This document shows positions 1 to 64,000 of a stretch of DNA of 64,000 bases, one piece after another (position 1 is the stretch's first letter; every line of letters begins with the position of its first letter). The position numbers were made by a program, and so were the translations under genes. Below the pieces are notes generated by a model. That model was given only the letters and a program-made list of their open reading frames with translations, was not told where the DNA came from and searched no databases. This DNA is from Planctomycetota bacterium (GTDB lineage: Bacteria > Planctomycetota > Planctomycetia > Pirellulales > Pirellulaceae): contig JAPLNL010000118.1 in assembly GCA_026692905.1 (NCBI GenBank), positions 1 to 64,000 of the forward strand, given 5' to 3'.

Positions 1-32
1 ATGAGTGGCCCCTTTTAAAGCGCCCACTGACA

Positions 33-322
33 ATGCTCAATCTTGATGATTTGCACGACTGGATTTCCGATACGACTGATGTCTTTTTGTGTCTCTTGTG
101 GCTTCGTGGCTAAAATTCGTTCAGCCACGAAAAGGCACAAAACGCACAAAGGGCACAAAGGGCACAAAAAAAGAACCAGTGAATGAGAGACCAAAGTTGT
201 TTTGAGTTCGCGGATTCCAGCGATTTTTCGATCTTGATTCATGCTCAATCTTGATGATTTGCACGACTGGATTTCCGATACAACTGATGTCTTTTTGTGT
301 CTCTTGTGCCTTTTCGTGGCAA
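33..322. repeat. Direct repeat pair plus CACGAAAAG-type palindromes upstream of GxxExxY gene
   Basis: A 68-base block at 33-100 recurs at 241-308 with a single mismatch. Inside and around it are short inverted copies of a motif like GCCACGAAAAGGCACAAA: reverse orientation near 84-110 and 292-322, forward orientation near 114-172, followed by purine-rich CACAAAGGG repeats. The same motif appears on the far side of the next gene (843-968). I see no convincing gene in 1-364; open frames here are only translations of the repeats. Confidence 0.85.
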
Positions 323-364
323 AAAATTAGATCACTTTTCCTTCATTTAATTTGAGACGGGAGA

Positions 365-784
365 ATGCCCGAGATGAGTTTGAATACCCCGATCGTTCCA
401 AGAACGGACCTGACGGATGCGGATGTAAACAAAATATGTGATGTAATTCGTGAGTGCGGTTTTGGGTTGCACAAGTATCTCGGACCGGGCTTTCGAGAAA
501 AGGCCTACGAACGAGGCATGATTCACCGCATGCAGAAAGCGGGATTAGTTGTTCGCGTCCAACCCGCCGTGAAGATCTTCGACGAAGATGGAACTGAGCT
601 GCTTGAGGAAATCATGGATCTGATCGTCGAAGATATCCTGATTCTTGAATTGAAGGCTGTCCGGGAAACTTCCAGCACGGACGTTGCGCAGTTGCTAGGC
701 TATTTAAAAGCTTCCAAGTTCCGACATGGTCTATTGATTACCTTTGGTGCGCCCAAGTTCTACATCAAAAAATATGTCTTGTAG
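365..784 (+). CDS. GxxExxY family protein (PD-(D/E)XK nuclease-like)
   Basis: The 139-residue protein carries the family signature G42-x-x-E45-x-x-Y48 in LGPGFREKAYE. It also has a nuclease-fold core with D85, E95 and K97 (DLIVED...LELKAV), the spacing expected for a PD-(D/E)XK active site. The family is small, common and multi-copy in planctomycetes, and its role is unknown; nuclease activity is an inference from the fold. ATG at 365 and ATG at 374 are both possible starts, and a purine-rich GACGGGAG lies just before the first. The gene stands alone and is bracketed on both sides by palindromes of one family (33-322 and 843-968), which suggests a mobile or repeat-associated unit. A second, divergent member with a different flanking repeat lies at 38828-39208. 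Confidence 0.85.
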   Translation: MPEMSLNTPIVPRTDLTDADVNKICDVIRECGFGLHKYLGPGFREKAYERGMIHRMQKAGLVVRVQPAVKIFDEDGTELLEEIMDLIVEDILILELKAVRETSSTDVAQLLGYLKASKFRHGLLITFGAPKFYIKKYVL

Positions 785-842
785 CGTAACGTCCATTGGC
801 CACGCTCGAGGCAATTTCGCGATAGTATTCAGGATCACTACT

Positions 843-968
843 TTTTAGCCACGAAAAGCCACAAAGGACACAAAAAGAGGACTCTGAGTTTCAGAGTTGA
901 TTTTGAGGCCTTCACTTCTGATTTTTCTTTGTCGGTTCTTTTTTGTGTGTTTTGTGTCTTTTCGCGGC
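843..968. repeat. CACGAAAAG palindromic repeats downstream of GxxExxY gene
   Basis: A forward copy (TTAGCCACGAAAAGCCACAA) starts at 846 and an inverted copy (TTTTGTGTCTTTTCGCGGC) ends about 969. They are separated by about 60 bases with a smaller ACTCTGAGTTTCAGAGT palindrome. Together they form a long imperfect hairpin of the same family as the repeats at 84-322, so the 365-784 gene is framed by it. Confidence 0.75.
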
Positions 969-977
969 AAAAAATCC

Positions 978-2270
978 TCAGCTCCAGGTTCGAGCAGCTC
1001 TCGAACGAAGGCTGTTGGCTTCTGCGTCGTTTACAAACTCTTGCTTGATTGGATCGAAGCTTAACTTGCGTTTAAGCATCCAAGACATCGCTGCAGCATG
1101 ACAAGCCACGTGCGAGTTGCGCATCACCTCGGGATTCGCTACCGTCGCCTTACGCGATTTTACGCAGTCAAAGAAGTTTCTCGCGTGGGCCGAAACGTCC
1201 AACCCCTTTACTTTGCCAGCTGACTCTTGCAGTTCTTTGCGCAGCGAGTCTGAGGAGACTACCGTTTCGCCGCTATCGCCCGTTTCGATCGATCCCTCGC
1301 TGCCGACAAATTTCACAGGGCATGTTCCTAGGCGTGTTATCCAATTCGGGCCGCGATCACCAAATGGAGTCGGCAAGAAATCCAAAATCATCTTTACGCC
1401 ATTGGCATACATGCATGTGATGCCAGTATCGTACGGCTCAAACGATATCGGCATCGTATTGTCCGACTGATTGGCCCACTGGCAAAGATCGACTGTGTGA
1501 GCGCCCCAATCTAACAACCTCGCACCGGAATCGAAGTCGTAGTAGCCTCGCCAACCGCCAGATACGTACTTGCTGTTGTACGGACGCCACGGTGCTGGGC
1601 CGAGCCACAAGTTCCAGTCGACCACCTCTTTGTTTGGAGTTGGTTCGCCAGGAAGCCAGCTATTGTCCAAGGTTGGGATGTAGACCGAAGCGTACATCGT
1701 TTCTAACTTTCCAAGTTTGCCTGTTTGAACAAGGCGAACAGCTTGTTCGAAATTGGGAACGCTTCGTCGCTGGGTTCCCGCTTGAAAGATCCGTCCCGTG
1801 ATCTTCATCGTATCCGCTAGTTGCTGACAGAGCTCAATCGTCAGACCGCAAGGCTTTTCGCTGTACACGTCTTTGCCTGCCTTGGCCGCCATCATGGATG
1901 CGGTTGCATGCCATCGATCACCCGTTGCCACGATGACCGTGTCGATGTCTTTGCGATCCAGCAGCTCGCGAAAGTCCCGATAAAGTTTGCAGTCCGCATT
2001 CGTATAGTGTTTGTCAACCAGCGTTTTGCCAGCATCCCGTCGACTTGCTTGAACATCCGCAATAGCAACACATTGGACATCCGCTAAACCAAGCATGGCT
2101 TGCAAGTCGTACGTGCAACGAGGACCAATGCCGATCACACCGAGCGTGATCTTGTTGCTAGGTGCAACGCCACCTCGACCTAGCACATGTGGTGCGACGA
2201 TGAGTGGCAAGGCCGCAGCAGCGGTCGATGACTTGAGAAAGGTCCGTCTGGTCGTGTTAGATTGTTTCAT
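978..2270 (-). CDS. Tat-exported Gfo/Idh/MocA family oxidoreductase
   Basis: A 430-residue NAD(P)-dependent sugar dehydrogenase-type protein. The N-terminus has a twin-arginine signal (TRRTFLK, residues 7-13, followed by an Ala-rich stretch), so it probably acts outside the cytoplasm. The Rossmann nucleotide-binding loop is at 44-52 (GVIGIGPRC) and the family EKP motif, bearing the catalytic lysine, is at 138-140 (YSEKPCG). Planctomycetes hold many paralogues; the substrate cannot be read from sequence. The upstream minus-strand neighbour is a DUF1080 protein (2516-3208), a family that often accompanies Gfo/Idh/MocA oxidoreductases in keto-sugar chemistry. A joint role in sugar oxidation and glycoside cleavage is plausible. 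A 245-base spacer holding a hairpin repeat separates them, so one transcript is uncertain. Confidence 0.93.
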   Translation of the reverse strand: MKQSNTTRRTFLKSSTAAAALPLIVAPHVLGRGGVAPSNKITLGVIGIGPRCTYDLQAMLGLADVQCVAIADVQASRRDAGKTLVDKHYTNADCKLYRDFRELLDRKDIDTVIVATGDRWHATASMMAAKAGKDVYSEKPCGLTIELCQQLADTMKITGRIFQAGTQRRSVPNFEQAVRLVQTGKLGKLETMYASVYIPTLDNSWLPGEPTPNKEVVDWNLWLGPAPWRPYNSKYVSGGWRGYYDFDSGARLLDWGAHTVDLCQWANQSDNTMPISFEPYDTGITCMYANGVKMILDFLPTPFGDRGPNWITRLGTCPVKFVGSEGSIETGDSGETVVSSDSLRKELQESAGKVKGLDVSAHARNFFDCVKSRKATVANPEVMRNSHVACHAAAMSWMLKRKLSFDPIKQEFVNDAEANSLRSRAARTWS

Positions 2271-2420
2271 GGTGCGAGATGTTTTCGGGAGGATGGGATG
2301 AGTCCGTTTCGGCTTTGCCGAAGGGACTCAGGAAGGTTCGTGGGCGGCTGGCGACCACTTGATTATTGTAGCCAAAAATAATTTGCAGGGTTTCCTAGGC
2401 GATCAGCGAGTTTCAATCTA

Positions 2421-2520
2421 CCTAGCACGATACGCCTAGCACGACGAGCAAGCTAGTGAATTTACTATGCAATCACTAGTCACTAGCTTGCGCGTCGCGC
2501 TAAGGCAGTGACCCACTAGC
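2421..2520. repeat. Family A hairpin repeat (TAGCACGACGCGCAAGCTAG)
   Basis: Copies of CTAGCACGAC and GCAAGCTAGTGAA run forward at 2421-2460, and an inverted copy (CACTAGCTTGCGCGTCGCGC) follows at 2480-2501, so the block folds into a long hairpin. The minus-strand DUF1080 gene ends in its edge: its TAG stop lies in an AGCTAGTG half-site. The same family recurs at 18311-18386, 35917-36043 and 63393-63800. Confidence 0.9.
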
Positions 2521-3208
2521 TTTTGATTCTCCGTAGCTTCAAATTTTTGAACTCGATTTGCTTGCCGTGATTTTGGACACTGACATAGCCTTTTAGCGGC
2601 TTGCTTTTAATCTCTTCTATTTGCGACTGGTCCACATCCTGAATCCGTTTTCCATTAAGAGTGACCCGAATCTTGGGCCCGATGCATTCGATGTCGATGC
2701 TGTTCCACTCGCCAGCTGGTTTGACTGTGTTGGCCGTCGGTGCAACGTAGCGATAAAGCGACGCCGTGCTGGTCTTACTCGCGTCTTTGTCTGAATCGTC
2801 TAACAATTGGATTTCGTAACCCGAATAACTTGGGCGCGTGGCTGTCGACTTCGCCATATCGTACTTCACGTGTCGGATGCCGATGCCGCTATTGCAGTCT
2901 TTGCCCATTCGGAATTCGAGATGGCAAGTAAAGTCGTCTACTTCCGTTTCAAACCGTAGGAAACCGAAGCCTTTTCCATCGCATCGGAGAAGTCCATTTT
3001 GAACGGACCAAACCGGTTTCATTTGGTCTTCTTTGTCTTTAAACTCTTGGATCCCTTCGGCAACCCAACCTGTCAAATCCTTGCCATTGAACATGTCGGT
3101 CCAATCGTTTTGCTTTTGCGCATCGTCGTCGGCTGAAATTGCGAATGTCGCGAGACCGAGGAGAGCAATTGCCGCCCCTGATCGCAAAGTACGAAAACTG
3201 GAAAGCAT
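2516..3208 (-). CDS. DUF1080 family secreted protein (3-keto-disaccharide hydrolase domain)
   Basis: A 230-residue protein: signal-peptide-like N-terminus (hydrophobic run around 12-25) and then one DUF1080 jelly-roll domain beginning with FNGKDLTGW at 40-48, which spans almost all the rest. The family includes 3-keto-glycoside hydrolases and concanavalin-like carbohydrate-binding folds; exact activity is unknown. I chose the ATG at 3208 because TTAGGAG lies 8 bases before it. A longer frame to 3292 exists but adds an implausible pre-sequence. The gene lies upstream of the Tat-exported oxidoreductase on the same strand. The stop codon is in the edge of a family A hairpin repeat. Confidence 0.9.
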   Translation of the reverse strand: MLSSFRTLRSGAAIALLGLATFAISADDDAQKQNDWTDMFNGKDLTGWVAEGIQEFKDKEDQMKPVWSVQNGLLRCDGKGFGFLRFETEVDDFTCHLEFRMGKDCNSGIGIRHVKYDMAKSTATRPSYSGYEIQLLDDSDKDASKTSTASLYRYVAPTANTVKPAGEWNSIDIECIGPKIRVTLNGKRIQDVDQSQIEEIKSKPLKGYVSVQNHGKQIEFKNLKLRRIKS

Positions 3209-3351
3209 GTGGGATACTCCTAAGGAACCGTTTAGAGAGGTGTTAGCGCTGATAATCCGCATCGCAAGATCGTCGTTCTGAGTTACAATCATATCCGTTT
3301 GCGTCGCTATCTGCTCGCCAAACCAACCGTTTTGACTTTAGCCACTAAGCC

Positions 3352-4656
3352 ATGTTCGACTACAACACGACACTCGTGATCCAAAGCGCCGGATTGCTCG
3401 GCGTGATTGCGGGCATGGTAGGGGTGTATTTGCTGCTACGCAAGCGCTCGCTCATAGGAGACGCCATTTGCCACGCGGCCCTGCCTGGCCTCGCAATCGC
3501 CTTTTTGACCAACGTGGCTTGGGGCGGAAATGGCAAAAGCCTCTTTTGGCTACTCATCGGGGCTGGATTGTCAGGGACGGCGGGTTCGTTGGCGGTAATT
3601 GGTTTGCGGCGGTGGTCCAACCTCAAAGAAGATGCTGCATTAGGAATCGTCCTGAGCGTCTTTTTTGGCATCGGAACTGCCCTCTTCAGCATCGTCCAAC
3701 AGTCCGAAGGGGATAAAGCGGGACTCGAGAATTTCATCCTCGGCAAAACGGCATCGATTGTTGCTAGCGACGCACAGACGATTCGCCTAGCATCGTTGAT
3801 CGTGGTTGCGGTTTTGATCCTATTCCGTAAAGAGCTAAAAATACTTTGCTTCGATCCTATGTTGGCCTCGGCTCAAGGTTGGCCGATTCTCTTCCTAGAT
3901 CTATTGCTGTTGAGTTGCGTGCTCGTGGTGGTCATTGTCGGTGCCAATGTAGTTGGTGTCATCCTGGTCATTGCATTGTTGGTGATACCACCCGCTTCCG
4001 CACGTTTTTGGACACATTCATTACCTGTTACGATTTTCGCGAGCGCCTTGATCGGGGCAAGCTCTGGCGTAATCGGTGCCTTAAGCAGTTTGTACATCGA
4101 CCATATCCCCTCGGGAGCAGCGATTGTTCTGGCGGCAAGCGGTTTCTTTGCACTTAGTCTGGTGTTTGGCACCGAGCGGGGACTGCTTTGGAGAGCATGG
4201 AGTTTGGGGCGCCAGAAAACCAAAGCAGACCAAGAGCATCTCTTGAGATCGATTTTTGAACTACTTGAATCCCAAGACAAGACGCCGCAGGTGCATGGTC
4301 AACTGCGGTCAGAGTCAGTGCACTTAGTTGAATTGGTCCGGATGCGACAATGGACGGCATCGAGGCTCAATGCGGCGGTTCGACAAGTGCGCAGGCACGG
4401 TTGGGTGACCATCAATCGCGACGGCGCGGCGACATTGACCGCGAGCGGGATCCAACAATCGGTGAGGGCAGTACGACGACACCGTTTGCTAGAACTTTAC
4501 TTTGCGCGTTGGGCCGATCTTTCGCCCGACGCGATAGATCGCGGTGCTGACTACACGGAGCACTCGCTTAATGATGACTTGCTGGCCGAGTTGGAGAAGG
4601 ACGCAATCGTCATGGGGGATGCCATCTCGTTACCTAAGAGCGTTCATCCGATATAG
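3352..4656 (+). CDS. ABC-3 type metal ion permease with C-terminal DtxR/MntR-like domain
   Basis: Residues 1 to about 280 are a polytopic ABC-3 permease of the Zn/Mn uptake type (LLRKRSLIGDAICHAALPG, then further hydrophobic helices). Residues about 300-434 are soluble and look like a DtxR/MntR repressor: a winged-helix stretch (331-368, ending in LTASG) and a dimerisation part. That part keeps the ligand-type residues H377 and E381 in VRRHRLLELYF and E403-H404 in TEHSLND. In an ordinary uptake system the permease and the metalloregulator are separate proteins; here the regulator-like domain is tethered to the membrane. No ATPase or metal-binding lipoprotein gene lies beside it, so partners must be elsewhere. 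The tail may act as a metal sensor that gates transport. Divergent from the DUF1080 gene. Confidence 0.9.
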   Translation: MFDYNTTLVIQSAGLLGVIAGMVGVYLLLRKRSLIGDAICHAALPGLAIAFLTNVAWGGNGKSLFWLLIGAGLSGTAGSLAVIGLRRWSNLKEDAALGIVLSVFFGIGTALFSIVQQSEGDKAGLENFILGKTASIVASDAQTIRLASLIVVAVLILFRKELKILCFDPMLASAQGWPILFLDLLLLSCVLVVVIVGANVVGVILVIALLVIPPASARFWTHSLPVTIFASALIGASSGVIGALSSLYIDHIPSGAAIVLAASGFFALSLVFGTERGLLWRAWSLGRQKTKADQEHLLRSIFELLESQDKTPQVHGQLRSESVHLVELVRMRQWTASRLNAAVRQVRRHGWVTINRDGAATLTASGIQQSVRAVRRHRLLELYFARWADLSPDAIDRGADYTEHSLNDDLLAELEKDAIVMGDAISLPKSVHPI

Positions 4657-4712
4657 GCGATTGCCTTCCGTTTAAACCAATTAGGTTCAGCTAAGCTATC
4701 TTCGATTGATTT

Positions 4713-4781
4713 TCGTTTAACAGTCGGCCGTAGGCGTACTTCCAACGAGGCCGAGTACGCCTTCGGCTGACTGTTAAACGA
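4713..4781. repeat. Family B hairpin between convergent genes
   Basis: Two 28-base arms, 4713-4740 and 4754-4781, pair with only about two mismatches (arm begins TCGTTTAACAGTCGGCCGTA). It lies between the ends of the plus-strand permease and minus-strand accC, where it could end transcription from both sides. A degenerate second copy is at 27448-27516. Confidence 0.85.
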
Positions 4782-4813
4782 GATGTCCTTGGAGAGAGCG
4801 CGGGGCTTGGGCG

Positions 4814-6175
4814 TTACTTCGTTAGCTTCAACCTTGGGAGCAATTCACGTTCGACCCATTTTGTGTCGACGGTCCCTTCTTGGAACTCTTTTTGCTTGAG
4901 CACCGTCGCATGGAAACTGGCTGTCGTTTTGATGCCGGAGATTCGCAATTCGCTCAGGCTTCGAAGCATGCACTCGATCGCTTCTTCACGAGTTGGCTTG
5001 TGAACAATGATCTTAGCGATCATCGAATCGTAATAGGGCGGGACAGAGTACCCAGCGTGCGCGTGCGAATCGACGCGAACACCCAAACCGCCAGGTGTGT
5101 ACATTTTTTCGATCCGGCCAGGGCACGGTTGGAAGTTTTTGTCGGGGTCTTCCGCATTGATTCGACATTCAATCGAGGCCCCAAAAGGCTTGATATCCGC
5201 TTGCGTGAAGGGCAAAGGCTGACCGGCCGCGACTAAAATTTGCGACTTGATCAAATCGACGCCGGAGATCATTTCGCTAACAGGATGCTCAACTTGAATC
5301 CGTGCATTGACCTCGATGAAATAGAATTTATCGTTCTGATCAACAATGAACTCGACAGTGGCCGCATTGTAATAGCTGGCTTGCTTGATTAGCCGAACAG
5401 CAGAATCGCACATCGCCTTTCGTGTCGCTTCAGGCAATCGAGGGGATGGACTTTCCTCGATAAGTTTTTGGTGGCGACGTTGAACCGAGCAATCGCGTTC
5501 GTGCAAATGGACGATGTTTCCATGTTGGTCGGCAATGATCTGCACCTCGACGTGCCTCGGCCGATCGATGTACTTTTCCAAGTAGACTCCGCCGTTTCCG
5601 AACGCCGCTTTGGCTTCGGTTTGAGCTTGCGAAATTGAAGTTTGGAGCGAGGTTTCGTCCATTGCCACACGCATCCCTTTCCCGCCGCCACCCGCCGTGG
5701 CTTTGATCAAAACAGGGAATCCGATCTTTCTCGCGGCAGCCAACGCGTCTTCCTCGGTTTCGAGAAGACCATCGCTGCCTGGTACGACTGGAACACCGGC
5801 CGCAACAGCCATTTCGCGTGCGGTATTTTTATCGCCGAGTTTTTCCATCGCTTCGGGCGACGGTCCGATGAACGTAAAGTTGCAGCTTCGACAGACTTCG
5901 TTGAAGCTCGAATTCTCCGCAAGGAAGCCGTAACCAGGGTGAATGGCATCGACGTTGCCAATTTCAGCCGCAGCAATAACTCGGTCGACTCGAAGATAGC
6001 TGTCCATCGACTTGGCAGTCCCAACACAGATTGCTTGGTCGGCCAGGTCTAGATATTGCGAACCTCGATCAGCTTCGCTGAATATTGCGACCGTCTCGAT
6101 ACCCAGTTCTTTGCAGGCTCGAATGACGCGCAGAGCGATCTCGCCTCGATTGGCGATGAGCACACGCTTAAACAT
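4814..6175 (-). CDS. accC: Biotin carboxylase subunit of acetyl-CoA carboxylase
   Basis: The 453-residue protein carboxylates biotin on AccB using ATP and bicarbonate, the first half-reaction of malonyl-CoA synthesis for fatty acids. It begins [20 protein letters not shown], typical of the family. The ATP-grasp glycine-rich loop is at 161-169 (AGGGGKGMR) and the active-site stretch [12 protein letters not shown] lies near residue 290. Length matches bacterial AccC (about 450). Its ATG is 2 bases after the accB stop, so the two are one operon. AccA and AccD are not in the window. Confidence 0.98.
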
Positions 6176-6177
6176 TT

Positions 6178-6669
6178 TTAGCCTCGCGTATCGATTTTGA
6201 AGAGCGGCTTGCCGAAGTCGACTGCTTCCTCGTTCTTGACAAGCACTTGAACAATTTTGCCTCGCACTTCTGCCGGGATTTCATTGAAAACCTTCATCGC
6301 TTCAATGATGCAAACGACGGTGTCGCTTTGGAAAGCCGATCCGGGCTCGACAAAGTTTTTGGCATTGGGGTTGGCTCGCGAGTAAAAAGTACCAACCATG
6401 GGCGACTTAATGTAAGCGATGTGCGGGCCATCGGCGTCCGCAGCAGGCGTCGCTATTGCTGATGGGGCTGGTGCGGCTTGCATCGGGGCTGTTGCCATCA
6501 TACTCGTCGTCATAATAGGCTGGCCATGGCCCGCTCTCGCCAAACGAATTTGCTGCTCGTCTTGGCGAAGATCGATCTCACCGAGTTCGTGTTCCTTCAT
6601 CAACTCGATCAACTTTCGAATGCGATCGATGTCGAATACGTCGTCGGTTCGTGGTGTCGATTCCGCCAT
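6178..6669 (-). CDS. accB: Biotin carboxyl carrier protein of acetyl-CoA carboxylase
   Basis: The 163-residue carrier has an N-terminal helical region, a Pro/Ala-rich linker (about 60-82) and a C-terminal biotinyl domain. The biotinylated lysine is K126 in EAMKVFNEI; most AccB proteins have EAMKM or EAMKL here, so Val-Phe after the lysine is a small lineage variation. It carries carboxybiotin between AccC and the carboxyltransferase. It is directly upstream of accC with a 2-base gap. The 212 bases before it hold no recognisable gene. Confidence 0.97.
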
Positions 6670-6881
6670 CTCTCAACGGGCCTTTCAAAATGCAATTCAT
6701 AAAAAATCTGTGTTCCGACCTCGTTTTATACATTCCAGCCTCCTGGCCTGGAAGCCCTGAACCAGAACCAACCGCCTCACAGGAACGACAAATGCGACAA
6801 TTTTTTCGTAGAATTGCTGGTTGTGAGGGTGGGGTGGTGAAAACAGATCGATTCGTTGAAATTTGGAATGCTGTTGTCGTC

Positions 6882-9023
6882 CTAAAGGCCCATCTCGGCC
6901 AACAAGTGCTTGGCCTCGTAAACAATTCCGGTAATCCATAAGACATACCGGATATCGACACCGATTGAACGACTATAGCTTTCGTTCCACGCAAAGTCGT
7001 TAATCGTGGCCTCGAATGTCCGATCGAAGTTGACTCCGACTAGCTCACCCTTTGCATTGAACACGGGGCTTCCGGAGTTTCCCCCTGTGGTATCCGTGTT
7101 GTACAAAATGGCGACGGGTACTTGTCCAAGTTTCGGATGCACGAACGGGCCAAAGTCTTTGGCTGCATATCGGTCCATTACCGCTTTGGGAGTAATGTAG
7201 GGTTCGGCGCCCGTCGTCTTCTCAATAACTCCTTGAAGCGTCGAGACAGGCGTTTTCTGAATGGCGTCAGAAGGTGAGTAACCTCTAACTCTTCCATAAG
7301 TGATTCGAAGAGTCGCATTCGCATCCGGTACAAATTGGGCTGGATCAAATGCTTGCTTGGCCTCCACTAAGGAGCCGTAGAGCTGGCTTAAACGACCATC
7401 GCGCTCCTTGTCTAAGTCTCTCAGTTTTTTGTAGGCCGGATAAAGCTGAATGACCAAAGTCAAAATTGGGTCCGGATCGGATTCTAGCTCCGCAGGTTTC
7501 CTTTTCAGGCACTCCTCAACGAAACGAATGTCTCCAAGTCGAGTCGAGCTCATCAAAGACTCGGCTCGCGCTGCGAATGAGCGATTGTCGTCCAGCAATA
7601 CATCAAGTCGCTCCATTTCTCGGACGCCATTGATCTTGTTAAGTCGTTCGAGCATTCCTGCCAGCATGATCGTATCGGTCGGCTTGTGCCAATCAGCCAC
7701 ATCTAGTTTTAGCTGCTGAACCGTAAGGTCGATGTTACGGTTCATGTAGGGTGTTTCCCGCTCGAGGTCTTGCTTTTCTCTTTCGACCGCTGCATCGTAA
7801 ATCGTAAACGCGAAGGACATCGCTCTGCACGCCAGCTTCAGTTCGCGGAAGTGAATCTCAAACGGCCCCTTTTCGGACATGTCTTGGTAAACCGAGCTAA
7901 TGTCCTTCAGCAATGCCCCGTAGGAATTGCGGCGTCCAGAGTCGGCTTGAATGAACCTTGTCAGCTCTGCCTCTGATTTCTCCTTGGGCGCAACGATATT
8001 TGCTCGCTTGAGACCAAGAAGTTGCCCACGCGAACGTTTCTCGACATTGGCTAACGATTTGGTTCGGGATGCGTGCTTGATCGCTACTTCACGATCCGAT
8101 GCTCCAGACTTTTCCATTTCGTTGATTTGCCATGCGTATAGTTCCACCACGGCGGGCAAGCGAATATCTTGCTCGAATTTCAAAAAACTGGCCGTCTTCT
8201 GTCTAACGGTACGGCCTGGGTAGCCAAGTAGGAATACGAAATCCTCTTCGTTCACTCCTTGGGGAGCGACCTTAATCACTCGCTTCGGATGGTAAGGGAT
8301 ATTGTTGGATGAATACTCCGCCGATGTTCCGTCTGGAGCAGTGTAGGCTCGCATAAACGAGAAGTCGCCGGTGTGGCGGGGCCATTCCCAATTGTCTGCT
8401 TCCCCTCCAAAAGCACCTACAGCAACGGGCGGGGCAAACACCAAACGAATGTCCTTTAAGTAGGTGTACAAAAACAGCACGTACGTCTTGCCCGCAAACA
8501 TCTCTGCGACTTCGACTCGCAAGCCTTTGTTTTCCCTCTCGCTTTCGAGTTCGATTTCCTTTCGTCGTTTCTCGATCGCTTTGTTGCGTTCGAACGCTGT
8601 CATATTCTCGGTCACGACTGAAAGGACTTTTTCTGATACGTCTTTGTATCCCTCTGTGATTCGGACGGTATAGTTCGACGCGGGAACTTCCTCAGAGAAA
8701 TTCCTAGCGATAAATCCGTTGGTGAGCAAGTCGTTTTTGGAGGTGCTGGCTTTCTGAATCGCATCGAACGCACAGTGGTGATTGGTAATGATCAAGCCGT
8801 TGCTAGAAACGAACGAGCCTGTGCAACCATTTACACGACAGATACCGTCAACCAAGCTTACTTTGCCTGGGTTAAAAAGCTCCTCGGGTGTTAATCCCAT
8901 ACCCTTTGCGGACAAATCAAGTCGGCCGAGCTCGCTGATCGGGAACATTCCTTCATCGCTCAAGCCTACGTTGGCCGCAAATCCGAGAAAACAAAAAATC
9001 AGCGTTTGCAAACGAGGAAACAT
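6882..9023 (-). CDS. S46 family dipeptidyl peptidase, DPP11-like specificity residue
   Basis: The 713-residue protein starts with a signal peptide (MFPRLQTLIFCFLGFAANVG), so it acts in the periplasm or outside. S46 peptidases remove dipeptides from peptide N-termini. The triad is visible: H83 in TNHHCAFD, D220 in WPRHTGDFS and S650 in GNSGSPV. Eighteen residues after the serine is R668 (GVNFDRTFEA). In characterised members, Arg at this offset marks DPP11 (Asp/Glu at P1) while Gly marks DPP7. Specificity for acidic P1 residues is therefore inferred. Length fits the family (about 710-720). It is monocistronic as far as I can see. Confidence 0.93.
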   Translation of the reverse strand: MFPRLQTLIFCFLGFAANVGLSDEGMFPISELGRLDLSAKGMGLTPEELFNPGKVSLVDGICRVNGCTGSFVSSNGLIITNHHCAFDAIQKASTSKNDLLTNGFIARNFSEEVPASNYTVRITEGYKDVSEKVLSVVTENMTAFERNKAIEKRRKEIELESERENKGLRVEVAEMFAGKTYVLFLYTYLKDIRLVFAPPVAVGAFGGEADNWEWPRHTGDFSFMRAYTAPDGTSAEYSSNNIPYHPKRVIKVAPQGVNEEDFVFLLGYPGRTVRQKTASFLKFEQDIRLPAVVELYAWQINEMEKSGASDREVAIKHASRTKSLANVEKRSRGQLLGLKRANIVAPKEKSEAELTRFIQADSGRRNSYGALLKDISSVYQDMSEKGPFEIHFRELKLACRAMSFAFTIYDAAVEREKQDLERETPYMNRNIDLTVQQLKLDVADWHKPTDTIMLAGMLERLNKINGVREMERLDVLLDDNRSFAARAESLMSSTRLGDIRFVEECLKRKPAELESDPDPILTLVIQLYPAYKKLRDLDKERDGRLSQLYGSLVEAKQAFDPAQFVPDANATLRITYGRVRGYSPSDAIQKTPVSTLQGVIEKTTGAEPYITPKAVMDRYAAKDFGPFVHPKLGQVPVAILYNTDTTGGNSGSPVFNAKGELVGVNFDRTFEATINDFAWNESYSRSIGVDIRYVLWITGIVYEAKHLLAEMGL

Positions 9024-9231
9024 GGCGACCTAGGATACATAGACTAAGAAAACACGAAATTTACGTGATGCCAGTATAGCTTCGCTTAAAGCCGATTTCG
9101 CGGACTGACCTCGGTTTCGGGGTGCATCCCAACAAAATTGCGAGGAGGGTCTTCCCAGGGAGAAGGGGGGCGTCTGCTTTCGTCGTTTACTGTTTGACAC
9201 CCTTTCCGAGTTCCGCGAAGAATCGAGTAAG

Positions 9232-10395
9232 CTAAATCCCGGTGAAGCAGGCGGCTGATGAATTCTGACCGGGAGCGAATTTACGATTGCGTTTTTGAGC
9301 CAACTCCCTGAGGCTCTTGGGTGAGCCTGCGGCGCTGCCTCGGCCAAAATACTTCTTGAAGTTCCAGACCAAGTCGCACCACATTTTTTCATCGACTCCG
9401 ACTTTTCGGAGGATTTGCTCAAGGTCCTTTGGGATAATCGGTTTCACAAGGCTTCCAATGCGTTGTTGGCCGGTCCATTTGAGTAACTTCAGATAGTCAA
9501 TTAGCTTCATCCAAAGGAAACCTTTGTCGCTAGCTCGAACACCGCTGCGGCTTGTTTGTGCACCTGGTTTGGCTTGTTCACTAAGTTCGAGCGGCGCTAG
9601 CCAGGCGTCCCTAAAGATTGAGGGGCCTCGTTTCTTTTTGGCTTCGGCTTTTCGCTCGCGAAGCTGTTCCGGAGTTAAGGTGCGGTGGATTCGGCCCGCC
9701 TCCTCCGTCTCGATCGCAACCAATTCGACAGCGGCTGACTGGATCATGCTTCCTTCTAACGCTTTGATTCGATCGTACGCTGACGTGTGAATCGACTCTT
9801 CGGGAGACGAAGCCAAAGCGGCGCGGATGGGGTTTAGGTCTACGTACATGCTGCATGCGAGCAAGCCCGCGTCGTCGGTGATGGCTTGAGCTTTGAATCG
9901 ACCTTCCCAGAAGTGGCCAGTGGCTTTGTCTTGGAAATTAGCAAGTCGCGCGATGGGTTCGCAGAGGGCTTTCATGAACCAAGAGGGATCCGATAATCGT
10001 GAGCGTATAATCTGAATCCGTTCAACATCATTGGCTAGGGTGTCGACGGAATTGGTAGTCGGTTCGGCGAGGTGTTCGTCGATTCGCTGTCCAGGGAAGA
10101 TGCGTAACCAGCGAAGAGCAACTTCTTGGTCGGACCATTCACACACAACATCGGGGCGATTTCGAGCAACGAGGTGAAGGTGATTCGATAGTATGGCGTA
10201 GGTCAAAACATCGATTCCGAAGACCGAGGCGAGTCGTTCCATGCGGCAACGGATCCATTCTCGGCGGTGAGAGTAGTCTTTTCCTGTGGTTTCATCGACG
10301 CCGGTCAAATAAGCCCTGCGGACGCAGCGTTGGACTAGATGTACGATGCAGACTTGGTGTGGGTTGAATTGTTCGGCACGTGGTGTACGCGGCAT
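9232..10395 (-). CDS. REP-associated tyrosine (IS200-like, RAYT) transposase
   Basis: A 387-residue Y1-type single-strand transposase of the domesticated RAYT kind. It has the HUH motif in LSNHLHLVAR and the conserved FQDKATGHFWEGRFK and YVDLNPIRAAL segments of this planctomycete group. RAYTs act on palindromic REP-like sequences, and such palindromes (GGTGCCTGGCACC) lie directly upstream at 10450-10644. I place the start at ATG 10395 because AGGAGGAG sits 7 bases before it; the same frame runs open to 10581, but that part is repeat sequence. The C-terminal part (SAAVELVAIETEEAGRIHRT) is the region found duplicated and decayed in the upstream repeats. It is not flanked by visible terminal inverted repeats. 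Confidence 0.9.
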   Translation of the reverse strand: MPRTPRAEQFNPHQVCIVHLVQRCVRRAYLTGVDETTGKDYSHRREWIRCRMERLASVFGIDVLTYAILSNHLHLVARNRPDVVCEWSDQEVALRWLRIFPGQRIDEHLAEPTTNSVDTLANDVERIQIIRSRLSDPSWFMKALCEPIARLANFQDKATGHFWEGRFKAQAITDDAGLLACSMYVDLNPIRAALASSPEESIHTSAYDRIKALEGSMIQSAAVELVAIETEEAGRIHRTLTPEQLRERKAEAKKKRGPSIFRDAWLAPLELSEQAKPGAQTSRSGVRASDKGFLWMKLIDYLKLLKWTGQQRIGSLVKPIIPKDLEQILRKVGVDEKMWCDLVWNFKKYFGRGSAAGSPKSLRELAQKRNRKFAPGQNSSAACFTGI

Positions 10396-10410
10396 ATCGA
10401 ATCTCCTCCT

Positions 10411-10718
10411 GAACAAAAAATAGCGAAGGAAGGAAACAAAGTCAATACAGGTGCCTGGCACCTTTTGGGTTCTGTTTCGCTTGCGAAGTTCTGTTGGTGT
10501 TGTCGTGCGGCGGATTCGGCCCTTCGGTTTCGATAGAAAGTCAATATAGGTGCCTGGCACCTTTTGGCTAATACCTGGCACCTTTTGGCTCTGAACAAAA
10601 AATAGCGAAGGAAGGAAATAAAGTCAATACAGGTGCCTGGCACCTTTTGGGTTCTGTTTCGCTTGCGAAGTTCTGTTGGTGTTGTCGTGCGGCGGATTCG
10701 GCCCTTCGGTTTCGATAG
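10411..10718. repeat. Tandem duplication with REP-like palindromes (GGTGCCTGGCACC)
   Basis: A 126-base unit at 10411-10536 recurs at 10593-10718 almost unchanged. Each unit holds a TGAACAAAAAATAGCGAAGG stretch, the perfect palindrome GGTGCCTGGCACC and a tail derived from the transposase gene. Palindrome copies are at 10450-10462, 10549-10561 and 10632-10644, plus a truncated one near 10572. These are the likely substrates of the adjacent RAYT. Confidence 0.92.
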
Positions 10719-10738
10719 CGATCAATTCGACGGCGGCG
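10645..10738 (-). pseudogene. Decayed fragment of a RAYT gene (C-terminal part), repeated at 10463-10536
   Basis: Read on the minus strand, this stretch encodes AAVELIAIETEG, matching AAVELVAIETEE of the neighbouring transposase. After a frameshift it continues GRIRRTTTPTELRKRNR, matching GRIHRTLTPEQLRERKA. It is therefore a broken relic of a related transposase, cut by the REP palindrome. A shorter copy lies in the first repeat unit. It abuts the 3' end of fliG directly. Confidence 0.75.
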
Positions 10739-11743
10739 CTAGGCTACGAACTCTTCTTCGCCGTCAGCACCAGGACGCTGTAGCTGGCCGGATTCTTCGA
10801 GAGTTCGCAAGATATCCACGATTTTTTGCTGGACGCTTTCGACGTCGCTGACCTTGACTCGGCCAAGGAAGCCAATTTCTTCCTTGAGAATTTCGGCAGC
10901 CCGTGTGGACATGTTCTTCATTACCTTTTCTTGCAACTGCTGACTTGCACCCTTGAGCGCCATCGCCCACTGGCTGGTCTCGACATTCTTTAGAATCGTT
11001 TGAATGTCCTTGTCCGCGAGCTTCTGTATGTCTTCGAACACGAACATCAATCGTCGGATCTCTTCCACTAACTCCGGATTGTCCTTGGTCAGCGATTCCA
11101 ACACAACGCGTTCGGTCGCGCGGTCTGTTACGTTCAATATCTCGGCCACTGCCGGAACGCCACCAGCCTTGCGGAACGATTGGCTCATCACGAGGGACAT
11201 TCGAACCTCAAGGGCGCATTCAATCTCCTTGATCGCCTCCGGATTTGTTTGTTGCATGCCTGCAATCCGCTTGATGACCGACAGCTGTTTTTGCTGAGGC
11301 AGCCCGTTAAGAATCGCAGCCCCTGTCGCAGCTGGCACGTGACATATCACCACCGCAATCGTTTGAGGATGCTCGTCCATGATGAACGACAAAATATTTT
11401 GCGGGTCTGCTTTTTGCAAAAAGCCAAACGGCAGTGATTCCAAAGTCTGCTGCAAAATAGAAAGCATGTCCGCAGCATCTTTGCCGAGCGCTTTCTTAAC
11501 CAACGACTTAGCTCGATCCAAACCTCCTGTAGAATGGCCAAGCGAACTTGGCTCGCCACCGAAGAACTCGGCGATGATCTCTTCTTGGATCTGTCCAGAA
11601 ATGTTATCCAGCTGAGCAATGGCTAACGAAACCAACTCGACCTGCTTGGGCGGCAACTTGCCCAACAAAACTGCAGCATCGTCCTCCTCAAGAGCCATGA
11701 GTAGGACCGCAGCCTTGACTATGCCGTTCGGTTTTTCAGACAC
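10739..11743 (-). CDS. fliG: Flagellar motor switch protein FliG
   Basis: The 334-residue protein has the three FliG armadillo-like domains. The middle-domain signature EHPQTIAVVICHV is at about 129-141, and the C-terminal torque-generating charged region ends in LRTLEESGQL. FliG forms the C-ring switch with FliM and FliN and contacts the stator. No other flagellar gene is nearby, so it is detached from a flagellar operon, as is common in planctomycetes. Its stop codon is directly followed by transposase-derived repeat sequence, so the original downstream context may have been lost. Confidence 0.96.
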   Translation of the reverse strand: MSEKPNGIVKAAVLLMALEEDDAAVLLGKLPPKQVELVSLAIAQLDNISGQIQEEIIAEFFGGEPSSLGHSTGGLDRAKSLVKKALGKDAADMLSILQQTLESLPFGFLQKADPQNILSFIMDEHPQTIAVVICHVPAATGAAILNGLPQQKQLSVIKRIAGMQQTNPEAIKEIECALEVRMSLVMSQSFRKAGGVPAVAEILNVTDRATERVVLESLTKDNPELVEEIRRLMFVFEDIQKLADKDIQTILKNVETSQWAMALKGASQQLQEKVMKNMSTRAAEILKEEIGFLGRVKVSDVESVQQKIVDILRTLEESGQLQRPGADGEEEFVA

Positions 11744-11898
11744 AAGTATCTACCGCTGCTTCAATGGAAAGGTTTGCTGATGCCAATACAACCTCCGATT
11801 CGAGCAAGCACTTTGCAACGCTACCTCTCGGGGCATCGCTCAACGTCGACTTCTCAGACCATTCCTGAACAACAAATCCAATCCGCTTGACGCGACCC

Positions 11899-12411
11899 TT
11901 ATTTTTGGTCAATCCAGGGCAATCGACAATATCCCCACTGCCCGTGGTTTTCGTCGATACCAATTTCCAGCATATTGAGGCGCGGCCCAATTTCCGGGTA
12001 CAGCTTGTCCTTTAACTTAGTCGCTATCCACCAAGCAATTTCCTCCGCCGTTGTGTTGATGATCGGCAGAAGCATGCAGTCTTCCCGTGGGAACACCCAT
12101 CGCTTTTTTCTGAATCGCACTGTCACTTCTTCGTTTTCCTCTTCCACCTGGATCATGGCGTGCTTGGTCGGCAAAAGCATGTGGTGATCGAGCTGCTTCA
12201 CGAGCTCAGTCAATGAATCACGAAATGCGATAAAGTCAATGACATAGCGGTTTTCATCCAATTGGCCCTCCACTTCCGCTCGAACCCCGTAGTTATGGCC
12301 ATGCACGCATTCGCAAATGTCCCCGGCAAAGGTGATGAAATGGGCTGCTGAAAAAACCAACTGTTCTTTTTGGAGCAGGACGCGAAACGTTGTTGTACTG
12401 GACATAGTCAT
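11899..12411 (-). CDS. 6-pyruvoyl-tetrahydropterin synthase / QueD family protein
   Basis: The 170-residue enzyme has the zinc ligands H24 (FSAAH) and H37, H39 (CVHGHNYG). A cysteine (C33) lies three residues before HGH in the position of the QueD catalytic cysteine. NTTAEEIA and DENHGQWGYC are the later family motifs. It could act on dihydroneopterin triphosphate for queuosine or for another pterin; the window does not decide. It carries an insertion with VTVRFRKKRWVFPRED that lengthens it over the typical 120-140 residues. The start is ATG 12411; ATG 12405 is also possible. It precedes fliG on the same strand with a 155-base gap in which I see no gene. Confidence 0.9.
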   Translation of the reverse strand: MTMSSTTTFRVLLQKEQLVFSAAHFITFAGDICECVHGHNYGVRAEVEGQLDENRYVIDFIAFRDSLTELVKQLDHHMLLPTKHAMIQVEEENEEVTVRFRKKRWVFPREDCMLLPIINTTAEEIAWWIATKLKDKLYPEIGPRLNMLEIGIDENHGQWGYCRLPWIDQK

Positions 12412-12574
12412 GTCTTTTTCTGTAATTGAAGTTCTGTGGACGGCAAAACCCGATTTGCCTGCAGTGATTCGTTCGTCTAATTTTACCAGACGTTTAAGTC
12501 ATGGCTGAAAAATCGAAAAAAGTCGTGTATCCTTAAGCTTTTGAAACGCGATCACTTCGAACCCCGAACCCACC

Positions 12575-14845
12575 ATGCCTGATGAGCTAGACGACGGCAC
12601 TGAAATCAAGCTGGACCAAGCATTGCTTGATTTTATGCGCCGATTCGATGCCGGGGCAATCGAGGATCGAGAGGCTTTCCTAAACGAATACCCTGAAATT
12701 GCTCCTCAATTGCGGACGCTTCTCGATGCAGCGGATTTGATCGAACGCATGGCAGGACCAACACTTGCCGAGCTTGGGGCCGCTTCCTCCATGGCCGAGC
12801 CCAAGGATAGGCAGCAATCGCGTGAGCAAATCGCTGCGACACCTGGTCCAAACGAATTGACGATTGCTCCGACTAAGTCGGGCAACCAAACAAACGAACG
12901 AGCGGTTTCGATCTCTCCTGACGAATCGACTTTGCCGCCACCCAAAAACCAGTCGGAATTCAGTCTGGCGAGCCTGGCAAACACCAGCAACACACAATCC
13001 ATTCTGCCTTACCGTTTCGGTGACTACATCTTGGAACAAGTCCTTGGGCGTGGCGGCATGGGCGTGGTCTATCGTGCATTCCAAGTGCAATTGGAACGCC
13101 CGGTCGCTATCAAAATGATCCGCTCCGGCTGCTTGGCCAGCGAGGACGAAGTCAACCGATTTCACACCGAAGCCAGAAGCGCCGCTAGCCTCACTCACCC
13201 CAACATCGTAACTGTATATCAATGCGGTGAATGCGATGGACACCATTACTTTTCGATGGACTATATTCCAGGTACCGATCTTGCGAAGCGACTCGCATCC
13301 GGTCCAATGAGCCCTAAAGACGCTGTTCGTTATGTCCGCGATGTGGCTCGAGCCATCGATTATGCCCATAAGCAAGGAGTTGTTCACCGCGATCTCAAAC
13401 CGGCGAATGTGCTCATCGACGAGACCGATCAGGTCGTGGTCACCGACTTCGGATTGGCCAAGCAAATGGGGGCGGACAAAGGGCTCACTGCTACCGGTGC
13501 CACACTTGGAACCCCAAGCTACATGTCTCCCGAACAGGCCGCAGGAAAAAGCGAAGAACAAGGTGCCTCGACGGATGTCTACGCCATCGGTGCGATTCTC
13601 TACGCATTGCTGACCGGCAAACCTCCGTTTCAAGCGGATTCGGTCCTGCAAACAATCATGCAAGTGATTCATCGACCTGCGCCCAAGGTTCGTCAAAGCC
13701 ATCCTGATGTCCACTCCGACCTGGAAACGATTGTAACCAAGTGTTTAGAGAAACTCCCGACGCGTCGGTATGCTACCGCAGGTGATCTTGCAGATGACTT
13801 GGAGCGGTTTTATCAAGGGATTCCAATCACCGCCCAACCTCCTTCGATATTCCGAAGGTGCAAGCACTGGTTGGCAAATGTTCCCTTGGTGGCTGCACTG
13901 ACAGGCACGAGAAACATCGAGCCTACTCGATCACAACGCATTGCACAAAATCTTTTGATCGGAGCCATGTTCGCCATCGCATTGATCTGGCTCGCTGGTG
14001 GCCAAACCATGGAATACTTACGAAACTCCAACATGCCTCGGAATATTTCCATCGCTTCAGGGGCGCCCGGCGGAATGTACTTTGAGATTGCGGGCAAGCT
14101 TGCGAATCGCCTGCACGAAAGTAGCGGAAGACAGCCACATGTAATCGCCACCAACGGCTCTTTGGACAACCTGACGCAGCTTTTCGAAAACAAAGTTCAG
14201 CTCGCCTTGATGCAAGAGTCCTCGGTCCAACCCGACCAAGTATCCGTGGTCGCTCCCCTGTTTTTTGAAGCTGTCCATATTCTGGTAACAAAGGATTCTG
14301 GCATCAATCATATTTCCGAGTTCGCAGGCAAAACGGTGATGATGGGTGCAAATGGCTCAGGTACATACCAAACGTCGACTCGGCTGCTAAAACACTTCGA
14401 CATCACGCCTGAAAATATCAACTTAATTGCGAGCGATTGGACTCATCGTGATCTGCTCCACAAGGCCGACGTGGTCATCGCGGTTACCAAAGTGGGACAT
14501 CAGGGAATTAGTGAGTTGCTCAAAGACTCGCGGTACCGATTGCTATCGATCGATAACGCTGAGTCCCTTGCACTGCAGGAGCCGATGTTTCGCTTCTTTG
14601 AAATGCCTCACTCTGCTTATGGAGATGCAACGCAAAACGCAATCACAACTCTGAGAACAACTGCCCTACTGGTTGCTAGAAAAGACGCCTCAGCCCGACT
14701 CGTCGAAGAGACTCTTAGAGCAATCTATAGCGGTGCGCCCGCCGCCGACGAATTGATCGCATTGGAGCTTGCGGCAAATTGGCAGGGACTTCCCTACCAT
14801 GAAACAGCTCGTAAATTCTTTGCAAAAAGTGTTCGGACACCTTAA
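12575..14845 (+). CDS. Transmembrane Ser/Thr protein kinase with C-terminal TAXI-type solute-binding domain
   Basis: 756 residues. Residues 1-145 are a short helical start and a low-complexity linker. 150-413 form a full Hanks-type kinase: glycine loop LGRGGMGVVY (158-167), K180 in VAIK, HRDLKPAN (271-278), DFGLA (291-295), GTPSYMSPEQ. One membrane helix follows at about 459-475. Residues about 490-745 match the TAXI family of TRAP-transporter solute receptors: SGAPGGMYFEIAGKLANRL, then NGSLDNLTQLFENKVQLALM. This would place a ligand-binding sensor outside and the kinase inside, a receptor kinase with a transporter-derived sensor. TAXI proteins usually bind small carboxylates or amino acids; the ligand is unknown. 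It forms an operon with the next gene (2-base gap). Confidence 0.93.
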   Translation: MPDELDDGTEIKLDQALLDFMRRFDAGAIEDREAFLNEYPEIAPQLRTLLDAADLIERMAGPTLAELGAASSMAEPKDRQQSREQIAATPGPNELTIAPTKSGNQTNERAVSISPDESTLPPPKNQSEFSLASLANTSNTQSILPYRFGDYILEQVLGRGGMGVVYRAFQVQLERPVAIKMIRSGCLASEDEVNRFHTEARSAASLTHPNIVTVYQCGECDGHHYFSMDYIPGTDLAKRLASGPMSPKDAVRYVRDVARAIDYAHKQGVVHRDLKPANVLIDETDQVVVTDFGLAKQMGADKGLTATGATLGTPSYMSPEQAAGKSEEQGASTDVYAIGAILYALLTGKPPFQADSVLQTIMQVIHRPAPKVRQSHPDVHSDLETIVTKCLEKLPTRRYATAGDLADDLERFYQGIPITAQPPSIFRRCKHWLANVPLVAALTGTRNIEPTRSQRIAQNLLIGAMFAIALIWLAGGQTMEYLRNSNMPRNISIASGAPGGMYFEIAGKLANRLHESSGRQPHVIATNGSLDNLTQLFENKVQLALMQESSVQPDQVSVVAPLFFEAVHILVTKDSGINHISEFAGKTVMMGANGSGTYQTSTRLLKHFDITPENINLIASDWTHRDLLHKADVVIAVTKVGHQGISELLKDSRYRLLSIDNAESLALQEPMFRFFEMPHSAYGDATQNAITTLRTTALLVARKDASARLVEETLRAIYSGAPAADELIALELAANWQGLPYHETARKFFAKSVRTP

Positions 14846-14847
14846 CC

Positions 14848-17520
14848 ATGCCCAGAAACTTGCGACAACGGTGGTATAGCGTTCAAGGTCAAAGTCGCAC
14901 GAAGGCCAACGCACTTCAGCGATCAAACGGCGTTCGAAAAGTGGCCTCGTTACTCGTCCTGTTGATGATGGTCCTCATTCTGATTCAGCAAACGTCCGAC
15001 GTGAAGAAAGTCGAAAAAGTTGCGATTGCCATAGGCCTATTGCCTAGCGAAAACCAGTCTCTTACTGCAGTCGGGCTTAACGCGTACGACGAGGCGGCAA
15101 TAAACTCGCTCAGGCAAGCAAATCGCCAGTCTGTTTCCGAAGTCGGAGTTGCAAACAGCGAAATCGAGCCTAGCGTCTTGGAAATCGTTTCGTTGGAAAC
15201 AACCGACGATAAGGTCGAGACCTATTACCGAATTTGGAAAGCCTTGCTCCGAAAAGTGCCAGTCACGGTGGTTGGCGCAATGGCACGTAAGCTTTTTCAA
15301 GTGGTTGCTCCAGAATCGAGCCAAGCGTCAAGCGTCGATGAAACAAAGGTCCTCACGATTCCATGGGGTGGCGTTCACGATTGGCACCGGGAATTTCAAA
15401 CTCAAGTGGCGAATTGGACGGAAATAGAAACCGAAAACGCTTCAACGAAACTCTCACGCACCACCCATAAGAGCGACGTGTCGCCAACAGTCCCTAGCTT
15501 CGACTTTGCACAAGAGCTCGAAAAACATGCTGCTTGGTTTCAGCAATTTGAGCCCGCCGATCCACCTCGGAGCGCACTAGTGCAAGAAAAATTCTTTCGC
15601 GGATTGCAAATGGCCCTCGACGAAAAGTTGCTTGAGCAAGTTGTGGATAATTCTAATTGGGGCGGTGTCGATCGGCTCCCCTTCGTTCGGACCTGGCAAC
15701 GCGTCGGCATTCTTCGCGAGTTGCTGGCCTCCAAAATGGCTGTTTCCAATCATTTCCCGAAGATCGAAGTTTCGCAACTTCTATCCAATGGCAGCGCAAT
15801 ACGAGCTCGCCCTCTTCGCTTTGAAGGTTCGATCGCTCGCGTTGATTCGATCGCATCCATCTCGGAAGCTGGCTTTGGAACGACTGAGTACCAAGTCATC
15901 TGGCTCAGACCCTATGAGACTAGCAACCAACCGGTCTGTGTTTATGCGCCCCTGGAAAACATCGACAGAAATGTCAAAATCGAAAAAGGTACAGAGGTCA
16001 TTGTTACCGGCGTCTTCTTCAAACGAATGGCCCACTCGTCGGAGCGTGGTGGCGACGTTTCCCCGTTGCTGCTTGCGGCCTATGTCAAGCCATTCGGTTC
16101 GAACGAGACATTGCCAACCAATCCGTTTTTGGTAGGGCGTAATGGGAAATCCGAACGAATAAGCTGGCAACCTCCTGCCGACACCCGCACACCGTTTTTG
16201 AATGTCCAATCTCGACTTGAGCAATCCGTATTGGGCTTGGACGATGCAGTGCTCGAATCAGGATTTAATGGACTGGACGCTTCCGGTGTCGCCAAACCCA
16301 TTTTCGAATTGCAAAAACTGGTCCCTGAAATCAATTTGCTACTTGAGCGAAATCCCGATTGGCCAATCGCCGACGTCGCAACGCTCAACCGATTGTCTGG
16401 GATTGTTACCAAAGTGTCTCGAATTCCAATCAGTGCTCAATTGGCGAGCCTGCTTGAGCAGCCCCATGTTTATCGATGCGAGTTTGAAAGCGGTTCTCAG
16501 CCGATCGTTTTTCTCTCCGCTGCGGTTCCGGGCGCTTGGAAGCAAGCCAATGGCAACCCACAGCAAGAGATTCGGCAACCCTGCCAAGTTGACGTGTTGC
16601 GATTGGTCGATGGAAGCTCTTACGCTTGGACTCGTGCGATTCAATGGAAGAAGGGCAATGGAATTGCCACGGGTGAGTCGAGGGATTGGAGGCCGTCGAT
16701 TTCGAAACCATTTGCATACCTGTTTGATCACGATTGGGACTTGGCCTGGCTGGAGCAAGTTCGTGAGTTGCAAAGCGATCCGATTCGACCTCTCTCATCG
16801 AAGGAGATCGAACCGTTTTATCGTTTGATGCGAATCGCAAAAGGCTCATCTTTGGAAGTTGCACCGCCTAGGAACGAAGGGTCTGAACCGCTGTCGATCG
16901 TAAGCATACTCGATTCGCTGACCAAGTCGCGCAAGTCAGTCAAGCCTTCGATGGAGCGAGTTGCGATGAACATGCGAATCGTTCGAGTTTCGCGAGTTTC
17001 CGTAGACGACCCGGCTATGGCTGCGATTCTCGGTAGTGATCGGTACTATCAGCTCGACACGATGGCCGACATTGGAAATCGCGAGTACGAAGATGCTGGT
17101 GATCAAGGGGGCGATAAAGCCAAGGAGCCAGTTGTCTATCACAAGGAGTATCCAGTCACTTGTGTAGCGATCGATATCCCTGATTGGCTATTGAATGCGG
17201 AAGGCTCCGCAAGTGTTCTAGATTCAAAACTGGAGCATGTTTGGTATCCCCGGCTTAAGACTTCAGGTGCAGGCTGGTTCTATCGCTTTTGGAGCTACAA
17301 AACGCAAGAGACGTTGCAATCGCTAGGTGTGGATCATCGCCAACGCGGTCCGCTCGTGGTTTTGGATTCGCTGAAACTGGGCAATGCTGAAAGCGACGCA
17401 AATGGCGTGGCCAAAATGATTTCCAATATTGCCAACTCGGTCACTGTTCTTATCGGAGTCTTGGGGACTCTTGGCATTTGGTGGTTTGTGCGAAAGTCTA
17501 CTAAGCCACGCAGGCGTTGA
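14848..17520 (+). CDS. Large membrane-anchored protein of unknown function, partner of the TAXI kinase
   Basis: The 890-residue protein has an N-terminal membrane helix (about 31-48, VASLLVLLMMVLILIQQ) and a C-terminal one (about 866-883, NSVTVLIGVLGTLGIWWFVR). The bulk between them is probably extracytoplasmic. Within it a stretch around residues 325-405 (FEGSIARVDSI ... IVTGVFFKRMAH ... LLLAAYVKP) looks like a small beta-barrel segment seen in other planctomycete unknowns, and a second similar stretch (RIVRVSRV ... YYQLD ... YPVTCVAIDIP) lies near 710-780. I do not recognise the function. Its ATG follows the kinase stop by 2 bases, so it is very likely co-expressed with the receptor kinase and may work with it at the membrane. 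Confidence 0.85.
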   Translation: MPRNLRQRWYSVQGQSRTKANALQRSNGVRKVASLLVLLMMVLILIQQTSDVKKVEKVAIAIGLLPSENQSLTAVGLNAYDEAAINSLRQANRQSVSEVGVANSEIEPSVLEIVSLETTDDKVETYYRIWKALLRKVPVTVVGAMARKLFQVVAPESSQASSVDETKVLTIPWGGVHDWHREFQTQVANWTEIETENASTKLSRTTHKSDVSPTVPSFDFAQELEKHAAWFQQFEPADPPRSALVQEKFFRGLQMALDEKLLEQVVDNSNWGGVDRLPFVRTWQRVGILRELLASKMAVSNHFPKIEVSQLLSNGSAIRARPLRFEGSIARVDSIASISEAGFGTTEYQVIWLRPYETSNQPVCVYAPLENIDRNVKIEKGTEVIVTGVFFKRMAHSSERGGDVSPLLLAAYVKPFGSNETLPTNPFLVGRNGKSERISWQPPADTRTPFLNVQSRLEQSVLGLDDAVLESGFNGLDASGVAKPIFELQKLVPEINLLLERNPDWPIADVATLNRLSGIVTKVSRIPISAQLASLLEQPHVYRCEFESGSQPIVFLSAAVPGAWKQANGNPQQEIRQPCQVDVLRLVDGSSYAWTRAIQWKKGNGIATGESRDWRPSISKPFAYLFDHDWDLAWLEQVRELQSDPIRPLSSKEIEPFYRLMRIAKGSSLEVAPPRNEGSEPLSIVSILDSLTKSRKSVKPSMERVAMNMRIVRVSRVSVDDPAMAAILGSDRYYQLDTMADIGNREYEDAGDQGGDKAKEPVVYHKEYPVTCVAIDIPDWLLNAEGSASVLDSKLEHVWYPRLKTSGAGWFYRFWSYKTQETLQSLGVDHRQRGPLVVLDSLKLGNAESDANGVAKMISNIANSVTVLIGVLGTLGIWWFVRKSTKPRRR

Positions 17521-17541
17521 CCGAACTTAGCTGATCGAGGG

Positions 17542-17614
17542 TTGTAGCGAAAGTCGTCAAAACTTTCGGTTGCTTCCCATACAAGGCCGAAACTCTTGAC
17601 GAGTTTCGCTACAA
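17542..17614. repeat. Family D hairpin between convergent genes
   Basis: Arms at 17542-17569 (TTGTAGCGAAAGTCGTCAAA...) and 17587-17614 pair over about 28 bases with a few mismatches. It sits between the convergent ends of the 890-residue gene and the thioredoxin gene, so it may act as a shared terminator. A second copy at 49581-49649 has the same convergent placement. Confidence 0.87.
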
Positions 17615-17685
17615 ATTCCTTTTGACTGCCCCACCTGGGTAGCACCTGTCGGGGTGCGACTTTGGAATGAACTAGAAATGCGCGC

Positions 17686-18126
17686 TTAGTTCTTCCAGTG
17701 TTTCTCGTTGGATTTCAGCCATCTGCGGATTTCTTCTGTGTCCATACCACCGACTCGTTTATCGACGACCTTCCCTTTGTAAAAAATAAGCAGGTGCGGG
17801 ATACTTGAAACCCGAAAGCGTTGCGACAACGCAAAATTGGACTCCACATCCAATACCAAGACTTTTACGTCACCTGACGATGTGTCCTCGTACTCAGCCA
17901 ATGCGGTATCCGTCGACCGGCACGGAGGGCACCAGGTGGCTCCAAACTTCACAAGAACAGGTCGTGTTTCTTTGGTAACCACCTCTTGAAACTCAGCGTC
18001 CGTGGAGGGCTCGATTCTGGGACCGCTGTTTTGAATTTTGCTGAAATAGAGGACGCAGACCCCGACCAAAAGCGCTCCGATGATCCAATTGGTGTATCGG
18101 TCGAGACTTTGAATCGCGTTTTTCAT
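17686..18126 (-). CDS. Membrane-anchored thioredoxin-like protein
   Basis: A 146-residue protein: membrane helix at about 14-29, then a thioredoxin fold with the redox motif WCPPC (C66, C69) and the cis-proline segment VSSIPHLLIF. WCPPC is a variant of the usual WCGPC. It likely reduces or exchanges disulfides with the fold facing the periplasm. The frame is open upstream to 18306, but I chose ATG 18126 because it places the helix at the N-terminus and the longer form reads as noise. No strong ribosome site is visible before it. Confidence 0.88.
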   Translation of the reverse strand: MKNAIQSLDRYTNWIIGALLVGVCVLYFSKIQNSGPRIEPSTDAEFQEVVTKETRPVLVKFGATWCPPCRSTDTALAEYEDTSSGDVKVLVLDVESNFALSQRFRVSSIPHLLIFYKGKVVDKRVGGMDTEEIRRWLKSNEKHWKN

Positions 18127-18310
18127 GAGATGATTTAACGAATGCTTTGAAAAAATGGTTTGTAGCGTGGGGCAACTGTCTTGACCGTCGTTAGGGGGCG
18201 TTAGGAGGGAATACTCGAACCACAGTATCACAAATAACGTGTCGAGGCAAAGCGGTAAGCTCGCAAAAGTAGGTTGAATTCCTTCTAAGTTGGTCGGCAA
18301 CATCAAACTG

Positions 18311-18420
18311 TAGCACGACGCGCGAGCTAGTGATTTTCACCTCAGCACGACGCGCGAGCTATTGATTTTCACCTCAGCACGACGCGGTCTGGCTGCACGC
18401 TCCCTTCGCAGAGCGAAGGG
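18311..18420. repeat. Family A half-site tandem and a CCCTTCGC hairpin
   Basis: Three direct partial copies of the family A unit (TAGCACGACGCGCGAGCTAG, then CAGCACGACGCG twice) lie at 18311-18386 with TGATTTTCACCTC spacers and no inverted partner. A short perfect hairpin, CCCTTCGC-AGA-GCGAAGGG, follows at 18402-18420, just beyond the end of the minus-strand hybrid kinase, and may be its terminator. The rest of 18127-18460 shows no gene. Confidence 0.75.
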
Positions 18421-18460
18421 CGACATTGTCGCTCGTCGCTCCGAGACGAATACGTATGCT

Positions 18461-20206
18461 CTAGCGATTTCCGTTCGTCCTCTGCAACTCTGCTGCGATC
18501 GTCGCGAGCAATTCCTTCGGCAAAAATGGCTTTTGGATAAAAACGAGCTCCTCTTGAGACATTCCACTTCGAAGGCTAGAGTCCTTGATGTAGCCCGACA
18601 TCATTACCATTTTGATTTCTGGCCGTGTTTGTCGTACCAACTCTGCCAATTTAGGGCCATTCAAACCCGGCATGACAACATCGCTTAACATCAAATCTAT
18701 TGCCAATTTTGGATTGGAAGCGATTTCCAGAGCTTCGTTTCCATTGCATGCCATTAATACCGAATAGCCTGCTGCCGTCAAAATGGATTGAGTCAGGTGC
18801 CGTACAGCATCGTCGTCGTCCACCAAAAGAATGATCTCACCTGCCACCTGTTTCATGCGCCCAATCGAATTCGCACTAGAGTCATTCAATGGAAGAGAGG
18901 ATGGAGAGGGGTGCTTCAATTGAGGCAGATAAACCTGAAATACCGTCCCAGCACCCGGATCGCTCGAAACTTGAATATGCCCGCCAGATCGTTTCACCAC
19001 GCTGTAGACCGTCGTAAGTCCGATCCCAGTTCCGCTCCCTTCGGGCTTCGTGGTAAAAAAAGGCTCGAAGATCTTGCTTTTGACTTCTTCCGTCATTCCG
19101 CAGCCATTGTCGGAGACGGTTAACAGAGCGAAATCATCGGAATGGATCGTTGAGCTGGTTGGAACGCGTACTTCGCTGAGTTTTGCGTTGCGGGTTTGGA
19201 TCGAAATGGTTCCATCGCCCTCAATTGCGTCCCGCGCATTAATCACCAGGTTCATCAGTATTTGGGCAACTTGGCCTCGTTCTGCCCAAACTCGATCCAA
19301 TGCTGGTTCGAGTATCAAGTCAATTTTGCACCTTGCACCAATCAATCGCTTGAGCAGCGTGACGTTTTCGATCACCATGGCGTTCAAGTCGACAGATTCT
19401 GGTTTTAAGTCCTGCCGACGGCTGAAAGCCAGCAACTGAGTCGTCAAATAGGCGGCATGGGCGCTGGCTGAGCAAATTTCTTTGAGTGGGCGATGCGTTG
19501 CATCGGTTTCGGATGTATCCGCTAGCAGCACAGAAGCATAGCCTGTGATTACGGTCAAGATATTATTGAAATCGTGGGCGATCCCTCCAGCAAGTTGTCC
19601 AATCACTTCCATTTTCTGCGATTGGCGAAGCCACTCCTCTATTAACTTTCGCTCCGTGATGTCAATTGCGGCTAATAAGCATTCTTGAGTGTCGACGGAT
19701 CGGATTCCCTCAAGGCGAAGAAAAAGTGGGGCACCAGAATTACGTTCCATTTTCAGCTCGCAGATTTGTTTCAAATCGGAGGCAAAGACGGAAATTAAAA
19801 AGTCACTGAATGCGATGCGGTCGCTAGCAGCGACCAATAATCCGAAACGACGATCCTGCAATTCGGCTCTTTCTATTCCAACTAACTTTGCGAACGTAAG
19901 ATTCGACAGCAGTATTTGCCCGCTGAGATTCAGATTAAGGTGTCCGATAGGCGCAAAGTCGAACAAGTTCGTATAGCGGTCAAGGATGGCTTGGAGTTTC
20001 GAATGGGACAATTCGAGCTCATCGTTTTGCATTTTGAGCTCAATTTGATGAACTTGCAGTTCATGCAGCAATGCCAAATGGTCAGCTACAATCGGACTTC
20101 GAGCGATATTCGGAAACGTTTCCAACGCGTATTCAGCAAGTTGCCGCAGAGCTTTCGGGTCGCCAACGGGTACTTGTGGCACTTGTGGTGTTGGATCGAT
20201 TGTCAA
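18461..20206 (-). CDS. PAS-domain hybrid histidine kinase with C-terminal receiver
   Basis: Counting from the start chosen here the protein has 581 residues: N-terminal helix and coiled coil (15-75), PAS domain (about 71-190), dimerisation helix with H211 in GGIAHDFNNILT, a HATPase domain (DNGCGMTEE; GSGTGIGLTTVY) and a receiver domain (about 455-578; phospho-acceptor Asp in LSDVVMPG, Lys in IQKPFLP). I chose a TTG start at 20206 because its TTGA overlaps the TGA stop of the upstream CheB-CheR gene, a coupling geometry like ATGA. The ATG at 20338 would require a 132-base overlap. It probably works with the CheB-CheR-PAS protein as a signalling module. Confidence 0.9.
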   Translation of the reverse strand: MTIDPTPQVPQVPVGDPKALRQLAEYALETFPNIARSPIVADHLALLHELQVHQIELKMQNDELELSHSKLQAILDRYTNLFDFAPIGHLNLNLSGQILLSNLTFAKLVGIERAELQDRRFGLLVAASDRIAFSDFLISVFASDLKQICELKMERNSGAPLFLRLEGIRSVDTQECLLAAIDITERKLIEEWLRQSQKMEVIGQLAGGIAHDFNNILTVITGYASVLLADTSETDATHRPLKEICSASAHAAYLTTQLLAFSRRQDLKPESVDLNAMVIENVTLLKRLIGARCKIDLILEPALDRVWAERGQVAQILMNLVINARDAIEGDGTISIQTRNAKLSEVRVPTSSTIHSDDFALLTVSDNGCGMTEEVKSKIFEPFFTTKPEGSGTGIGLTTVYSVVKRSGGHIQVSSDPGAGTVFQVYLPQLKHPSPSSLPLNDSSANSIGRMKQVAGEIILLVDDDDAVRHLTQSILTAAGYSVLMACNGNEALEIASNPKLAIDLMLSDVVMPGLNGPKLAELVRQTRPEIKMVMMSGYIKDSSLRSGMSQEELVFIQKPFLPKELLATIAAELQRTNGNR

Positions 20207-22890
20207 TTGATTTTGTTCTTTTGTTGATAGAGTTCCGCTTCCAGTATTTTCACAACTGTCATGTCGGTAAACGTGATCACAACGCCGCTTATGCGATTGT
20301 CCAGCGTACGGTAGGGCATTAGTCGGGTCGCAAACCAACGCCCGTCTGTGGAGACGAGCGATTTGTCGATCGGAATTAGCGTCCGCAGTACCTCCAATGC
20401 GTCAGCCGCGAGCTCTGGGTACAGCAAACTGATCGCAAGGTCGGTAACAGGTCGTCCAACATCGGTTGGAATCAGTTTAATGATTTGAGTCACATGTTCG
20501 GTGAAACGTCGAACTTTTAACGAGTTGTCGAGAAAGACCGTTGCGATTTGCGTGCTATTGAGCAAATTCTTCATGTCGTTGCTGGTCGCTGAAAGCTCGT
20601 CCAGTTTGGTTTGCAACTCTGCGTTGACCGTTTGAAGCTCTTCGTTGAGCGACTGCATTTCTTCTTTGGATGTGGTCAGCTCTTCGTTGGTCGACTGCAG
20701 TTCCTCGTTGGTTGACTGCAGCTCTTCGTTCATGCTGGTAAGTTCTTCTCGCGAGGTCTGCATGTCCTCCCTGGCTCGTTGGACATCCGCTTTTGCCTGC
20801 TGAAGTTGACTCTCTAGATCAGATAAGTTGTCATTTGATGGAACAGCCGCACTTGTGTCCTTGGTTGTGGCGATCGCGCTGGTCAACTCATTGAAGACGG
20901 CGACGACCAAACCTGAGAGTGAGCCTGGACCATCGATGACCTGAACACTCAGCTCGACCAAGCTGCTCTCTGTTTCACTGGACTGATATAGGCAACGCAC
21001 TATGACAGGGCCTTTTTGTCCACGTGCTTTTTGAAAAGCGCTTGCCAGTTCGTACCGCAAGCTTTCCCTAGCCATGACAAAAATATTCCAATTGGCTTTG
21101 CCAGCCGCTGGTTCAAGGAAACGACCGGTACGGCCGCTGATGTACAAAATATCTCCTTGGTCGGTGACGATAACAGCGGCCGGTGCGAAGTGCTTTAGCA
21201 GCCATTGCTCGGCTTGCGTCTGAAAGTTATCGCTGGGCTTGATGGGATCGGCCGGAACCGAGCTCGAGACGACGGCTGGAGGATACGTGGAAGTGAAGTC
21301 CATAACTCTGCTTCGGCTAGGAGCCTCCAATCTGCGAAAGATTCTAGCTTTGCTATTCAGTGTTTCGAAGAGATCGGTAAAGGTACCGATGCTTTCCGCA
21401 CTTCCAAGCAATAGGGTACCACCTGGATTCAAACTGTAATGAAAAAGCGGCAGCAATTTTGTCTGGAGCTCCACCCCAAGATAGATCATCAAGTTGCGAC
21501 AACTCAAAATGTCCAACTTGGTGAACGGCGGATCCATGGCAATATTCTGCGTGGCAAAGACCACCATTTCACGAATCTCTTTTTTGATCCTAAAGCCAAT
21601 AGGTTCCTCTGTGAAGTACTTGAGCAGACGCTCTTCTGAGATACCGCTCAAGCTGATTTCTGGAAAGAAACCTTGCCTCGCCCTATCGATTGCGTCGGAG
21701 TCCAGGTCAGTCGCAAAAATCTGAATCAAGGGCTGCTTGGTTAACTTGCTGGCCTCGAGGGTTTCCCGGATCAAAATGGCCAAAGAGTAAGCTTCCTCCC
21801 CAGTTGAACAGCCAGGCACCCAAGCTCGTATCGCTTGTCCTGTTGTTCGGCTCTCAATAAGTCCGTTTAGTGCGAGTTCTCGAAGATGATTCCATATTTC
21901 TGGGTCCCGAAAGAAGCTTGTCACACCTATCAGCAATTCTTTGAAAAGCAGATCGATTTCACCGGGATTCTCCCGTAGATATCGGACATAAAGCGGGAGA
22001 TCGAGAAGCTTGTGGATCCCCATGCGGCGCTCGATCCGTCGGTAAAGCGTGTTCCGCTTGTACTTGGAAAAATCATGGCCAGTATGACTTCGAAGCAGCA
22101 AAATGATTTTTTCAAATTGACCGTTGGACTCCGTTTCCGTGATCCCAAAATCAAAGGAGAAAACAGGAACGCGATTTAGGTGCTGGAGTATTCTTTGTGG
22201 CATTTCAGCGGGCGTGGCGATCATGTCTGCATGTGCAACATTAATCGCGTTCATAGGCATCGAATCAAACTTTGCGGACTTGGGCTCTTGTGCCAAAGTC
22301 AAGCCGCCATGTTTCTTGATCGCCTTCAAACCGACTGTTCCATCGGCCCCCATCCCAGATAAGACGACACCAACGCTACGCTCCTGTTGATCGTCAGCCA
22401 AGGCTTGGAAGAAGAAATCGATTGGCAGACGCAAGCCCCGTGTTGCTATCGGCTCTAACAAGTGAAGCACACCGTTCAAGATCGACAAATCTCGGTCGGG
22501 AGGAATAACGTAGACGGAGTTAGGCTTTACATGCGTCTGATCGATGACTGCACAGACGGGCACGGTAGTGCAGCGTTGCAAAAGTTCTGGAAGAAGGCCA
22601 ACTTGCGTTGGATCCAAGTGTTGGACCACTACGACAGCAAGGTTGCTTTTAACTGGCAAAGCGGTGAGGAATTGCGAAATAGCCTCGAGCCCACCCGCGG
22701 AAGCGCCGATGCCGACAATGGAGAATTTAGGGGACCCGCCGGTCGATTGCTCTTCAGGAGATCTATTGGCTTCCGCCGTTGCTTGACTTGACTCTGGTCT
22801 CGGGGCGTCGGAGTTGGAGATCGATGGATTTGTCATTGCATTAACGGCGGGACCTTGAAAGGTGTTGGAAAGGACAATGCAGTGTACCAT
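20203..22890 (-). CDS. CheB-CheR fusion with coiled coil and C-terminal PAS domain
   Basis: 895 residues. A CheB methylesterase domain (about 56-240) has the catalytic serine S64 in GASAGG and the GMGADGT loop. A CheR methyltransferase domain (about 260-520) has WVPGCSTGEEAYS as the SAM loop and LSCRNLMIYL. A long heptad-rich coiled coil (about 690-760, SMNEELQSTNEELQ repeats) is followed by a PAS domain. Such fusions signal through methylation chemistry outside the classical chemotaxis array; there is no MCP, CheA or CheW here. ATG 22890 gives an untypical N-terminus, and ATG 22836 (MTNPSISNSD) is an alternative. It overlaps and is coupled to the hybrid kinase downstream. Confidence 0.94.
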   Translation of the reverse strand: MVHCIVLSNTFQGPAVNAMTNPSISNSDAPRPESSQATAEANRSPEEQSTGGSPKFSIVGIGASAGGLEAISQFLTALPVKSNLAVVVVQHLDPTQVGLLPELLQRCTTVPVCAVIDQTHVKPNSVYVIPPDRDLSILNGVLHLLEPIATRGLRLPIDFFFQALADDQQERSVGVVLSGMGADGTVGLKAIKKHGGLTLAQEPKSAKFDSMPMNAINVAHADMIATPAEMPQRILQHLNRVPVFSFDFGITETESNGQFEKIILLLRSHTGHDFSKYKRNTLYRRIERRMGIHKLLDLPLYVRYLRENPGEIDLLFKELLIGVTSFFRDPEIWNHLRELALNGLIESRTTGQAIRAWVPGCSTGEEAYSLAILIRETLEASKLTKQPLIQIFATDLDSDAIDRARQGFFPEISLSGISEERLLKYFTEEPIGFRIKKEIREMVVFATQNIAMDPPFTKLDILSCRNLMIYLGVELQTKLLPLFHYSLNPGGTLLLGSAESIGTFTDLFETLNSKARIFRRLEAPSRSRVMDFTSTYPPAVVSSSVPADPIKPSDNFQTQAEQWLLKHFAPAAVIVTDQGDILYISGRTGRFLEPAAGKANWNIFVMARESLRYELASAFQKARGQKGPVIVRCLYQSSETESSLVELSVQVIDGPGSLSGLVVAVFNELTSAIATTKDTSAAVPSNDNLSDLESQLQQAKADVQRAREDMQTSREELTSMNEELQSTNEELQSTNEELTTSKEEMQSLNEELQTVNAELQTKLDELSATSNDMKNLLNSTQIATVFLDNSLKVRRFTEHVTQIIKLIPTDVGRPVTDLAISLLYPELAADALEVLRTLIPIDKSLVSTDGRWFATRLMPYRTLDNRISGVVITFTDMTVVKILEAELYQQKNKIN

Positions 22891-22960
22891 TTCATAGGCG
22901 ACGCGGTTGTTCTAGAGAGAGCGATGCCATGATCTCAATACCAGCGTTAGGCCATATTCT

Positions 22961-23707
22961 CTAACCGATCGTGCAGCACGTATGCTCTCGACTTAGAGAA
23001 TCTCGGCTGAGCCATTCGTGCTCGATTCCTCGCATCAACAGGGCGTTATCGAAGGTGAGCGAACCCTCCGGAAAGATCTCGCGATCATCAAAAAAAGAGG
23101 AACGCACATCGGTCACGTTCAGCGGTTGAACGTTCCAATTGTAGGCTCGAAGCTCCAGAGCATCGAATATTCCATCGGACTTGGCTGGCGAGTAGCCAAC
23201 CGCCCCCTCCTGAAAAAAATGTGAGCATTTTGCCAAAGTCGGAAAAATCGAATTAACGGGCAAGCTGTTAGAAACGCGCCCGTCGACCGAAACGTGAACA
23301 GAACCGTCAACGCTATCCATAGCGATATCATATTCTTGTTCCGTTTCGCGGACTCGAAAACTTGCTCGATTATGGATGCCTGGGAATAACCGGCCACCAG
23401 CTAACGAATTCAGAATGGAGGAAGAGTCCCGCCGAATCACGTAGACGCCAGATTGCACTCCGGTATTCGTGTCCCATTGAACCGCAATGCGATGAGCGGC
23501 ATTCTCGGAAGAAATCCCCAAAAAAGTTGGCAAGAACTTTGGCCGGATGTGTTTCAAACGGATCAGGCATATGCCTGCCATGCCGACTCCATTAATCAAT
23601 TGAGGCCGAAATGGTGATGGACAAAGCTTGGATAAAACCTCTGCATCAACACGAAAATTGATGAGCACGCGGCGGTCGATTAATCCGCGAATGGTTGGGA
23701 TTCGCAT
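22961..23707 (-). CDS. DUF2071 family protein
   Basis: A 248-residue soluble protein of the DUF2071 (YqjF-like) family. It shows the family's LINFRVDAEVLSKLCPSPFRP opening and the later RAYNWNVQPLNV and ALLMRGIEHEW segments near the C-terminus. The biochemical function of the family is unknown. The gene ends 70 bases before the start of the CheB-CheR gene on the same strand, but the different content makes a shared role unlikely. Upstream lies a 570-base intergenic region of hairpin repeats. Confidence 0.8.
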   Translation of the reverse strand: MRIPTIRGLIDRRVLINFRVDAEVLSKLCPSPFRPQLINGVGMAGICLIRLKHIRPKFLPTFLGISSENAAHRIAVQWDTNTGVQSGVYVIRRDSSSILNSLAGGRLFPGIHNRASFRVRETEQEYDIAMDSVDGSVHVSVDGRVSNSLPVNSIFPTLAKCSHFFQEGAVGYSPAKSDGIFDALELRAYNWNVQPLNVTDVRSSFFDDREIFPEGSLTFDNALLMRGIEHEWLSRDSLSREHTCCTIG

Positions 23708-23857
23708 TTAGGAGCCTTTTTGATGTTGAACTTTGTAGTGTGACCCGCTGCGAAGCCTCGGCTTTAACACAAGTACTGTTCAACATACACACTAATTAAA
23801 TGGTATTGGCGGTAACACGAAGAAGGAGGGTAAACTTACGATCACTTCAAGTTTTGC

Positions 23858-24077
23858 TAGCGGAACGGCGCGAGCCGTCCGTTGAGTGGTCGCTAAATGC
23901 AGTGTAATCGAAGGGCTCGCGCCCTGCCGCTACAGAAACAAAATCTAAAGTGAGTGCCATTGGACGCTAGCCCCAGATTTCCAATTGCTCGACATTCGTC
24001 GAGAACCGGGGCTAGCCCCGGTTTCCGTTAATGCCTCGCGTTTTGCTAAAAAACCAGGGCCGGCGCCCGTCGGCTAA
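23858..24077. repeat. Two long palindromic repeats in a gene-free stretch (family C and a CGGAACGGCGCGAGCC type)
   Basis: The stretch 23708-24277 has no recognisable gene. At 23858-23933 a GCGGAACGGCGCGAGCCGTC arm faces an inverted GGGCTCGCGCCCTGCCGCT arm. At 23957-24077 several copies of GACGCTAGCCCC / CCGGGGCTAGCCCCGG lie around GCTCGACATTCGTCGAG, and the end GGCGCCCGTCGGCTAA matches the family C hairpin at 57791-57864. The region separates divergently transcribed genes. Confidence 0.75.
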
Positions 24078-24277
24078 CTAACGTGTGGATGTGCTTAGAA
24101 GCTGGATACGAATGAAAGCCGCCTAAGGCCGGGACATAAACGAGACCCCCGCTATATCTCCTGGTCAACTGCTCTTTACCTAGACTACGCCATTGTGCTA
24201 GGCTCCTCATTGACCCACGGCGCACCTGATGGATAGGTCGTCTTGATATGGAATCATGGTGAGGGAGGAGCCCTAAT

Positions 24278-27200
24278 ATGCACATTATTCGAATGGATAT
24301 CGACCGGAAGAATTCCGCTGAGCACTTGCAAGTTGGACCACTTGCCTGCGGTGTGAACGCGATCTACGCAACGGCCGCTGCCGGAAGCGCAGCGATGAGC
24401 CGCTTCATCAAAGGACTCCTCTTTCGCGGCCATTGGTCCAACGAACTCAATTACAACGAAGAGTCCGAGACCATTGATGGCTCCATGCAGTGGGCCGATG
24501 CCACGGGTCATGTTCGCTTGATGTCCTACGCGGGCGGTTCGCCCCTTTTGCCATCCCGTTTTGTCCATTCTCCATTGCACCCATCGCAGCGGGCTCTTCA
24601 TGCGGATGACCGCGATCAAGTTCGTGGATTAGGAAACATTTTTTGGGAAGGGGACGAGCACGACGGACGCTGGGATGAACTTCGGGGCGATATCCTCGGT
24701 ATGGTTTTTTGCAGTCCGCTCGGCACTGTTTCACCAGAAAAACTTTGGTGGGCAGCCAGTCGACTCGGCGTTCACTCGGCCGCGAAAAGCGAGTTGGACG
24801 AAGGATACCAGCGTCTAAAGGCCGAAGAACAAGAGCTCTTGGATCGGCTTCGCAGTTCGGAAAGCGTGGATCACGATCGCGCTTGGTGGTCTCTGGAACG
24901 CGACCGAATCGCTTCGGAACTGTCGCACGTCCAAATCTTGAACCAACAAGCGGCAGAAAAGGCCGATCGCTGTTGCCAGCCGTGCGCAACGCCTGGAAAT
25001 GAGCGGCTCGTCACCCTTCAAGTGGAAATTGCTCGCCTTCGAGCTTTGCAACAAGACTCGTTGGTCAATGAAGCCAATTTGCAACTAAGTGAGCATCGCG
25101 ATAGCCTCAATATTCAGACTGGGGCGAACCGGTTCGACAAGGGCTCGATGCAAGATGCGGCATTCGAAAAAGCGAAGTCGGCGTCGGACCGCAACGAGTT
25201 TGTCGCCGAGCGCAAACGATTGCAAAACCGTATTGACCAGTTGCTCGCCGAGCAAGCAACCGTTGAAGCAGAGGGCCGCAGAACATCCTTCACACCTTCC
25301 ATTCACACGACGTCGGACGTACCCTTTCCAGCCAAACGCTGGGATGACTCGCAACTGAGGCAGCAGCAGGCACATGCCGAGGAAATGCTAGGGCGCTGGG
25401 ATCGCCGAGCTCAATCGCATCGTCGACTCGCTGAAGTTCAATCGCACTTGAGAACACGATCTCCTTATCGACGTACCATCGAAGGCTCATTGATTCCAGT
25501 TGCTGAAAAGTATCTTCGCGAACTGACATCGGGCGCCTCTCGGCAACTCCCACCATGGGCCGTTGAGGCATCGTATCTCAATCAGCCTTCAATGGCTTCC
25601 CATTATGGTAGCCAGGCTGACGACTTAGGCTATCGCAAGGAGTATTACGAAAACCATTTGCCAAGCGAAAACACGCGACAACGCAAGCTTGTGGATCTCG
25701 CTATCCGACTCTCGATCGCGGAAGTTGCTGTTCCACGCATCGGCCGTATTCCTATGTTGCTGGATGACTCGCTTGGAAGTTTTCGTGGTGAATCACTCGA
25801 GCAAATCCTTCACGTTTTGTCGGGTTTCTCGCGAGATGGCCGACAGCTTCTTGTTTCGACGACCGACGAGCATATGGCTCGCCGGATCGCTGCTCACGGC
25901 GGCACGGTCTCACGCATGGTGGAAGTGCTGCGATACGCACGGCCAAATTTCGTGATGGATCCCCAACGCGAACTCGGTATGCATCCAAGCATGGACCAGT
26001 CTGCAATTTTCGCCAGCGATCATTACGCACGGCCCTTGCGAATTCTCAACACGGATTCACCAGAATTGGAGATTCGGGAATTGAATCAACAGCTTACCGG
26101 CTTGGCTAACGAACAAGCAAACTATTCTTGGTGGCTGCCGAGTGGAGCGAGGCTCGTTAATACGCATCACGAAACATTGAGAGAACCATCGCAGTCGGGA
26201 CGCCGCTACTTCCTCCACGTCGACCATGCAGTACAAGAGGCCCCTGGTGTTACTCAAGAGATGATGCGTAGACTGAATTCGGTCGGAGTCTATCGCGTGG
26301 GTGATCTGTTGCGAGCTTCGGCTGGCAATTTGAGTTCGTCGATTCGAGTGGATTTCTCCATGTTGGACCAAATCCAGCGCGTTGCCGAATTGATGTGCGG
26401 TACGGCTGGTTTACGGGCTTTTGACGCGCAAGTGTTGGTCGGATGCGGAATTCATCGCTCAGACGCTTTGCGCAGTTTGCCGGCAGCCGACGTGGTGCAT
26501 CGCGTTGAGTCTTTCTTGACCGGTTCTACCGGCCAAGAATTGTTGCGAAGCGCTGCTTCGTTCGAAGTGGCTCGGATTCGAAACTGGATTTCCGACATGC
26601 GAAAATCTTTGAGCAATCGTACGAGTGGGGAGGTCGTCTCGATTCGGTCGGAGCGAAGAACCGTTCGCGATCGAGCCAATCGAGCGAGATTGAACCGAGA
26701 TCGACGCGATTCGGATTCGATTGCTCGACCTAGAGTCAATGATGCCGCTCCACGAGAAAACGAAGCGCGTCCACGCATCGTCCGTTCGAGCGAACGGAGC
26801 AGTAACCGTTTCCCTGCCGGACAATTCGATCGAGCACAACCGGCGGTTGCTGGCTATACTGAACTCGCGTCACCGTCGGTGACTCGTTCACGAAACGCTG
26901 GCTCCCAAAGCTCAGGCCCGCAGCGTACGAGTTGGAAATTTTACTTGGATATAGACAGCCCAATTGTCGACGCGCCAAGCATCGGTCCCAAGATGGCAGA
27001 GCGACTTGCCCCATTCAACTTGCGAACCGTTGGCGATCTAGTTGCCGTCAATGCAGAGAGCGTTGCATCGCAACTTGGCGACCGATCCGTTTCGGCCGAG
27101 ACGATTCTACAATGGCAACACCAAGCTCTTCTCGTTTGTCGCGTTCCAAATCTGCGAGGACACGATGCTCAGATGATCGTTGGAAGCGGATTGACATCGG

Positions 27201-27370
27201 CAGAACAAGTCGCGGCGAGCGAACCGACTGAGTTATTGGACAAAGTCATTCGAGTCGCGAGCAGCAAGCAGGGCGTACGTATGCTGCGAGGGACGAGTGT
27301 TCCAGATCATGAAGAAGTTTCTGATTGGATTCAATGGGCTCAAAACTGCCGGGCTGTTCGTGCAGCCTAG
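24278..27370 (+). CDS. YhaN/SMC-like protein with degenerate P-loop, coiled coil and two DUF4332 domains
   Basis: 1030 residues. The N-terminus follows the YhaN/RecN head (GVNAIYATAAAGSAAMSRFI, 25-44), but the Walker A consensus GPNEAGKST is replaced by ATAAAGSAA, losing the lysine. About 165-420 is charged coiled coil. The second half of the head keeps LAIRLSIAEVAV and a Walker-B/D-loop-like IPMLLDDSLGSFRGE (about 490-505), though the usual FDD after it is changed. Residues about 641-770 and 886-1026 are two DUF4332-type helix-hairpin-helix-like domains (DAPSIGPKMAERLAPFNLRT), joined by an Arg-rich linker. This suggests a structural, DNA- or protein-binding role without ATP hydrolysis. Function unknown. 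ATG 24278 has GGGAGGAG 7 bases before it. Confidence 0.88.
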   Translation: MHIIRMDIDRKNSAEHLQVGPLACGVNAIYATAAAGSAAMSRFIKGLLFRGHWSNELNYNEESETIDGSMQWADATGHVRLMSYAGGSPLLPSRFVHSPLHPSQRALHADDRDQVRGLGNIFWEGDEHDGRWDELRGDILGMVFCSPLGTVSPEKLWWAASRLGVHSAAKSELDEGYQRLKAEEQELLDRLRSSESVDHDRAWWSLERDRIASELSHVQILNQQAAEKADRCCQPCATPGNERLVTLQVEIARLRALQQDSLVNEANLQLSEHRDSLNIQTGANRFDKGSMQDAAFEKAKSASDRNEFVAERKRLQNRIDQLLAEQATVEAEGRRTSFTPSIHTTSDVPFPAKRWDDSQLRQQQAHAEEMLGRWDRRAQSHRRLAEVQSHLRTRSPYRRTIEGSLIPVAEKYLRELTSGASRQLPPWAVEASYLNQPSMASHYGSQADDLGYRKEYYENHLPSENTRQRKLVDLAIRLSIAEVAVPRIGRIPMLLDDSLGSFRGESLEQILHVLSGFSRDGRQLLVSTTDEHMARRIAAHGGTVSRMVEVLRYARPNFVMDPQRELGMHPSMDQSAIFASDHYARPLRILNTDSPELEIRELNQQLTGLANEQANYSWWLPSGARLVNTHHETLREPSQSGRRYFLHVDHAVQEAPGVTQEMMRRLNSVGVYRVGDLLRASAGNLSSSIRVDFSMLDQIQRVAELMCGTAGLRAFDAQVLVGCGIHRSDALRSLPAADVVHRVESFLTGSTGQELLRSAASFEVARIRNWISDMRKSLSNRTSGEVVSIRSERRTVRDRANRARLNRDRRDSDSIARPRVNDAAPRENEARPRIVRSSERSSNRFPAGQFDRAQPAVAGYTELASPSVTRSRNAGSQSSGPQRTSWKFYLDIDSPIVDAPSIGPKMAERLAPFNLRTVGDLVAVNAESVASQLGDRSVSAETILQWQHQALLVCRVPNLRGHDAQMIVGSGLTSAEQVAASEPTELLDKVIRVASSKQGVRMLRGTSVPDHEEVSDWIQWAQNCRAVRAA

Positions 27371-27447
27371 TGTCGAACAATTGTCCCAATTGTTTTGGGC
27401 CCCGACGCAAAAGTGCTTGTTCATTTAATACTTGTCTAAATACACTT

Positions 27448-27516
27448 CGTCGTACGGTCAGTTGTAGGTGTACTGCCTAAGAATCAAAGTACGTCTTCGA
27501 CTGACGGTTAAGCGAC
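27448..27516. repeat. Family B hairpin, degenerate copy
   Basis: Arms at 27448-27475 and 27489-27516 (AGTACGTCTTCGACTGACGG) resemble the hairpin at 4713-4781 but with more mismatches. It ends 10 bases before the DUF4254 start, so it may affect readthrough between the two plus-strand genes. Confidence 0.75.
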
Positions 27517-27525
27517 CAAATCGAG

Positions 27526-28149
27526 ATGTTCACCATGATCAACGTCCAGGATGTCGTTCAAATGCAAGTCGAATGCGTTGCCCGATGGCACGTGGAACCC
27601 ATCTCCAATCCGTTTGCCCTGGATGGAATGGTAACATCGCTCTTTGCAACAGCCTGCCAGCAACACCAGTTCAACTATTTGTTATGGCATGAAGAAGATA
27701 TCGCCAGGAGTCGGGACGTGACCGATGCGAAAATTGCAGAAGTCAAGCGGAACATTGACCGATTCAATCAGGCCCGTAACGACTGGATCGAAAAGGTGGA
27801 TGATTGGATCACCGCTGATCTGGAGAGCAAAGCGATCCAGCATGCAGCCGAGGCGAGACTGAATACCGAGACACCAGGCAGCGCGATCGACCGACTTTCG
27901 ATCATGTCGCTTCGCGTTTTCCATCTCGATGAGCAACTGGCAAGAAAAGACGTCGATCAACAGCACCTCGAAAAAGTCAATATGCGTCTGGCGATCTGTC
28001 GGCTGCAGCAACGAGATCTCGCTCAGTCGCTAGAAGAACTGCTCGCTGACATATACGCGGGAACCAAGCGGCACCGAACCTACCGCCAAATGAAGATGTA
28101 CAACGACCCGACTCTGAATCCCTATATGTATGGAAAGGCTAAAGGCTAA
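27526..28149 (+). CDS. DUF4254 family protein
   Basis: A 207-residue, highly charged, mainly helical protein. It contains the family core LLWHEEDIARSRDV...KIAEVKRNIDRFNQARNDWIE (about 51-90) and a C-terminal RQMKMYNDPTLNPYMYG. The family is found in planctomycetes and Bacteroidetes; no activity is established, and a link to envelope sugar metabolism in other genomes is only contextual. Start at ATG 27526, or ATG 27538 (MINVQDV). The last codons (KAKG, then stop) are formed by the first units of a 7-base tandem repeat, so the exact C-terminus depends on repeat number. Confidence 0.82.
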   Translation: MFTMINVQDVVQMQVECVARWHVEPISNPFALDGMVTSLFATACQQHQFNYLLWHEEDIARSRDVTDAKIAEVKRNIDRFNQARNDWIEKVDDWITADLESKAIQHAAEARLNTETPGSAIDRLSIMSLRVFHLDEQLARKDVDQQHLEKVNMRLAICRLQQRDLAQSLEELLADIYAGTKRHRTYRQMKMYNDPTLNPYMYGKAKG

Positions 28150-28182
28150 AGGCTAAAGGCTTAAGGCTTAAGGCTTAAGGCT
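28134..28182 (+). repeat. Heptanucleotide tandem repeat (AAAGGCT/TAAGGCT x7)
   Basis: Four AAAGGCT units are followed by three TAAGGCT units, 49 bases in all. The DUF4254 stop codon lies inside it. A change of one unit would shift the frame and alter the end of that protein. Confidence 0.95.
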
Positions 28183-28237
28183 TGAGGGGGGAGCTGCTTT
28201 CATCCTATTTGCAATGCCATCTCCATTAAGAACCGAT

Positions 28238-28372
28238 GGGAGGGCGAGGCTCCTGCCGAGCCAACGTTGCAAAGGTTCGGCAGGAGCCTCACCCTCCCGA
28301 GCAATGAATGACTTAGGTAAACTCGTTGGAAACATGTTTACAGCGGTGGCCTCACCCTCCCGAGTAACAAAT
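28238..28372. repeat. Family E hairpin (GGGAGGGCGAGGCTCCTGCC)
   Basis: Arms 28238-28262 and 28274-28298 pair almost perfectly around a short loop. A third partial copy (GGCCTCACCCTCCCGAG) lies at 28348-28364. This is a dispersed planctomycete repeat whose translation (GEAPAEP...RSLALP) often causes false genes. 28150-28488 contains no gene. Confidence 0.88.
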
Positions 28373-28488
28373 TGATTGGGTGAAGTCGAAGAGAATAGGT
28401 TGAAAGCGGTGAAGTTGAGGTGCAGGGCGGCTTTGCTGTTATACTGATCACTCACAACTTAAAACTTACACCTTATCAGTTGCTAACT

Positions 28489-29094
28489 ATGGTCATTGAG
28501 GGAATTCTTACGACGGAGAACGCAGATGGATCGATGCATGTTTCACCGATTGGTCCACATGTGGATCCGGAGTTGACCTCGTGGACTCTCAAGCCGTTTC
28601 AGTCTTCGAAGACGTTTCTCAACCTTCGCGATCACTCACGAGCTGTGTTTCATGTGGTCGATGATCCGTTATTGATGGCGGCAGCGGTACTTGGGCTGTG
28701 CAACCCTTCCGAATCGTCAGCGGAATCGGCGATCCGGTTAAGTTACGAGCGGATTTCCGAGCTGGTGGCTGCTCGGTTTGATGACGAAATCGGTTGGGTT
28801 TTGGACTTGAGTTGCCGGAGTTTTGGGCTGGAGGTCAGCCATTGGGACGTGTCGGAGCCTCGGGCGATTGCCAATTGCAGTCTCGTTCGGCAAGACGAAC
28901 ATCGGCCTTTTTGGGGGTGGAATCGTGCTCGGCATAGTCTTTTGGAGTTGGCGATAGTTGCTAGCAGGAAGCATATGCTCGACCCGTCCGAGATCGCAGG
29001 AGAGCTAGTTCGTCACAAAATCATCATCGAAAAGACGGCTGGGGATCGCGAGATCGCAGCTTGGGAGTTGCTCAACAGGCATTTGTCGCAATAA
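28489..29094 (+). CDS. DUF447 family protein (flavin-reductase-like split barrel)
   Basis: A 201-residue protein starting MVIEGILTTENADGSMHVSP, the typical opening of DUF447 proteins, whose fold resembles FMN-binding split barrels. The C-terminal helical part (HSLLELAIVASRKHML) completes the family. DUF447 proteins are known from methanogens and from planctomycetes that carry tetrahydromethanopterin C1 genes; a role in that pathway is plausible, but no such genes are seen here. I chose ATG 28489; the frame is open from 28420, but the earlier part does not fit the family. Confidence 0.78.
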   Translation: MVIEGILTTENADGSMHVSPIGPHVDPELTSWTLKPFQSSKTFLNLRDHSRAVFHVVDDPLLMAAAVLGLCNPSESSAESAIRLSYERISELVAARFDDEIGWVLDLSCRSFGLEVSHWDVSEPRAIANCSLVRQDEHRPFWGWNRARHSLLELAIVASRKHMLDPSEIAGELVRHKIIIEKTAGDREIAAWELLNRHLSQ

Positions 29095-29149
29095 TCGTAG
29101 GTTGCATCGCAGTGATGCAGTTGCGATCCCCCATCCAAAGCTTGTTGAA

Positions 29150-30928
29150 ATGCCCTCTACGTACTGTATCGGAATCGATTTAGGAACGACCAACTCGGTG
29201 CTCGCGTTCGCCCCGCTGGCTGAGCCCGAAGCCATGGTGGCGATCTTGCCGATCCCTCAATTGGTTGCACCTGGGGCTGTCGAGCGGCGTCTGGCTTTGC
29301 CTTCTTTTTTGTATTTGACGAAGTCGGCCGACGATCCTGCGTTGCAAGTCCCCTCGATTCGACCTGGGGTTGGGATCGTTGGTGAGTATGCCCGTCGTAT
29401 CGCAAGCGAGCAACCGGAACGCGTTGTGGCCGCGGCCAAGAGTTGGCTGTGCAATACTCGCGTGGATCGACAGTCACCGATCTTGCCATGGGAGTCCGAA
29501 GCCGAAACTCCCTTGGTCTCGCCTATCGCTGCAACAACGGCCTTCTTGAATCATCTCGTGGATGCATGGCATGCCGAGTTTCCGGATGCCCCATTTGCTG
29601 ACCAGAAAGTTGTACTGACTGTTCCCGCATCGTTTGATTTAGTGGCTCGTGAGTTCACCAAGCAAGCGGCCATGGCTGCTGGTTTTCCGTCGGATTTTCT
29701 CTTTTTGGAAGAACCGCAAGCAGCCTTGTACAACTGGATTCATGCGCATGGGCAGAATTGGCGCAAGTCCCTGCGTGAAAAGGACGTGCTCTTGGTCTGC
29801 GATGTTGGTGGGGGAACAACCGACTTGACCCTCGTCCAGATTCAATCGGAGAATGGCGAGTTGAACATGAATCGTTTGGCGGTCGGCAATCACCTGTTGG
29901 TTGGGGGCGACAATATGGATTTGACGTTAGCCCACGTCGCGTCCCAACAATTCGCAGACAAGGGAACCAAGCTCAACGCTTGGCAGTCTGTTTCGCTTTG
30001 GCACTCCTGTCGACTTGCAAAAGAGTCGTTGCTAAAAGGGACCTTGGCACCGCCCTCGTATCCCTTGAACGTGCTGGGACGAGGCAGCAAACTCATTGGC
30101 GGAACCGTTTCGATTGAACTGGAACGAAGCCTTGTCGAAACGACTTTGGTCGATGGCTTCTTTCCACTTGTGGCTCGGGGGGAGCGACCGCTGCGCGATG
30201 GAAGCAGCGGATTTCAGGAAATTGGACTACCCTTCGAATCCGACACGGCTATTACGAAGCATGTCGGAGCTTTCTTAGGTGAGCATCTGCTCGTAGGTCG
30301 AGAAAATCCAATGCGATTGACGCATTTGCTTTTCAACGGTGGCGTTTTCAATTCGGATTCGTTTCGAGACCGAATGCTGCAAACGCTGGCCTCATGGAGC
30401 GATGACGGACAAGCGCCAGTCGTGCTGGGGGGCGTCGAGGATCTTGATCAAGCCGTCGCGTGCGGTGCTGCCTACTACGCTTGGACGAAGCAGCAGGGGG
30501 GCATTCGAATACGGGGAGGCACTGCTCGCAGTTATTATGTGGGCATCGAAACCTCAGGCCCATCAATCCCGGGCATGCCTCGACCACTTCAAGCGTTGTG
30601 CGTCGTTCCTCAAGGGATGGAAGAAGGAACTTCAACCGACGTCAAGAGTCGCGAAGTCGGTCTCAAAGTTGGCCAAAGGGGGCGGTTTCGTTTTTTCTCA
30701 AGCACCATGCGAAAGCAGGATCAGCCAGGAACCTATCTGAGAGGCTGGGACGAACAGGAACTGATCGAAACATCTCCTCTGGAAGTGGAGCTTGCTGCAA
30801 CGGAAGGAGAACAAGTCGTACCCGTTCGCTTCCAGAGCCGAATTACCGAGCTGGGCGTTTTTGAACTCTGGTGCAAGAGCACGCGAAGTGATGAGAGCTG
30901 GAAGCTCGAATGGAACGTTCGAGAATAA
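29150..30928 (+). CDS. Hsp70 family protein (DnaK-like ATPase)
   Basis: 592 residues. The actin-like ATPase motifs are clear: phosphate-1 GIDLGTTNSVLAF (8-20), phosphate-2 VCDVGGGTTDLTLVQ (about 206-220) and adenosine LLFNGGVFNSDSFRDRML (about 390-407). The remainder is beta-rich and could be a divergent substrate-binding part, but there is no DnaK-type lid or EEVD tail. It is not the housekeeping DnaK, and no DnaJ or GrpE gene is adjacent. The ATG at 29150 places the first strand correctly; the frame is open 48 bases further upstream. Confidence 0.92.
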   Translation: MPSTYCIGIDLGTTNSVLAFAPLAEPEAMVAILPIPQLVAPGAVERRLALPSFLYLTKSADDPALQVPSIRPGVGIVGEYARRIASEQPERVVAAAKSWLCNTRVDRQSPILPWESEAETPLVSPIAATTAFLNHLVDAWHAEFPDAPFADQKVVLTVPASFDLVAREFTKQAAMAAGFPSDFLFLEEPQAALYNWIHAHGQNWRKSLREKDVLLVCDVGGGTTDLTLVQIQSENGELNMNRLAVGNHLLVGGDNMDLTLAHVASQQFADKGTKLNAWQSVSLWHSCRLAKESLLKGTLAPPSYPLNVLGRGSKLIGGTVSIELERSLVETTLVDGFFPLVARGERPLRDGSSGFQEIGLPFESDTAITKHVGAFLGEHLLVGRENPMRLTHLLFNGGVFNSDSFRDRMLQTLASWSDDGQAPVVLGGVEDLDQAVACGAAYYAWTKQQGGIRIRGGTARSYYVGIETSGPSIPGMPRPLQALCVVPQGMEEGTSTDVKSREVGLKVGQRGRFRFFSSTMRKQDQPGTYLRGWDEQELIETSPLEVELAATEGEQVVPVRFQSRITELGVFELWCKSTRSDESWKLEWNVRE

Positions 30929-30992
30929 TTTTCCATGGGTAGTCAAAAGTCTTTCGGTGCAATCACCATTTGCCGAACGACATTCTTCAAAA

Positions 30993-31487
30993 CTACAAAC
31001 GAACTGCGACTTGCTCTATCCCGCCAGATTCGGAACCAGATGTTTCTGTTGCCAACGGGGCAGGCATTTCGTTTCTACGTTCCATCCACTCACGAAGTGC
31101 AGACCACCATCGTTCGATGTTGGCAAAGCAGCGATCGACCGCGTCTCCAACCTCTCGCAGTTGCTTTACAGGCTTGAAAACACATTCCTGAGCACCCAGT
31201 CCAGTTGCATGCAAAATGGTTCCCATCGATACCATTCCGGTGAGCATGATAGCCTGGATGCCTGCATCGCGCTGCTTGATCTCCTTGAGCAAAGTCAAGC
31301 CGTCTTTACCTGGCATATCGATATCTAAAATAACAACGCGAGCGGCGCATTCCGCGAGCGCTTTCAACGCAGTCGTTGGATCGGAAATAGAAATGACTTT
31401 GTAACCACGTTTTTGAAGTGTCATCCTGACAATGTCCAATATCGCCTGGTCGTCATCAACATGAAGGACAATGTTTTCCGTTTTCAT
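30993..31487 (-). CDS. Response regulator (receiver domain only, with C-terminal tail)
   Basis: 164 residues: a receiver domain (about 5-125) with the acidic pair DDD near 11-13, the phospho-acceptor Asp in LDIDMPGKDG, Thr in MLTGM and Lys in VFKPVK. About 40 residues follow, including a helix rich in Trp/Arg and a low-complexity end; no output domain. It forms a minus-strand cluster with a CheX-like gene and a truncated cheY, so it probably acts in the same phosphotransfer system. Confidence 0.92.
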   Translation of the reverse strand: MKTENIVLHVDDDQAILDIVRMTLQKRGYKVISISDPTTALKALAECAARVVILDIDMPGKDGLTLLKEIKQRDAGIQAIMLTGMVSMGTILHATGLGAQECVFKPVKQLREVGDAVDRCFANIERWWSALREWMERRNEMPAPLATETSGSESGGIEQVAVRL

Positions 31488-31531
31488 ATCAATTTTACTT
31501 TCTGTCGAATTTTGCCGTACTTTGCTAGTGA

Positions 31532-32017
31532 TTAGGCTGGCTTTCGCATTGCAATTTGGATGGTAAATGATCCAGACGGCGACTTGAATTGAACCGTCTC
31601 AATTTCAACGTCAGGTTTGAAGGATATCCTGTAATCGTTTCCGCTAACGGTAGTCGGTAGACCAAGAATGACACCAGGGGTATTGAGCCGGTCCTTGGCA
31701 CCGCCGCCAATCATGTTGGCCAATTCGCCAACCAAATCTAAAATATCTCCGTTGATGGAATCTGGGCGTTCACCGATAAAGGTTTCTGCAGCAGCAAAGG
31801 CTACTTCCTTGTCGAGACTGACAACGATTGTGCCCTCGATGGCTCCGGCAAGGCCGATGATGCCAGATACATCGTGTCCTGGCTGAAATGTCTCGGCTTT
31901 GTCGAACGCTTGAACCGTGATTTCCAAGCCAAGCATTGTCTTGAAAATGGCTTTGGTACTGGCGATAAACGAAGGTAGATAGACGCTTTGGATTTCTGAT
32001 TCGAGAATTGTGGTCAC
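31532..32017 (-). CDS. cheX: CheX-like chemotaxis phosphatase
   Basis: The 161-residue protein matches CheX: an N-terminal amphipathic part (YLPSFIASTKAIFKTMLGLE), DVSGIIGLAGAIEGTIVVSL, and the signature helix with the catalytic Glu and Asn in GDILDLVGELANMIGGGAKDRL. CheX removes phosphate from CheY-type receivers. It lies between a truncated cheY and a response regulator on the same strand (44-base gap to the latter). Its natural partner may be the intact regulator downstream, since the neighbouring cheY is broken. Confidence 0.88.
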   Translation of the reverse strand: MTTILESEIQSVYLPSFIASTKAIFKTMLGLEITVQAFDKAETFQPGHDVSGIIGLAGAIEGTIVVSLDKEVAFAAAETFIGERPDSINGDILDLVGELANMIGGGAKDRLNTPGVILGLPTTVSGNDYRISFKPDVEIETVQFKSPSGSFTIQIAMRKPA

Positions 32018-32032
32018 GGATACCTCTCAGGA

Positions 32033-32215
32033 TTAGCTGGTGTAATTGGTTTGGACAGCAACGAACTCCTCAAGCTTGGCTCGTAGAACATCATTGTCAA
32101 AAGGTTTAGTAAGATAGTCTGAAACACCTGCTTGAATTGCCGCTACAACCTGTCCCTTTTGTGCTTCTGTCGTAACCATAATGATTGGAAGAGTCGCCCC
32201 CATTGCGCGGTAGAC
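32033..32215 (-). pseudogene. 5'-truncated cheY (receiver domain C-terminal half)
   Basis: On the minus strand this encodes AMGATLPIIMVTTEAQKGQV followed by IQAGVSDYLTKPFDNDVLRA and a short tail. That is the second half of a CheY receiver, with the conserved Thr/Ser (MVTT) and Lys (TKPF). The first half, with the phospho-acceptor Asp, is absent. An in-frame stop at 32231-32233 closes the frame, and the sequence beyond no longer resembles CheY. The residual frame from ATG 32203 would give only 56 residues. It sits 15 bases before cheX. Confidence 0.8.
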
Positions 32216-32233
32216 CCTTAAACTGAATCGTCA

Positions 32234-32708
32234 TGTGACTTCCAAACAAAGTGATTCGTTCGCTTGAATCGGATTTGTCCAAGTTGCAGCTAAGCAGAAG
32301 AGGCATTGTTGATCATCAAAGGCGTGCTGAACAAACTAGTTTTGCTTCTAAAATAGATTGTGTGGTGGTATTCAACGCAGAAAGGATCCATTTGCAGGTA
32401 TTGCATATTAGGGAAATGGCAGCAAGACTCGACTATGACGTTTGTAGCAAGTTTGTAGATGATTCCGTGCATTCCGTTTCGACGTGGGCAACACAGTTTG
32501 CCTAAACCCGATATTGCGAGAAAAATCGCGTGGGAAGGGCTTGTTCCCACTTTCGTCCTAATCAGATTAGTGGCGGATTGTCGATCGACACAGTGTATCT
32601 GGATGAGTACAGCGTCTCGGGATGAGACATGCAGTCGTTTGTTGATAGGAATGGAATTCCTAAAGGCAATGTGACTGCCACGGAAGTGATCTTTCAAGGA
32701 CGAAATTC
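32234..32708. other. Gene-poor stretch upstream of truncated cheY
   Basis: About 475 bases without a recognisable gene. Frames of 66-135 residues exist on both strands but show no family motifs and have unlike codon choice. The breakpoint that removed the front of cheY lies at its left edge, so this may be foreign or rearranged DNA. Confidence 0.5.
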
Positions 32709-33278
32709 ATGTTGTCTAGAATTCTCGCGATGGCGTTTGTGTGCGTGATTCCAGGGATTTCCCAGGCCCAGTTGCCATCTCAACCGTTGCCAACTCAACT
32801 TTTTCCTTCGATTCATTACCTTGGACGCTATCTAGGGGTTGGGTATGGCGACGGCTATCACGCTTGCAAGGATGGACGCGGCAATCTCAATGGACCGTCT
32901 AAGAATTGGAATTCTGTATCGACCTTTTATGGTTCGCCAACTCTGCCACCAAACAGTGGATTGTTTGCCAGGCAACCCGTCGTGTCTGGGCCGATTTCCG
33001 TCCAAGGCTATTATGTCGAGCCTATGGCTACTGCTGCGTTGCAAAACCAAATGGTGAACGCAATTCAGAACACGATGCCGATTGAGACGGGCCCGACTAC
33101 GGCTCAGCCTCAAACCCAATCGCAAAGTTCACCGAGTGACCGCGGGATCCACGAATCGGATTTGTCTGCTCCACTCCAACGACCCAATTCGAATGCCCCC
33201 GAAGCCCAGTTAAAACGGCTTCCTGCCGTACCCGGCTCTTATTCGTTGATCCAGCCTACAAGTGTTCGTGCGCGTTGA
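32709..33278 (+). CDS. Small secreted protein of unknown function, Pro/Gln-rich
   Basis: 189 residues with a clear signal peptide (MLSRILAMAFVCVIPGISQA, then QLPSQPL). The mature part has a Tyr/Gly-rich start (YLGRYLGVGYGDGYHACKDG) and a disordered Gln/Pro/Ser tail. I do not recognise a family. It converges on the glycosyltransferase gene, with 23 bases of overlap at the 3' ends. Confidence 0.75.
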   Translation: MLSRILAMAFVCVIPGISQAQLPSQPLPTQLFPSIHYLGRYLGVGYGDGYHACKDGRGNLNGPSKNWNSVSTFYGSPTLPPNSGLFARQPVVSGPISVQGYYVEPMATAALQNQMVNAIQNTMPIETGPTTAQPQTQSQSSPSDRGIHESDLSAPLQRPNSNAPEAQLKRLPAVPGSYSLIQPTSVRAR

Positions 33279-34488
33279 GTTTCTCTGCGGATCGAAGTGT
33301 GCGTTGGGCGTCAACCCATAGGTTGATCACTCCGAGCAGTATCGCCGTGATGAAGCCTTGGAACACGGTCGACATCAGAAATGCTGCCACGATTAGTCTT
33401 GACCAGTGAAGTTGCACTGTTCGCTTGGTAACATACTCAAGCAATCCGTCCCAAATCAAAGCGACGCTCAGCATCATGCACGCTGTTCCCCAAATCGCCA
33501 ACGGGACCGGCGTAAAGAGTTTTGCCGCGATGCTTGCATAAAAGGAATCAGTAGGTTTCCTCAGAGGCCCCAGGCTGGCCAATCGATGTGAGATTCCTAT
33601 TCCAGCCAATGTCGTAAAGCCGGCATAACTTAGGACCAAGCAAGCGATGAACCGGTGGATCATCCATTCCTCCAAGCTCTTGTTACGCAAATAGTGCTCC
33701 AACGGGAAAGCAGCCAGACCGGCCGTCATGATTGCACAGGCGAGAAAAATCAAGCCGAGGAACCGGTCTGGACGGACGCTTAGTAGACCACCCAAGATCG
33801 CGGAAAGAAATCGAAACCCGTCGCGCACCACATTGAGTTTGCTTTCCCCAATACGCGTTTCATAGGGAATAGGTAGCTCCACGATCCGCATCTGGGTCAC
33901 CAATGCTTTGGCGCTCATGGCGGGCGTAAAATGCAGGCCGGATGGCAGGGGTTGCAGTTGATGCCAGGCTTCACGAGTCAACACGCGCATTCCACTGGCT
34001 GCATCGGTTACACTTCGTCCGGTAAGAAAGCCCAACAAAATCGCATAGAGCCAATTCCCAACCCGGCGAATCCGCGGCATCTTGCTGGTGGCCCCCATTC
34101 TTGAGCCAAGCACAACTTCCGCTCCATCGTCCAATATATGAGAGCACATCCCCTCAAAGAAACTTGGGTCGCACGTGCCATCCGCATCCAGGAAAGCGAG
34201 AAGATCCCCTCTCCCGGCCTCAAATCCCCGTTCGATCGCGGCCCCGTATCCTTGATTGGTCGGCAAAACGATCACGGTCACGGATGGAAAGGATCGAGCG
34301 ATCTCGACCGTTCGGTCTGTCGAACCATCGCTGACGACGATCCACTCTACGGCCTGCAGTCCTGACTTGATGCGCAAGGCTTCCGACACTGCTAAGCAGC
34401 GGGTTAATGTAGCCGAGATAGCCTTCTCTTCGTTCAAAGCCGGTATCACGACCGTCAAAGTACTCTTCGTTGACGAAATCATGCTCAT
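33256..34488 (-). CDS. Family 2 glycosyltransferase, polyprenyl-phosphate sugar synthase-like, with C-terminal membrane helices
   Basis: 410 residues. A GT-A domain of the DPM1 type covers about 11-230: TVVIPALNEEKA, VSDGSTDRT, the metal-binding DADGTCD, and the acceptor-side FLTGRSVTDAASGMRVL. Four hydrophobic segments follow at the C-terminus. Such enzymes transfer a sugar from a nucleotide donor to undecaprenyl phosphate. The gene is divergent from, and 93 bases away from, a polytopic membrane protein that could use the lipid-linked sugar. Donor sugar unknown. Confidence 0.92.
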   Translation of the reverse strand: MSMISSTKSTLTVVIPALNEEKAISATLTRCLAVSEALRIKSGLQAVEWIVVSDGSTDRTVEIARSFPSVTVIVLPTNQGYGAAIERGFEAGRGDLLAFLDADGTCDPSFFEGMCSHILDDGAEVVLGSRMGATSKMPRIRRVGNWLYAILLGFLTGRSVTDAASGMRVLTREAWHQLQPLPSGLHFTPAMSAKALVTQMRIVELPIPYETRIGESKLNVVRDGFRFLSAILGGLLSVRPDRFLGLIFLACAIMTAGLAAFPLEHYLRNKSLEEWMIHRFIACLVLSYAGFTTLAGIGISHRLASLGPLRKPTDSFYASIAAKLFTPVPLAIWGTACMMLSVALIWDGLLEYVTKRTVQLHWSRLIVAAFLMSTVFQGFITAILLGVINLWVDAQRTLRSAEKLNAHEHL

Positions 34489-34581
34489 AGTCTACCTAGT
34501 CCTGGTAACTTTTTGTGTAGGATTAGGCTTATGATTGCGCTTCCCCGACTACTTTCACTACAAAATTGACTTAGCGACCAC

Positions 34582-35937
34582 ATGCAGGATTCGCAGTTCC
34601 GAGTTTGGTATTTATTTCTAACACAGGTTGTCGTCGTTGCCGGCTTTTTGCATTGGTTCGGGCAATTTGAAGCGATATCGCAAGTTGATACGGCAAGTTA
34701 TCGTGATTATTCCTTCGATTCGGTTACCACCGCGCTCAATGATAAACGAACGTTTGTTTACCCGAGCGTCTTGCGTTTTTTTGAGGCAGCTGACGGCTCG
34801 GAACGACTCATCCCATGGTTTCAGTACTTCGTATCGGCCGCGTCCACGGGTTTCTTCTTATCTACGCTGCTCGCTTGTCGATGGAACCATTGGCTGGCCT
34901 TCGCAGCCGCGTCACCACTTCTCGCTAGTCCATTGGTCTTGGAATACAGCCGAATCTTAACACCAGACTTACTTGCGCAATCCTTTTCTGTCGTGACCGT
35001 ATCGTGTTGGCTTACGGTTATCAGCAAAGGCACGGGGCTACGAAGTCTCATCGGGTTGTCTCTCTTTTCCTTTCTTGCGTATCAAACCAAGCCTTCGTAT
35101 TTGTTCCTGTTGGCGTTTGCGCCAGTCGGAGGCTGGATTGCGCGTTGGTGGCTGCACCCGGACGATCGCGACGCATGGAAAGTCGCTTTGCGCATGACCG
35201 TTGCGAGCGCTGTCCCGTTCGTAGCATGGTGCGCTCTGAGATGGGCGTTGGTGGGACATTTTGGCTTGGTATCCTTTGGTGGCTACAACATCATCGGAAT
35301 CGCCGGTCAATGGATTCAAAAGGATTCGATGAACCAGTTGACTGCGGAAGTTCAGCCGTTCGCAGAAAAAATCTTGCAAAGCCGGGAATTGAAAAAATGG
35401 GAGCCAACCATCACCTATGAAGTGATGGAAACGCGATTCAACCCAATGGTCTGGGATATCGCAGTACCTGCTGCTGCCGAGCTCTACGATGGAGATTCGA
35501 GAATCATGAACCGACGAATGGCGGAACTTTCAAGCCAAGTCTTGAAATCGAATCCGACCGCTTATGCAAATTGGCTTGGCAAAGCTGCGAAGCGTTCGGT
35601 GCGAAGTGCGATCGAGATTACGCTCCGAAATCCCATTGTTCTCGTATCGCTCCCGGTGTGGTTCATGGCATTTGCCTGGAATTGGCGAAAGAAGCTTGAA
35701 GGAATTGTGTGCCAAAACGAATGCATTTACGGTTGCGAGTTCCAAACAATAGTCTGGTTAGCTCTAGGTTACGCAATTTGCAAAATGGGGCTCGTCATCC
35801 TCGTGGAACCGCCCATCGATCGTTACTGTGCTCCAGCCACGGTTTTCTTAGCTAGCGTTCTTACGATGGCTGCATGCCAGGCGATTCTTAGGGGCCGCGG
35901 TAGCATGCGAACTACCTTAGCACGACGCGCAAGCTAG
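34582..35937 (+). CDS. Polytopic membrane protein, possible GT-C glycosyltransferase
   Basis: 451 residues with about nine membrane helices. After the first helix comes a loop with QVDTASYRDYSF and then FVYPSVLRFFE, reminiscent of the acidic first loop of GT-C transferases; a soluble loop of about 90 residues lies in the middle. I cannot assign it with certainty. Pairing with the neighbouring GT2 suggests that it uses a polyprenyl-linked sugar. The last codons (TLARRAS then TAG) are made by the first copy of the family A repeat, so the repeat has become part of the coding sequence. Confidence 0.75.
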   Translation: MQDSQFRVWYLFLTQVVVVAGFLHWFGQFEAISQVDTASYRDYSFDSVTTALNDKRTFVYPSVLRFFEAADGSERLIPWFQYFVSAASTGFFLSTLLACRWNHWLAFAAASPLLASPLVLEYSRILTPDLLAQSFSVVTVSCWLTVISKGTGLRSLIGLSLFSFLAYQTKPSYLFLLAFAPVGGWIARWWLHPDDRDAWKVALRMTVASAVPFVAWCALRWALVGHFGLVSFGGYNIIGIAGQWIQKDSMNQLTAEVQPFAEKILQSRELKKWEPTITYEVMETRFNPMVWDIAVPAAAELYDGDSRIMNRRMAELSSQVLKSNPTAYANWLGKAAKRSVRSAIEITLRNPIVLVSLPVWFMAFAWNWRKKLEGIVCQNECIYGCEFQTIVWLALGYAICKMGLVILVEPPIDRYCAPATVFLASVLTMAACQAILRGRGSMRTTLARRAS

Positions 35938-36043
35938 TGAATCTTAACGCGACGCGCAAGCTAGTGAATCTTAGCACGACGCGCAAGCTAGTGAATCTTA
36001 GCACGACGCGCAAGCTAGTGAACTAGCTTGCGCGTCGTGCTAC
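35917..36043. repeat. Family A repeat: four direct 27-base copies plus one inverted copy
   Basis: TTAGCACGACGCGCAAGCTA-type units begin at 35917, 35944, 35971 and 35998 (27-base period; the second has TTAACGCGACG). An inverted copy (CTAGCTTGCGCGTCGTGC) at 36023-36041 closes the array, giving a strong hairpin between the last two. The stop codon of the gene at 34582 lies in the first unit. Remaining sequence to 36190 shows no gene. Confidence 0.95.
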
Positions 36044-36190
36044 TGCGCTAAACGATCGCGCCTGTCTTACCCAATCTTCCAGCCTTGCCAGACTGCCATT
36101 GCTTGGAACTGCGGTTAGTTGCTATGAACCCTCTCACGTATTGTGGCCGGACTCTTAGAGAGAAACCCTATGGCGAGATCGATGGGATAG

Positions 36191-38437
36191 ATGGCACTTT
36201 TGAGGGACAAAAGCAGTGAAATCAAACGACAGCGGGGAGCGTACAAACCTAGTTTGCGCACCTTCTGGGTGTTTCGTTTCCTTCTGGTCTTGTTCGCGTC
36301 GCTTCAAGCCGGCTGCGCGAGCCAAAAGTACGTTCAAATTCGTCAAAACCCCATAAATCCGTTAACGGAATCCTTGAGTCTGCTTTCCAAATCGGGCCCA
36401 CATGTTACGGCTCGCACGACGACGCTTTTGCGTCACTACGCGCTCTTGGATGCGTATAAACGCGATCCAGAAGACTGCCTTGTTCAGTTGCAAGAGCTAG
36501 CAATGGACGAAAAGGGGGCTGAAAAAGTTTACGCGATTTCTGAGCTCGCTTACACGATCGGCAAACAAGCAGAAAAAGCAGATCGCGAGGGCCAAGCGTT
36601 GGACATGTTCACGGTATCGGTGAGCAACGCTTATCTCTATCTGTTTTGTCCAGAGCTCGACGTCTCACGCAATCCCTATGATCCCCAATTTCGGGGCGCC
36701 TGCGATCTTTATAACGCGGCGCTGGAGTCCACCCTGCGTTTGGTTAGCAAACAGGGCCGATTGCGTCCAGGCAATAGTTACCGTATCACAACCTCCAAAA
36801 AAAACTACGATGTCCAGGTCGTTTCTCGCGGCAAATGGCATGACGAAGACTTCGAAGAGTTGAAGTTCTGCAGCGACTTCCAGGTGCAAGGACTTCAATC
36901 CGCCAATGTCAGTTATGGCGTCGGCGTTCCAATGATCGCAGTCCGAAGATCGCATGAAGGAGAAGGACCGATCGAGAAATTCTATCCTGAGGGGCTGTCC
37001 TTTCCTGTAACGGCCTTGCTTCGCGTTACATCGCCAACCGTGCATGCATCTCGCGATTCCCAGCACCGCCACCCCTGTGTTCTGGAGCTGCACGATCCAC
37101 TTGACTCCACCGATATCGATTTGAATGCCCGCCGTGTTCCTTTGCAGTCGGATTTGAGTACGCCACTCGCCTATTTCTTGGATAACCCAAAATTCCGAGA
37201 GCAAACCAACAGTACGCTTGGGCTCGTAGACCCGCACAAGACAGAGAAACTGCGAGGTATCTACATGCTCGAGCCCTATGACCCGAATCGAATTCCGGTG
37301 GTCATGGTGCATGGACTTTGGTCCAGCCCGTTGACTTGGATGCCTATGTTCAACGATCTCAGGTCCTTCCAAGAACTTCGACGCAACTATCAATTTTGGT
37401 TTTATCAGTATCCGACAGGTCAGCCATTTTGGATCAGCGCGACCCAAATGCGAAGCGACCTTTTCGAGCTTCGTCGGACTCTCGACCCCAACATGTCCGA
37501 CCCTGTGTTGGATCAGATGGTCCTGGTGGGACACAGCATGGGAGGCCTCGTATCACGATTACAAACTCTGGAAAGTGGCGAAGAATTTTGGCATATTCTG
37601 AGCGACGAACCGTTCGAGAAAGTGAAGGGCGAGGAAGAGGAACGCCAGCGACTTGCGGCTGCATTATTCTTTCATCCCAACAACGCCATCAAACGAGTCG
37701 TCACGATAGGAACGCCACATCGAGGCAGTAACTATGCAAACGATTATACGCGTTGGGTAGCACGTAAAGTCATTACTTTGCCACGAAGCATGACGGACGT
37801 TGGGAACTCCTTGATTCGACAAAATCCGAATTTGTTCCGCGACACCGAACTGGTGACAACGACGACCAGTATTGATTCCTTGAGCCCTGAATCGCCCATT
37901 TTTCCAACGATGCTTCGAGCCCGTAGGGCACCTTGGGTCAAGTACCACAATATTATCGGCGTCGTCCAAAAGAGCAACTGGTTTGGTGGAGAAGCCGAAT
38001 TGAGCGATGGTATTGTCGGTGTTGCGAGCGCTCATATGGACGACGTCGCTTCCGAGATTCTCGTCGACTCGAAACACCAAGACATTCATAGCAAGCCGCG
38101 AGCCATCCTCGAGGTCCGCAGCATCTTAGTCGAGCATTTACGCGAAGTTTGCAAGCAACCCGAGATCGCTCATATCCTGGAGGTACCCAATCACTGGTAC
38201 AACTCGAGCCGAATGGACCCGGCCCAAGAGACCGCTGACGCAAATCAAATGATCACCGCTTCTTTTTTTCAGGTGGCGGACCAGAATCGCATTTCCCCGA
38301 TCATTGTGTCGAATGATAGAATGCAGACAGAGCAGCCCAGCGCTGTTTCGGCATCTGCCTTGGCCCCGTTGCCGTATCCAGCACCACGTCGGACGAGCAG
38401 AATGCGTTTATCTCCCCTTTACAATGCCAATAAGTAG
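36191..38437 (+). CDS. Large lipoprotein-like alpha/beta hydrolase (lipase/esterase)
   Basis: 748 residues. The N-terminus has basic residues, a hydrophobic stretch and a lipobox-like SLQAGC (C42), so it is probably a membrane-attached lipoprotein. The first 350 residues are helical and unassigned. An alpha/beta-hydrolase domain follows (about 355-640): VVMVHGLWSSPLTW near 364, the nucleophile elbow VGHSMGG with Ser near 449, TPHRGSNYAND near 515, and a late SKHQDIHSKP that may hold the catalytic His. The substrate is likely a lipid or ester. It is followed by yidD 12 bases on, probably in one transcript. Confidence 0.9.
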   Translation: MALLRDKSSEIKRQRGAYKPSLRTFWVFRFLLVLFASLQAGCASQKYVQIRQNPINPLTESLSLLSKSGPHVTARTTTLLRHYALLDAYKRDPEDCLVQLQELAMDEKGAEKVYAISELAYTIGKQAEKADREGQALDMFTVSVSNAYLYLFCPELDVSRNPYDPQFRGACDLYNAALESTLRLVSKQGRLRPGNSYRITTSKKNYDVQVVSRGKWHDEDFEELKFCSDFQVQGLQSANVSYGVGVPMIAVRRSHEGEGPIEKFYPEGLSFPVTALLRVTSPTVHASRDSQHRHPCVLELHDPLDSTDIDLNARRVPLQSDLSTPLAYFLDNPKFREQTNSTLGLVDPHKTEKLRGIYMLEPYDPNRIPVVMVHGLWSSPLTWMPMFNDLRSFQELRRNYQFWFYQYPTGQPFWISATQMRSDLFELRRTLDPNMSDPVLDQMVLVGHSMGGLVSRLQTLESGEEFWHILSDEPFEKVKGEEEERQRLAAALFFHPNNAIKRVVTIGTPHRGSNYANDYTRWVARKVITLPRSMTDVGNSLIRQNPNLFRDTELVTTTTSIDSLSPESPIFPTMLRARRAPWVKYHNIIGVVQKSNWFGGEAELSDGIVGVASAHMDDVASEILVDSKHQDIHSKPRAILEVRSILVEHLREVCKQPEIAHILEVPNHWYNSSRMDPAQETADANQMITASFFQVADQNRISPIIVSNDRMQTEQPSAVSASALAPLPYPAPRRTSRMRLSPLYNANK

Positions 38438-38449
38438 TGCAGAAATGCG

Positions 38450-38677
38450 ATGCGGAAAGTTCTTCAACTCGTTCAAGCCTTTTGCATTGGTATGGTGCGG
38501 TTTTACCAGCGGGCCATTAGCCCTTTGCTTGGAAACAACTGTCGCTTCTCCCCTACCTGCTCGCAATACATGATTGAGGCCATCGAAAAGTATGGCGTTC
38601 TTCGAGGCGCATGGAGGGGTACGAAAAGGATCTGCAGGTGTCATCCCTTTACACCAGGTGGATACGACCCACCCTAA
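38450..38677 (+). CDS. yidD: Membrane protein insertion efficiency factor YidD
   Basis: The 75-residue protein has the whole family signature: [32 protein letters not shown] and [12 protein letters not shown] at the end. YidD is a small membrane-associated factor that helps YidC insert membrane proteins. It is normally near rnpA/yidC, but here it follows a lipase-like gene with a 12-base gap. The stop codon lies directly before an 18-base sequence (GGCCGGTCGCATGGGATT) that recurs on the other side of the next gene. Confidence 0.96.
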
Positions 38678-38678
38678 T

Positions 38679-38815
38679 GGCCGGTCGCATGGGATTTAAG
38701 CGGAGAGTCGCAATGGTGGCGCTGGATTAAACGCAGAGGCGGAGAGTCGCAATGACGCAATGTTAGGTTTCTCAGCGCCCTTGCGCCCTCGCGACTCTGC
38801 GTCAACTTAGTCACG
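38679..38815. repeat. Family H repeat (CGCAGAGGCGGAGAGTCGCA), left flank of GxxExxY gene
   Basis: After GGCCGGTCGCATGGGATT (38679-38696) come two starts of the GGCGGAGAGTCGCAATG unit, then AATGTTAGGTTTCTCAGCGC and the inverted end CCCTCGCGACTCTGCG. The outer arms CGCAGAGgcgGAGAGTCGC and GCGACTCTGCG pair. Same unit at 39235-39320 and 39364-39440. Confidence 0.9.
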
Positions 38816-38827
38816 CTTTGAATTTCT

Positions 38828-39208
38828 TCACAAGCCATTCACAACCCTGTGAAATCCATCTTTCACAAATCGTTCGCCAAAATTGATCACCAATCCAAGT
38901 TTCAGTTTCATAAGACGCAAATAGGTCAAAACCTGAGCTTCGAAGACATCGTTGTATCTTGATGTTGCCTTACATTCGACGATGACTAAATCTTGCACTA
39001 ATAAGTCGAGGCGTAACGAAGTTGCTAGTAACTGGTCCTTGTAATGAATTGGAACTTCCAGTTGTCGCCGAACGACTAAACCAGCATGCGACAATTCCCA
39101 TGCCAATGCTTCTTCGTAAACACTTTCAAGTAGTCCAGGGCCACCTAGGGTGCGATGCACTTCGATCGAAGCGTTGAGAATCCATTTGCTGATTTCATTT
39201 TCATGCAT
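38828..39208 (-). CDS. GxxExxY family protein (PD-(D/E)XK nuclease-like), second copy
   Basis: 126 residues with G25-x-x-E28-x-x-Y31 in GPGLLESVYEE and the putative active-site D68, E78 and K80 (RLDLLVQDLVIVECKA). It is shorter and clearly diverged from the copy at 365-784 but keeps the same spacing of the acidic residues. AGGAG lies 9 bases before the ATG. It is enclosed by family H repeats on both sides (38679-38815 and 39235-39440) and by an 18-base direct repeat, suggesting that gene and repeats moved as one unit into the space between yidD and the FHA-EAL gene. Confidence 0.88.
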   Translation of the reverse strand: MHENEISKWILNASIEVHRTLGGPGLLESVYEEALAWELSHAGLVVRRQLEVPIHYKDQLLATSLRLDLLVQDLVIVECKATSRYNDVFEAQVLTYLRLMKLKLGLVINFGERFVKDGFHRVVNGL

Positions 39209-39234
39209 GTTTTTGATCTCCTATTCTTGATCAT

Positions 39235-39504
39235 AAAGCGCAGAGGCGGAGAGTCGCAATGGCGCAATGTTTGGTTTCTCAGCGCCTTTGCGCCCTCGCG
39301 ACTCTGCGCTTTATTATATTCCAGGAACTTGTTCGGTGGCGCTGGCCGGTCGCATGGGATTAAACGCAGAGGCGGAGAGTCGCAATGGCGCAATGTTAGG
39401 TTTCTCAGCGCCCTTGCGCCCTCGCGACTCTGCGCTTTATTATTTACAGCATATTGATGCAGCGAAGAACAACCTATTCCATGAACTTGTTCGGTGGCGC
39501 TGGC
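39235..39504. repeat. Two family H units carrying a duplicated 3' end of the FHA-EAL gene
   Basis: Units at 39235-39320 and 39364-39440 are almost identical (GCAGAGGCGGAGAGTCGCAA to GCGACTCTGCGCTTTATTAT). Each is followed by a copy of GAACTTGTTCGGTGGCGCTG: at 39324-39343 as an orphan and at 39482-39501 as the true C-terminal codons of the FHA-EAL protein. The repeat has thus captured the end of that gene. No independent gene lies in 39209-39473. Confidence 0.9.
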
Positions 39505-40607
39505 CGGCCAAAATAATAGCCTTGAGCCATGGTGAAGCCTAGTTCTTGGCAGACCCTTGCTTCGGCTTCGTTTTCGATACCCTCGGCTAATGGCACGACC
39601 CCGAGATCGAGGACAATGCGCACCAGCGAGCCTAGCACTTTGATTCGCTCAGGTGGAGCTTTATCGATATCGCGGATCAACCCCATATCGAATTTTAGGA
39701 CATCGGGTGCGGCATTACAGAGTTCTGCCAGTCGGTTTTGCCCGGCGCCGAAATCATCGTAAGCGATTTGTATATTTAGGTCCCGCAGACGATTGCGCAG
39801 TTCGAACATTTCTTTGGCGCTCGTAATCGCTGACTCATGGATTTCGAGCGTAATTGGAAGTACAGTTGTCATCTCTCGAACTTTCGCCATCGAATCAATC
39901 AGCCCTGGCTTGCCGAGTTCTAGCGGGTGTGTGTTGACGTAGATTCGCGAATTCCCAGGCAAAGTCATGCCTTCGCGGATACCTTCCCAACGCAGCATTT
40001 GGCTCAATTCGGTTTCTAAATTGAGTTTGGATGCTGCACCGAAGAGGGCACCACTAGTCTCAAGCCCAAACATTCGACTCCTTGCTAGAACCTCATACCC
40101 GAGATTCGTAGCACCATCAATCGTGACGATCGGCTGAAAAAACGGAGTGACAAGCCTTTTCTCCATCAATCGGTCGAATTGAACCAACGCGAGTGCTTGA
40201 TCGCAAACATCCTCCGCTAGCGTGTTCGAAGCCGTCGCATGGTCACCGCATCGGACTCGGAACGCCATATCGGCGAATTGAACTAAGTCATCCGCTTTGA
40301 GAGTGACCATATCGGTAATACGGCGCCCATTGACATAGGTTCCGTTGGTGCTCTGCCTGTCTATTAAAACCAGGTTGCCATCTCGGTTGGTCAAGTCGGC
40401 ATGATGACTAGAAACGGTCTTCGAAGGTAATTGCAGGCTACATCCCGCTTTCCGCCCTATGGAAAAAGGAACGGGATGGATGACGGTCAGTGCATTCGAA
40501 ACCTGTTTACTCACGGAGGCCAATACCCAAACCGTTTTGGTTTCGGCGGGCGAAGAGCGTCGTGCACCGGTTGAAATGGGTTTACGGTATTGGGCGATAT
40601 CGTTCAT
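39474..40607 (-). CDS. FHA domain - EAL domain protein
   Basis: 377 residues. An FHA domain (about 45-118) has the phosphothreonine-binding signature: SIGR (49-52), SSHH (66-69), NGTYVNGRR (88-96). An EAL domain (about 148-372) has EVL (172-174) in place of EAL and the other active-site residues: N225, E255, DD (284-285), K305, E342 and Q362. It therefore looks catalytically intact as a c-di-GMP phosphodiesterase. An FHA module would tie it to Ser/Thr kinase signalling; a kinase-tubulin fusion lies 2 kb away on the divergent side. The 295 bases between it and the AAA+ gene hold no gene and probably contain both promoters. Its last codons are copied in the downstream repeats. Confidence 0.92.
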   Translation of the reverse strand: MNDIAQYRKPISTGARRSSPAETKTVWVLASVSKQVSNALTVIHPVPFSIGRKAGCSLQLPSKTVSSHHADLTNRDGNLVLIDRQSTNGTYVNGRRITDMVTLKADDLVQFADMAFRVRCGDHATASNTLAEDVCDQALALVQFDRLMEKRLVTPFFQPIVTIDGATNLGYEVLARSRMFGLETSGALFGAASKLNLETELSQMLRWEGIREGMTLPGNSRIYVNTHPLELGKPGLIDSMAKVREMTTVLPITLEIHESAITSAKEMFELRNRLRDLNIQIAYDDFGAGQNRLAELCNAAPDVLKFDMGLIRDIDKAPPERIKVLGSLVRIVLDLGVVPLAEGIENEAEARVCQELGFTMAQGYYFGRPAPPNKFME

Positions 40608-40902
40608 CGGCGTAGCTATGGGGAATCGATCAAATCGGTTTTGACGGTTGTATTGATTGACGTAGTTTGGTGAGACTCCAAGCTCAACTTAGTAGTTTAG
40701 ACCACAAATTGTGCACGATCAGCGAATCTCGTTATTTTGGGCCAGCATTTTGTTCTTATCGAACCGATCTTTGCATTTGCATTCATTCTTTCTGGTGTTT
40801 TTGTGCCGATGACAGGCAGACAACTACGTCGATGGTCGATGACTTTGACGATCGCGATGAAAATGCATATTTGCTCGTTCGACATGCTATGAAGGATTTT
40901 TC

Positions 40903-42660
40903 ATGCAAGCGCTTTTTGGAATTCGAGACACATCTTCTGCAACCGGCCTAGGCTTGCCAGCGGTACTGAATGACGATGCGTTCTGGCCTTATGAGCCGAA
41001 GACGCTTGACGAGTGCGGTCTACCCGAGATGGCGATCGAGTCCTTGATCCTGCAGACCTTTCTTTCGATCGGAACGCTAACAGGCCGAGGAATGACTGAC
41101 CGAATACGATTGCCGTTTCGTATCGTGGAGCAACAACTAGCCCAGTTGCGAGTTCGCCAGCTCATTGTTCATGCGCGTCCTGCTGCACTCAACGATTTTT
41201 ACTACAGCCTGACCGAGAACGGACAGAAGCGGGCACAAAGTTATCAAAAGGCTTCATCGTATGTTGGTCCAGCACCCGTTCCTCTCATGGACTATGTGCT
41301 CAGCGTGGAAGCACAAGCGAGTAACTTTGAGCCGATAACGGTCAAAGAGCTCAAGGCTGCACTTGATGGCGTGACCTTCGAACCATCTTGGTTGGATTTT
41401 TTAGGTCCAGCCATCAATAGTAACTCTGGCATTTTCCTATATGGACCGCCGGGAAACGGGAAAACAACACTAGCTCGCTGCTTGGCCAACTGTCGAGGGC
41501 AAGAGATTTGGATTCCCCATGCGATCATCGAAGACGGAATGATTATCAAACTTTTTGATGCCTCGTATCACGTTGCCTCGAACACTCCGAATGGCTCATC
41601 GGGATTTATTGCAAACCAGGAACACGATCGCCGCTGGCTTCGCATTCGGCGCCCCACGGTGGTTGTCGGTGGAGAATTGACGCTCGATAACCTTGAAATT
41701 CGGCACGACCCCCGAAGCAACACGTGCGAAGCGCCACTACAGATGAAGAGCAATTGTGGATGCTTGCTCATCGACGACTTTGGACGGCAGCGCGTGGCTC
41801 CCGCAGAGCTTCTCAATCGTTGGATTGTGCCCTTGGAAAGCCGTCAGGACTATCTTAATCTACCCACAGGCAAGAAATTCTGTGTTCCCTTTGAACAGAC
41901 GATTTTATTCTCTACCAACCTTCAGCCGGAACAACTTGTCGACGAAGCGTTTCTCCGCCGGGTTCCGTTCAAAATCAACATCGGCGATCCAAGCGTCCAA
42001 GAGTTTATGGACTTGTTTGAGCGAGCAGCAGAAGCAGCCGACGTTCCATGGCGACCAGATGCCATCGAGAAATTGATCGAAAAGCATTATCACAACGTTG
42101 GACGTCCGTTGCGGAGATGCCACCCTCGCGACTTGCTGCATCAAGTCAGTTGTCTATGTGCTTATCGCGGCGAAAGGGCCGAGTTACGTCCTGAGTTTTT
42201 AGACCTCGCATGCACAAATTACTTTGGAAACCAGCCAATCATGCAGTCCTCTGCCTCGATGATGTCCAAACCAATAGGCTGGGATGTCTCTGCTCCGGGC
42301 TGGCCGAGTTCCACCGCACCTGCGGGAGAGTCCTTGCCCAATCGAATTGCAAATGGGGCTGTGCAAGGGCCTTTGCAAGGACAGAATAGCCAATCGCTTC
42401 GAAGCCAGACTCAACGCACCGAAATGCTTCGAGGAGCCAATCCAGCGACGGCGGCTCCACCTCCACAGAGTGTTCCTCAGCAAGCACGCAATATGGCTGG
42501 AACCCCCACGTCGACCGCTCCACGGTCCGTACCTGTGCAGGTCGCAAATCCTAACCCTGACGCTCCGCTCCGTCCCGTCACCCAGACTCCTCGGCCGACA
42601 CGTCTACCAAGTGCGACCGAATCTCAGTCCACCAACTTGCCAACTAGCGAACAAGTCTAG
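40903..42660 (+). CDS. AAA+ ATPase with proline/glutamine-rich tail
   Basis: 585 residues. Residues about 40-125 may be a winged-helix module (LTGRGMTDRIRLPFRIVEQQLAQLRVRQLI...YSLTENGQKRA). The AAA+ core (about 140-440) has Walker A GPPGNGKTT (about 181-189), Walker B CLLIDDFG (about 287-294), sensor-1 ILFSTN and a C-terminal helical lid. Residues 450-585 are disordered and rich in Pro, Gln and Ala. No membrane segment. The gene ends 9 bases before the kinase-tubulin fusion, so the two are surely co-expressed. Role unknown; it may remodel the partner or its filament. Confidence 0.9.
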   Translation: MQALFGIRDTSSATGLGLPAVLNDDAFWPYEPKTLDECGLPEMAIESLILQTFLSIGTLTGRGMTDRIRLPFRIVEQQLAQLRVRQLIVHARPAALNDFYYSLTENGQKRAQSYQKASSYVGPAPVPLMDYVLSVEAQASNFEPITVKELKAALDGVTFEPSWLDFLGPAINSNSGIFLYGPPGNGKTTLARCLANCRGQEIWIPHAIIEDGMIIKLFDASYHVASNTPNGSSGFIANQEHDRRWLRIRRPTVVVGGELTLDNLEIRHDPRSNTCEAPLQMKSNCGCLLIDDFGRQRVAPAELLNRWIVPLESRQDYLNLPTGKKFCVPFEQTILFSTNLQPEQLVDEAFLRRVPFKINIGDPSVQEFMDLFERAAEAADVPWRPDAIEKLIEKHYHNVGRPLRRCHPRDLLHQVSCLCAYRGERAELRPEFLDLACTNYFGNQPIMQSSASMMSKPIGWDVSAPGWPSSTAPAGESLPNRIANGAVQGPLQGQNSQSLRSQTQRTEMLRGANPATAAPPPQSVPQQARNMAGTPTSTAPRSVPVQVANPNPDAPLRPVTQTPRPTRLPSATESQSTNLPTSEQV

Positions 42661-42669
42661 AGGTTTCCT

Positions 42670-45600
42670 ATGGTAATGACAGCAAGCATTCAGGCCGGTT
42701 TTGAACCGATCTCCGGCTACGTACTTCGTGACAAATTGGGTACGGGTGGCTACGGCGAAGTATGGTTGGCTGATGCACCCGGCGGACTCAAGAAGGCGAT
42801 CAAGTTTGTCCATGGCAGTATTGACGGCAATCGCGCATCGGGTGAACTCAAATCGTTACAACGTATTCGGCAAGTGAATCACCCATTCATTCTTTCACTG
42901 GAAAGGATCGAGGTCATCGAGGGGCAACTCATTATTGTTACTGAGTTGGCTCAAGGATCGTTGCATGATCGATTTCTCGAGTTTCGTCAAAAGGGTTTTG
43001 TGGGGATCTCAAGAGACAAACTACTCGCCTATCTGCGCGATACAGCAGATGGCTTGGATTTTCTTTGCCAACAACATGATCTTCAGCATTTGGATGTCAA
43101 ACCCGGGAATCTGCTTTTGGTCGCCGACCGCGTTAAGGTCGCTGACTTTGGGCTAATCAAGGACATTCAGTCCAATAGCCTTTCAGTGATGGGAGGTTTG
43201 ACTCCGACTTACGCAGCCCCTGAAATGTTTGATGGGCGTCCCGGTCGATTTAGCGACCAATATTCATTGGCAATTGTATATCAGGAGTTGCTTACAGGTA
43301 CGCTTCCGTTTCGCGGACGAACGACCGCTCAGCTTGCAAATGAGCATCTTCACAAAGCGCCGAATCTGGAGGCTATCCCACTGCTTGAGCGTCCAATCTT
43401 GAGCAAGGCTCTCGCCAAGAAGCCTCAGATGCGTTTCAGTGATTGCAGAGAATTTATTCATGCGTTAGAGAACGTTCAGGCCCAGCCGGATAAAGTAAAG
43501 TTAGCCTCAGAGGACGCTGCAACAAGCAAGAAGAAGATCGTTCATCGGTCGGCGAACAAGAGTATGCCACAGCGCTCCGCCGGTGCCTCAAATGGCAATT
43601 TTCAGGTCCTCCGGAAACACCCCGAGGGGCCCTCTACGCATAGCACTCAGAGCCCGGTCGCAGATTCCGCTCGATCCCGAGGTGTTGAGATATTGCCCGA
43701 GTTGCTCGGTAACGACGAGGATTCTGATGAGGTTTCGTCCATCGAGACCAAGGCGAGCAACAGTCCCAGAAAAACACTAATTATCGGGCTCGGTGCAACT
43801 GGGGCGAAGTCCCTAATGTGGATGCGAGATAAGCTGCTTGAGTCGAGCCCCTTGCAACTCAATTCAGAGCAGCTTGGATTTCTGTTGATCGACACAGACC
43901 AAGCGACCATCGAAGCTGCCATGGCACCGGAGCGGGCAGCAAGACTGCCCTACCATGCCGCTGTTTTGATTCCGCTCAAGTCACCGCAATACTACCGCCA
44001 ATCGGAAGCTGACTTCGCTCAACTAAGCCGACGTTGGGTCTACAACATTCCGAGATCCCTAAGGACCGAAGGAGTACGCCCTCTTGGAATGCTAGCCCTA
44101 TTGGACAATGTGACGACTGTTTTCGATGCTTTGCATGAATCCATTTTGGAAGTTGCCAAAAGCAAAGGGGAGGATGCTTTCGATGAACCGATCACCGTGC
44201 AAATCGTCGCATCAGCGCATGGCGGAACAGGTAGCGCCATCGCATCCGAAATTGGATTTATGATTCGGCAATTGGCCGCCGAATTCGAAATCGCAATCAA
44301 TACAGAATTGATTTTGACATGTGCTTCTCAAAACGCAGTCGCCGCATCAGAGCTCACAACTGCGTCCGCACTAGCATGCTTGACCGAGATCAACCACTAT
44401 TTCCGAACCGAGGGCTTGCATCCACAACTCGACCGGCTATCGGCCTCCAAAGCCATCAATAAGCCTCCTTTTGACTTTGTCTCTTTGATCTATGGAGGTC
44501 AATGCGGTATCAGCTCGGAGTGGAAGGCGACAACGGTCCAAGTTGCGGAATATCTTTGGGCCTGCTCCGAAACCGAACTTGGGGACCGTATTGCGAAAAC
44601 CCGACAGGAAGCTAACGCTGACGGGAATATCCAAATGGATCAAGTCTGGACACCTTGGTTGGGGGCTGTCAACTCCCAATCCGTAATGATCTCCTCCGAC
44701 CTCGACACCGTTGATCTAGCGAGCAGAACCTGTCTGCGCGCGATCTTGCCATGGCTATCCGCCACAAACGAAGTGCTCATGGACGATACAGAGGATGAAT
44801 CGAACCCCAAGGACCTAGATTCCAGAACACTTGAAAGAATGGACTTTTTCGTTCAAGACATGTTTCGAAATAATCATTGGAGGGTCCGACAGTTCATGGT
44901 GCGATTGGTTCCTAGCATCGATGAAAAGAATAGAAATGCGGCAGAGTCGCCCCAGCAACAGCCGCAAGCCGAATCGACGCTTAACATCGAACAGCGTGAA
45001 GATATCGAGCATGTATGCGATCAACTTGCACTCGATATCAACGACGTGATAAAGTCAATTACGATAATGATGGCCGATACGCAGGCAACTCTTGCAGATT
45101 GCTTGACGAATGATTGGCTTGTCACCCCAGTTGCCTGGGCGAATTTGAGGCAGTTGGTGCGTTCGGTAGGTTCGAAATTTAGCGTCAATTCCAACTCGCT
45201 AAGCATCGTGTCGCAAAAACTGGCGGACAAGCATGATGCGTTTCTCGAAAAAATGTATCGCGACGAAAATAATGCGACAACGGAATTTGAGCAACAATTG
45301 CATGCCATGTCGTTGGAGACTCGATTCCATTCGATGGGCGCTAAGATTCTCGGTCGATTGGCCGAGCATATGTCCTATGTCGAAAACCTTTGGATCAACG
45401 AATGCAAATTGCTACATTCGGAAATTTGCGATTGGGTCGATGAGCTCTCCAATCGACTGGGAGTGCAACTGAATGATTCGCCCAAAGCCCGCTCCTTTCT
45501 GTCCGCCTTGTTTCAGTCGGAAAACGATGACGCGGTAAGCAAGGAAACACGCAAATCCATTCAGCAATTGATGTGTGGTAGACTCAAGGTCGCATTGGTC

Positions 45601-46179
45601 CCAGAGTCGAAAACCGAAACGGGAGCTCATGTATCATTTGGTGCCATCCTTGAAGCGGCAACGCAGGCTTGTTTGCCTGACCAAGTCACTCAAGCGAGTG
45701 CTGTCGATTTTGTCCTCGGCGAGAACGGTGCTCCAGGCGAAGCCGAACACAACAATACTGTTGTGGTGAGCGATCATGCTCCGATTCTGTCAGTCGCCAC
45801 TGAATGTGAACTCACGTCCTCCTCAACCTCGCATATAAATGCAGCGATGCCAGAAAAACGCAATTTAGAAATCGAAATCGATTCGTCAAGACCTTACTTT
45901 GTCGAATTCGGAGGCGCCGTACGAAATATCGTTCTCGTCCCCGTCGAGGTTGCCGATAGACTAGACCCCATTCAAAGAGGGACAATCGAGGAAAAAAAGG
46001 CTACCTTGATCTCTAGCTATCGCTGCCAAAAACCAACGATCATCTGCCTCGGCGAACAACTTGTACTCAGCGATATTATGGATCGATTTTGGATGCCATC
46101 GTCAGACGTCTGGGATTTAGCCAACAGAATCTTCGCCCGCGTGGATGTGGACTGGCTACCCGTCAACGGCCCAAGTTAA
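42670..46179 (+). CDS. Ser/Thr protein kinase fused to tubulin/FtsZ-like domain
   Basis: 1169 residues. The kinase domain (about 17-270) has glycine loop LGTGGYGEVW (23-32), K45, DFG in VADFGLIKD and TPTYAAPE; the catalytic HRD is HLD in LQHLDVKPGN. A 90-residue linker follows. From about 367 the sequence matches the bacterial tubulin-like family: LIIGLGATGAKSLMWMRDKL, LLIDTDQATIEA and, near 516, the nucleotide-loop signature AHGGTGSAIAS. The last 600 residues are helical and unassigned. No membrane helix, so cytosolic. A kinase joined to a potential GTP-binding filament protein, with an AAA+ ATPase directly upstream, suggests a regulated cytoskeletal or scaffold device; this is inference. 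Start ATG 42670 or 42676. Confidence 0.9.
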   Translation: MVMTASIQAGFEPISGYVLRDKLGTGGYGEVWLADAPGGLKKAIKFVHGSIDGNRASGELKSLQRIRQVNHPFILSLERIEVIEGQLIIVTELAQGSLHDRFLEFRQKGFVGISRDKLLAYLRDTADGLDFLCQQHDLQHLDVKPGNLLLVADRVKVADFGLIKDIQSNSLSVMGGLTPTYAAPEMFDGRPGRFSDQYSLAIVYQELLTGTLPFRGRTTAQLANEHLHKAPNLEAIPLLERPILSKALAKKPQMRFSDCREFIHALENVQAQPDKVKLASEDAATSKKKIVHRSANKSMPQRSAGASNGNFQVLRKHPEGPSTHSTQSPVADSARSRGVEILPELLGNDEDSDEVSSIETKASNSPRKTLIIGLGATGAKSLMWMRDKLLESSPLQLNSEQLGFLLIDTDQATIEAAMAPERAARLPYHAAVLIPLKSPQYYRQSEADFAQLSRRWVYNIPRSLRTEGVRPLGMLALLDNVTTVFDALHESILEVAKSKGEDAFDEPITVQIVASAHGGTGSAIASEIGFMIRQLAAEFEIAINTELILTCASQNAVAASELTTASALACLTEINHYFRTEGLHPQLDRLSASKAINKPPFDFVSLIYGGQCGISSEWKATTVQVAEYLWACSETELGDRIAKTRQEANADGNIQMDQVWTPWLGAVNSQSVMISSDLDTVDLASRTCLRAILPWLSATNEVLMDDTEDESNPKDLDSRTLERMDFFVQDMFRNNHWRVRQFMVRLVPSIDEKNRNAAESPQQQPQAESTLNIEQREDIEHVCDQLALDINDVIKSITIMMADTQATLADCLTNDWLVTPVAWANLRQLVRSVGSKFSVNSNSLSIVSQKLADKHDAFLEKMYRDENNATTEFEQQLHAMSLETRFHSMGAKILGRLAEHMSYVENLWINECKLLHSEICDWVDELSNRLGVQLNDSPKARSFLSALFQSENDDAVSKETRKSIQQLMCGRLKVALVPESKTETGAHVSFGAILEAATQACLPDQVTQASAVDFVLGENGAPGEAEHNNTVVVSDHAPILSVATECELTSSSTSHINAAMPEKRNLEIEIDSSRPYFVEFGGAVRNIVLVPVEVADRLDPIQRGTIEEKKATLISSYRCQKPTIICLGEQLVLSDIMDRFWMPSSDVWDLANRIFARVDVDWLPVNGPS

Positions 46180-46217
46180 CAGAGCTTCCCCCAGCTCCCA
46201 TTTGAATTTTGGTTTCA

Positions 46218-46823
46218 TCATGACCAGCGTGCAACGGTTTCCATCAATCGATCAGCATTGACAAACACTTCCGCTGTCCAGCCCGCTTTGCGAGCTGCCT
46301 CAACATTTTCGACTCGATCGTCGGTAAAGAAAATTCCGGATGCATCTTGCCCCGCATGGCGTTGAGCTTCGCTATAAATGTGCACATCGGGCTTCATGCT
46401 TTTGACCTCGTACGATAGGATCACCGGGGAGAACCAGCCTTGCACCTGCGGGTACCTCAATTCGCCAATCCAATTCCAGTGTGCCTCGCAGGTGTTGGAC
46501 AGCAATCCCATTGGAATTCCCAAATCGCGCACCCGCTCCAAAACCGGTAGGATGTGCGTGTTCGGGATAAACATATCCGCCGCCGCTTGCAACATGGCGT
46601 CCACGTCCAAGTCTCTCCCAATGGCATCGGAAATGCGAGACACAAACTGAACGCTGCTAATCAGCCCCGTCTCATACTCCGTCTGCAAAGTCCCATCCAA
46701 AACCAATGCCCGCATTTGCTCCACGCGAACACCGGCAATCTTGGCCATCTTCCGCATCGCCAAATTGTGATCGAAGTAAAGCAATACGTTGCCAAGGTCA
46801 AAGTAAACGAAACTAGGGCGCAT
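46218..46823 (-). CDS. HAD superfamily hydrolase (subfamily IA)
   Basis: 201 residues from ATG 46823: FVYFDLGNVLLYFD is motif I (in the DxGN form found in HAD-IA), LLSNTCEAHW is motif II, SYEVKSMKPDVHIY holds the motif III Lys, and IFFTDDRVENVEAA is motif IV. A phosphatase of small metabolites, substrate unknown. The frame extends to 47060 but the earlier part is argH read in another frame. Its start overlaps the end of argH by 11 bases, so the two are translationally coupled on the minus strand. Confidence 0.92.
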   Translation of the reverse strand: MRPSFVYFDLGNVLLYFDHNLAMRKMAKIAGVRVEQMRALVLDGTLQTEYETGLISSVQFVSRISDAIGRDLDVDAMLQAAADMFIPNTHILPVLERVRDLGIPMGLLSNTCEAHWNWIGELRYPQVQGWFSPVILSYEVKSMKPDVHIYSEAQRHAGQDASGIFFTDDRVENVEAARKAGWTAEVFVNADRLMETVARWS

Positions 46824-48243
46824 GGGGTTTAGTAGGAGTATGGAGTATGGAGTATGGAATATCGCTAATTCCCAACCTATCCGTCCAGGTTTTGATTTGC
46901 TCTGCGACTCTGGTTGGACTGCTCGAGCCGTAAGAGCGATACGATTGGATTGCTCCTGCAACGCCCAGTGTTTCTCGAATCGAGCCATCCAAGCTTTCAT
47001 CGACCGATTGGATCTCCGCGTCCGTGAGTTCCGGAAGGGGGACTTTTCGCGACTTGGCAATCGCGACCAACGCTCCCACTTTATGATGCGCCGTTCGCTG
47101 GGGCATTCCGCGTGAAATCAGTCCCTCCATCAACGCTGTCGCATCAAGATAGCCTTGATCCAATTTTTCTGAAATGACTTCCGTCAAAAGCTCCGTTTGC
47201 TCGACAATGGGGATAGCCAACTCCAAGCACGCGATAACCGTATCGAACGAGTCAAAGAGGGGTGGCTTGTCTTCCTGCAAATCGCGGTTGTACGCCAACG
47301 GCAAACCTTTGATGAGCACCAACAATGTTTGCAGGTTTCCAATCACGCGAGCCGACTTGCCTCGTGTCAATTCCAATGTGTCTGGATTGACCTTTTGAGG
47401 CATGATGCTGCTACCGGTGCAAAAGGCATGCGGAAGCTTGATAAAGCCGAATTCAGTCGTCGACCACAATATCCATTCCTCTGCCCAACCGCTCAAGTGC
47501 TCTGAAATCATCGTCAGGACAAAAACGGATTCAACGGCAAAGTCGCGGTCACTACTGATGTCGACACTGTTCGCAGCTACCCCCTCAAAACCCAATAGCT
47601 CGGCAGAATAATGTCGGTCTATTGGCAAACTTGTTCCTGCCACAGCTGCTCCGCCAAGAGGACTGACATTCACGCGTTTGCGACAATCCGCCAATCGTCC
47701 TCGATCGCGATCCAGTTTCTCCATGTACGCCAGCCAATAGTGGGCCGCCAAAACTGGCTGAGCCCGTTGCATGTGCGTGTAAGCCGGAATGATGACCCCA
47801 GCGTCTTTACTGCATCGACTGAGAAACGCTTTCTGCAAACCTAACAGTAACGCATCCACCCGATCCAAGTGCTCTCGAACCCACAGTCGAATGTCCGTGG
47901 ACACTTGGTCGTTTCGAGAGCGAGCCGTATGCAGTTTTCGTCCTACATCTCCCAGCCTATCGATCAGCGTCTGTTCGATATGCATGTGGATATCTTCCAT
48001 CTCGATCTTGAATGGCATTTCGCCCCGATCGAGTACTCCCTCGATATCCAAAAGCTCTCGTTCGATCGCCTCAAATTCGGCAGCCTCCAGTAATTTCTGA
48101 CGGCAGAGCATCCTGGCATGAGCGATCGAGCCGCGGATGTCCTGCTTGTAAAGGCGATGATCGAACGAAATGCTTTCGCTAAATCGAGCAAGGCGACTGT
48201 CCATTCCATCGGAAAAAACGCCGCTTCGTGATAATGATGCCAA
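46813..48243 (-). CDS. argH: Argininosuccinate lyase
   Basis: 476 residues. The enzyme splits argininosuccinate to arginine and fumarate, the last step of arginine synthesis. The fumarase/ASL signature GSSIMPQKVNPDTLE is present, as are SRNDQVSTDIRLW and HMQRAQPVLAAHYWLA. Two oddities: the usual WGGRF near the start reads SRSGVF, and the C-terminus carries an extra tail (DIPYSILHTPTKPHAP) encoded by a 7-base tandem repeat. It is coupled to the HAD gene. Confidence 0.96.
   Translation of the reverse strand: MASLSRSGVFSDGMDSRLARFSESISFDHRLYKQDIRGSIAHARMLCRQKLLEAAEFEAIERELLDIEGVLDRGEMPFKIEMEDIHMHIEQTLIDRLGDVGRKLHTARSRNDQVSTDIRLWVREHLDRVDALLLGLQKAFLSRCSKDAGVIIPAYTHMQRAQPVLAAHYWLAYMEKLDRDRGRLADCRKRVNVSPLGGAAVAGTSLPIDRHYSAELLGFEGVAANSVDISSDRDFAVESVFVLTMISEHLSGWAEEWILWSTTEFGFIKLPHAFCTGSSIMPQKVNPDTLELTRGKSARVIGNLQTLLVLIKGLPLAYNRDLQEDKPPLFDSFDTVIACLELAIPIVEQTELLTEVISEKLDQGYLDATALMEGLISRGMPQRTAHHKVGALVAIAKSRKVPLPELTDAEIQSVDESLDGSIRETLGVAGAIQSYRSYGSSSPTRVAEQIKTWTDRLGISDIPYSILHTPTKPHAP
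46835..46862. repeat. Heptanucleotide repeat (GGAGTAT x3 plus GGAATAT) in the 3' end of argH
   Basis: Four 7-base units overlap the last codons of argH and lie just upstream of the HAD start. Unit gain or loss would change the argH C-terminus and the coupling to the HAD gene. Confidence 0.93.
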
Positions 48244-48278
48244 AATGAATTCCCAGGGTTGGTGGACTGATTTCTGCT

Positions 48279-49556
48279 ATGATTGTCATGGATTCCGCAG
48301 GATTCTCAAGCCACGAAGTAAAGGCAAATCAATTGTTGTCGAAGGTTTTTCGAAGAACACCGATCTCGCTTCTCAATTTTATCAGCCAACCGACGCGCGC
48401 GATTGTGAGTGTGATGGGAGTCGCCTTTGCCTTGCTCCTGATCTTCATGCAGCTTGGTTTTCGAGGGGCGGTCGGCAATACGGCCACCATCGTCTACGGC
48501 AAACTGAGCGGCGATTTGGTCATCCGATCTCCCGATTATGTGCATCTTTATGAGCCGCGGACCATCGATCGTGCTTGGATGAATAGGGTTGCCTCGCATC
48601 CGGATGTGGAGAGTGTCGACCCATTCTTTATCATGTTGCATCGTTGGCAAAACCCGGTCAAAAACGAAGGATGTACGGCTGCTCCACCTGAGGGCTCGTT
48701 CCGAACGGTTGGAATGATGGGAATGCAGTTGGATCGGCCTGTTATTCAACTGGAGGAACTGGAGGAGAAGATTGAGTTGCTCAAGGACCCTAATGCCATG
48801 TTGGTCGACAGGGCAACGCGGGCTGAATATGGGCCTGAAGATTGCAGTCACTTTTCCGATGCTGACGTTGGGAAAAAGACGGATATGGGAGGGAAAAGCA
48901 CGCGAATCGTCGGCCATTTCAAGCTTGGAACAGGTTTGGCCACAAACGGAGCTGTTCTGGTTAGCGATGTTGCATTTGGACAAAGGGCTCTGATCGATGT
49001 CCAAAAACGAGCCTCATTAGGACTCGTTCGGCTCAAACCTGGAAAAGACCCCGCGGTTGTTCGCGACTCGATCGATGCTTGGCTCGCAAGCAAAGAGCCG
49101 AGTTCCCTATTGGCGATTCAAATCTTGACGATGGAAGAGCAGCGACTTTGGGAACGGAAACGCTGGCTCAATGAGACGCCGATCGGCATGATCTTTTCGA
49201 TGGGAGTTGCGATTTCCTTTATCATTGGCGCGGCCATCGTCTATATGGTACTTGCGACCGATGTTGCGAGTCGGCTTCCGGAGTATGCAACGCTCAAGGC
49301 GATGGGGTATCCGCCGAGCTATCTAGCTCAAACCGTTTTGCGACAAGCCTGGCTGCTATCCTTTTCAGGCTACTTCCCTGCTTTTTTGACCGCGATGGCT
49401 CTGTACCAAATTACATCGAGCCTATCTGGCATCCCGACCTTTATGACGTGGCCGAGGGCAGCAGGAGTGTTTGGACTGTCGCTGCTCATGTGCACCTTCG
49501 CCGGGCTTCTAGCGATCAGGAAGCTTCTTAAGGCGGAGCCCGCATCGTTATTCTAA
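48279..49556 (+). CDS. DevC/FtsX-type ABC transporter permease
   Basis: 425 residues: one membrane helix (about 44-62), a large periplasmic-type domain (65-300) and three C-terminal helices with the FtsX-family end (MVLATDVASRLPEYATLKAMGYPPSYL). It resembles DevC, the permease of MacB-like exporters. Neither an ATPase nor an adaptor gene is beside it. ATG 48279 is the first start; ATG 48291 is also possible. Divergent from argH with only 35 bases between. Confidence 0.88.
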   Translation: MIVMDSAGFSSHEVKANQLLSKVFRRTPISLLNFISQPTRAIVSVMGVAFALLLIFMQLGFRGAVGNTATIVYGKLSGDLVIRSPDYVHLYEPRTIDRAWMNRVASHPDVESVDPFFIMLHRWQNPVKNEGCTAAPPEGSFRTVGMMGMQLDRPVIQLEELEEKIELLKDPNAMLVDRATRAEYGPEDCSHFSDADVGKKTDMGGKSTRIVGHFKLGTGLATNGAVLVSDVAFGQRALIDVQKRASLGLVRLKPGKDPAVVRDSIDAWLASKEPSSLLAIQILTMEEQRLWERKRWLNETPIGMIFSMGVAISFIIGAAIVYMVLATDVASRLPEYATLKAMGYPPSYLAQTVLRQAWLLSFSGYFPAFLTAMALYQITSSLSGIPTFMTWPRAAGVFGLSLLMCTFAGLLAIRKLLKAEPASLF

Positions 49557-49580
49557 AAAATGCATTGCTGTCAAGCATTC

Positions 49581-49649
49581 TGTAGCGAAACTCGTCAAGA
49601 GTTTCGGTCGTTTAGGACATGCAGCCGAAAGTCTTGACGACTTTCGCTA
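49581..49649. repeat. Family D hairpin between convergent genes, second copy
   Basis: Arms 49581-49607 and 49625-49649 (TAGCGAAACTCGTCAAGAGT) pair over about 25 bases. It lies between the convergent ends of the ABC permease gene and asd, the same placement as the copy at 17542-17614. Confidence 0.88.
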
Positions 49650-49723
49650 AACTCAAGGCTGTTTTGAGCAACGCAAGATGCTTCACTGCATTGCCCAGCA
49701 GTTTCAGGAAAGGATGACTTATC

Positions 49724-50845
49724 CTAAAGCAAAATGCGAAGCATTCGTCGGAGCGGTTCGGCCGCTCCCCAAAGCAATTGATCGCCAACTGTAAACGCAG
49801 ACAAAAACATTCCGGGCTGCGAAGGGTCCAAAGGCATCTTCCTAAGCCGGCCAACCGGGCAATCAAGACCACCCGTGACTGCAGCCGGCGTCAAGTGTTG
49901 CAGCGACGCAGTCTTTTCATTGGGAACGACTTTGGCCCAAGGATTCGCATTGGCGAGCATGTCGACGATCTCGTCCAGACCGACATCTTTCTTCAGTTTG
50001 ATCGTTAACGCTTGGCTGTGACATCGCATCGCGCCGATACGCACGCACAATCCGTCGACCGGAATGGAATCGGGCGAAAGCCCAAGGATCTTGTTCGTTT
50101 CTGCTCGACCTTTCCACTCTTCCTTACTTTGACCGTCTCCCAAGTCTTTGTCGATCCAGGGGATCAAGCTGCCGTTGAGCGGTGCTCCAAACTGCTCGAT
50201 TGGATAGTCCGTAGATCGAATGGTCGAAGCGACTTGGCGGTCGATTTCGAGAATGGCGGAAGCGGGATCGTCGAGCAATGCGGCAACGCTTTGGTGAGCG
50301 ACTCCCATTTGCGAAATGAGCTCGCGCATGTTCTTTGCACCTGCCCCTGAAGCAGCTTGGTATGTCATGCTGGTCATCCACTGGACAAGATTGTTCTGAA
50401 ACAATCCATGCATCGCCATCAACATCAGTGAGACCGTACAATTGCCACCCACATACGTCTTGACCCCATTTGCAATGCCATCGCGAATCACTCGATCGTT
50501 CACGGGGTCCAAAATGATAATGGCATCGTTCTTCATGCGTAGCGACGATGCCGCATCGATCCAATAGCCGGACCAACCGGATGCTCGGAGCTTGGGATAA
50601 ACATCATTGGTATAGTCACCACCTTGGCAAGTGATAATGACATCCATCTTGGCTAACGCGTCGATATCGGAAGCCGATTTCAATTCGCCAGTCTCCAGAG
50701 TGCCGATCTTAGGGCCAGAGCCGCCGGCATTGGAGGTCGAGAAGAATACAGGCTCGCAATGAGAGAAATCATCTTCTTCCGTCATGCGTTGAAACAGCAC
50801 GGAGCCGACCATGCCACGCCATCCGACTAGTCCGACCTTTTTCAC
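49724..50845 (-). CDS. asd: Aspartate-semialdehyde dehydrogenase
   Basis: The 373-residue enzyme reduces aspartyl phosphate to aspartate semialdehyde for lysine, threonine, methionine and diaminopimelate. The NADP loop [14 protein letters not shown] is at 8-21, the active-site C136 is in [10 protein letters not shown], and the substrate-binding stretch [18 protein letters not shown] is near residue 273. It is of the Gram-negative, E. coli type (about 370 residues). It stands alone, and a long hairpin repeat follows its start on the upstream side. Confidence 0.97.
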
Positions 50846-50878
50846 GATTTTTTTCTTGGAGAGTGAGGGGGAGTTTTT

Positions 50879-50965
50879 AGTTAGCAGTTTTCAGTTTTCA
50901 GTTTTTCGTTGCTTATGACTGACAACTGATAACTGACAACTGAAAACTGAAAACTCACTGCTAAC
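50879..50965. repeat. Family F hairpin (GTTAGCAGTTTTCAGTTTTC)
   Basis: Arms 50879-50905 and 50938-50965 pair, with further short AACTGA/TCAGTT inversions in the loop. It separates asd from the minus-strand isomerase-like gene, whose TAG stop lies inside the right arm. Confidence 0.85.
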
Positions 50966-52250
50966 ATTCAAATACGTTTTCGACATTGCCGCGAAGGATT
51001 TGTCGTCCCAACGCGATGGCTTTTTCTTCTGGCCAACCACGCCCTTGGCAAAAGTCCTCTGCAAGTACGTCGGCTAGAAGTTGTTTGTACATTCGGAATT
51101 TAGGATGGATAAACTCAAGTTTGTAGGCGTCGCTGTAGTAGCCAAGCTGCTTGTTTCGCGGAATGGCTTCTATTCGTCCGCGAAGATCGTGACGGATGTA
51201 GTTGGGGGTATTGCTATACCACCAGTGTCCGTGCGTCAGAACATTCGGGAAAATCCAAGCGTAGTCGACTAGTTCTTGGTTCGTTACCGATGCGAGGACC
51301 GAAATCGGGAACGGAAGGTTCGGGAATGCGTTGAAAAGCTCAGCGTACTGGATCAATGAGACCCGGGAATCATACAAATCTTGACCTTGGAATACCCCAG
51401 TTGGATACACCCGTCGATGAACACCGATCATCAAATCAAAGGGTAATTTGTAGGCTTCTGCCAATTCCGCGATCTTCCAAAAGACCCATTCCGCCATGGT
51501 CCTTTTGTGCGCTTCGGATGCATCGTTGCCAAACTGCACCATATCATCCAGGGCAACTTGTGCGACATGACTTTGGTCCGAATATGCCTTCGGCGTAAAC
51601 CAAGGTGGCAAAGAAATAGCACAAGCTCTCGCTCCCCGTTCTTTGAAACGGATAAAGAGAATATCGATCGCTTGTTTCAAATCGGAAAGAGTTTGGATCG
51701 TTCGACCGGACGCAGAATGAAGGCGTTCTCTGACCATGGGCTGGGCTAAATGAAAGACCAAGTCGTCGGTTCGGAGGCAAGGGACATAGCGTTTCGTATC
51801 AAACCCCTCCAGAGGATCATCGAAGTCGTTGGTTAAGAAAACCTTTTCCACTTTGCTAACCGCGAGAACTTGAGATTCCCAATCCGGTTGTTCCATCTTG
51901 GAATCGGCTAGGTCATAAACCGTCTCCCAATTCGACTTGTTGATTTCGTCCCCTTGGAATCCGAATAGCTTTTGAGAAAGTTCGACGAACCAGGACCACT
52001 GAACCGTATTGTCGATATTGCCGAGATATTCGAAAAGCCGTCCGACTTTTTCGCGTGGGGAAATGCCAGGTTCCTCGATGAGATGCTTTGGCATGCCAGA
52101 GGAGTGCGCAAGTTCTGTGTAATAATGGTACCCTAACAGATCGGCGAGCGATGTGGATGTTGGGCTGTGTGGATTGATGTGTGAATGAGAATCGATCAAT
52201 ACGATCGAATCCAATTGTTCAAACAGGATTTGATTCAGAGATTGGCTCAT
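50961..52250 (-). CDS. Uronate isomerase-like amidohydrolase superfamily protein
   Basis: The 429-residue TIM-barrel protein has the metal-binding HxH pair H22/H24 in IDSHSHINPHSP. It shows the glucuronate isomerase-type segments LIGVHRRVYPTGVFQGQDLY and IRHDLRGRIEAIPRNKQLGYYSDAYKLEF. It most resembles the UxaC branch, which interconverts uronates and keto sugars, but it is divergent, so substrate assignment is uncertain. The next gene upstream on the same strand is moaD, 32 bases away. Confidence 0.83.
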   Translation of the reverse strand: MSQSLNQILFEQLDSIVLIDSHSHINPHSPTSTSLADLLGYHYYTELAHSSGMPKHLIEEPGISPREKVGRLFEYLGNIDNTVQWSWFVELSQKLFGFQGDEINKSNWETVYDLADSKMEQPDWESQVLAVSKVEKVFLTNDFDDPLEGFDTKRYVPCLRTDDLVFHLAQPMVRERLHSASGRTIQTLSDLKQAIDILFIRFKERGARACAISLPPWFTPKAYSDQSHVAQVALDDMVQFGNDASEAHKRTMAEWVFWKIAELAEAYKLPFDLMIGVHRRVYPTGVFQGQDLYDSRVSLIQYAELFNAFPNLPFPISVLASVTNQELVDYAWIFPNVLTHGHWWYSNTPNYIRHDLRGRIEAIPRNKQLGYYSDAYKLEFIHPKFRMYKQLLADVLAEDFCQGRGWPEEKAIALGRQILRGNVENVFEC

Positions 52251-52282
52251 CGTGGCTGTGCTTTGCTTGGCATGCGTGACGT

Positions 52283-52543
52283 CTATCCGCCGCTGACGGG
52301 CGGAATCAATGCTATCACAGATTGTTTTTGCATACTATCAATGACATGGGAATCGATCGCAAACTCGTTGTCGATCGCGATCCTACTGAACTCCACTAAA
52401 AATCTGGCTGATTCAAATTGGCTTGCAATCGCTTCTTTCAATTTTTGCACAGAGATAGGAAGTTCCACTTCGATCTCGACAGAATCAGACCTGACTTGTT
52501 CTCGCGCGCCGGCAAACATTTTCACAATCAATCGATCGCTCAA
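52283..52543 (-). CDS. moaD: MoaD/ThiS family ubiquitin-like sulfur carrier
   Basis: 86 residues of the beta-grasp fold ([11 protein letters not shown] ... VSVQKL-type helix ... [10 protein letters not shown]), ending in the required Gly-Gly, which is adenylated and thiocarboxylated. MoaD is the small subunit of molybdopterin synthase; ThiS-like roles are possible. The start is TTG at 52543, whose TTGA overlaps the TGA stop of purM, so it is translationally coupled. No MoaE or other cofactor gene is in the window. Confidence 0.85.
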
Positions 52544-53601
52544 GATGCGTAGCGGCTTTTCCCTGCTCCCGCTTGGGCCGTCCCTATGTTCCAGCAGTTG
52601 TAGCCCAGTGATTCCACCATGGTCTTGACGTTGGCCGCGTAATATGGGCTGACGACGAGTACCAAGCCGATGCCCATGTTGAACACATGTTCCATTTCGC
52701 TTTGTGCGATTTCGCCAAGCTTGGCAATCCAGTCAAAAACCGGCAGCACTTGCCAGGAACCGCGTTCGAAGACCAAGTCGACATTGGGAGGCAAAATACG
52801 CTCGGTGTTTTCAAGCAATCCGCCGCCGGTAATGTGGCCGATTCCGTGCACGACGTTTTTGACTTTGTAGTGTGTCAGAACAGTGCGGGTTAGTTTGCTA
52901 TAGATAAGCGTTGGGGTCAAAAGAGCGTCACCAACCGTCGTTCCCAAATCCGGAACGAAGCTATCGATCGAGAGACCACCTTTTTCAAATACCGCCTTTC
53001 GCACAAGGCTGAAGCCGTTGCTGTGAACGCCAGAGGAGTTGATCCCAAGAATCACATCCCCCGGCGCAATGTCACGTCCGGTAATCAGATTCTTCTTTTC
53101 AACAACACCGACGCAAAAGCCGGCAAGATCATAGTCGTCTGCCTGGTATAGGTCTGGCATGATCGCGGTTTCGCCGCCGAGCAGGCTGCATTCCGCGGCG
53201 ATGCAGCCATCGGATATCCCTTGAACAATGGACTCCAGGAGTGTTGGATCGTCCTTGGACATGGCCACATAATCTAGGAAGAAAAGCGGTTCGGCGCCAG
53301 TGCAGAGCACGTCGTTGACACACATGGCGACCAAGTCGATGCCGACAGTGGAGTGGCGGCCAGCTTTGATGGCGACTTTCAGTTTTGTGCCGACCCCATC
53401 GGTTCCGGAAACCAGGATAGGATCTTGATAATTGCGTGAAAACAGTGATTTGGTGAAGTCGAGGGCATAAAGGCCCGCGAATCCGCCATCGTTTCGAACG
53501 ACGCGTGGAGTGAAAGTGCGGTGCATGAGGCGAGGCAAACGTTGCATCGACTGTTCATACAATTCGAGGTCGACACCGCTATCTTTGTAGGTGATTGCCA
53601 T
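52540..53601 (-). CDS. purM: Phosphoribosylformylglycinamidine cyclo-ligase
   Basis: The 353-residue AIR synthetase (step five of purine synthesis) begins [18 protein letters not shown]. It contains the family loops [52 protein letters not shown] and [19 protein letters not shown]. Length is typical. It is followed by moaD with a 4-base stop/start overlap. Confidence 0.98.
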
Positions 53602-53716
53602 CGGCGAGGCAGAAGCTTTGGTTGGGGGAAGTTGCGAAAAGCGTTTGAGACCCCATTATCCCTTTTTTGGCCGATAAATAAAGTACGCGTTACAAACCTT
53701 CCCGTCCTCAGACTCT

Positions 53717-55549
53717 CTAAATCGCAATCTTTGGACTCTCGGTTGAGTTCGGATCCCGATAAACAATGGGCAAAACAACGCGGAATGTGCTGCCGCAGCC
53801 CAATTGGCTACTTAAGCTGATATCTCCGCCCAAAAGCCGACAAAGCTCCCGAACAATGGAAAGTCCAAGTCCCGTACCCGAGTGTTCCCGAGTCAGCCCG
53901 TCGCTGCCAGTGACTCCCTTGGCCTGACGGAATTTCTCAAAAATGATCTCATAATCGCTCGCTGCTACCCCGACTCCGGTATCGGAGACCGACAAAAGCA
54001 GTTCGTCCGTATTCTGCCATTCACAGAAAACCGTAACCAGTCCACCCTCCGGTGTGAATTTGATCGCATTGGACAGCAAGTTTGTGAGTATTTGCTGGAC
54101 CTTGCCTTGGTCTTGCCGGATTCGCATTTCGGTTTGACTTGAATCGACCCGTAGATCGATGTTCTTGTCGTCCGCCATTTTCATCACGATCTCGCATTGT
54201 GCGTGGATAACCGAGAGAATGCAAAATTCAGTGGGGCGAACCTCCATTTTCCCTGCTTCGACTTTTGCAAGGTCCAAAATGTCGTTGATCATATCCAGTA
54301 GCAGTCTTCCGCTGTTTTGGATGTTCGAGGCATAACGCCTTTGTTTGTCGGTAAGCGATTCGAATCCTTGGAGCACTTCGCTGAATCCCAATATGCTATT
54401 TAATGGAGTTCGCAGTTCATGACTCATATTTGCAAGAAATTCGCCCTTGAGTCGGTTGGCTTCGAATAGCTGCAAATTAACTCTGGCCAAATCATCAACG
54501 CGCAGGTCCTTTTCCGAGTTGACCAGTTGCAGTTGTTCTTGTGTTTCTGTCATGTGACGAAGCATTCGATTGAACGATTCCGATAGTTCATGGAACTCGT
54601 CATCGGTGTCCAGTGAAAACCGAAGCTTGGTATCGCCGCGAGTGATTTCTTCGCTGATATGCTTCATGTAACTGAGCGGGCGAATAACAAGTCTTTTCAG
54701 GACCCAATGGATAAAAAATAGCGATAATGCGAGAGTGCAGATCGCAATCGAGGTAAGAATGGAGTATGTCCACATGCTCCAAAGTGCCGTTTCGCTGTAA
54801 GGCATTTTTACCTTGATGACACGAAACGGATTCAGGGATGGAGTCGTAGGTACCGCCGCCGAAGTTGGCAAAGCAGCATGGCACTCGCGAAGGCAGGTTT
54901 TATCAAATGAGATTGGGTGGTAGTAGTAAACGGAGTCAGACGACCTAGCCTCCTCAAAAGCGTAGGGGCGTATGGCTGCGGGCCAGGCTTTCGCAGCATT
55001 GGTTTTGGCTAGAAGGTTTGTCGCAGTGGGGGGGGCAGGAGGGACGGTGTCTGCCTTTTCTAGTGTCCGCTTGGCTTCCTCTGCGTCGATGCTGTCCAAT
55101 TCAGCGAGCTTCGCATGGACTCGATTGATAAGCTCCTTGTCGGTCCCATTGGCAAAGCGGGCGGAAAGGGATTCGTGCTCCAAAAGATCGTCGATCCGAA
55201 GGATTTCATATTCATATCGAGATGGAAGCATGAACGGACGTAGAAGCTCGAGGATTCTCGTTCGGTCCTCATTCGGCTGCGGACGAACAGGCTCCCCGGC
55301 AATCGCTCCCAAGGCTTGGTTTGCGGCGAGCGGGTTAAAGTCGGTTGTGATATGCTTCCAGGCAATTACCGCATTGGCATAGTCCTTTGCAGATCGCCGA
55401 GTGGTTTCCATAACCAACTGAGAGGCTAGCACCTGGACTGCGTAGAACGCTAGCAAAAGCGAGGCGAGCAGTGCTAGTCCCAAAAATAGCAAGCATTTCC
55501 GCTCAAGGGACCAGCTTCCTAGCAGTGATTTTAGAAAGCGATTCGCCAT
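53717..55549 (-). CDS. Sensor histidine kinase with DUF3365/Tll0287-like haem domain
   Basis: 610 residues. First membrane helix (about 19-41), a periplasmic domain (42-255) of the Tll0287-like type with a c-type haem motif in the CX3CH form (C219, C223, H224), second helix (about 258-282), HAMP (283-335), a short coiled coil, the kinase dimerisation helix with His in MSHELRTPLNSILGF, and a HATPase domain (TNLLSNAIKFTPEGG, DTGVGV, GTGLGLSIVRELC). The domain probably senses redox state or NO/CO. No response regulator gene is adjacent. CX3CH rather than CX2CH is unusual. Confidence 0.92.
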   Translation of the reverse strand: MANRFLKSLLGSWSLERKCLLFLGLALLASLLLAFYAVQVLASQLVMETTRRSAKDYANAVIAWKHITTDFNPLAANQALGAIAGEPVRPQPNEDRTRILELLRPFMLPSRYEYEILRIDDLLEHESLSARFANGTDKELINRVHAKLAELDSIDAEEAKRTLEKADTVPPAPPTATNLLAKTNAAKAWPAAIRPYAFEEARSSDSVYYYHPISFDKTCLRECHAALPTSAAVPTTPSLNPFRVIKVKMPYSETALWSMWTYSILTSIAICTLALSLFFIHWVLKRLVIRPLSYMKHISEEITRGDTKLRFSLDTDDEFHELSESFNRMLRHMTETQEQLQLVNSEKDLRVDDLARVNLQLFEANRLKGEFLANMSHELRTPLNSILGFSEVLQGFESLTDKQRRYASNIQNSGRLLLDMINDILDLAKVEAGKMEVRPTEFCILSVIHAQCEIVMKMADDKNIDLRVDSSQTEMRIRQDQGKVQQILTNLLSNAIKFTPEGGLVTVFCEWQNTDELLLSVSDTGVGVAASDYEIIFEKFRQAKGVTGSDGLTREHSGTGLGLSIVRELCRLLGGDISLSSQLGCGSTFRVVLPIVYRDPNSTESPKIAI

Positions 55550-55824
55550 GTTGGGGGGGGCTGGGGTAAATGTTCAAACGCGGATAGACGGCAATTCCGG
55601 ATTTTTCATCATTGATTCTAGAGAATCTAAAGGATTTGAGGATTGAGTAACAGATTCTTCCGCGGGAACTTCCGAAGTTCCATTTTGCCGAAGCGTTCGC
55701 TTTTGCCCAGTCGCCACAAATTCCTTGCAGGTATTGGTTGGGTCAAGTACGATTTAAGCTGGTTTGCCGGATGTGCCGGTGCTACCGATTTTTTGTAGTG
55801 TTTCCTTACTAAGGAGTTTGGTTC

Positions 55825-57522
55825 ATGTCCAAGCCGTTCACGTATTGGGTTCGACTGGCGATGGTTGCAACAATGTGCACGCTCGTCACCTTCAGTCCTG
55901 TCTCTGCGGGACGATGGATGGATCGGCTATTGCACCGAGACGCTTGCAAGATGATTCCTGGTGGTTGTGAGCTAACTGTTTCTTGCGAGCCTGTGGTTTC
56001 TTGCGAATCAAGTTGTTTAGTCGTCCCAGCAGATACGTGTGCCAAGCCTGCTCCAACTTGCTGCGATTCGATGCCAATGGATTCTGGAGTGACGATTCCG
56101 CTAATGGGCGGTGCTTCAGGTGCGGTTGTGGAAAAATCAGCACCTGTCGTCGAGAAACCAGCACCTGTCGTCGAGAAACCGGCACCTGTTGTTGAGACAC
56201 CAGCGCCCGTTGTCGAGAAACCAGTACCTGTTGTTGAGACACCAGCGCCCGTTGTCGAGACACCAGTACCTGTCGTTGAGAAGCCAGCGCCCGTTGTCGA
56301 GACACCAGTACCTGTCGTTGAGACACCAGCACCCGTCGTTGAGAAGCCAGCACCCGTCGTTGAGAAGCCAGCACCCGTTGTTGAGACACCAGCACCTGTC
56401 GTTGAGAAACCAGCACCCGTTGTTGAGAAGCCATCTGAGACCAACCCATTTGGCGAACCTTTGGTAAAGGAGCCAGCACCTGTTCCGGCCGCGGACAGTG
56501 ATCCGTTTGGGGCCGCGCCGGAGGTCACGAAACCGGCTGAGCCTGAAATGCCTGTTGAGGCAGCACCTAAGTCGGATGTAGATGACTTGTTTGGCGAAAA
56601 ACCGGTCCCCACTGAGCCGACAGCTCCGAAGGAAGCCACCGTAGAAGACTTGTTCAGCTCGGAGCCAAAGCCCGCTGCGACCGAGCCTGACGTGCCTGCT
56701 GAAGTCAAAGCCACAGAGCCAGCAATTGATGACTTGTTCAATTCGGAACCGAATGCTGCCGTAGAAGCTCCTTCGACAGACACGCCGGCTGATCCCAAGC
56801 CAGCGGATGCTGCCATTGATGACTTGTTCGGACCGGAGTCCAAAACCGATGCTCCTGCTCCAGCCAAAGCGGCGGCAACGGAGCCAGGTCTCGATGACTT
56901 GTTTGGTGATGAATCAAAACCAGTAGCCAGCGACGCGCCTGCGAAGCCGGCGGCTGATGTGGGTATTGACGACCTCTTTGATTCCAAGCCGGCCGCACCT
57001 GCGACTCCAGCTCCTGCCGACCCGTCGATTGATGATTTGTTTGGCAAACCAATCGCTATCGATGTTTCGTCTGAACCAGCGGCGGCAACCCGTTCCGATG
57101 ATGGTTTCCTCGACGCCTTGTTCGGTACGCCGACCGCCACTCCAGAACCAGCATCAACCGAACCTACAAAGAAGGCAACTGATGGACCAGCGATCAAGGA
57201 TACCAAGGCTCCAGCAGACGAACTGGATGCTTTGTTTGGTCTTGGAGCAAACACTCGGTCGCCTGACTTCGGCGGCGCCGAGTATCGTCAGTGGGTCGAC
57301 AACAGCGGTGCCTATCAGGTCAAGGCTCGTTTGGCAGTCATCTACGCGGACAAGGTTAAGTTGATGAAGGAAAACGGCAAGTTCACGACCGTTCCCCTTT
57401 CTCGATTAAGCGAAGCTGATTTTGGATACGTCAATTGGGTCGCTTCCAGCTTGACCAAAGGTTCAGCCGCAAGACTGGTAAAGACCGAAGCCCAGCCTGT
57501 GGGTTCGGATGTTGCTCGATAG
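55825..57522 (+). CDS. Secreted SHD1-domain protein with PAPVVEK and DDLFG repeats
   Basis: 565 residues. Signal peptide (about 1-28), a Cys-rich part (41-80), about 15 tandem seven-residue repeats (A/PVVEKP or PVVETP, about 100-205), then spaced acidic IDDLFG-type motifs in a disordered, Pro/Ala-rich region (about 215-470). A C-terminal SHD1 domain (about 480-545: EYRQWVDNSGAYQVKARL...VPLSRLSEADFGYV) is known from planctomycetes and, in yeast Sla1, binds NPFxD cargo signals. Role here unknown; perhaps cell-surface or periplasmic scaffolding. AAGGAG lies 8 bases before the ATG. It is the only gene before the 57556 terminator. Confidence 0.92.
   Translation: MSKPFTYWVRLAMVATMCTLVTFSPVSAGRWMDRLLHRDACKMIPGGCELTVSCEPVVSCESSCLVVPADTCAKPAPTCCDSMPMDSGVTIPLMGGASGAVVEKSAPVVEKPAPVVEKPAPVVETPAPVVEKPVPVVETPAPVVETPVPVVEKPAPVVETPVPVVETPAPVVEKPAPVVEKPAPVVETPAPVVEKPAPVVEKPSETNPFGEPLVKEPAPVPAADSDPFGAAPEVTKPAEPEMPVEAAPKSDVDDLFGEKPVPTEPTAPKEATVEDLFSSEPKPAATEPDVPAEVKATEPAIDDLFNSEPNAAVEAPSTDTPADPKPADAAIDDLFGPESKTDAPAPAKAAATEPGLDDLFGDESKPVASDAPAKPAADVGIDDLFDSKPAAPATPAPADPSIDDLFGKPIAIDVSSEPAAATRSDDGFLDALFGTPTATPEPASTEPTKKATDGPAIKDTKAPADELDALFGLGANTRSPDFGGAEYRQWVDNSGAYQVKARLAVIYADKVKLMKENGKFTTVPLSRLSEADFGYVNWVASSLTKGSAARLVKTEAQPVGSDVAR
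56122..56436 (+). repeat. 21-base tandem repeat array (about 15 units)
   Basis: Units encoding PAPVVEK or PAPVVET repeat in frame, with variable third positions (GTCGTCGAGAAACCAGCACC-type). The array is inside the SHD1 protein gene and is a length-variable region candidate. A 481-residue frame on the opposite strand is produced by this low-complexity DNA. Confidence 0.95.
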
Positions 57523-57555
57523 GGTCTAGGGCTGAAGTCGTTTTGAGAGAAATCC

Positions 57556-57589
57556 AAAAAAGGCCGGTCAAAGGGACTGGCCTTTTTTT
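57556..57589 (+). terminator. Rho-independent terminator after the SHD1 gene
   Basis: Arm AAAAAAGGCCGGTC (57556-57569), a 5-base loop, and arm GACTGGCCTTTTTT (57575-57588) with a T-run. It is 33 bases after the SHD1 stop and is the cleanest terminator in the window. Confidence 0.92.
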
Positions 57590-57790
57590 GTTGGTAAAGC
57601 GACTTCGTTTTCCATGTTTCGTTCGTGACTGGAGTGGCACCTTTGCGCAATAGGAGTGGCACCTTTAATGAAAAAGCCTCTTTTTGGTTGGCCTTTTCTG
57701 TGCGGTCGTATTCGATACGGAAGAGTGTTATTTCGATAGATGGGAAATTAAGGAGTTGCTAAGCGCATTCGCATTTGTTTTTCATATAAA

Positions 57791-57864
57791 TTAGCCGATG
57801 GGCGCCTAGCCCCGGTTGTCGACGAATGTCGAGAGGAAAACCGGGGCTAGCGCCCACCGGCTAA
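57791..57864. repeat. Family C hairpin (TAGCCGATGGGCGCCTAGCC)
   Basis: Arms 57791-57817 and 57839-57864 pair almost completely, with an inner TCGACGAATGTCGA stem. It lies between the SHD1 terminator and the 3' end of rnpB, so it separates convergent units. Related to the degenerate block at 23957-24077. The rest of 57590-57973 shows nothing recognisable. Confidence 0.88.
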
Positions 57865-57973
57865 AGGTTTGTTTCACTTGAGGACTCATGCCGAAGTGCT
57901 TAGAAGCGAGGGGTATCGCGGCAGCAACCTTGCCGTTTCGGGGTGTGATTTGTCTGCGAATGCAGGGGGGGAA

Positions 57974-58355
57974 AAGCCTGGGAGGTTCGTAAGCCGGGTC
58001 CTGTTCGCTTTCGCGCTGCGACCATTTATCTAGCGCCACAATTGCTTGTGGCGTCAAGCGATCAACCCGAACGCACGAGATTGCGAGCAGCAATCTATGA
58101 GCCAGCAAGCCGGCACATGTCGTTCTGTTTGTTCTTGCTCCAGGTGGGGTTTACCTAGCAGCCCAGGTCGCCCTGGGCTCTGGTGGGCTCTTACCCCACC
58201 GTTTCACCCTTACTGAGCGAGCTCAGCGGTTTGCTTTCTGTTGCACTTTCCCTAGTCTTGCGACTGGTCGACGTTATCGACCACCTTGCTCTACGGAGCC
58301 CGGACTTTCCTCTTTGCTTTTACGCAAAGCGATCGCATGCCCCTCCCAGGCTGCA
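57974..58355 (-). ncRNA. rnpB: RNase P RNA, bacterial class A type
   Basis: The minus strand holds the conserved core GAGGAAAGTCCGGGCTCC near the 5' end and the partner end CCCGGCTTACGAACCTCCC near the 3' end. The outermost GCCTGGGAGG (5') and CCTCCCAGGC (3') pair as the P1 helix. Between them are AGGGTGAAACGGTGGGGTAAGAGC-type J11/12 elements and a GCCCAGGGCGACCTGGGCTGC stem. About 380 nt. It is the ribozyme that matures tRNA 5' ends. Ends are estimated from the P1 helix. Confidence 0.95.
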
Positions 58356-58487
58356 AGGAGCATACCTTAATGCGGTTGCAAACGGGAGAGGCAATTCTCG
58401 TTGAGGTTTCGCCAGTTTGCTCGCGGATGGTCTTGGGGGCATTGCTTCCGTCCGCAAGGGGTCTTTGTCGCGACTGTGCGGGAAGAC

Positions 58488-59156
58488 CTACGCGACTTCT
58501 GGTTCGCTAGGGTCGGTGGTGTCGATGGAGGTTTTCGCTGCAGCCGAACCGGGGCGGCGTCCGCGTCGCTTCTGTGTCGACGAAGGAATCATCGACAGGT
58601 CGACTTTTTGGAGCAGGCGGGAGATGCAGAGCTTGTTTACGCTCACGGCCAGTGCGTTGGCTTCATCACAAATGGAGTCGTGAAGGCTCTTGGGGATTCG
58701 CACGGTAATCATTCGCTGCTGCTCGTGAGGGTCGTTCTCGGGAAGGTCGCGAGATCGTAAGACCGTCAGCATCTCCATGACCTTGCAGTGCTCGTCGCTG
58801 GTCTCATATTCCCGGGCTTCTTCGGCGTCGGTGAAAAGCGCTCGGGAGACACCGTCTCCGCCGAGTGTTTCGCGGTAGAACGCGGTCCAGGTCGGGGCAA
58901 CCCCGAAGAGTTCGGTCGCTGTTTCGAAGACAAGCCGGCACTTTTCGCTCGTAGGAAGCGAGCAGTCTCGTTTTGCCTTGAGTTCTGATGCGACGGAATG
59001 AAAAACTTTCATTTCGGCTGCCAGCTTCTCGCCTGCTTCGTCTGCTGCTTTGTCGCGGATTCGGGATGAGGAGGCCTTTGCGGCTGGACGGGCATCGGCA
59101 GGTGTTTGCCATTGTTCGTTTGGTTGCGAAACGGAGGTGTTGTTTTCGAAGTTCAT
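58488..59156 (-). CDS. Ribbon-helix-helix-like putative regulator
   Basis: 222 residues. The N-terminal 45 are low complexity; 45-150 are helical and unassigned (CRLVFETATELFGVAPTWTAFYRETLGG). About 165-195 read RMITVRIPKSLHDSICDEANALAVSVNKL, a CopG/HicB-type ribbon-helix-helix. A basic RRGRRPG and an acidic tail end the protein. A DNA-binding regulator is likely; its target is unknown. It ends about 130 bases from the 5' end of rnpB on the same strand. Confidence 0.78.
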   Translation of the reverse strand: MNFENNTSVSQPNEQWQTPADARPAAKASSSRIRDKAADEAGEKLAAEMKVFHSVASELKAKRDCSLPTSEKCRLVFETATELFGVAPTWTAFYRETLGGDGVSRALFTDAEEAREYETSDEHCKVMEMLTVLRSRDLPENDPHEQQRMITVRIPKSLHDSICDEANALAVSVNKLCISRLLQKVDLSMIPSSTQKRRGRRPGSAAAKTSIDTTDPSEPEVA

Positions 59157-59616
59157 AAGATCGGGTCCTGTTCCTTGGCGATTGCTGGGGGTACTACTTC
59201 GGATTGCAGCTAAGTTCAGTCAACCGGCTCGCCTGCATCCTTCACGATCGGTTTCGCTCGACGGGACTGTCGTACTCTCGCGTCGAAGCGGTCCAATATT
59301 GGATTAGCTGTCAATGTGGTTCTGCCAAATTGAATGACAGCAAGGACTTACGTCGATTTGATAGCAATGCCTAAAATGCAGGCATTGCCTCGCGAGAGGG
59401 GGCGGCGGATGTGTTGCCTGTTAATTAGGCATGGGTTGCTTTTGCAAATACTAAGTGTCTTTTGGGGGTGTGTTCTGTTTTTTGTTGAAATTGCGCATTT
59501 TCAAAACCCATCTTGGTTTGACGGCTAGCCTTTGGTACCGTCCTGGAGTCGCAGTTCGAGGATGGGCTGTGGTTTAACGAAGTAAAAGCGATCGTTCTTG
59601 TAAGGAAGTTTTCCCA
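59157..59616. other. Intergenic region without recognisable gene
   Basis: 460 bases separating the ribbon-helix-helix gene and rimI. No coding frame with family motifs, no tRNA and no clear repeat. It should hold promoters for both divergent genes. A short run near 59430-59490 is T-rich and coding-like only in shadow frames. Confidence 0.5.
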
Positions 59617-60126
59617 ATGTCCAGCATTGAATCTGATCAGTCATGCGTCCACATTCGCTGGATGATTCGTCGCGATATGCCTTCCGTGCTCGCCATTGAG
59701 GGGCAGAGCTTCGAGTTTCCTTGGACAGAGGAGGAGTTCATTCGCTGTCTGCGGCAGCGAGATTGCATTGGTATGGTTGCGGAACGAAACGAGGAAGTTG
59801 CGGGGTTCATGATCTATGAATTGCACAAAACCCGAATCCATATCCTGTCGTTTGCCGTGCATCCTGACTTTCGGCGGCAAATGGTAGGAGCCGCAATGGT
59901 GGAAAAGCTCGTTTCGAAACTAGCGTATCAACGTCGCAACCGAATCGTCCTGGAGGTTCGAGAGACGAACTTGGCAGCTCAGCTTTTCTTTCGGCAGCTT
60001 GGCTTTCGGGCAACGGGTGTCCTCAAGTCCTTTTACGAAGACACCCCTGAAGACGCATTTCTCATGCAATATCGCCAAACCGAGGAAGCCGCGTTCGACG
60101 ACAGCCAGAAGCGAATTGCTAGCTGA
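59617..60126 (+). CDS. rimI: Ribosomal protein S18 alanine N-acetyltransferase (GNAT)
   Basis: 169 residues of the GNAT fold: IRWMIRRDMPSVLAIEGQSF, FPWTEEEFIRCLRQRDCIG, the acetyl-CoA motif region FAVHPDFRRQMVGAAMVEKL, and NLAAQLFFRQLGFRATGVLKSFYEDTPEDAFLM at the end. The FPWTEEEF and FYEDTPEDAFLM parts are typical of RimI-like enzymes. Its TGA overlaps the ATG of the Nudix gene (TGATG), so the two are coupled. Confidence 0.88.
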   Translation: MSSIESDQSCVHIRWMIRRDMPSVLAIEGQSFEFPWTEEEFIRCLRQRDCIGMVAERNEEVAGFMIYELHKTRIHILSFAVHPDFRRQMVGAAMVEKLVSKLAYQRRNRIVLEVRETNLAAQLFFRQLGFRATGVLKSFYEDTPEDAFLMQYRQTEEAAFDDSQKRIAS

Positions 60127-60650
60127 TGAACAGGCCGCCCAAGAAACTCTTTCAAGCCAAGCGGTTTGCGATCGAAGAAGTTTACGAATTGCTGCCGGAC
60201 GGTAGCCAGGTAGTCAGAAATATTGTTCGGCATCCTGGGGCTGTGGTTATTTTGCCGTTAATCGATCTTGATCATGTTTGCTTGATCCGCACCTACCGAG
60301 TCGCAATTGATCGTTGGCATTTGGAGTTGCCCGCTGGGACGCTCGACAAGTCTCTAAGTCCGCTTGATACTGCGATCTTAGAGTTGCAGGAGGAAACGGG
60401 CTATCGAGCGAAGTTATTCACGCACATTCATGATTTTGCGATGTCGCCGGGGATTCTTGACGAGAAAATGCACTTCTATGTTGCCGAGGGTTTAGCGCTG
60501 GGCGAGTCTGCTCGGGAAGCTGGCGAACAGATCGACAATACCATTTTGTCGTGGGCTGAAGTAGACCGACAATTGAGAGACAAGAAAATTACGGATGCCA
60601 AAACCGTTGCTTGCCTGTTGTGGTACATGCGATATGGGAAGTACGCCTGA
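60126..60650 (+). CDS. Nudix hydrolase (ADP-ribose pyrophosphatase-like)
   Basis: 174 residues with a Nudix fold. The Nudix box region LPAGTLDKSLSPLDTAILEL then QEETGY lacks the first consensus Glu and has Leu instead of Arg before the Glu (ILELQEETGY), but keeps the metal-binding EExG core. Segments VVILPLIDLDHVCLIRTYR and DFAMSPGILDEKMHFYVAEGL resemble ADP-ribose/NDP-sugar hydrolases. Coupled to rimI by a TGATG overlap. Confidence 0.9.
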   Translation: MNRPPKKLFQAKRFAIEEVYELLPDGSQVVRNIVRHPGAVVILPLIDLDHVCLIRTYRVAIDRWHLELPAGTLDKSLSPLDTAILELQEETGYRAKLFTHIHDFAMSPGILDEKMHFYVAEGLALGESAREAGEQIDNTILSWAEVDRQLRDKKITDAKTVACLLWYMRYGKYA

Positions 60651-60827
60651 CGCTGTTCTGCTTTGGTTCGGCGAATTGTGGAAATTCGCCGCGATACTGA
60701 TTGATTGTGCAACTAGCATGTCCTACATTCTGGAGCAGGATATAATGGTTGTGGTGTTCTGGGCGTATAATCGGATTAACCGAAACCTTTCGTCCTGTGG
60801 CCGTTTCAAATTAGTGTCGCGGACTCT

Positions 60828-62546
60828 TTGGCTGTGCCTCAAAACTCATCGGAAATTATAGAAGGAATCATTCCGCCACCGGCAGTAGGGGACTCGTTGT
60901 CTTATTCGAGTCCTCCTCCCATTGTTTCTCCTCCGCCGTTTGTTTCCTCGAATAAGAGGAGAAACGCACCATCAACGTCGTCATCGATGGCTGTCCCGCC
61001 GGTGGTTGCAAATGCGACAAAGGGAAATAAATCGGTCGAACTTGATTCGCTAAACTTCTTCAACCCGAATCCAGTTTGTTCTCCCGGCAGTGCAAATTCA
61101 CAGCCTGATTCCGTCGGCAAACGCCTGAACGGGGACGAGTCCGAGCAAAAAGAGCCCGACTCGATGCTCGAACGTTTGCTCCCTTACACGCTTCGTGAGA
61201 CACCGTCGTGGCTGATCAGTCTTACTGTCCACGTCGCCATCATCCTATTGCTGGCATTGATTCCGCTTAGCGAACGAATCCGAAGCTCAATGTCTGTGCT
61301 TGCTGGGATGGGTGAGCTCGAAGAGATGGTCTCCTTTGACTTGTCGTCCAATGCTTCTGAGCTGGAAGCCGGTGAAGCCATGGCGACCTTGCCTGACATC
61401 GTGTCAACGGAATTGGTTGTTCCGGACTTTAAGCCGAGCTTAATGCAGTCGGATTTGGTCATCCCAATGTCGCTGAGCAACGGTTTACGAGGTAGAACCG
61501 GGGAAATGAAAGGCGCATTGCTCAGGAAGTTCGGAGGAACTCAAGGGACCGAGGATGCAGTAGAAGCAGGCTTGAAATGGTTGGATCGCAATCAGCGTTC
61601 CGACGGTTCTTGGAGCTTAACAGGTCCATACAACGATGGCGGCGTCACTGAGAACAGGTCGGCGGCAACAGCCATGGCGCTGCTGGCTTTCATGGGTGCA
61701 GGAAACACGCACAAGACTGGGCCTTACAAGGAAAATGTTCGAAAAGGTATCGAGGTTATCAAGCGACTGCAGGACAAAGAAGGTTTCTTTGCTGCTCAGG
61801 CTGTTGGCAATCAACGTACCTATGCTCAAGCGCAATGCACAATTGCAATCTGTGAACTCTATGGCATGTCGGGTGACGAAGAGCTTCGCGAAGGAGCCCA
61901 AAAGGCTGTTCGCTATGCGCAAAAGTCGCAAAACAAGATGGGTGGATGGCGTTACGATCCGCCTCGCGATGGCGCCGATACGTGCGTGACTGGTTGGTAC
62001 GTTATGGCGCTCATCAGTGCGCGGATGGCCGGATTGGATGTCGATAGCGAATCGCTGGAGCGGGTCCATGGTTTCCTGGATACAGTGCAACGCTTGGGGA
62101 GGACAACAAAACCTGATTCACAGGGAGAGCGATACGCATATCAATCCTATAACATTGCTATTCCGTCCATGACGGCTGAAGGAATGCTCTGTCGGTTGTA
62201 CTTGGGATGGAATACCAAGGATCCTCGAATTGAAAGCGGCGCAACTTTTCTCAATTCTCAGCCGATGTCAACTGACAATGGTCGTATCTCCTATTACTAT
62301 TGGTACTACGCCACAACGACACTGCACCACATCGGTGGTAGCCATTGGACTCAATGGAACGAAGCGATGAAAGAAGTGTTGCCCGGTCTGCAGATTCCTT
62401 CAGGAAAAGAGCGAGGGAGTTGGCCACCGGGTGGTGATCCGCACGAGGGGGCTGGTGGTCGGCTGTATGCTACCTGTTTTGCTTTGTATTGTCTGGAGTC
62501 TTACTATCGGCATCTACCACTAAGCGACATGGCTCCGAAACAATGA
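60828..62546 (+). CDS. Membrane-anchored alpha/alpha-toroid (prenyltransferase/squalene cyclase-like repeat) protein
   Basis: 572 residues. A disordered Pro/Ser-rich N-terminus, one membrane helix (about 126-144, WLISLTVHVAIILLLALIP), then a toroid-repeat domain (about 240-560) with typical QW-like repeats: LKWLDRNQRSDGSWS, IEVIKRLQDKEGFF, VRYAQKSQNKMGGWRY, MALISARMAGL, YYYWYYATTTLHHIGG. No DxDD cyclase motif seen, so it is probably a binding module, not a terpene cyclase. Start codon TTG 60828 or GTG 60834. TATAAT boxes at 60741 and 60766 could be promoters (weak). Followed by the BMC-domain gene after 12 bases, so co-expressed. Confidence 0.88.
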   Translation: MAVPQNSSEIIEGIIPPPAVGDSLSYSSPPPIVSPPPFVSSNKRRNAPSTSSSMAVPPVVANATKGNKSVELDSLNFFNPNPVCSPGSANSQPDSVGKRLNGDESEQKEPDSMLERLLPYTLRETPSWLISLTVHVAIILLLALIPLSERIRSSMSVLAGMGELEEMVSFDLSSNASELEAGEAMATLPDIVSTELVVPDFKPSLMQSDLVIPMSLSNGLRGRTGEMKGALLRKFGGTQGTEDAVEAGLKWLDRNQRSDGSWSLTGPYNDGGVTENRSAATAMALLAFMGAGNTHKTGPYKENVRKGIEVIKRLQDKEGFFAAQAVGNQRTYAQAQCTIAICELYGMSGDEELREGAQKAVRYAQKSQNKMGGWRYDPPRDGADTCVTGWYVMALISARMAGLDVDSESLERVHGFLDTVQRLGRTTKPDSQGERYAYQSYNIAIPSMTAEGMLCRLYLGWNTKDPRIESGATFLNSQPMSTDNGRISYYYWYYATTTLHHIGGSHWTQWNEAMKEVLPGLQIPSGKERGSWPPGGDPHEGAGGRLYATCFALYCLESYYRHLPLSDMAPKQ

Positions 62547-62558
62547 GTAAAAGCAACA

Positions 62559-63323
62559 ATGACTAAAAGTACAGTGCCCAAAAATGCAGTCAGCAAAAGC
62601 AGCCTATCATCACTCGATGATTGGCTGGATTCGAACGAGCATGGCGTCAAGACCGTAGACGCGATTGGGATCCTCGAAACGCTTGGCTGGACCGCCGCCA
62701 TCGTGGCTTTAGATCAGATGAGCAAAGCGGCCGAATTGATTGTGCTCCAAGCGGAATGGAACGATATGCTTGGTTCTGTTATCAAGATCGCAGGTTCAAC
62801 GAGTCACGTACAGGCTGCTTTAGAAGTCGGTCTTGAAACCGCCAACCAAATGCATCCGAAATCCGATCCCGGGTCCGCTTCGAAATCCATGGTGCGATTG
62901 ATCAATCGGCCCGACGAGCAAGCGCTTCGAGCGATCTTGAGCCCAGACGAATACAACGTTTTGATTGAGCAGTCGGTTGTAAAGCGACCGCGAGTCCTTG
63001 GTCACGAATCCACTTCCTTAGACCCCTCTTCAGAGAAAATAAATATGGCATCGAATAGCCAAGCCCTCGGATTTATTGAAACACAAGGCTTCACGGCCGT
63101 TTTTGAAGCCATCGATACTGCCTGCAAAGCGGCCGCAGTCGAAGTGGTTGGCAAAGAAAAGCTCGGAGGCGGTTACGTCACGGTGGTGATTCGAGGGGAC
63201 GTCGCAGCTGTCAACGCAGCTATCGAGGCAGCAAAACCTCGAGTGGAGGGACTCGGAAAGCTGATCGCTTGCCATGTGATCGCAAGACCATCCGAAGCCG
63301 CCTTAGGACTATTGCCGAAGTAG
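62559..63323 (+). CDS. Tandem BMC-domain (bacterial microcompartment shell-like) protein
   Basis: 254 residues. The C-terminal half (about 168-246) is a clear BMC-H-like domain: ALGFIETQGFTAVFEAIDTA, VVGKEKLGGGYVTVVIRGDV, HVIARP. The N-terminal half (about 32-120) is a diverged BMC domain: AIGILETLGWTAAIVALDQM, LIVLQAEWNDMLGSVIK, RLINRP. Between them is a 50-residue linker. Two fused BMC domains form BMC-T proteins that trimerise to hexagonal shell tiles. Here no enzyme or other shell gene is nearby; only the toroid-repeat protein precedes it. The pore loop KLGGG is close to canonical in the second domain, absent in the first. Role: possibly not a classical compartment shell. Confidence 0.9.
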   Translation: MTKSTVPKNAVSKSSLSSLDDWLDSNEHGVKTVDAIGILETLGWTAAIVALDQMSKAAELIVLQAEWNDMLGSVIKIAGSTSHVQAALEVGLETANQMHPKSDPGSASKSMVRLINRPDEQALRAILSPDEYNVLIEQSVVKRPRVLGHESTSLDPSSEKINMASNSQALGFIETQGFTAVFEAIDTACKAAAVEVVGKEKLGGGYVTVVIRGDVAAVNAAIEAAKPRVEGLGKLIACHVIARPSEAALGLLPK

Positions 63324-63392
63324 TTACGATCCATTGCCCCGATCGTTCTTACGCCCCCAATTATTCGTATGCATCGTACAGGTTCCAAAGTA

Positions 63393-63805
63393 CCTAGCAT
63401 GACATACCTAGCACGACATACCTAGCACGACATACCTAGCACGACATACCTAGCACGACGCGCAAGCTAGTGAATTGGATCGTAGATTCACTAGCTTGCG
63501 CGTCGTGCTAAGGTACTTTGCGTTATGCCGCTCGCATTAGAACGAAGCAAGCTAGTGAATTGGGCAGTAGATTCACTAGCTTGCGCGTCGTGCTAAGGTA
63601 CTTTTCGTTATGCCGCTCGCATCAGAACGAAGCAAGCTGGTGAATTGGGCAGTAGATTCACTAGCTTGCGCGTCTAGTGAATTGGGCAGTAGATTCACTA
63701 GCTTGCGCGTCGTGCTAACGTACTTTTCGTTATGCCGCTCGCATCAGAACGAAGCAAGCTGGTGAATTGGGCAGTAGATTCACTAGCTTGCGCGTCGTGC
63801 TAAGG
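63393..63805. repeat. Dense family A repeat block with 14-base and about 85-base tandem units
   Basis: Five 14-base ACCTAGCACGACAT units run from 63393 to about 63462, leading into a hairpin of CACGACGCGCAAGCTAGTGA and its inverse around 63455-63513. Then come three units of about 85 bases (GTACTTTTCGTTATGCCGCT, GAACGAAGCAAGCTGGTGAA, TTCACTAGCTTGCGCGTCGT). One contains an inner duplication of 34 bases near 63668-63706. Each unit is itself an inverted repeat. No gene in 63324-63805. Not a CRISPR: spacers are repeats too. Confidence 0.95.
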
Positions 63806-64000
63806 CTAGGCAGCCCGGCGAATTTCCGATGGTTTCGGTAGAGCGGCCAAGCAAAACTGGCCAACGGAGCAGGACTGCTCCAAATTCCCCATGGGGTTGT
63901 AAAGTTTTACTTGCCCCTCCTCTTGGAACCACACCAAACTATAGCCAGCTAGCGTGAATCTGCGACCGCAATAGGATCCGTTCCGCACGAGTGTGGTTTC
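63806..64000 (-). CDS. Partial small protein of unknown function, runs off the window
   Basis: The minus-strand frame is open from the window edge to a TAG stop at 63806. It reads ETTLVRNGSYCGRRF at the edge, then TLAGYSLVWFQEEGQVKLYN and a short tail LPKPSEIRRAA. The GTG at 63988 could start it, but the frame continues beyond 64000, so the true start is probably outside. The aromatic/charged pattern looks like a genuine small beta-strand protein; I recognise no named family. Its stop codon lies just before the family A repeat block. Confidence 0.5.
   Translation of the reverse strand, partial: ETTLVRNGSYCGRRFTLAGYSLVWFQEEGQVKLYNPMGNLEQSCSVGQFCLAALPKPSEIRRAA

Follow-up and report, generated by a model that had tools for sequence, protein, structure and literature searches.

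Organization of the locus

The window, by which we mean the whole stretch of DNA analysed, comprises 64,000 nt from a Planctomycetota bacterium of the Pirellulaceae (assembly GCA_026692905.1, contig JAPLNL010000118.1, positions 1-64,000, forward strand). It contains three open reading frames at the coordinates proposed in a first-pass annotation: an FHA-EAL protein of 377 aa on the minus strand (39474..40607; recognized by its ORF and Pfam matches, with the EAL catalytic residues checked and intact), an AAA+ ATPase of 585 aa on the plus strand (40903..42660; ORF, P-loop and motifs), which belongs to class 1 of a two-class family, and a fusion of a Ser/Thr kinase with an FtsZ/tubulin-like domain (FtsZl1, Tubulin_2) of 1169 aa, also on the plus strand (42670..46179; ORF, Pfam and structure model). 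The arrangement described there was confirmed as well, with the FHA-EAL gene lying divergently upstream of the AAA+ gene, from whose start it is separated by an intergenic region of 295 bp (40608..40902), and the fusion gene starting 9 bases after the AAA+ stop codon. A sigma-70 scan listed no site within this 295-bp region, and the yield of promoter and terminator scans was not above that of shuffled sequences. Gene calling took the longest ORF in each case, which makes the starts approximate and left some genes uncalled.

No clear transmembrane stretch was found in the three proteins by a Kyte-Doolittle scan. The label "cytosolic" given to the kinase is thus reasonable, since the maximum mean hydropathy over 19 residues reaches only 1.33 in the fusion, 1.25 in the AAA+ protein and 1.78 in the FHA-EAL protein, there inside the EAL domain. 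Neighbours at the window locus with Pfam matches are a hydrolase, a PDDEXK_3 protein, a HAD hydrolase and an FtsX-like permease, and vWA, GTPase and OmpA domains were absent from the five neighbouring proteins scanned against Pfam.

The FHA-EAL protein

The FHA domain (residues 49-111; 40275..40463, minus strand; whole-protein E 2.6e-18) reads GRK...VSSHH...NGT at its binding site and contains R52, S66 and N88, which we take to be the conserved residues of such sites. In the alignment, the residue following the serine is mostly G or S in relatives of the window form and R in a second form of the protein described below. The EAL domain (residues 145-369; 39501..40175, minus strand; E 3.1e-33) has 11 of 11 residues of what is presumably the catalytic and metal-binding set (E172, R176, N225, E255, E258, D284, D285, K305, E342, E345 and Q362). 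Profile matches and conserved residues thus fit the proposed phosphothreonine reader joined to a c-di-GMP hydrolase, and the protein can probably read phosphothreonine and break down c-di-GMP. In the completeness of the checked catalytic residues, the window protein and its window-form relatives resemble other EAL-type c-di-GMP phosphodiesterases; here, however, the domain is fused to FHA and tied to a kinase-tubulin gene.

Pairs of a bacterial Ser/Thr kinase and an FHA reader are known, for example PknB with FhaA, or PknG with an OdhI-type protein. The window locus shares with them the adjoining kinase and FHA genes, but differs in that its FHA protein contains an EAL domain and its kinase a tubulin-like domain. 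FHA-EAL proteins also occur away from tubulin genes and in tubulin-free genomes (e.g. G107, G111). Eleven regions outside tubulin loci, about half of those found by tblastn, were taken for comparison, and in 4 of the 10 non-tubulin loci with an FHA-EAL call the gene directly adjoins a kinase-DUF5939 gene.

The AAA+ ATPase

Pfam gave only weak matches below the cut-off for the second gene (AAA, E 7e-4), which encodes a P-loop ATPase. The core (residues about 147-441; 41341..42225, plus strand) is mostly modelled by AlphaFold2 at pLDDT above 85 and shows the features expected of AAA+ proteins: Walker A (GPPGNGKT), Walker B (LLIDDFG), a sensor 1-like STN and arginines in conserved RR motifs, these names being assigned by reading the sequence. 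It is preceded by an N-terminal domain (residues about 35-117; 41005..41253, plus strand) that, in our own reading of the secondary structure of the model, appears winged-helix-like, and followed by a C-terminal tail of low confidence (residues 445-585; 42235..42657, plus strand; pLDDT below 50), which is probably disordered. Among the matches listed by Foldseek are Lon, BchI, ComM, MCM and NtrC-type AAA+ proteins. A severing ATPase of the spastin/katanin kind was considered and found no support: the best PDB sequence match is spastin, but it covers profile positions 177-211 alone, around Walker A, and the fold matches listed belong to other AAA+ groups, with rmsd above 12.

Class 1 and class 2 of the family fall on opposite sides of one branch with support of 100 in a FastTree tree; the class boundary (between L176 and L177) had been set by identity with the gene neighbours in view, and the tree split came afterwards. 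Among 25 class-1 loci from named records, four of which (L162, L165, L175, L176) overlap our first locus set, the fusion is present in 22 and FHA-EAL in 21. Neither was found near any of the 55 class-2 paralogues (0/55). For 26 of these loci the available sequence reaches 4 kb or more to either side, and for 49 it reaches 2 kb or more downstream, so that a distant partner could escape notice in some of them. The class-2 paralogue was also dismissed as a guide to function, as no neighbour family recurs in more than four of nine loci.

The kinase-tubulin fusion

The kinase domain of the fusion (residues 17-265; 42718..43464, plus strand; E 2.1e-29) contains all motifs of an active Ser/Thr kinase, namely G-loop, catalytic Lys, HxD (within HLDVKPGN), DFG and APE; in the aligned relatives with a kinase the HxD motif reads HLD rather than HRD. 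The tubulin-like half, as claimed in the first-pass annotation, is recognized by Tubulin_2 (PF13809; residues 370-607; 43777..44490, plus strand) with E 3.3e-18 and 66.5 bits in the protein search against a cut-off of 27, and with 69.7 bits in the genome search. The AlphaFold2 model of this part has a mean pLDDT of 69.4 and gave 57 fold matches at E 0.001 or better; the 50 listed are all chains of CetZ, FtsZ or tubulin-containing entries, with TM scores by target of 0.32-0.49, and the best of them is CetZ (E 1.2e-5). The model continues with a long helical region (residues about 728-1014; 44851..45711, plus strand), a low-confidence stretch and a small alpha/beta end.

Both motifs pointed out earlier, GLGATGAKS (T1) and AHGGTGSA (T4), are present, although the latter departs from the common form of the family, SISGGTGSG or SISGGTGGG. 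The T4 loop of FtsZ/tubulin GTPases is expected to read GGGTG(S/T)G, and in the window HGGTGSA ends in A in place of G. With gapped rows excluded and a few genomes present twice, the strict pattern GG[TSA]G[SGA]G is found in 22 of 38 window-form rows versus 30 of 32 second-form rows. A T7 motif (NxDxxD/E) is absent from the tubulin part of the window protein and matches in 6 of 23 relative sequences, at scattered places. Among relatives of the fusion, sequence divergence is much faster in the tubulin part than in the kinase. Filament formation by the fusion is doubtful because the T4 loop is altered and the T7 motif is absent in the window.

Co-inheritance of the three genes

Among 117 genomes of the order, 55 matches to PF13809 were found, of which 52 belong to the clade of the fusion; L097, L115 and L116, which have no kinase and lie outside the fusion cluster, were excluded, and L070, which lost its kinase, was included. 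The canonical FtsZ/tubulin family (PF00091) was found in 0 of the 117 genomes. An FHA-EAL relative is located near 50 of the 52 matches, against 0.17 expected, where a place counts as near if the centres lie no more than 7 kb apart or if it belongs to the locus's FHA-EAL cluster, and where 68 of 86 FHA-EAL places were used, the 18 dropped being short and mostly EAL-only. The AAA+ gene, from hand-picked places, lies within 8 kb of 37 of the 52. It is missing from this range in the other 15, some of them well inside a contig and one (L074) with a truncated AAA+ call that adjoins the fusion. Gene order and strand vary among loci, and the linkage is kept. Conversely, an AAA+ match of 469 bits or more, a threshold picked with the data in view, is found in 44 genomes, and every one of them has a fusion-clade match, in one case (G004) without the kinase part.

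The AAA+ and fusion trees have their main clades in common; like the FHA-EAL tree they are quick trees without bootstraps, and in both the window row forms a long branch. At L070, the one locus with a kinase-less tubulin protein, FHA-EAL is absent, and no match to it was found in that genome at E 1e-12, which speaks for a tie between kinase and FHA-EAL. Against a strict tie, Rhodopirellula europaea 6C keeps AAA+ gene and fusion with no FHA-EAL gene within 10 kb.

Two forms of the locus

The FHA-EAL protein and its c-di-GMP domains come in two forms. In the first set all 14 window-form loci have complete EAL residues, and in the second set, where L161 is split into two ORFs, so do 20 of 21 FHA-EAL proteins; the single exception is of the second form. 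The loci L117 and L118 were not used. This second, degenerate form accounts for 33 of 50 typed loci, with L079, L082, L090 and L096, which have no called FHA-EAL gene, typed by tblastn matches and not by residues. In 32 of 32 second-form loci the EAL proteins retain at most 5 of the 11 catalytic residues. Mapped onto the fusion tree, this form takes four changes to explain, though on the FHA-EAL tree it occupies one side of one branch.

Second-form loci carry an added GGDEF-derived protein, which is not clustered in four of them; one was found in L066 and L083, and L063 and L084 end with the contig. The GG[DE]EF motif is missing in all 28 locus copies, and for this reason the recurrent antisense gene, about 480 aa long, was rejected as a source of c-di-GMP; the two members scanned are REC-GGDEF-CBS proteins (REC below the cut-off in one). 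Two further GGDEF genes with an intact motif are present at L085. Intact diguanylate cyclases head the cluster in five loci (L103/L175, L174, L233, L234 and L235). Among the 117 genomes of the order this cluster cyclase occurs in just 2, and the window genome gave no match to it at E 1e-32. The link to c-di-GMP is thus stronger than the first-pass annotation could know, given the complete EAL residues and the five loci with an active-looking cyclase. Judging from residues, c-di-GMP turnover is nevertheless not needed everywhere, or by the system as a whole, because the c-di-GMP domains of the second form appear dead.

Interpretation and alternative explanations

We regard the three genes as one inherited signalling module, on the basis of the linkage observed and of a mechanism that we infer, and consider this whole explanation about an even bet (probability roughly 0.5). 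Its most likely form, given the same even odds, is a kinase-FHA-EAL switch that would lower c-di-GMP on a tubulin-like scaffold remodelled by the AAA+ protein. The soluble kinase may phosphorylate itself or a partner on a threonine, and the FHA domain of FHA-EAL, whose binding site is conserved, would dock on that phosphothreonine. Because docking would place or activate an EAL domain whose catalytic residues are fully conserved, and thereby promote c-di-GMP hydrolysis, kinase activity would become a local fall in c-di-GMP; in the five related loci the diguanylate cyclase in the same cluster could supply the opposing activity. The tubulin-like half might gather kinase molecules by nucleotide-dependent or plain oligomerization, and the AAA+ protein might assemble, disassemble or remodel this assembly. 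In the second form, the dead EAL and GGDEF-derived proteins are probably receptors of c-di-GMP or phosphothreonine, while the core of kinase, FHA, AAA+ and tubulin stays. Linkage and residue conservation argue for the switch, and its further steps are hypothetical; against it stand the degenerate form of 33 of 50 loci, with the four changes that this form takes on the fusion tree, the 15 of 52 loci lacking a nearby AAA+ gene, the Rhodopirellula europaea 6C locus without FHA-EAL, the FHA-EAL proteins away from tubulin genes, and the rarity of the cluster cyclase, to which the window genome has no match at E 1e-32.

The degenerate loci could also mean that the core controls the assembly of a structure and that c-di-GMP is an input sensed rather than an output lowered. 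Receptors derived from degenerate GGDEF/EAL domains, LapD among them, are an established class, LapD is a below-cut-off NCBIfam match of the window FHA-EAL protein, and the core genes remain together in loci whose EAL and GGDEF-derived proteins have lost their catalytic motifs. These proteins resemble LapD-type receptors in that loss, but are FHA-linked and lie inside a kinase-tubulin locus. We hold this reading to be rather unlikely, since window-form loci retain every checked catalytic residue, which pure sensing would not need, and since an intact cyclase was added in five loci.

The kinase-FtsZ-like fusion itself is already known (Makarova and Koonin 2010, PMC2875224). According to that paper, FtsZl1 includes four planctomycete members with an N-terminal kinase and has C-terminal coiled-coil and helical extensions; the family is often encoded beside vWA proteins, GTPases, kinases and OmpA proteins, and its authors infer membrane remodelling from operons that contain genes of the vWA, GTPase and OmpA kinds. 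The window fusion belongs to the same domain family (Tubulin_2, PF13809), down to the N-terminal kinase of the planctomycete members, and a machine in which the fusion polymerizes and the kinase regulates the polymer would agree with the PF13809 match and the tubulin fold. Here, however, the partners are an AAA+ protein, FHA-EAL and, in some loci, GGDEF proteins; vWA, GTPase and OmpA domains, of which the first two are frequent but not universal in FtsZl1 operons, are absent from the five window neighbours scanned, and the three proteins have no clear transmembrane stretch. Together with the altered T4 loop, the uneven conservation of its strict pattern between the two forms and the missing T7 motif, this makes such a filament machine improbable. 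The earlier proposal of a phosphorylation-controlled polymer linked to c-di-GMP thus holds in part: both outcomes that would have refuted it failed to appear, as the genes are co-conserved and the C-terminal part matches PF13809 and tubulin folds, and the c-di-GMP link stands, while the polymer is not supported by the T4 and T7 sites or by the faster divergence of the tubulin part.

An anti-phage or conflict system, where a kinase would work together with an AAA+ protein in the manner of kinase-based defence, is very unlikely. PADLOC gave matches to PD-T4-6 and mad6 for the kinase domain and to IetA and TRIP13 for the AAA+ P-loop, but the former span the generic kinase domain and the latter a stretch of 20-54 residues at the P-loop; the neighbours with Pfam matches are those named above, and the genes, whose trees are similar, are retained across many families of the order. 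We set this explanation aside. That the genes merely share a position and are co-inherited with no shared function would fit the loci in which one partner is missing, but is hardly credible given a linkage that outlasts changes of order and strand, the excess of 50 in 52 over 0.17 expected and the empty class-2 loci.

Significance

Our literature searches found no paper that treats the three genes as a module and no experimental study of an FtsZl1/Tubulin_2 protein. In the main text of PMC2875224, FHA and GGDEF do not occur, EAL appears inside a reference alone and AAA+ for chelatases alone. If the proposed switch is true, it would tie Ser/Thr phosphorylation genetically to the turnover of c-di-GMP in a straightforward way.

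To our knowledge, the cytoskeleton of the genomes in this order is an open question. Where it is present, the tubulin relative of the order is tied to a kinase, an AAA+ protein, FHA-EAL and c-di-GMP, and because these are three concrete partners and a second messenger, its role is directly testable; loci with live and dead c-di-GMP domains offer a natural contrast and a ready-made experiment. The co-inheritance suggests that the tubulin relative is wired into second-messenger signalling. Tentatively, we propose that in these FtsZ-less bacteria it might serve as a phosphorylation-controlled scaffold for c-di-GMP turnover, a reading that we consider less likely than not; if true, and as far as these searches show, no earlier tubulin relative is known to take part in c-di-GMP signalling. 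On this scaffold the kinase would write a phosphothreonine, FHA-EAL would read it and remove c-di-GMP at that site, a cyclase would make c-di-GMP in some lineages and the AAA+ protein would reset the assembly.

The locus and its surroundings

The window locus comprises an FHA-EAL protein of 377 aa (39474-40607, minus strand), an AAA+ protein of 585 aa (40903-42660, plus strand) and a 1169-aa fusion of a Ser/Thr kinase with a tubulin/FtsZ-like domain (FtsZl1, Pfam Tubulin_2; 42670-46179, plus strand), each identified as an ORF with Pfam matches, those of the AAA+ protein being weak and below cut-off. The FHA-EAL and AAA+ genes are divergent with 295 bases between them, and the AAA+ gene is followed by the fusion after 9 bases. 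Four of the five neighbours scanned have Pfam matches (a lipase-like hydrolase, a PDDEXK_3 protein, a HAD hydrolase and an FtsX-like permease). The genome, of which the window represents part of contig 118, is 5.96 Mb in size; it contains a single match to the Tubulin_2 profile PF13809 and, elsewhere, a second AAA+ paralogue that is 43% identical.

The PDDEXK_3 ORF (38828-39208, minus strand) has on either side an imperfect palindromic element of about 85 nt, present in three copies (38715, 39222 and 39348; stretch 38715-39507), whose 15-base core occurs three times genome-wide, always in this stretch; PF13366 has five matches in the genome. Between the copies at 39222 and 39348 lies a 33-nt duplicate (39317-39349, 97% identity) of the FHA-EAL 3' end (39475-39507). 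ORF and palindromes look like a small mobile element inserted right after the FHA-EAL stop codon; blastn found no match to this stretch in the relative L152 (Pirellula sp. CoA8_C32).

Co-conservation of the three genes

The first-pass annotation had proposed from adjacency that the three genes could form a phosphorylation-controlled polymer linked to c-di-GMP, and their linkage and co-occurrence are borne out across the order Pirellulales. PF13809 gave 55 matches in 50 of 117 genomes; three of them lie outside the fusion cluster, have no kinase and were left out, and 51 of the 52 kept include a kinase. An FHA-EAL relative lies near 50 of these 52 fusion-clade matches, compared with 0.17 expected if the 68 FHA-EAL places were distributed at random. 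The two others are L091, on a contig of 4.8 kb, and L070, whose protein has no kinase domain. L070 (G004:C247) encodes a Tubulin_2 protein of the fusion's clade in a genome without an FHA-EAL match at E 1e-12; possibly, kinase and reader were lost jointly.

An AAA+ gene is found within 8 kb of the fusion in 37 of the 52 loci, upstream and on the same strand. The FHA-EAL gene is divergent and upstream in the window, L067, L081 and L112, in line and downstream in eight loci (e.g. L064, L076), and in line and upstream in L103. Every genome whose AAA+ match reaches 469 bits (44 genomes) also has a fusion-clade match. Three clade genomes have no such AAA+ match: in G056 a truncated AAA+ call adjoins the fusion (L074), G060 is on short contigs, and in G093 the linked AAA+ protein scores 453 bits. 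The 469-bit threshold is only a rough divide, because just below it linked AAA+ proteins (447-462 bits) overlap with those of fusion-less genomes (e.g. G027, 460 bits).

For a second set, contigs were scanned with the AAA+ alignment and the best 80 of 584 loci were taken, 25 of class 1, to which the window protein belongs, and 55 of class 2; the classes are on opposite sides of one branch of the protein tree (support 100). Among these 80, the fusion is present in 22/25 and FHA-EAL in 21/25 class-1 loci, and each in 0/55 class-2 loci. The fusion is missing from L157, L165 and L172, and FHA-EAL from L153, L155, L157 and L165; the contig of L153 begins at the AAA+ gene, and L155 (Rhodopirellula europaea 6C) has no FHA-EAL within 10 kb on either side. 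The closest relative among the best 80 is L152, with identities to the window of 65% (AAA+), 73% (FHA-EAL), 74% (kinase), 38% (tubulin core) and 21% (C-terminal part). All three genes also occur in Rhodopirellula sp. SM50, Ca. Laterigemmans baculatus, a Mariniblastus and a Bythopirellula bin. Many genomes of the order carry the class-2 paralogue (G000:C89:860-2119, locus L119; L177-L231), which also occurs in Singulisphaera, Obscuribacterales and two proteobacterial bins; across nine of its loci, no neighbouring gene family recurs more than four times.

In L103 (= L175), L174, L233, L234 and L235, a protein with an intact GGDEF motif, FHA-EAL, AAA+ and the fusion are all encoded on one strand, and their genes either overlap or are separated by short gaps; the last three loci come from three genomes that belong to another family of this class, and the FHA-EAL frame of L235 was identified visually in a three-frame translation. 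On the other hand, the fetched stretches of L232, from a fourth PF13809-positive genome of that family, and of five loci from more distantly related members of the phylum (L236-L240) contain no partners, save a separate kinase-like gene in L237. The cluster cyclase was matched in only 2 of the 117 genomes, with no match in the window genome at E 1e-32.

Conservation and predicted structure

Identity to the window protein is 48-74% for the kinase, 19-38% for the tubulin core and 9-21% for the C-terminal part (leaving out L159 and L161b, with empty or one-residue overlaps). The kinase, FHA and EAL sites of the window proteins are intact, and every sequence that covers the kinase motifs, except L070, retains them with minor changes (e.g. 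DYG in L065). The T4 loop matches GG[TSA]G[SGA]G in 22 of 38 rows of form A, the window's form of the locus, and in 30 of 32 rows of a second form, B; the window T4 loop does not match, and its tubulin part has no NxDxxD/E motif. Searched alone against the PDB, the sequence profile of this part found helical bundles only and no tubulin. Its predicted model (mean pLDDT 69.4, pTM 0.58) has a tubulin fold: the 50 PDB matches listed are all CetZ, FtsZ or chains of tubulin-containing entries.

The AAA+ model (mean pLDDT 74.8) is mostly confident in its core and below 50 in its tail, a 140-residue C-terminal segment rich in S, T, P and Q (42235-42657, plus strand). Foldseek ranked an uncharacterised Pyrococcus protein (8p49), Lon, BchI, ComM and MCM, which is only a hint at the AAA+ group because alignment rmsd exceeds 12. 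Most of the 25 class-1 relatives among the best 80 of 584 loci have just 441-491 aa, compared with 585 in the window.

A profile search with PF00091, which detected 13 of 14 control genomes, had no match in any of the 117 genomes, leaving the Tubulin_2 protein as their only detected relative of tubulin. It cannot generally replace FtsZ, since PF13809 is confined to 50/117 genomes of the order and 18/292 across the phylum (15 above cut-off).

FtsZl1 and its four kinase-bearing planctomycete members were described in the text of Makarova and Koonin (2010, PMC2875224); the four members recur in a 2023 paper (PMC9871819), and FtsZl1 is listed in the Gemmata massiliana genome paper (PMC4672568). 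Our literature search found no paper on an FHA/EAL/tubulin-like combination in Planctomycetes; the 2010 supplementary files, outside the search, may list some of these neighbours.

Two forms of the locus

All 11 EAL residues are present in 14/14 form-A loci of the first set, and in the second set (best 80 of 584 loci) 20 of 21 FHA-EAL proteins have the full complement, the exception, L172, being form B. Form-B proteins keep at most 5 of 11 in 32/32 loci. In 28 of these 32 a GGDEF-derived gene adjoins the FHA gene in antisense and, at loci with a linked AAA+ gene, sits between AAA+ and FHA; the GGDEF motif is lost in all 28 copies, and the two members scanned are REC-GGDEF-CBS proteins. The trees disagree on the history of form B: it lies on one side of a single branch in the FHA-EAL tree (SH-aLRT 100), whereas the fusion tree requires four changes. 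Both forms are present in G024, G033, G047 and G113. Form A is found in the window genome, form B in ten further members of its family within the first set; the window locus was therefore either retained from an old duplication or acquired.

Proposed mechanism

Eleven FHA-EAL places outside tubulin loci were fetched (L132-L142), ten with an FHA-EAL call. A kinase-DUF5939 gene is directly adjacent in L134, L137, L138 and L141; of the four encoded proteins, those of L138 and L141 match an adenylate/guanylate cyclase above cut-off and that of L137 does so weakly, whereas that of L134 has no such match. In L139, two small ORFs separate FHA-EAL from a kinase gene. The FHA-EAL family is therefore also associated with kinases other than the tubulin-fused type, at roughly half of these places. 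At the four adjacent loci, kinase, cyclic nucleotide and c-di-GMP signalling may cross, the class III cyclase domain being above cut-off in two.

For the window locus, we propose that the kinase would mark a threonine, which the FHA-EAL protein would bind, so that c-di-GMP would drop locally; the tubulin half may cluster the kinase, and the AAA+ protein may reset the assembly. Form B, with both of its c-di-GMP domains dead, argues most strongly against the view that c-di-GMP output lies at the heart of the system, and we therefore hold this mechanism at a probability of about one half. That the genes work together is very likely.
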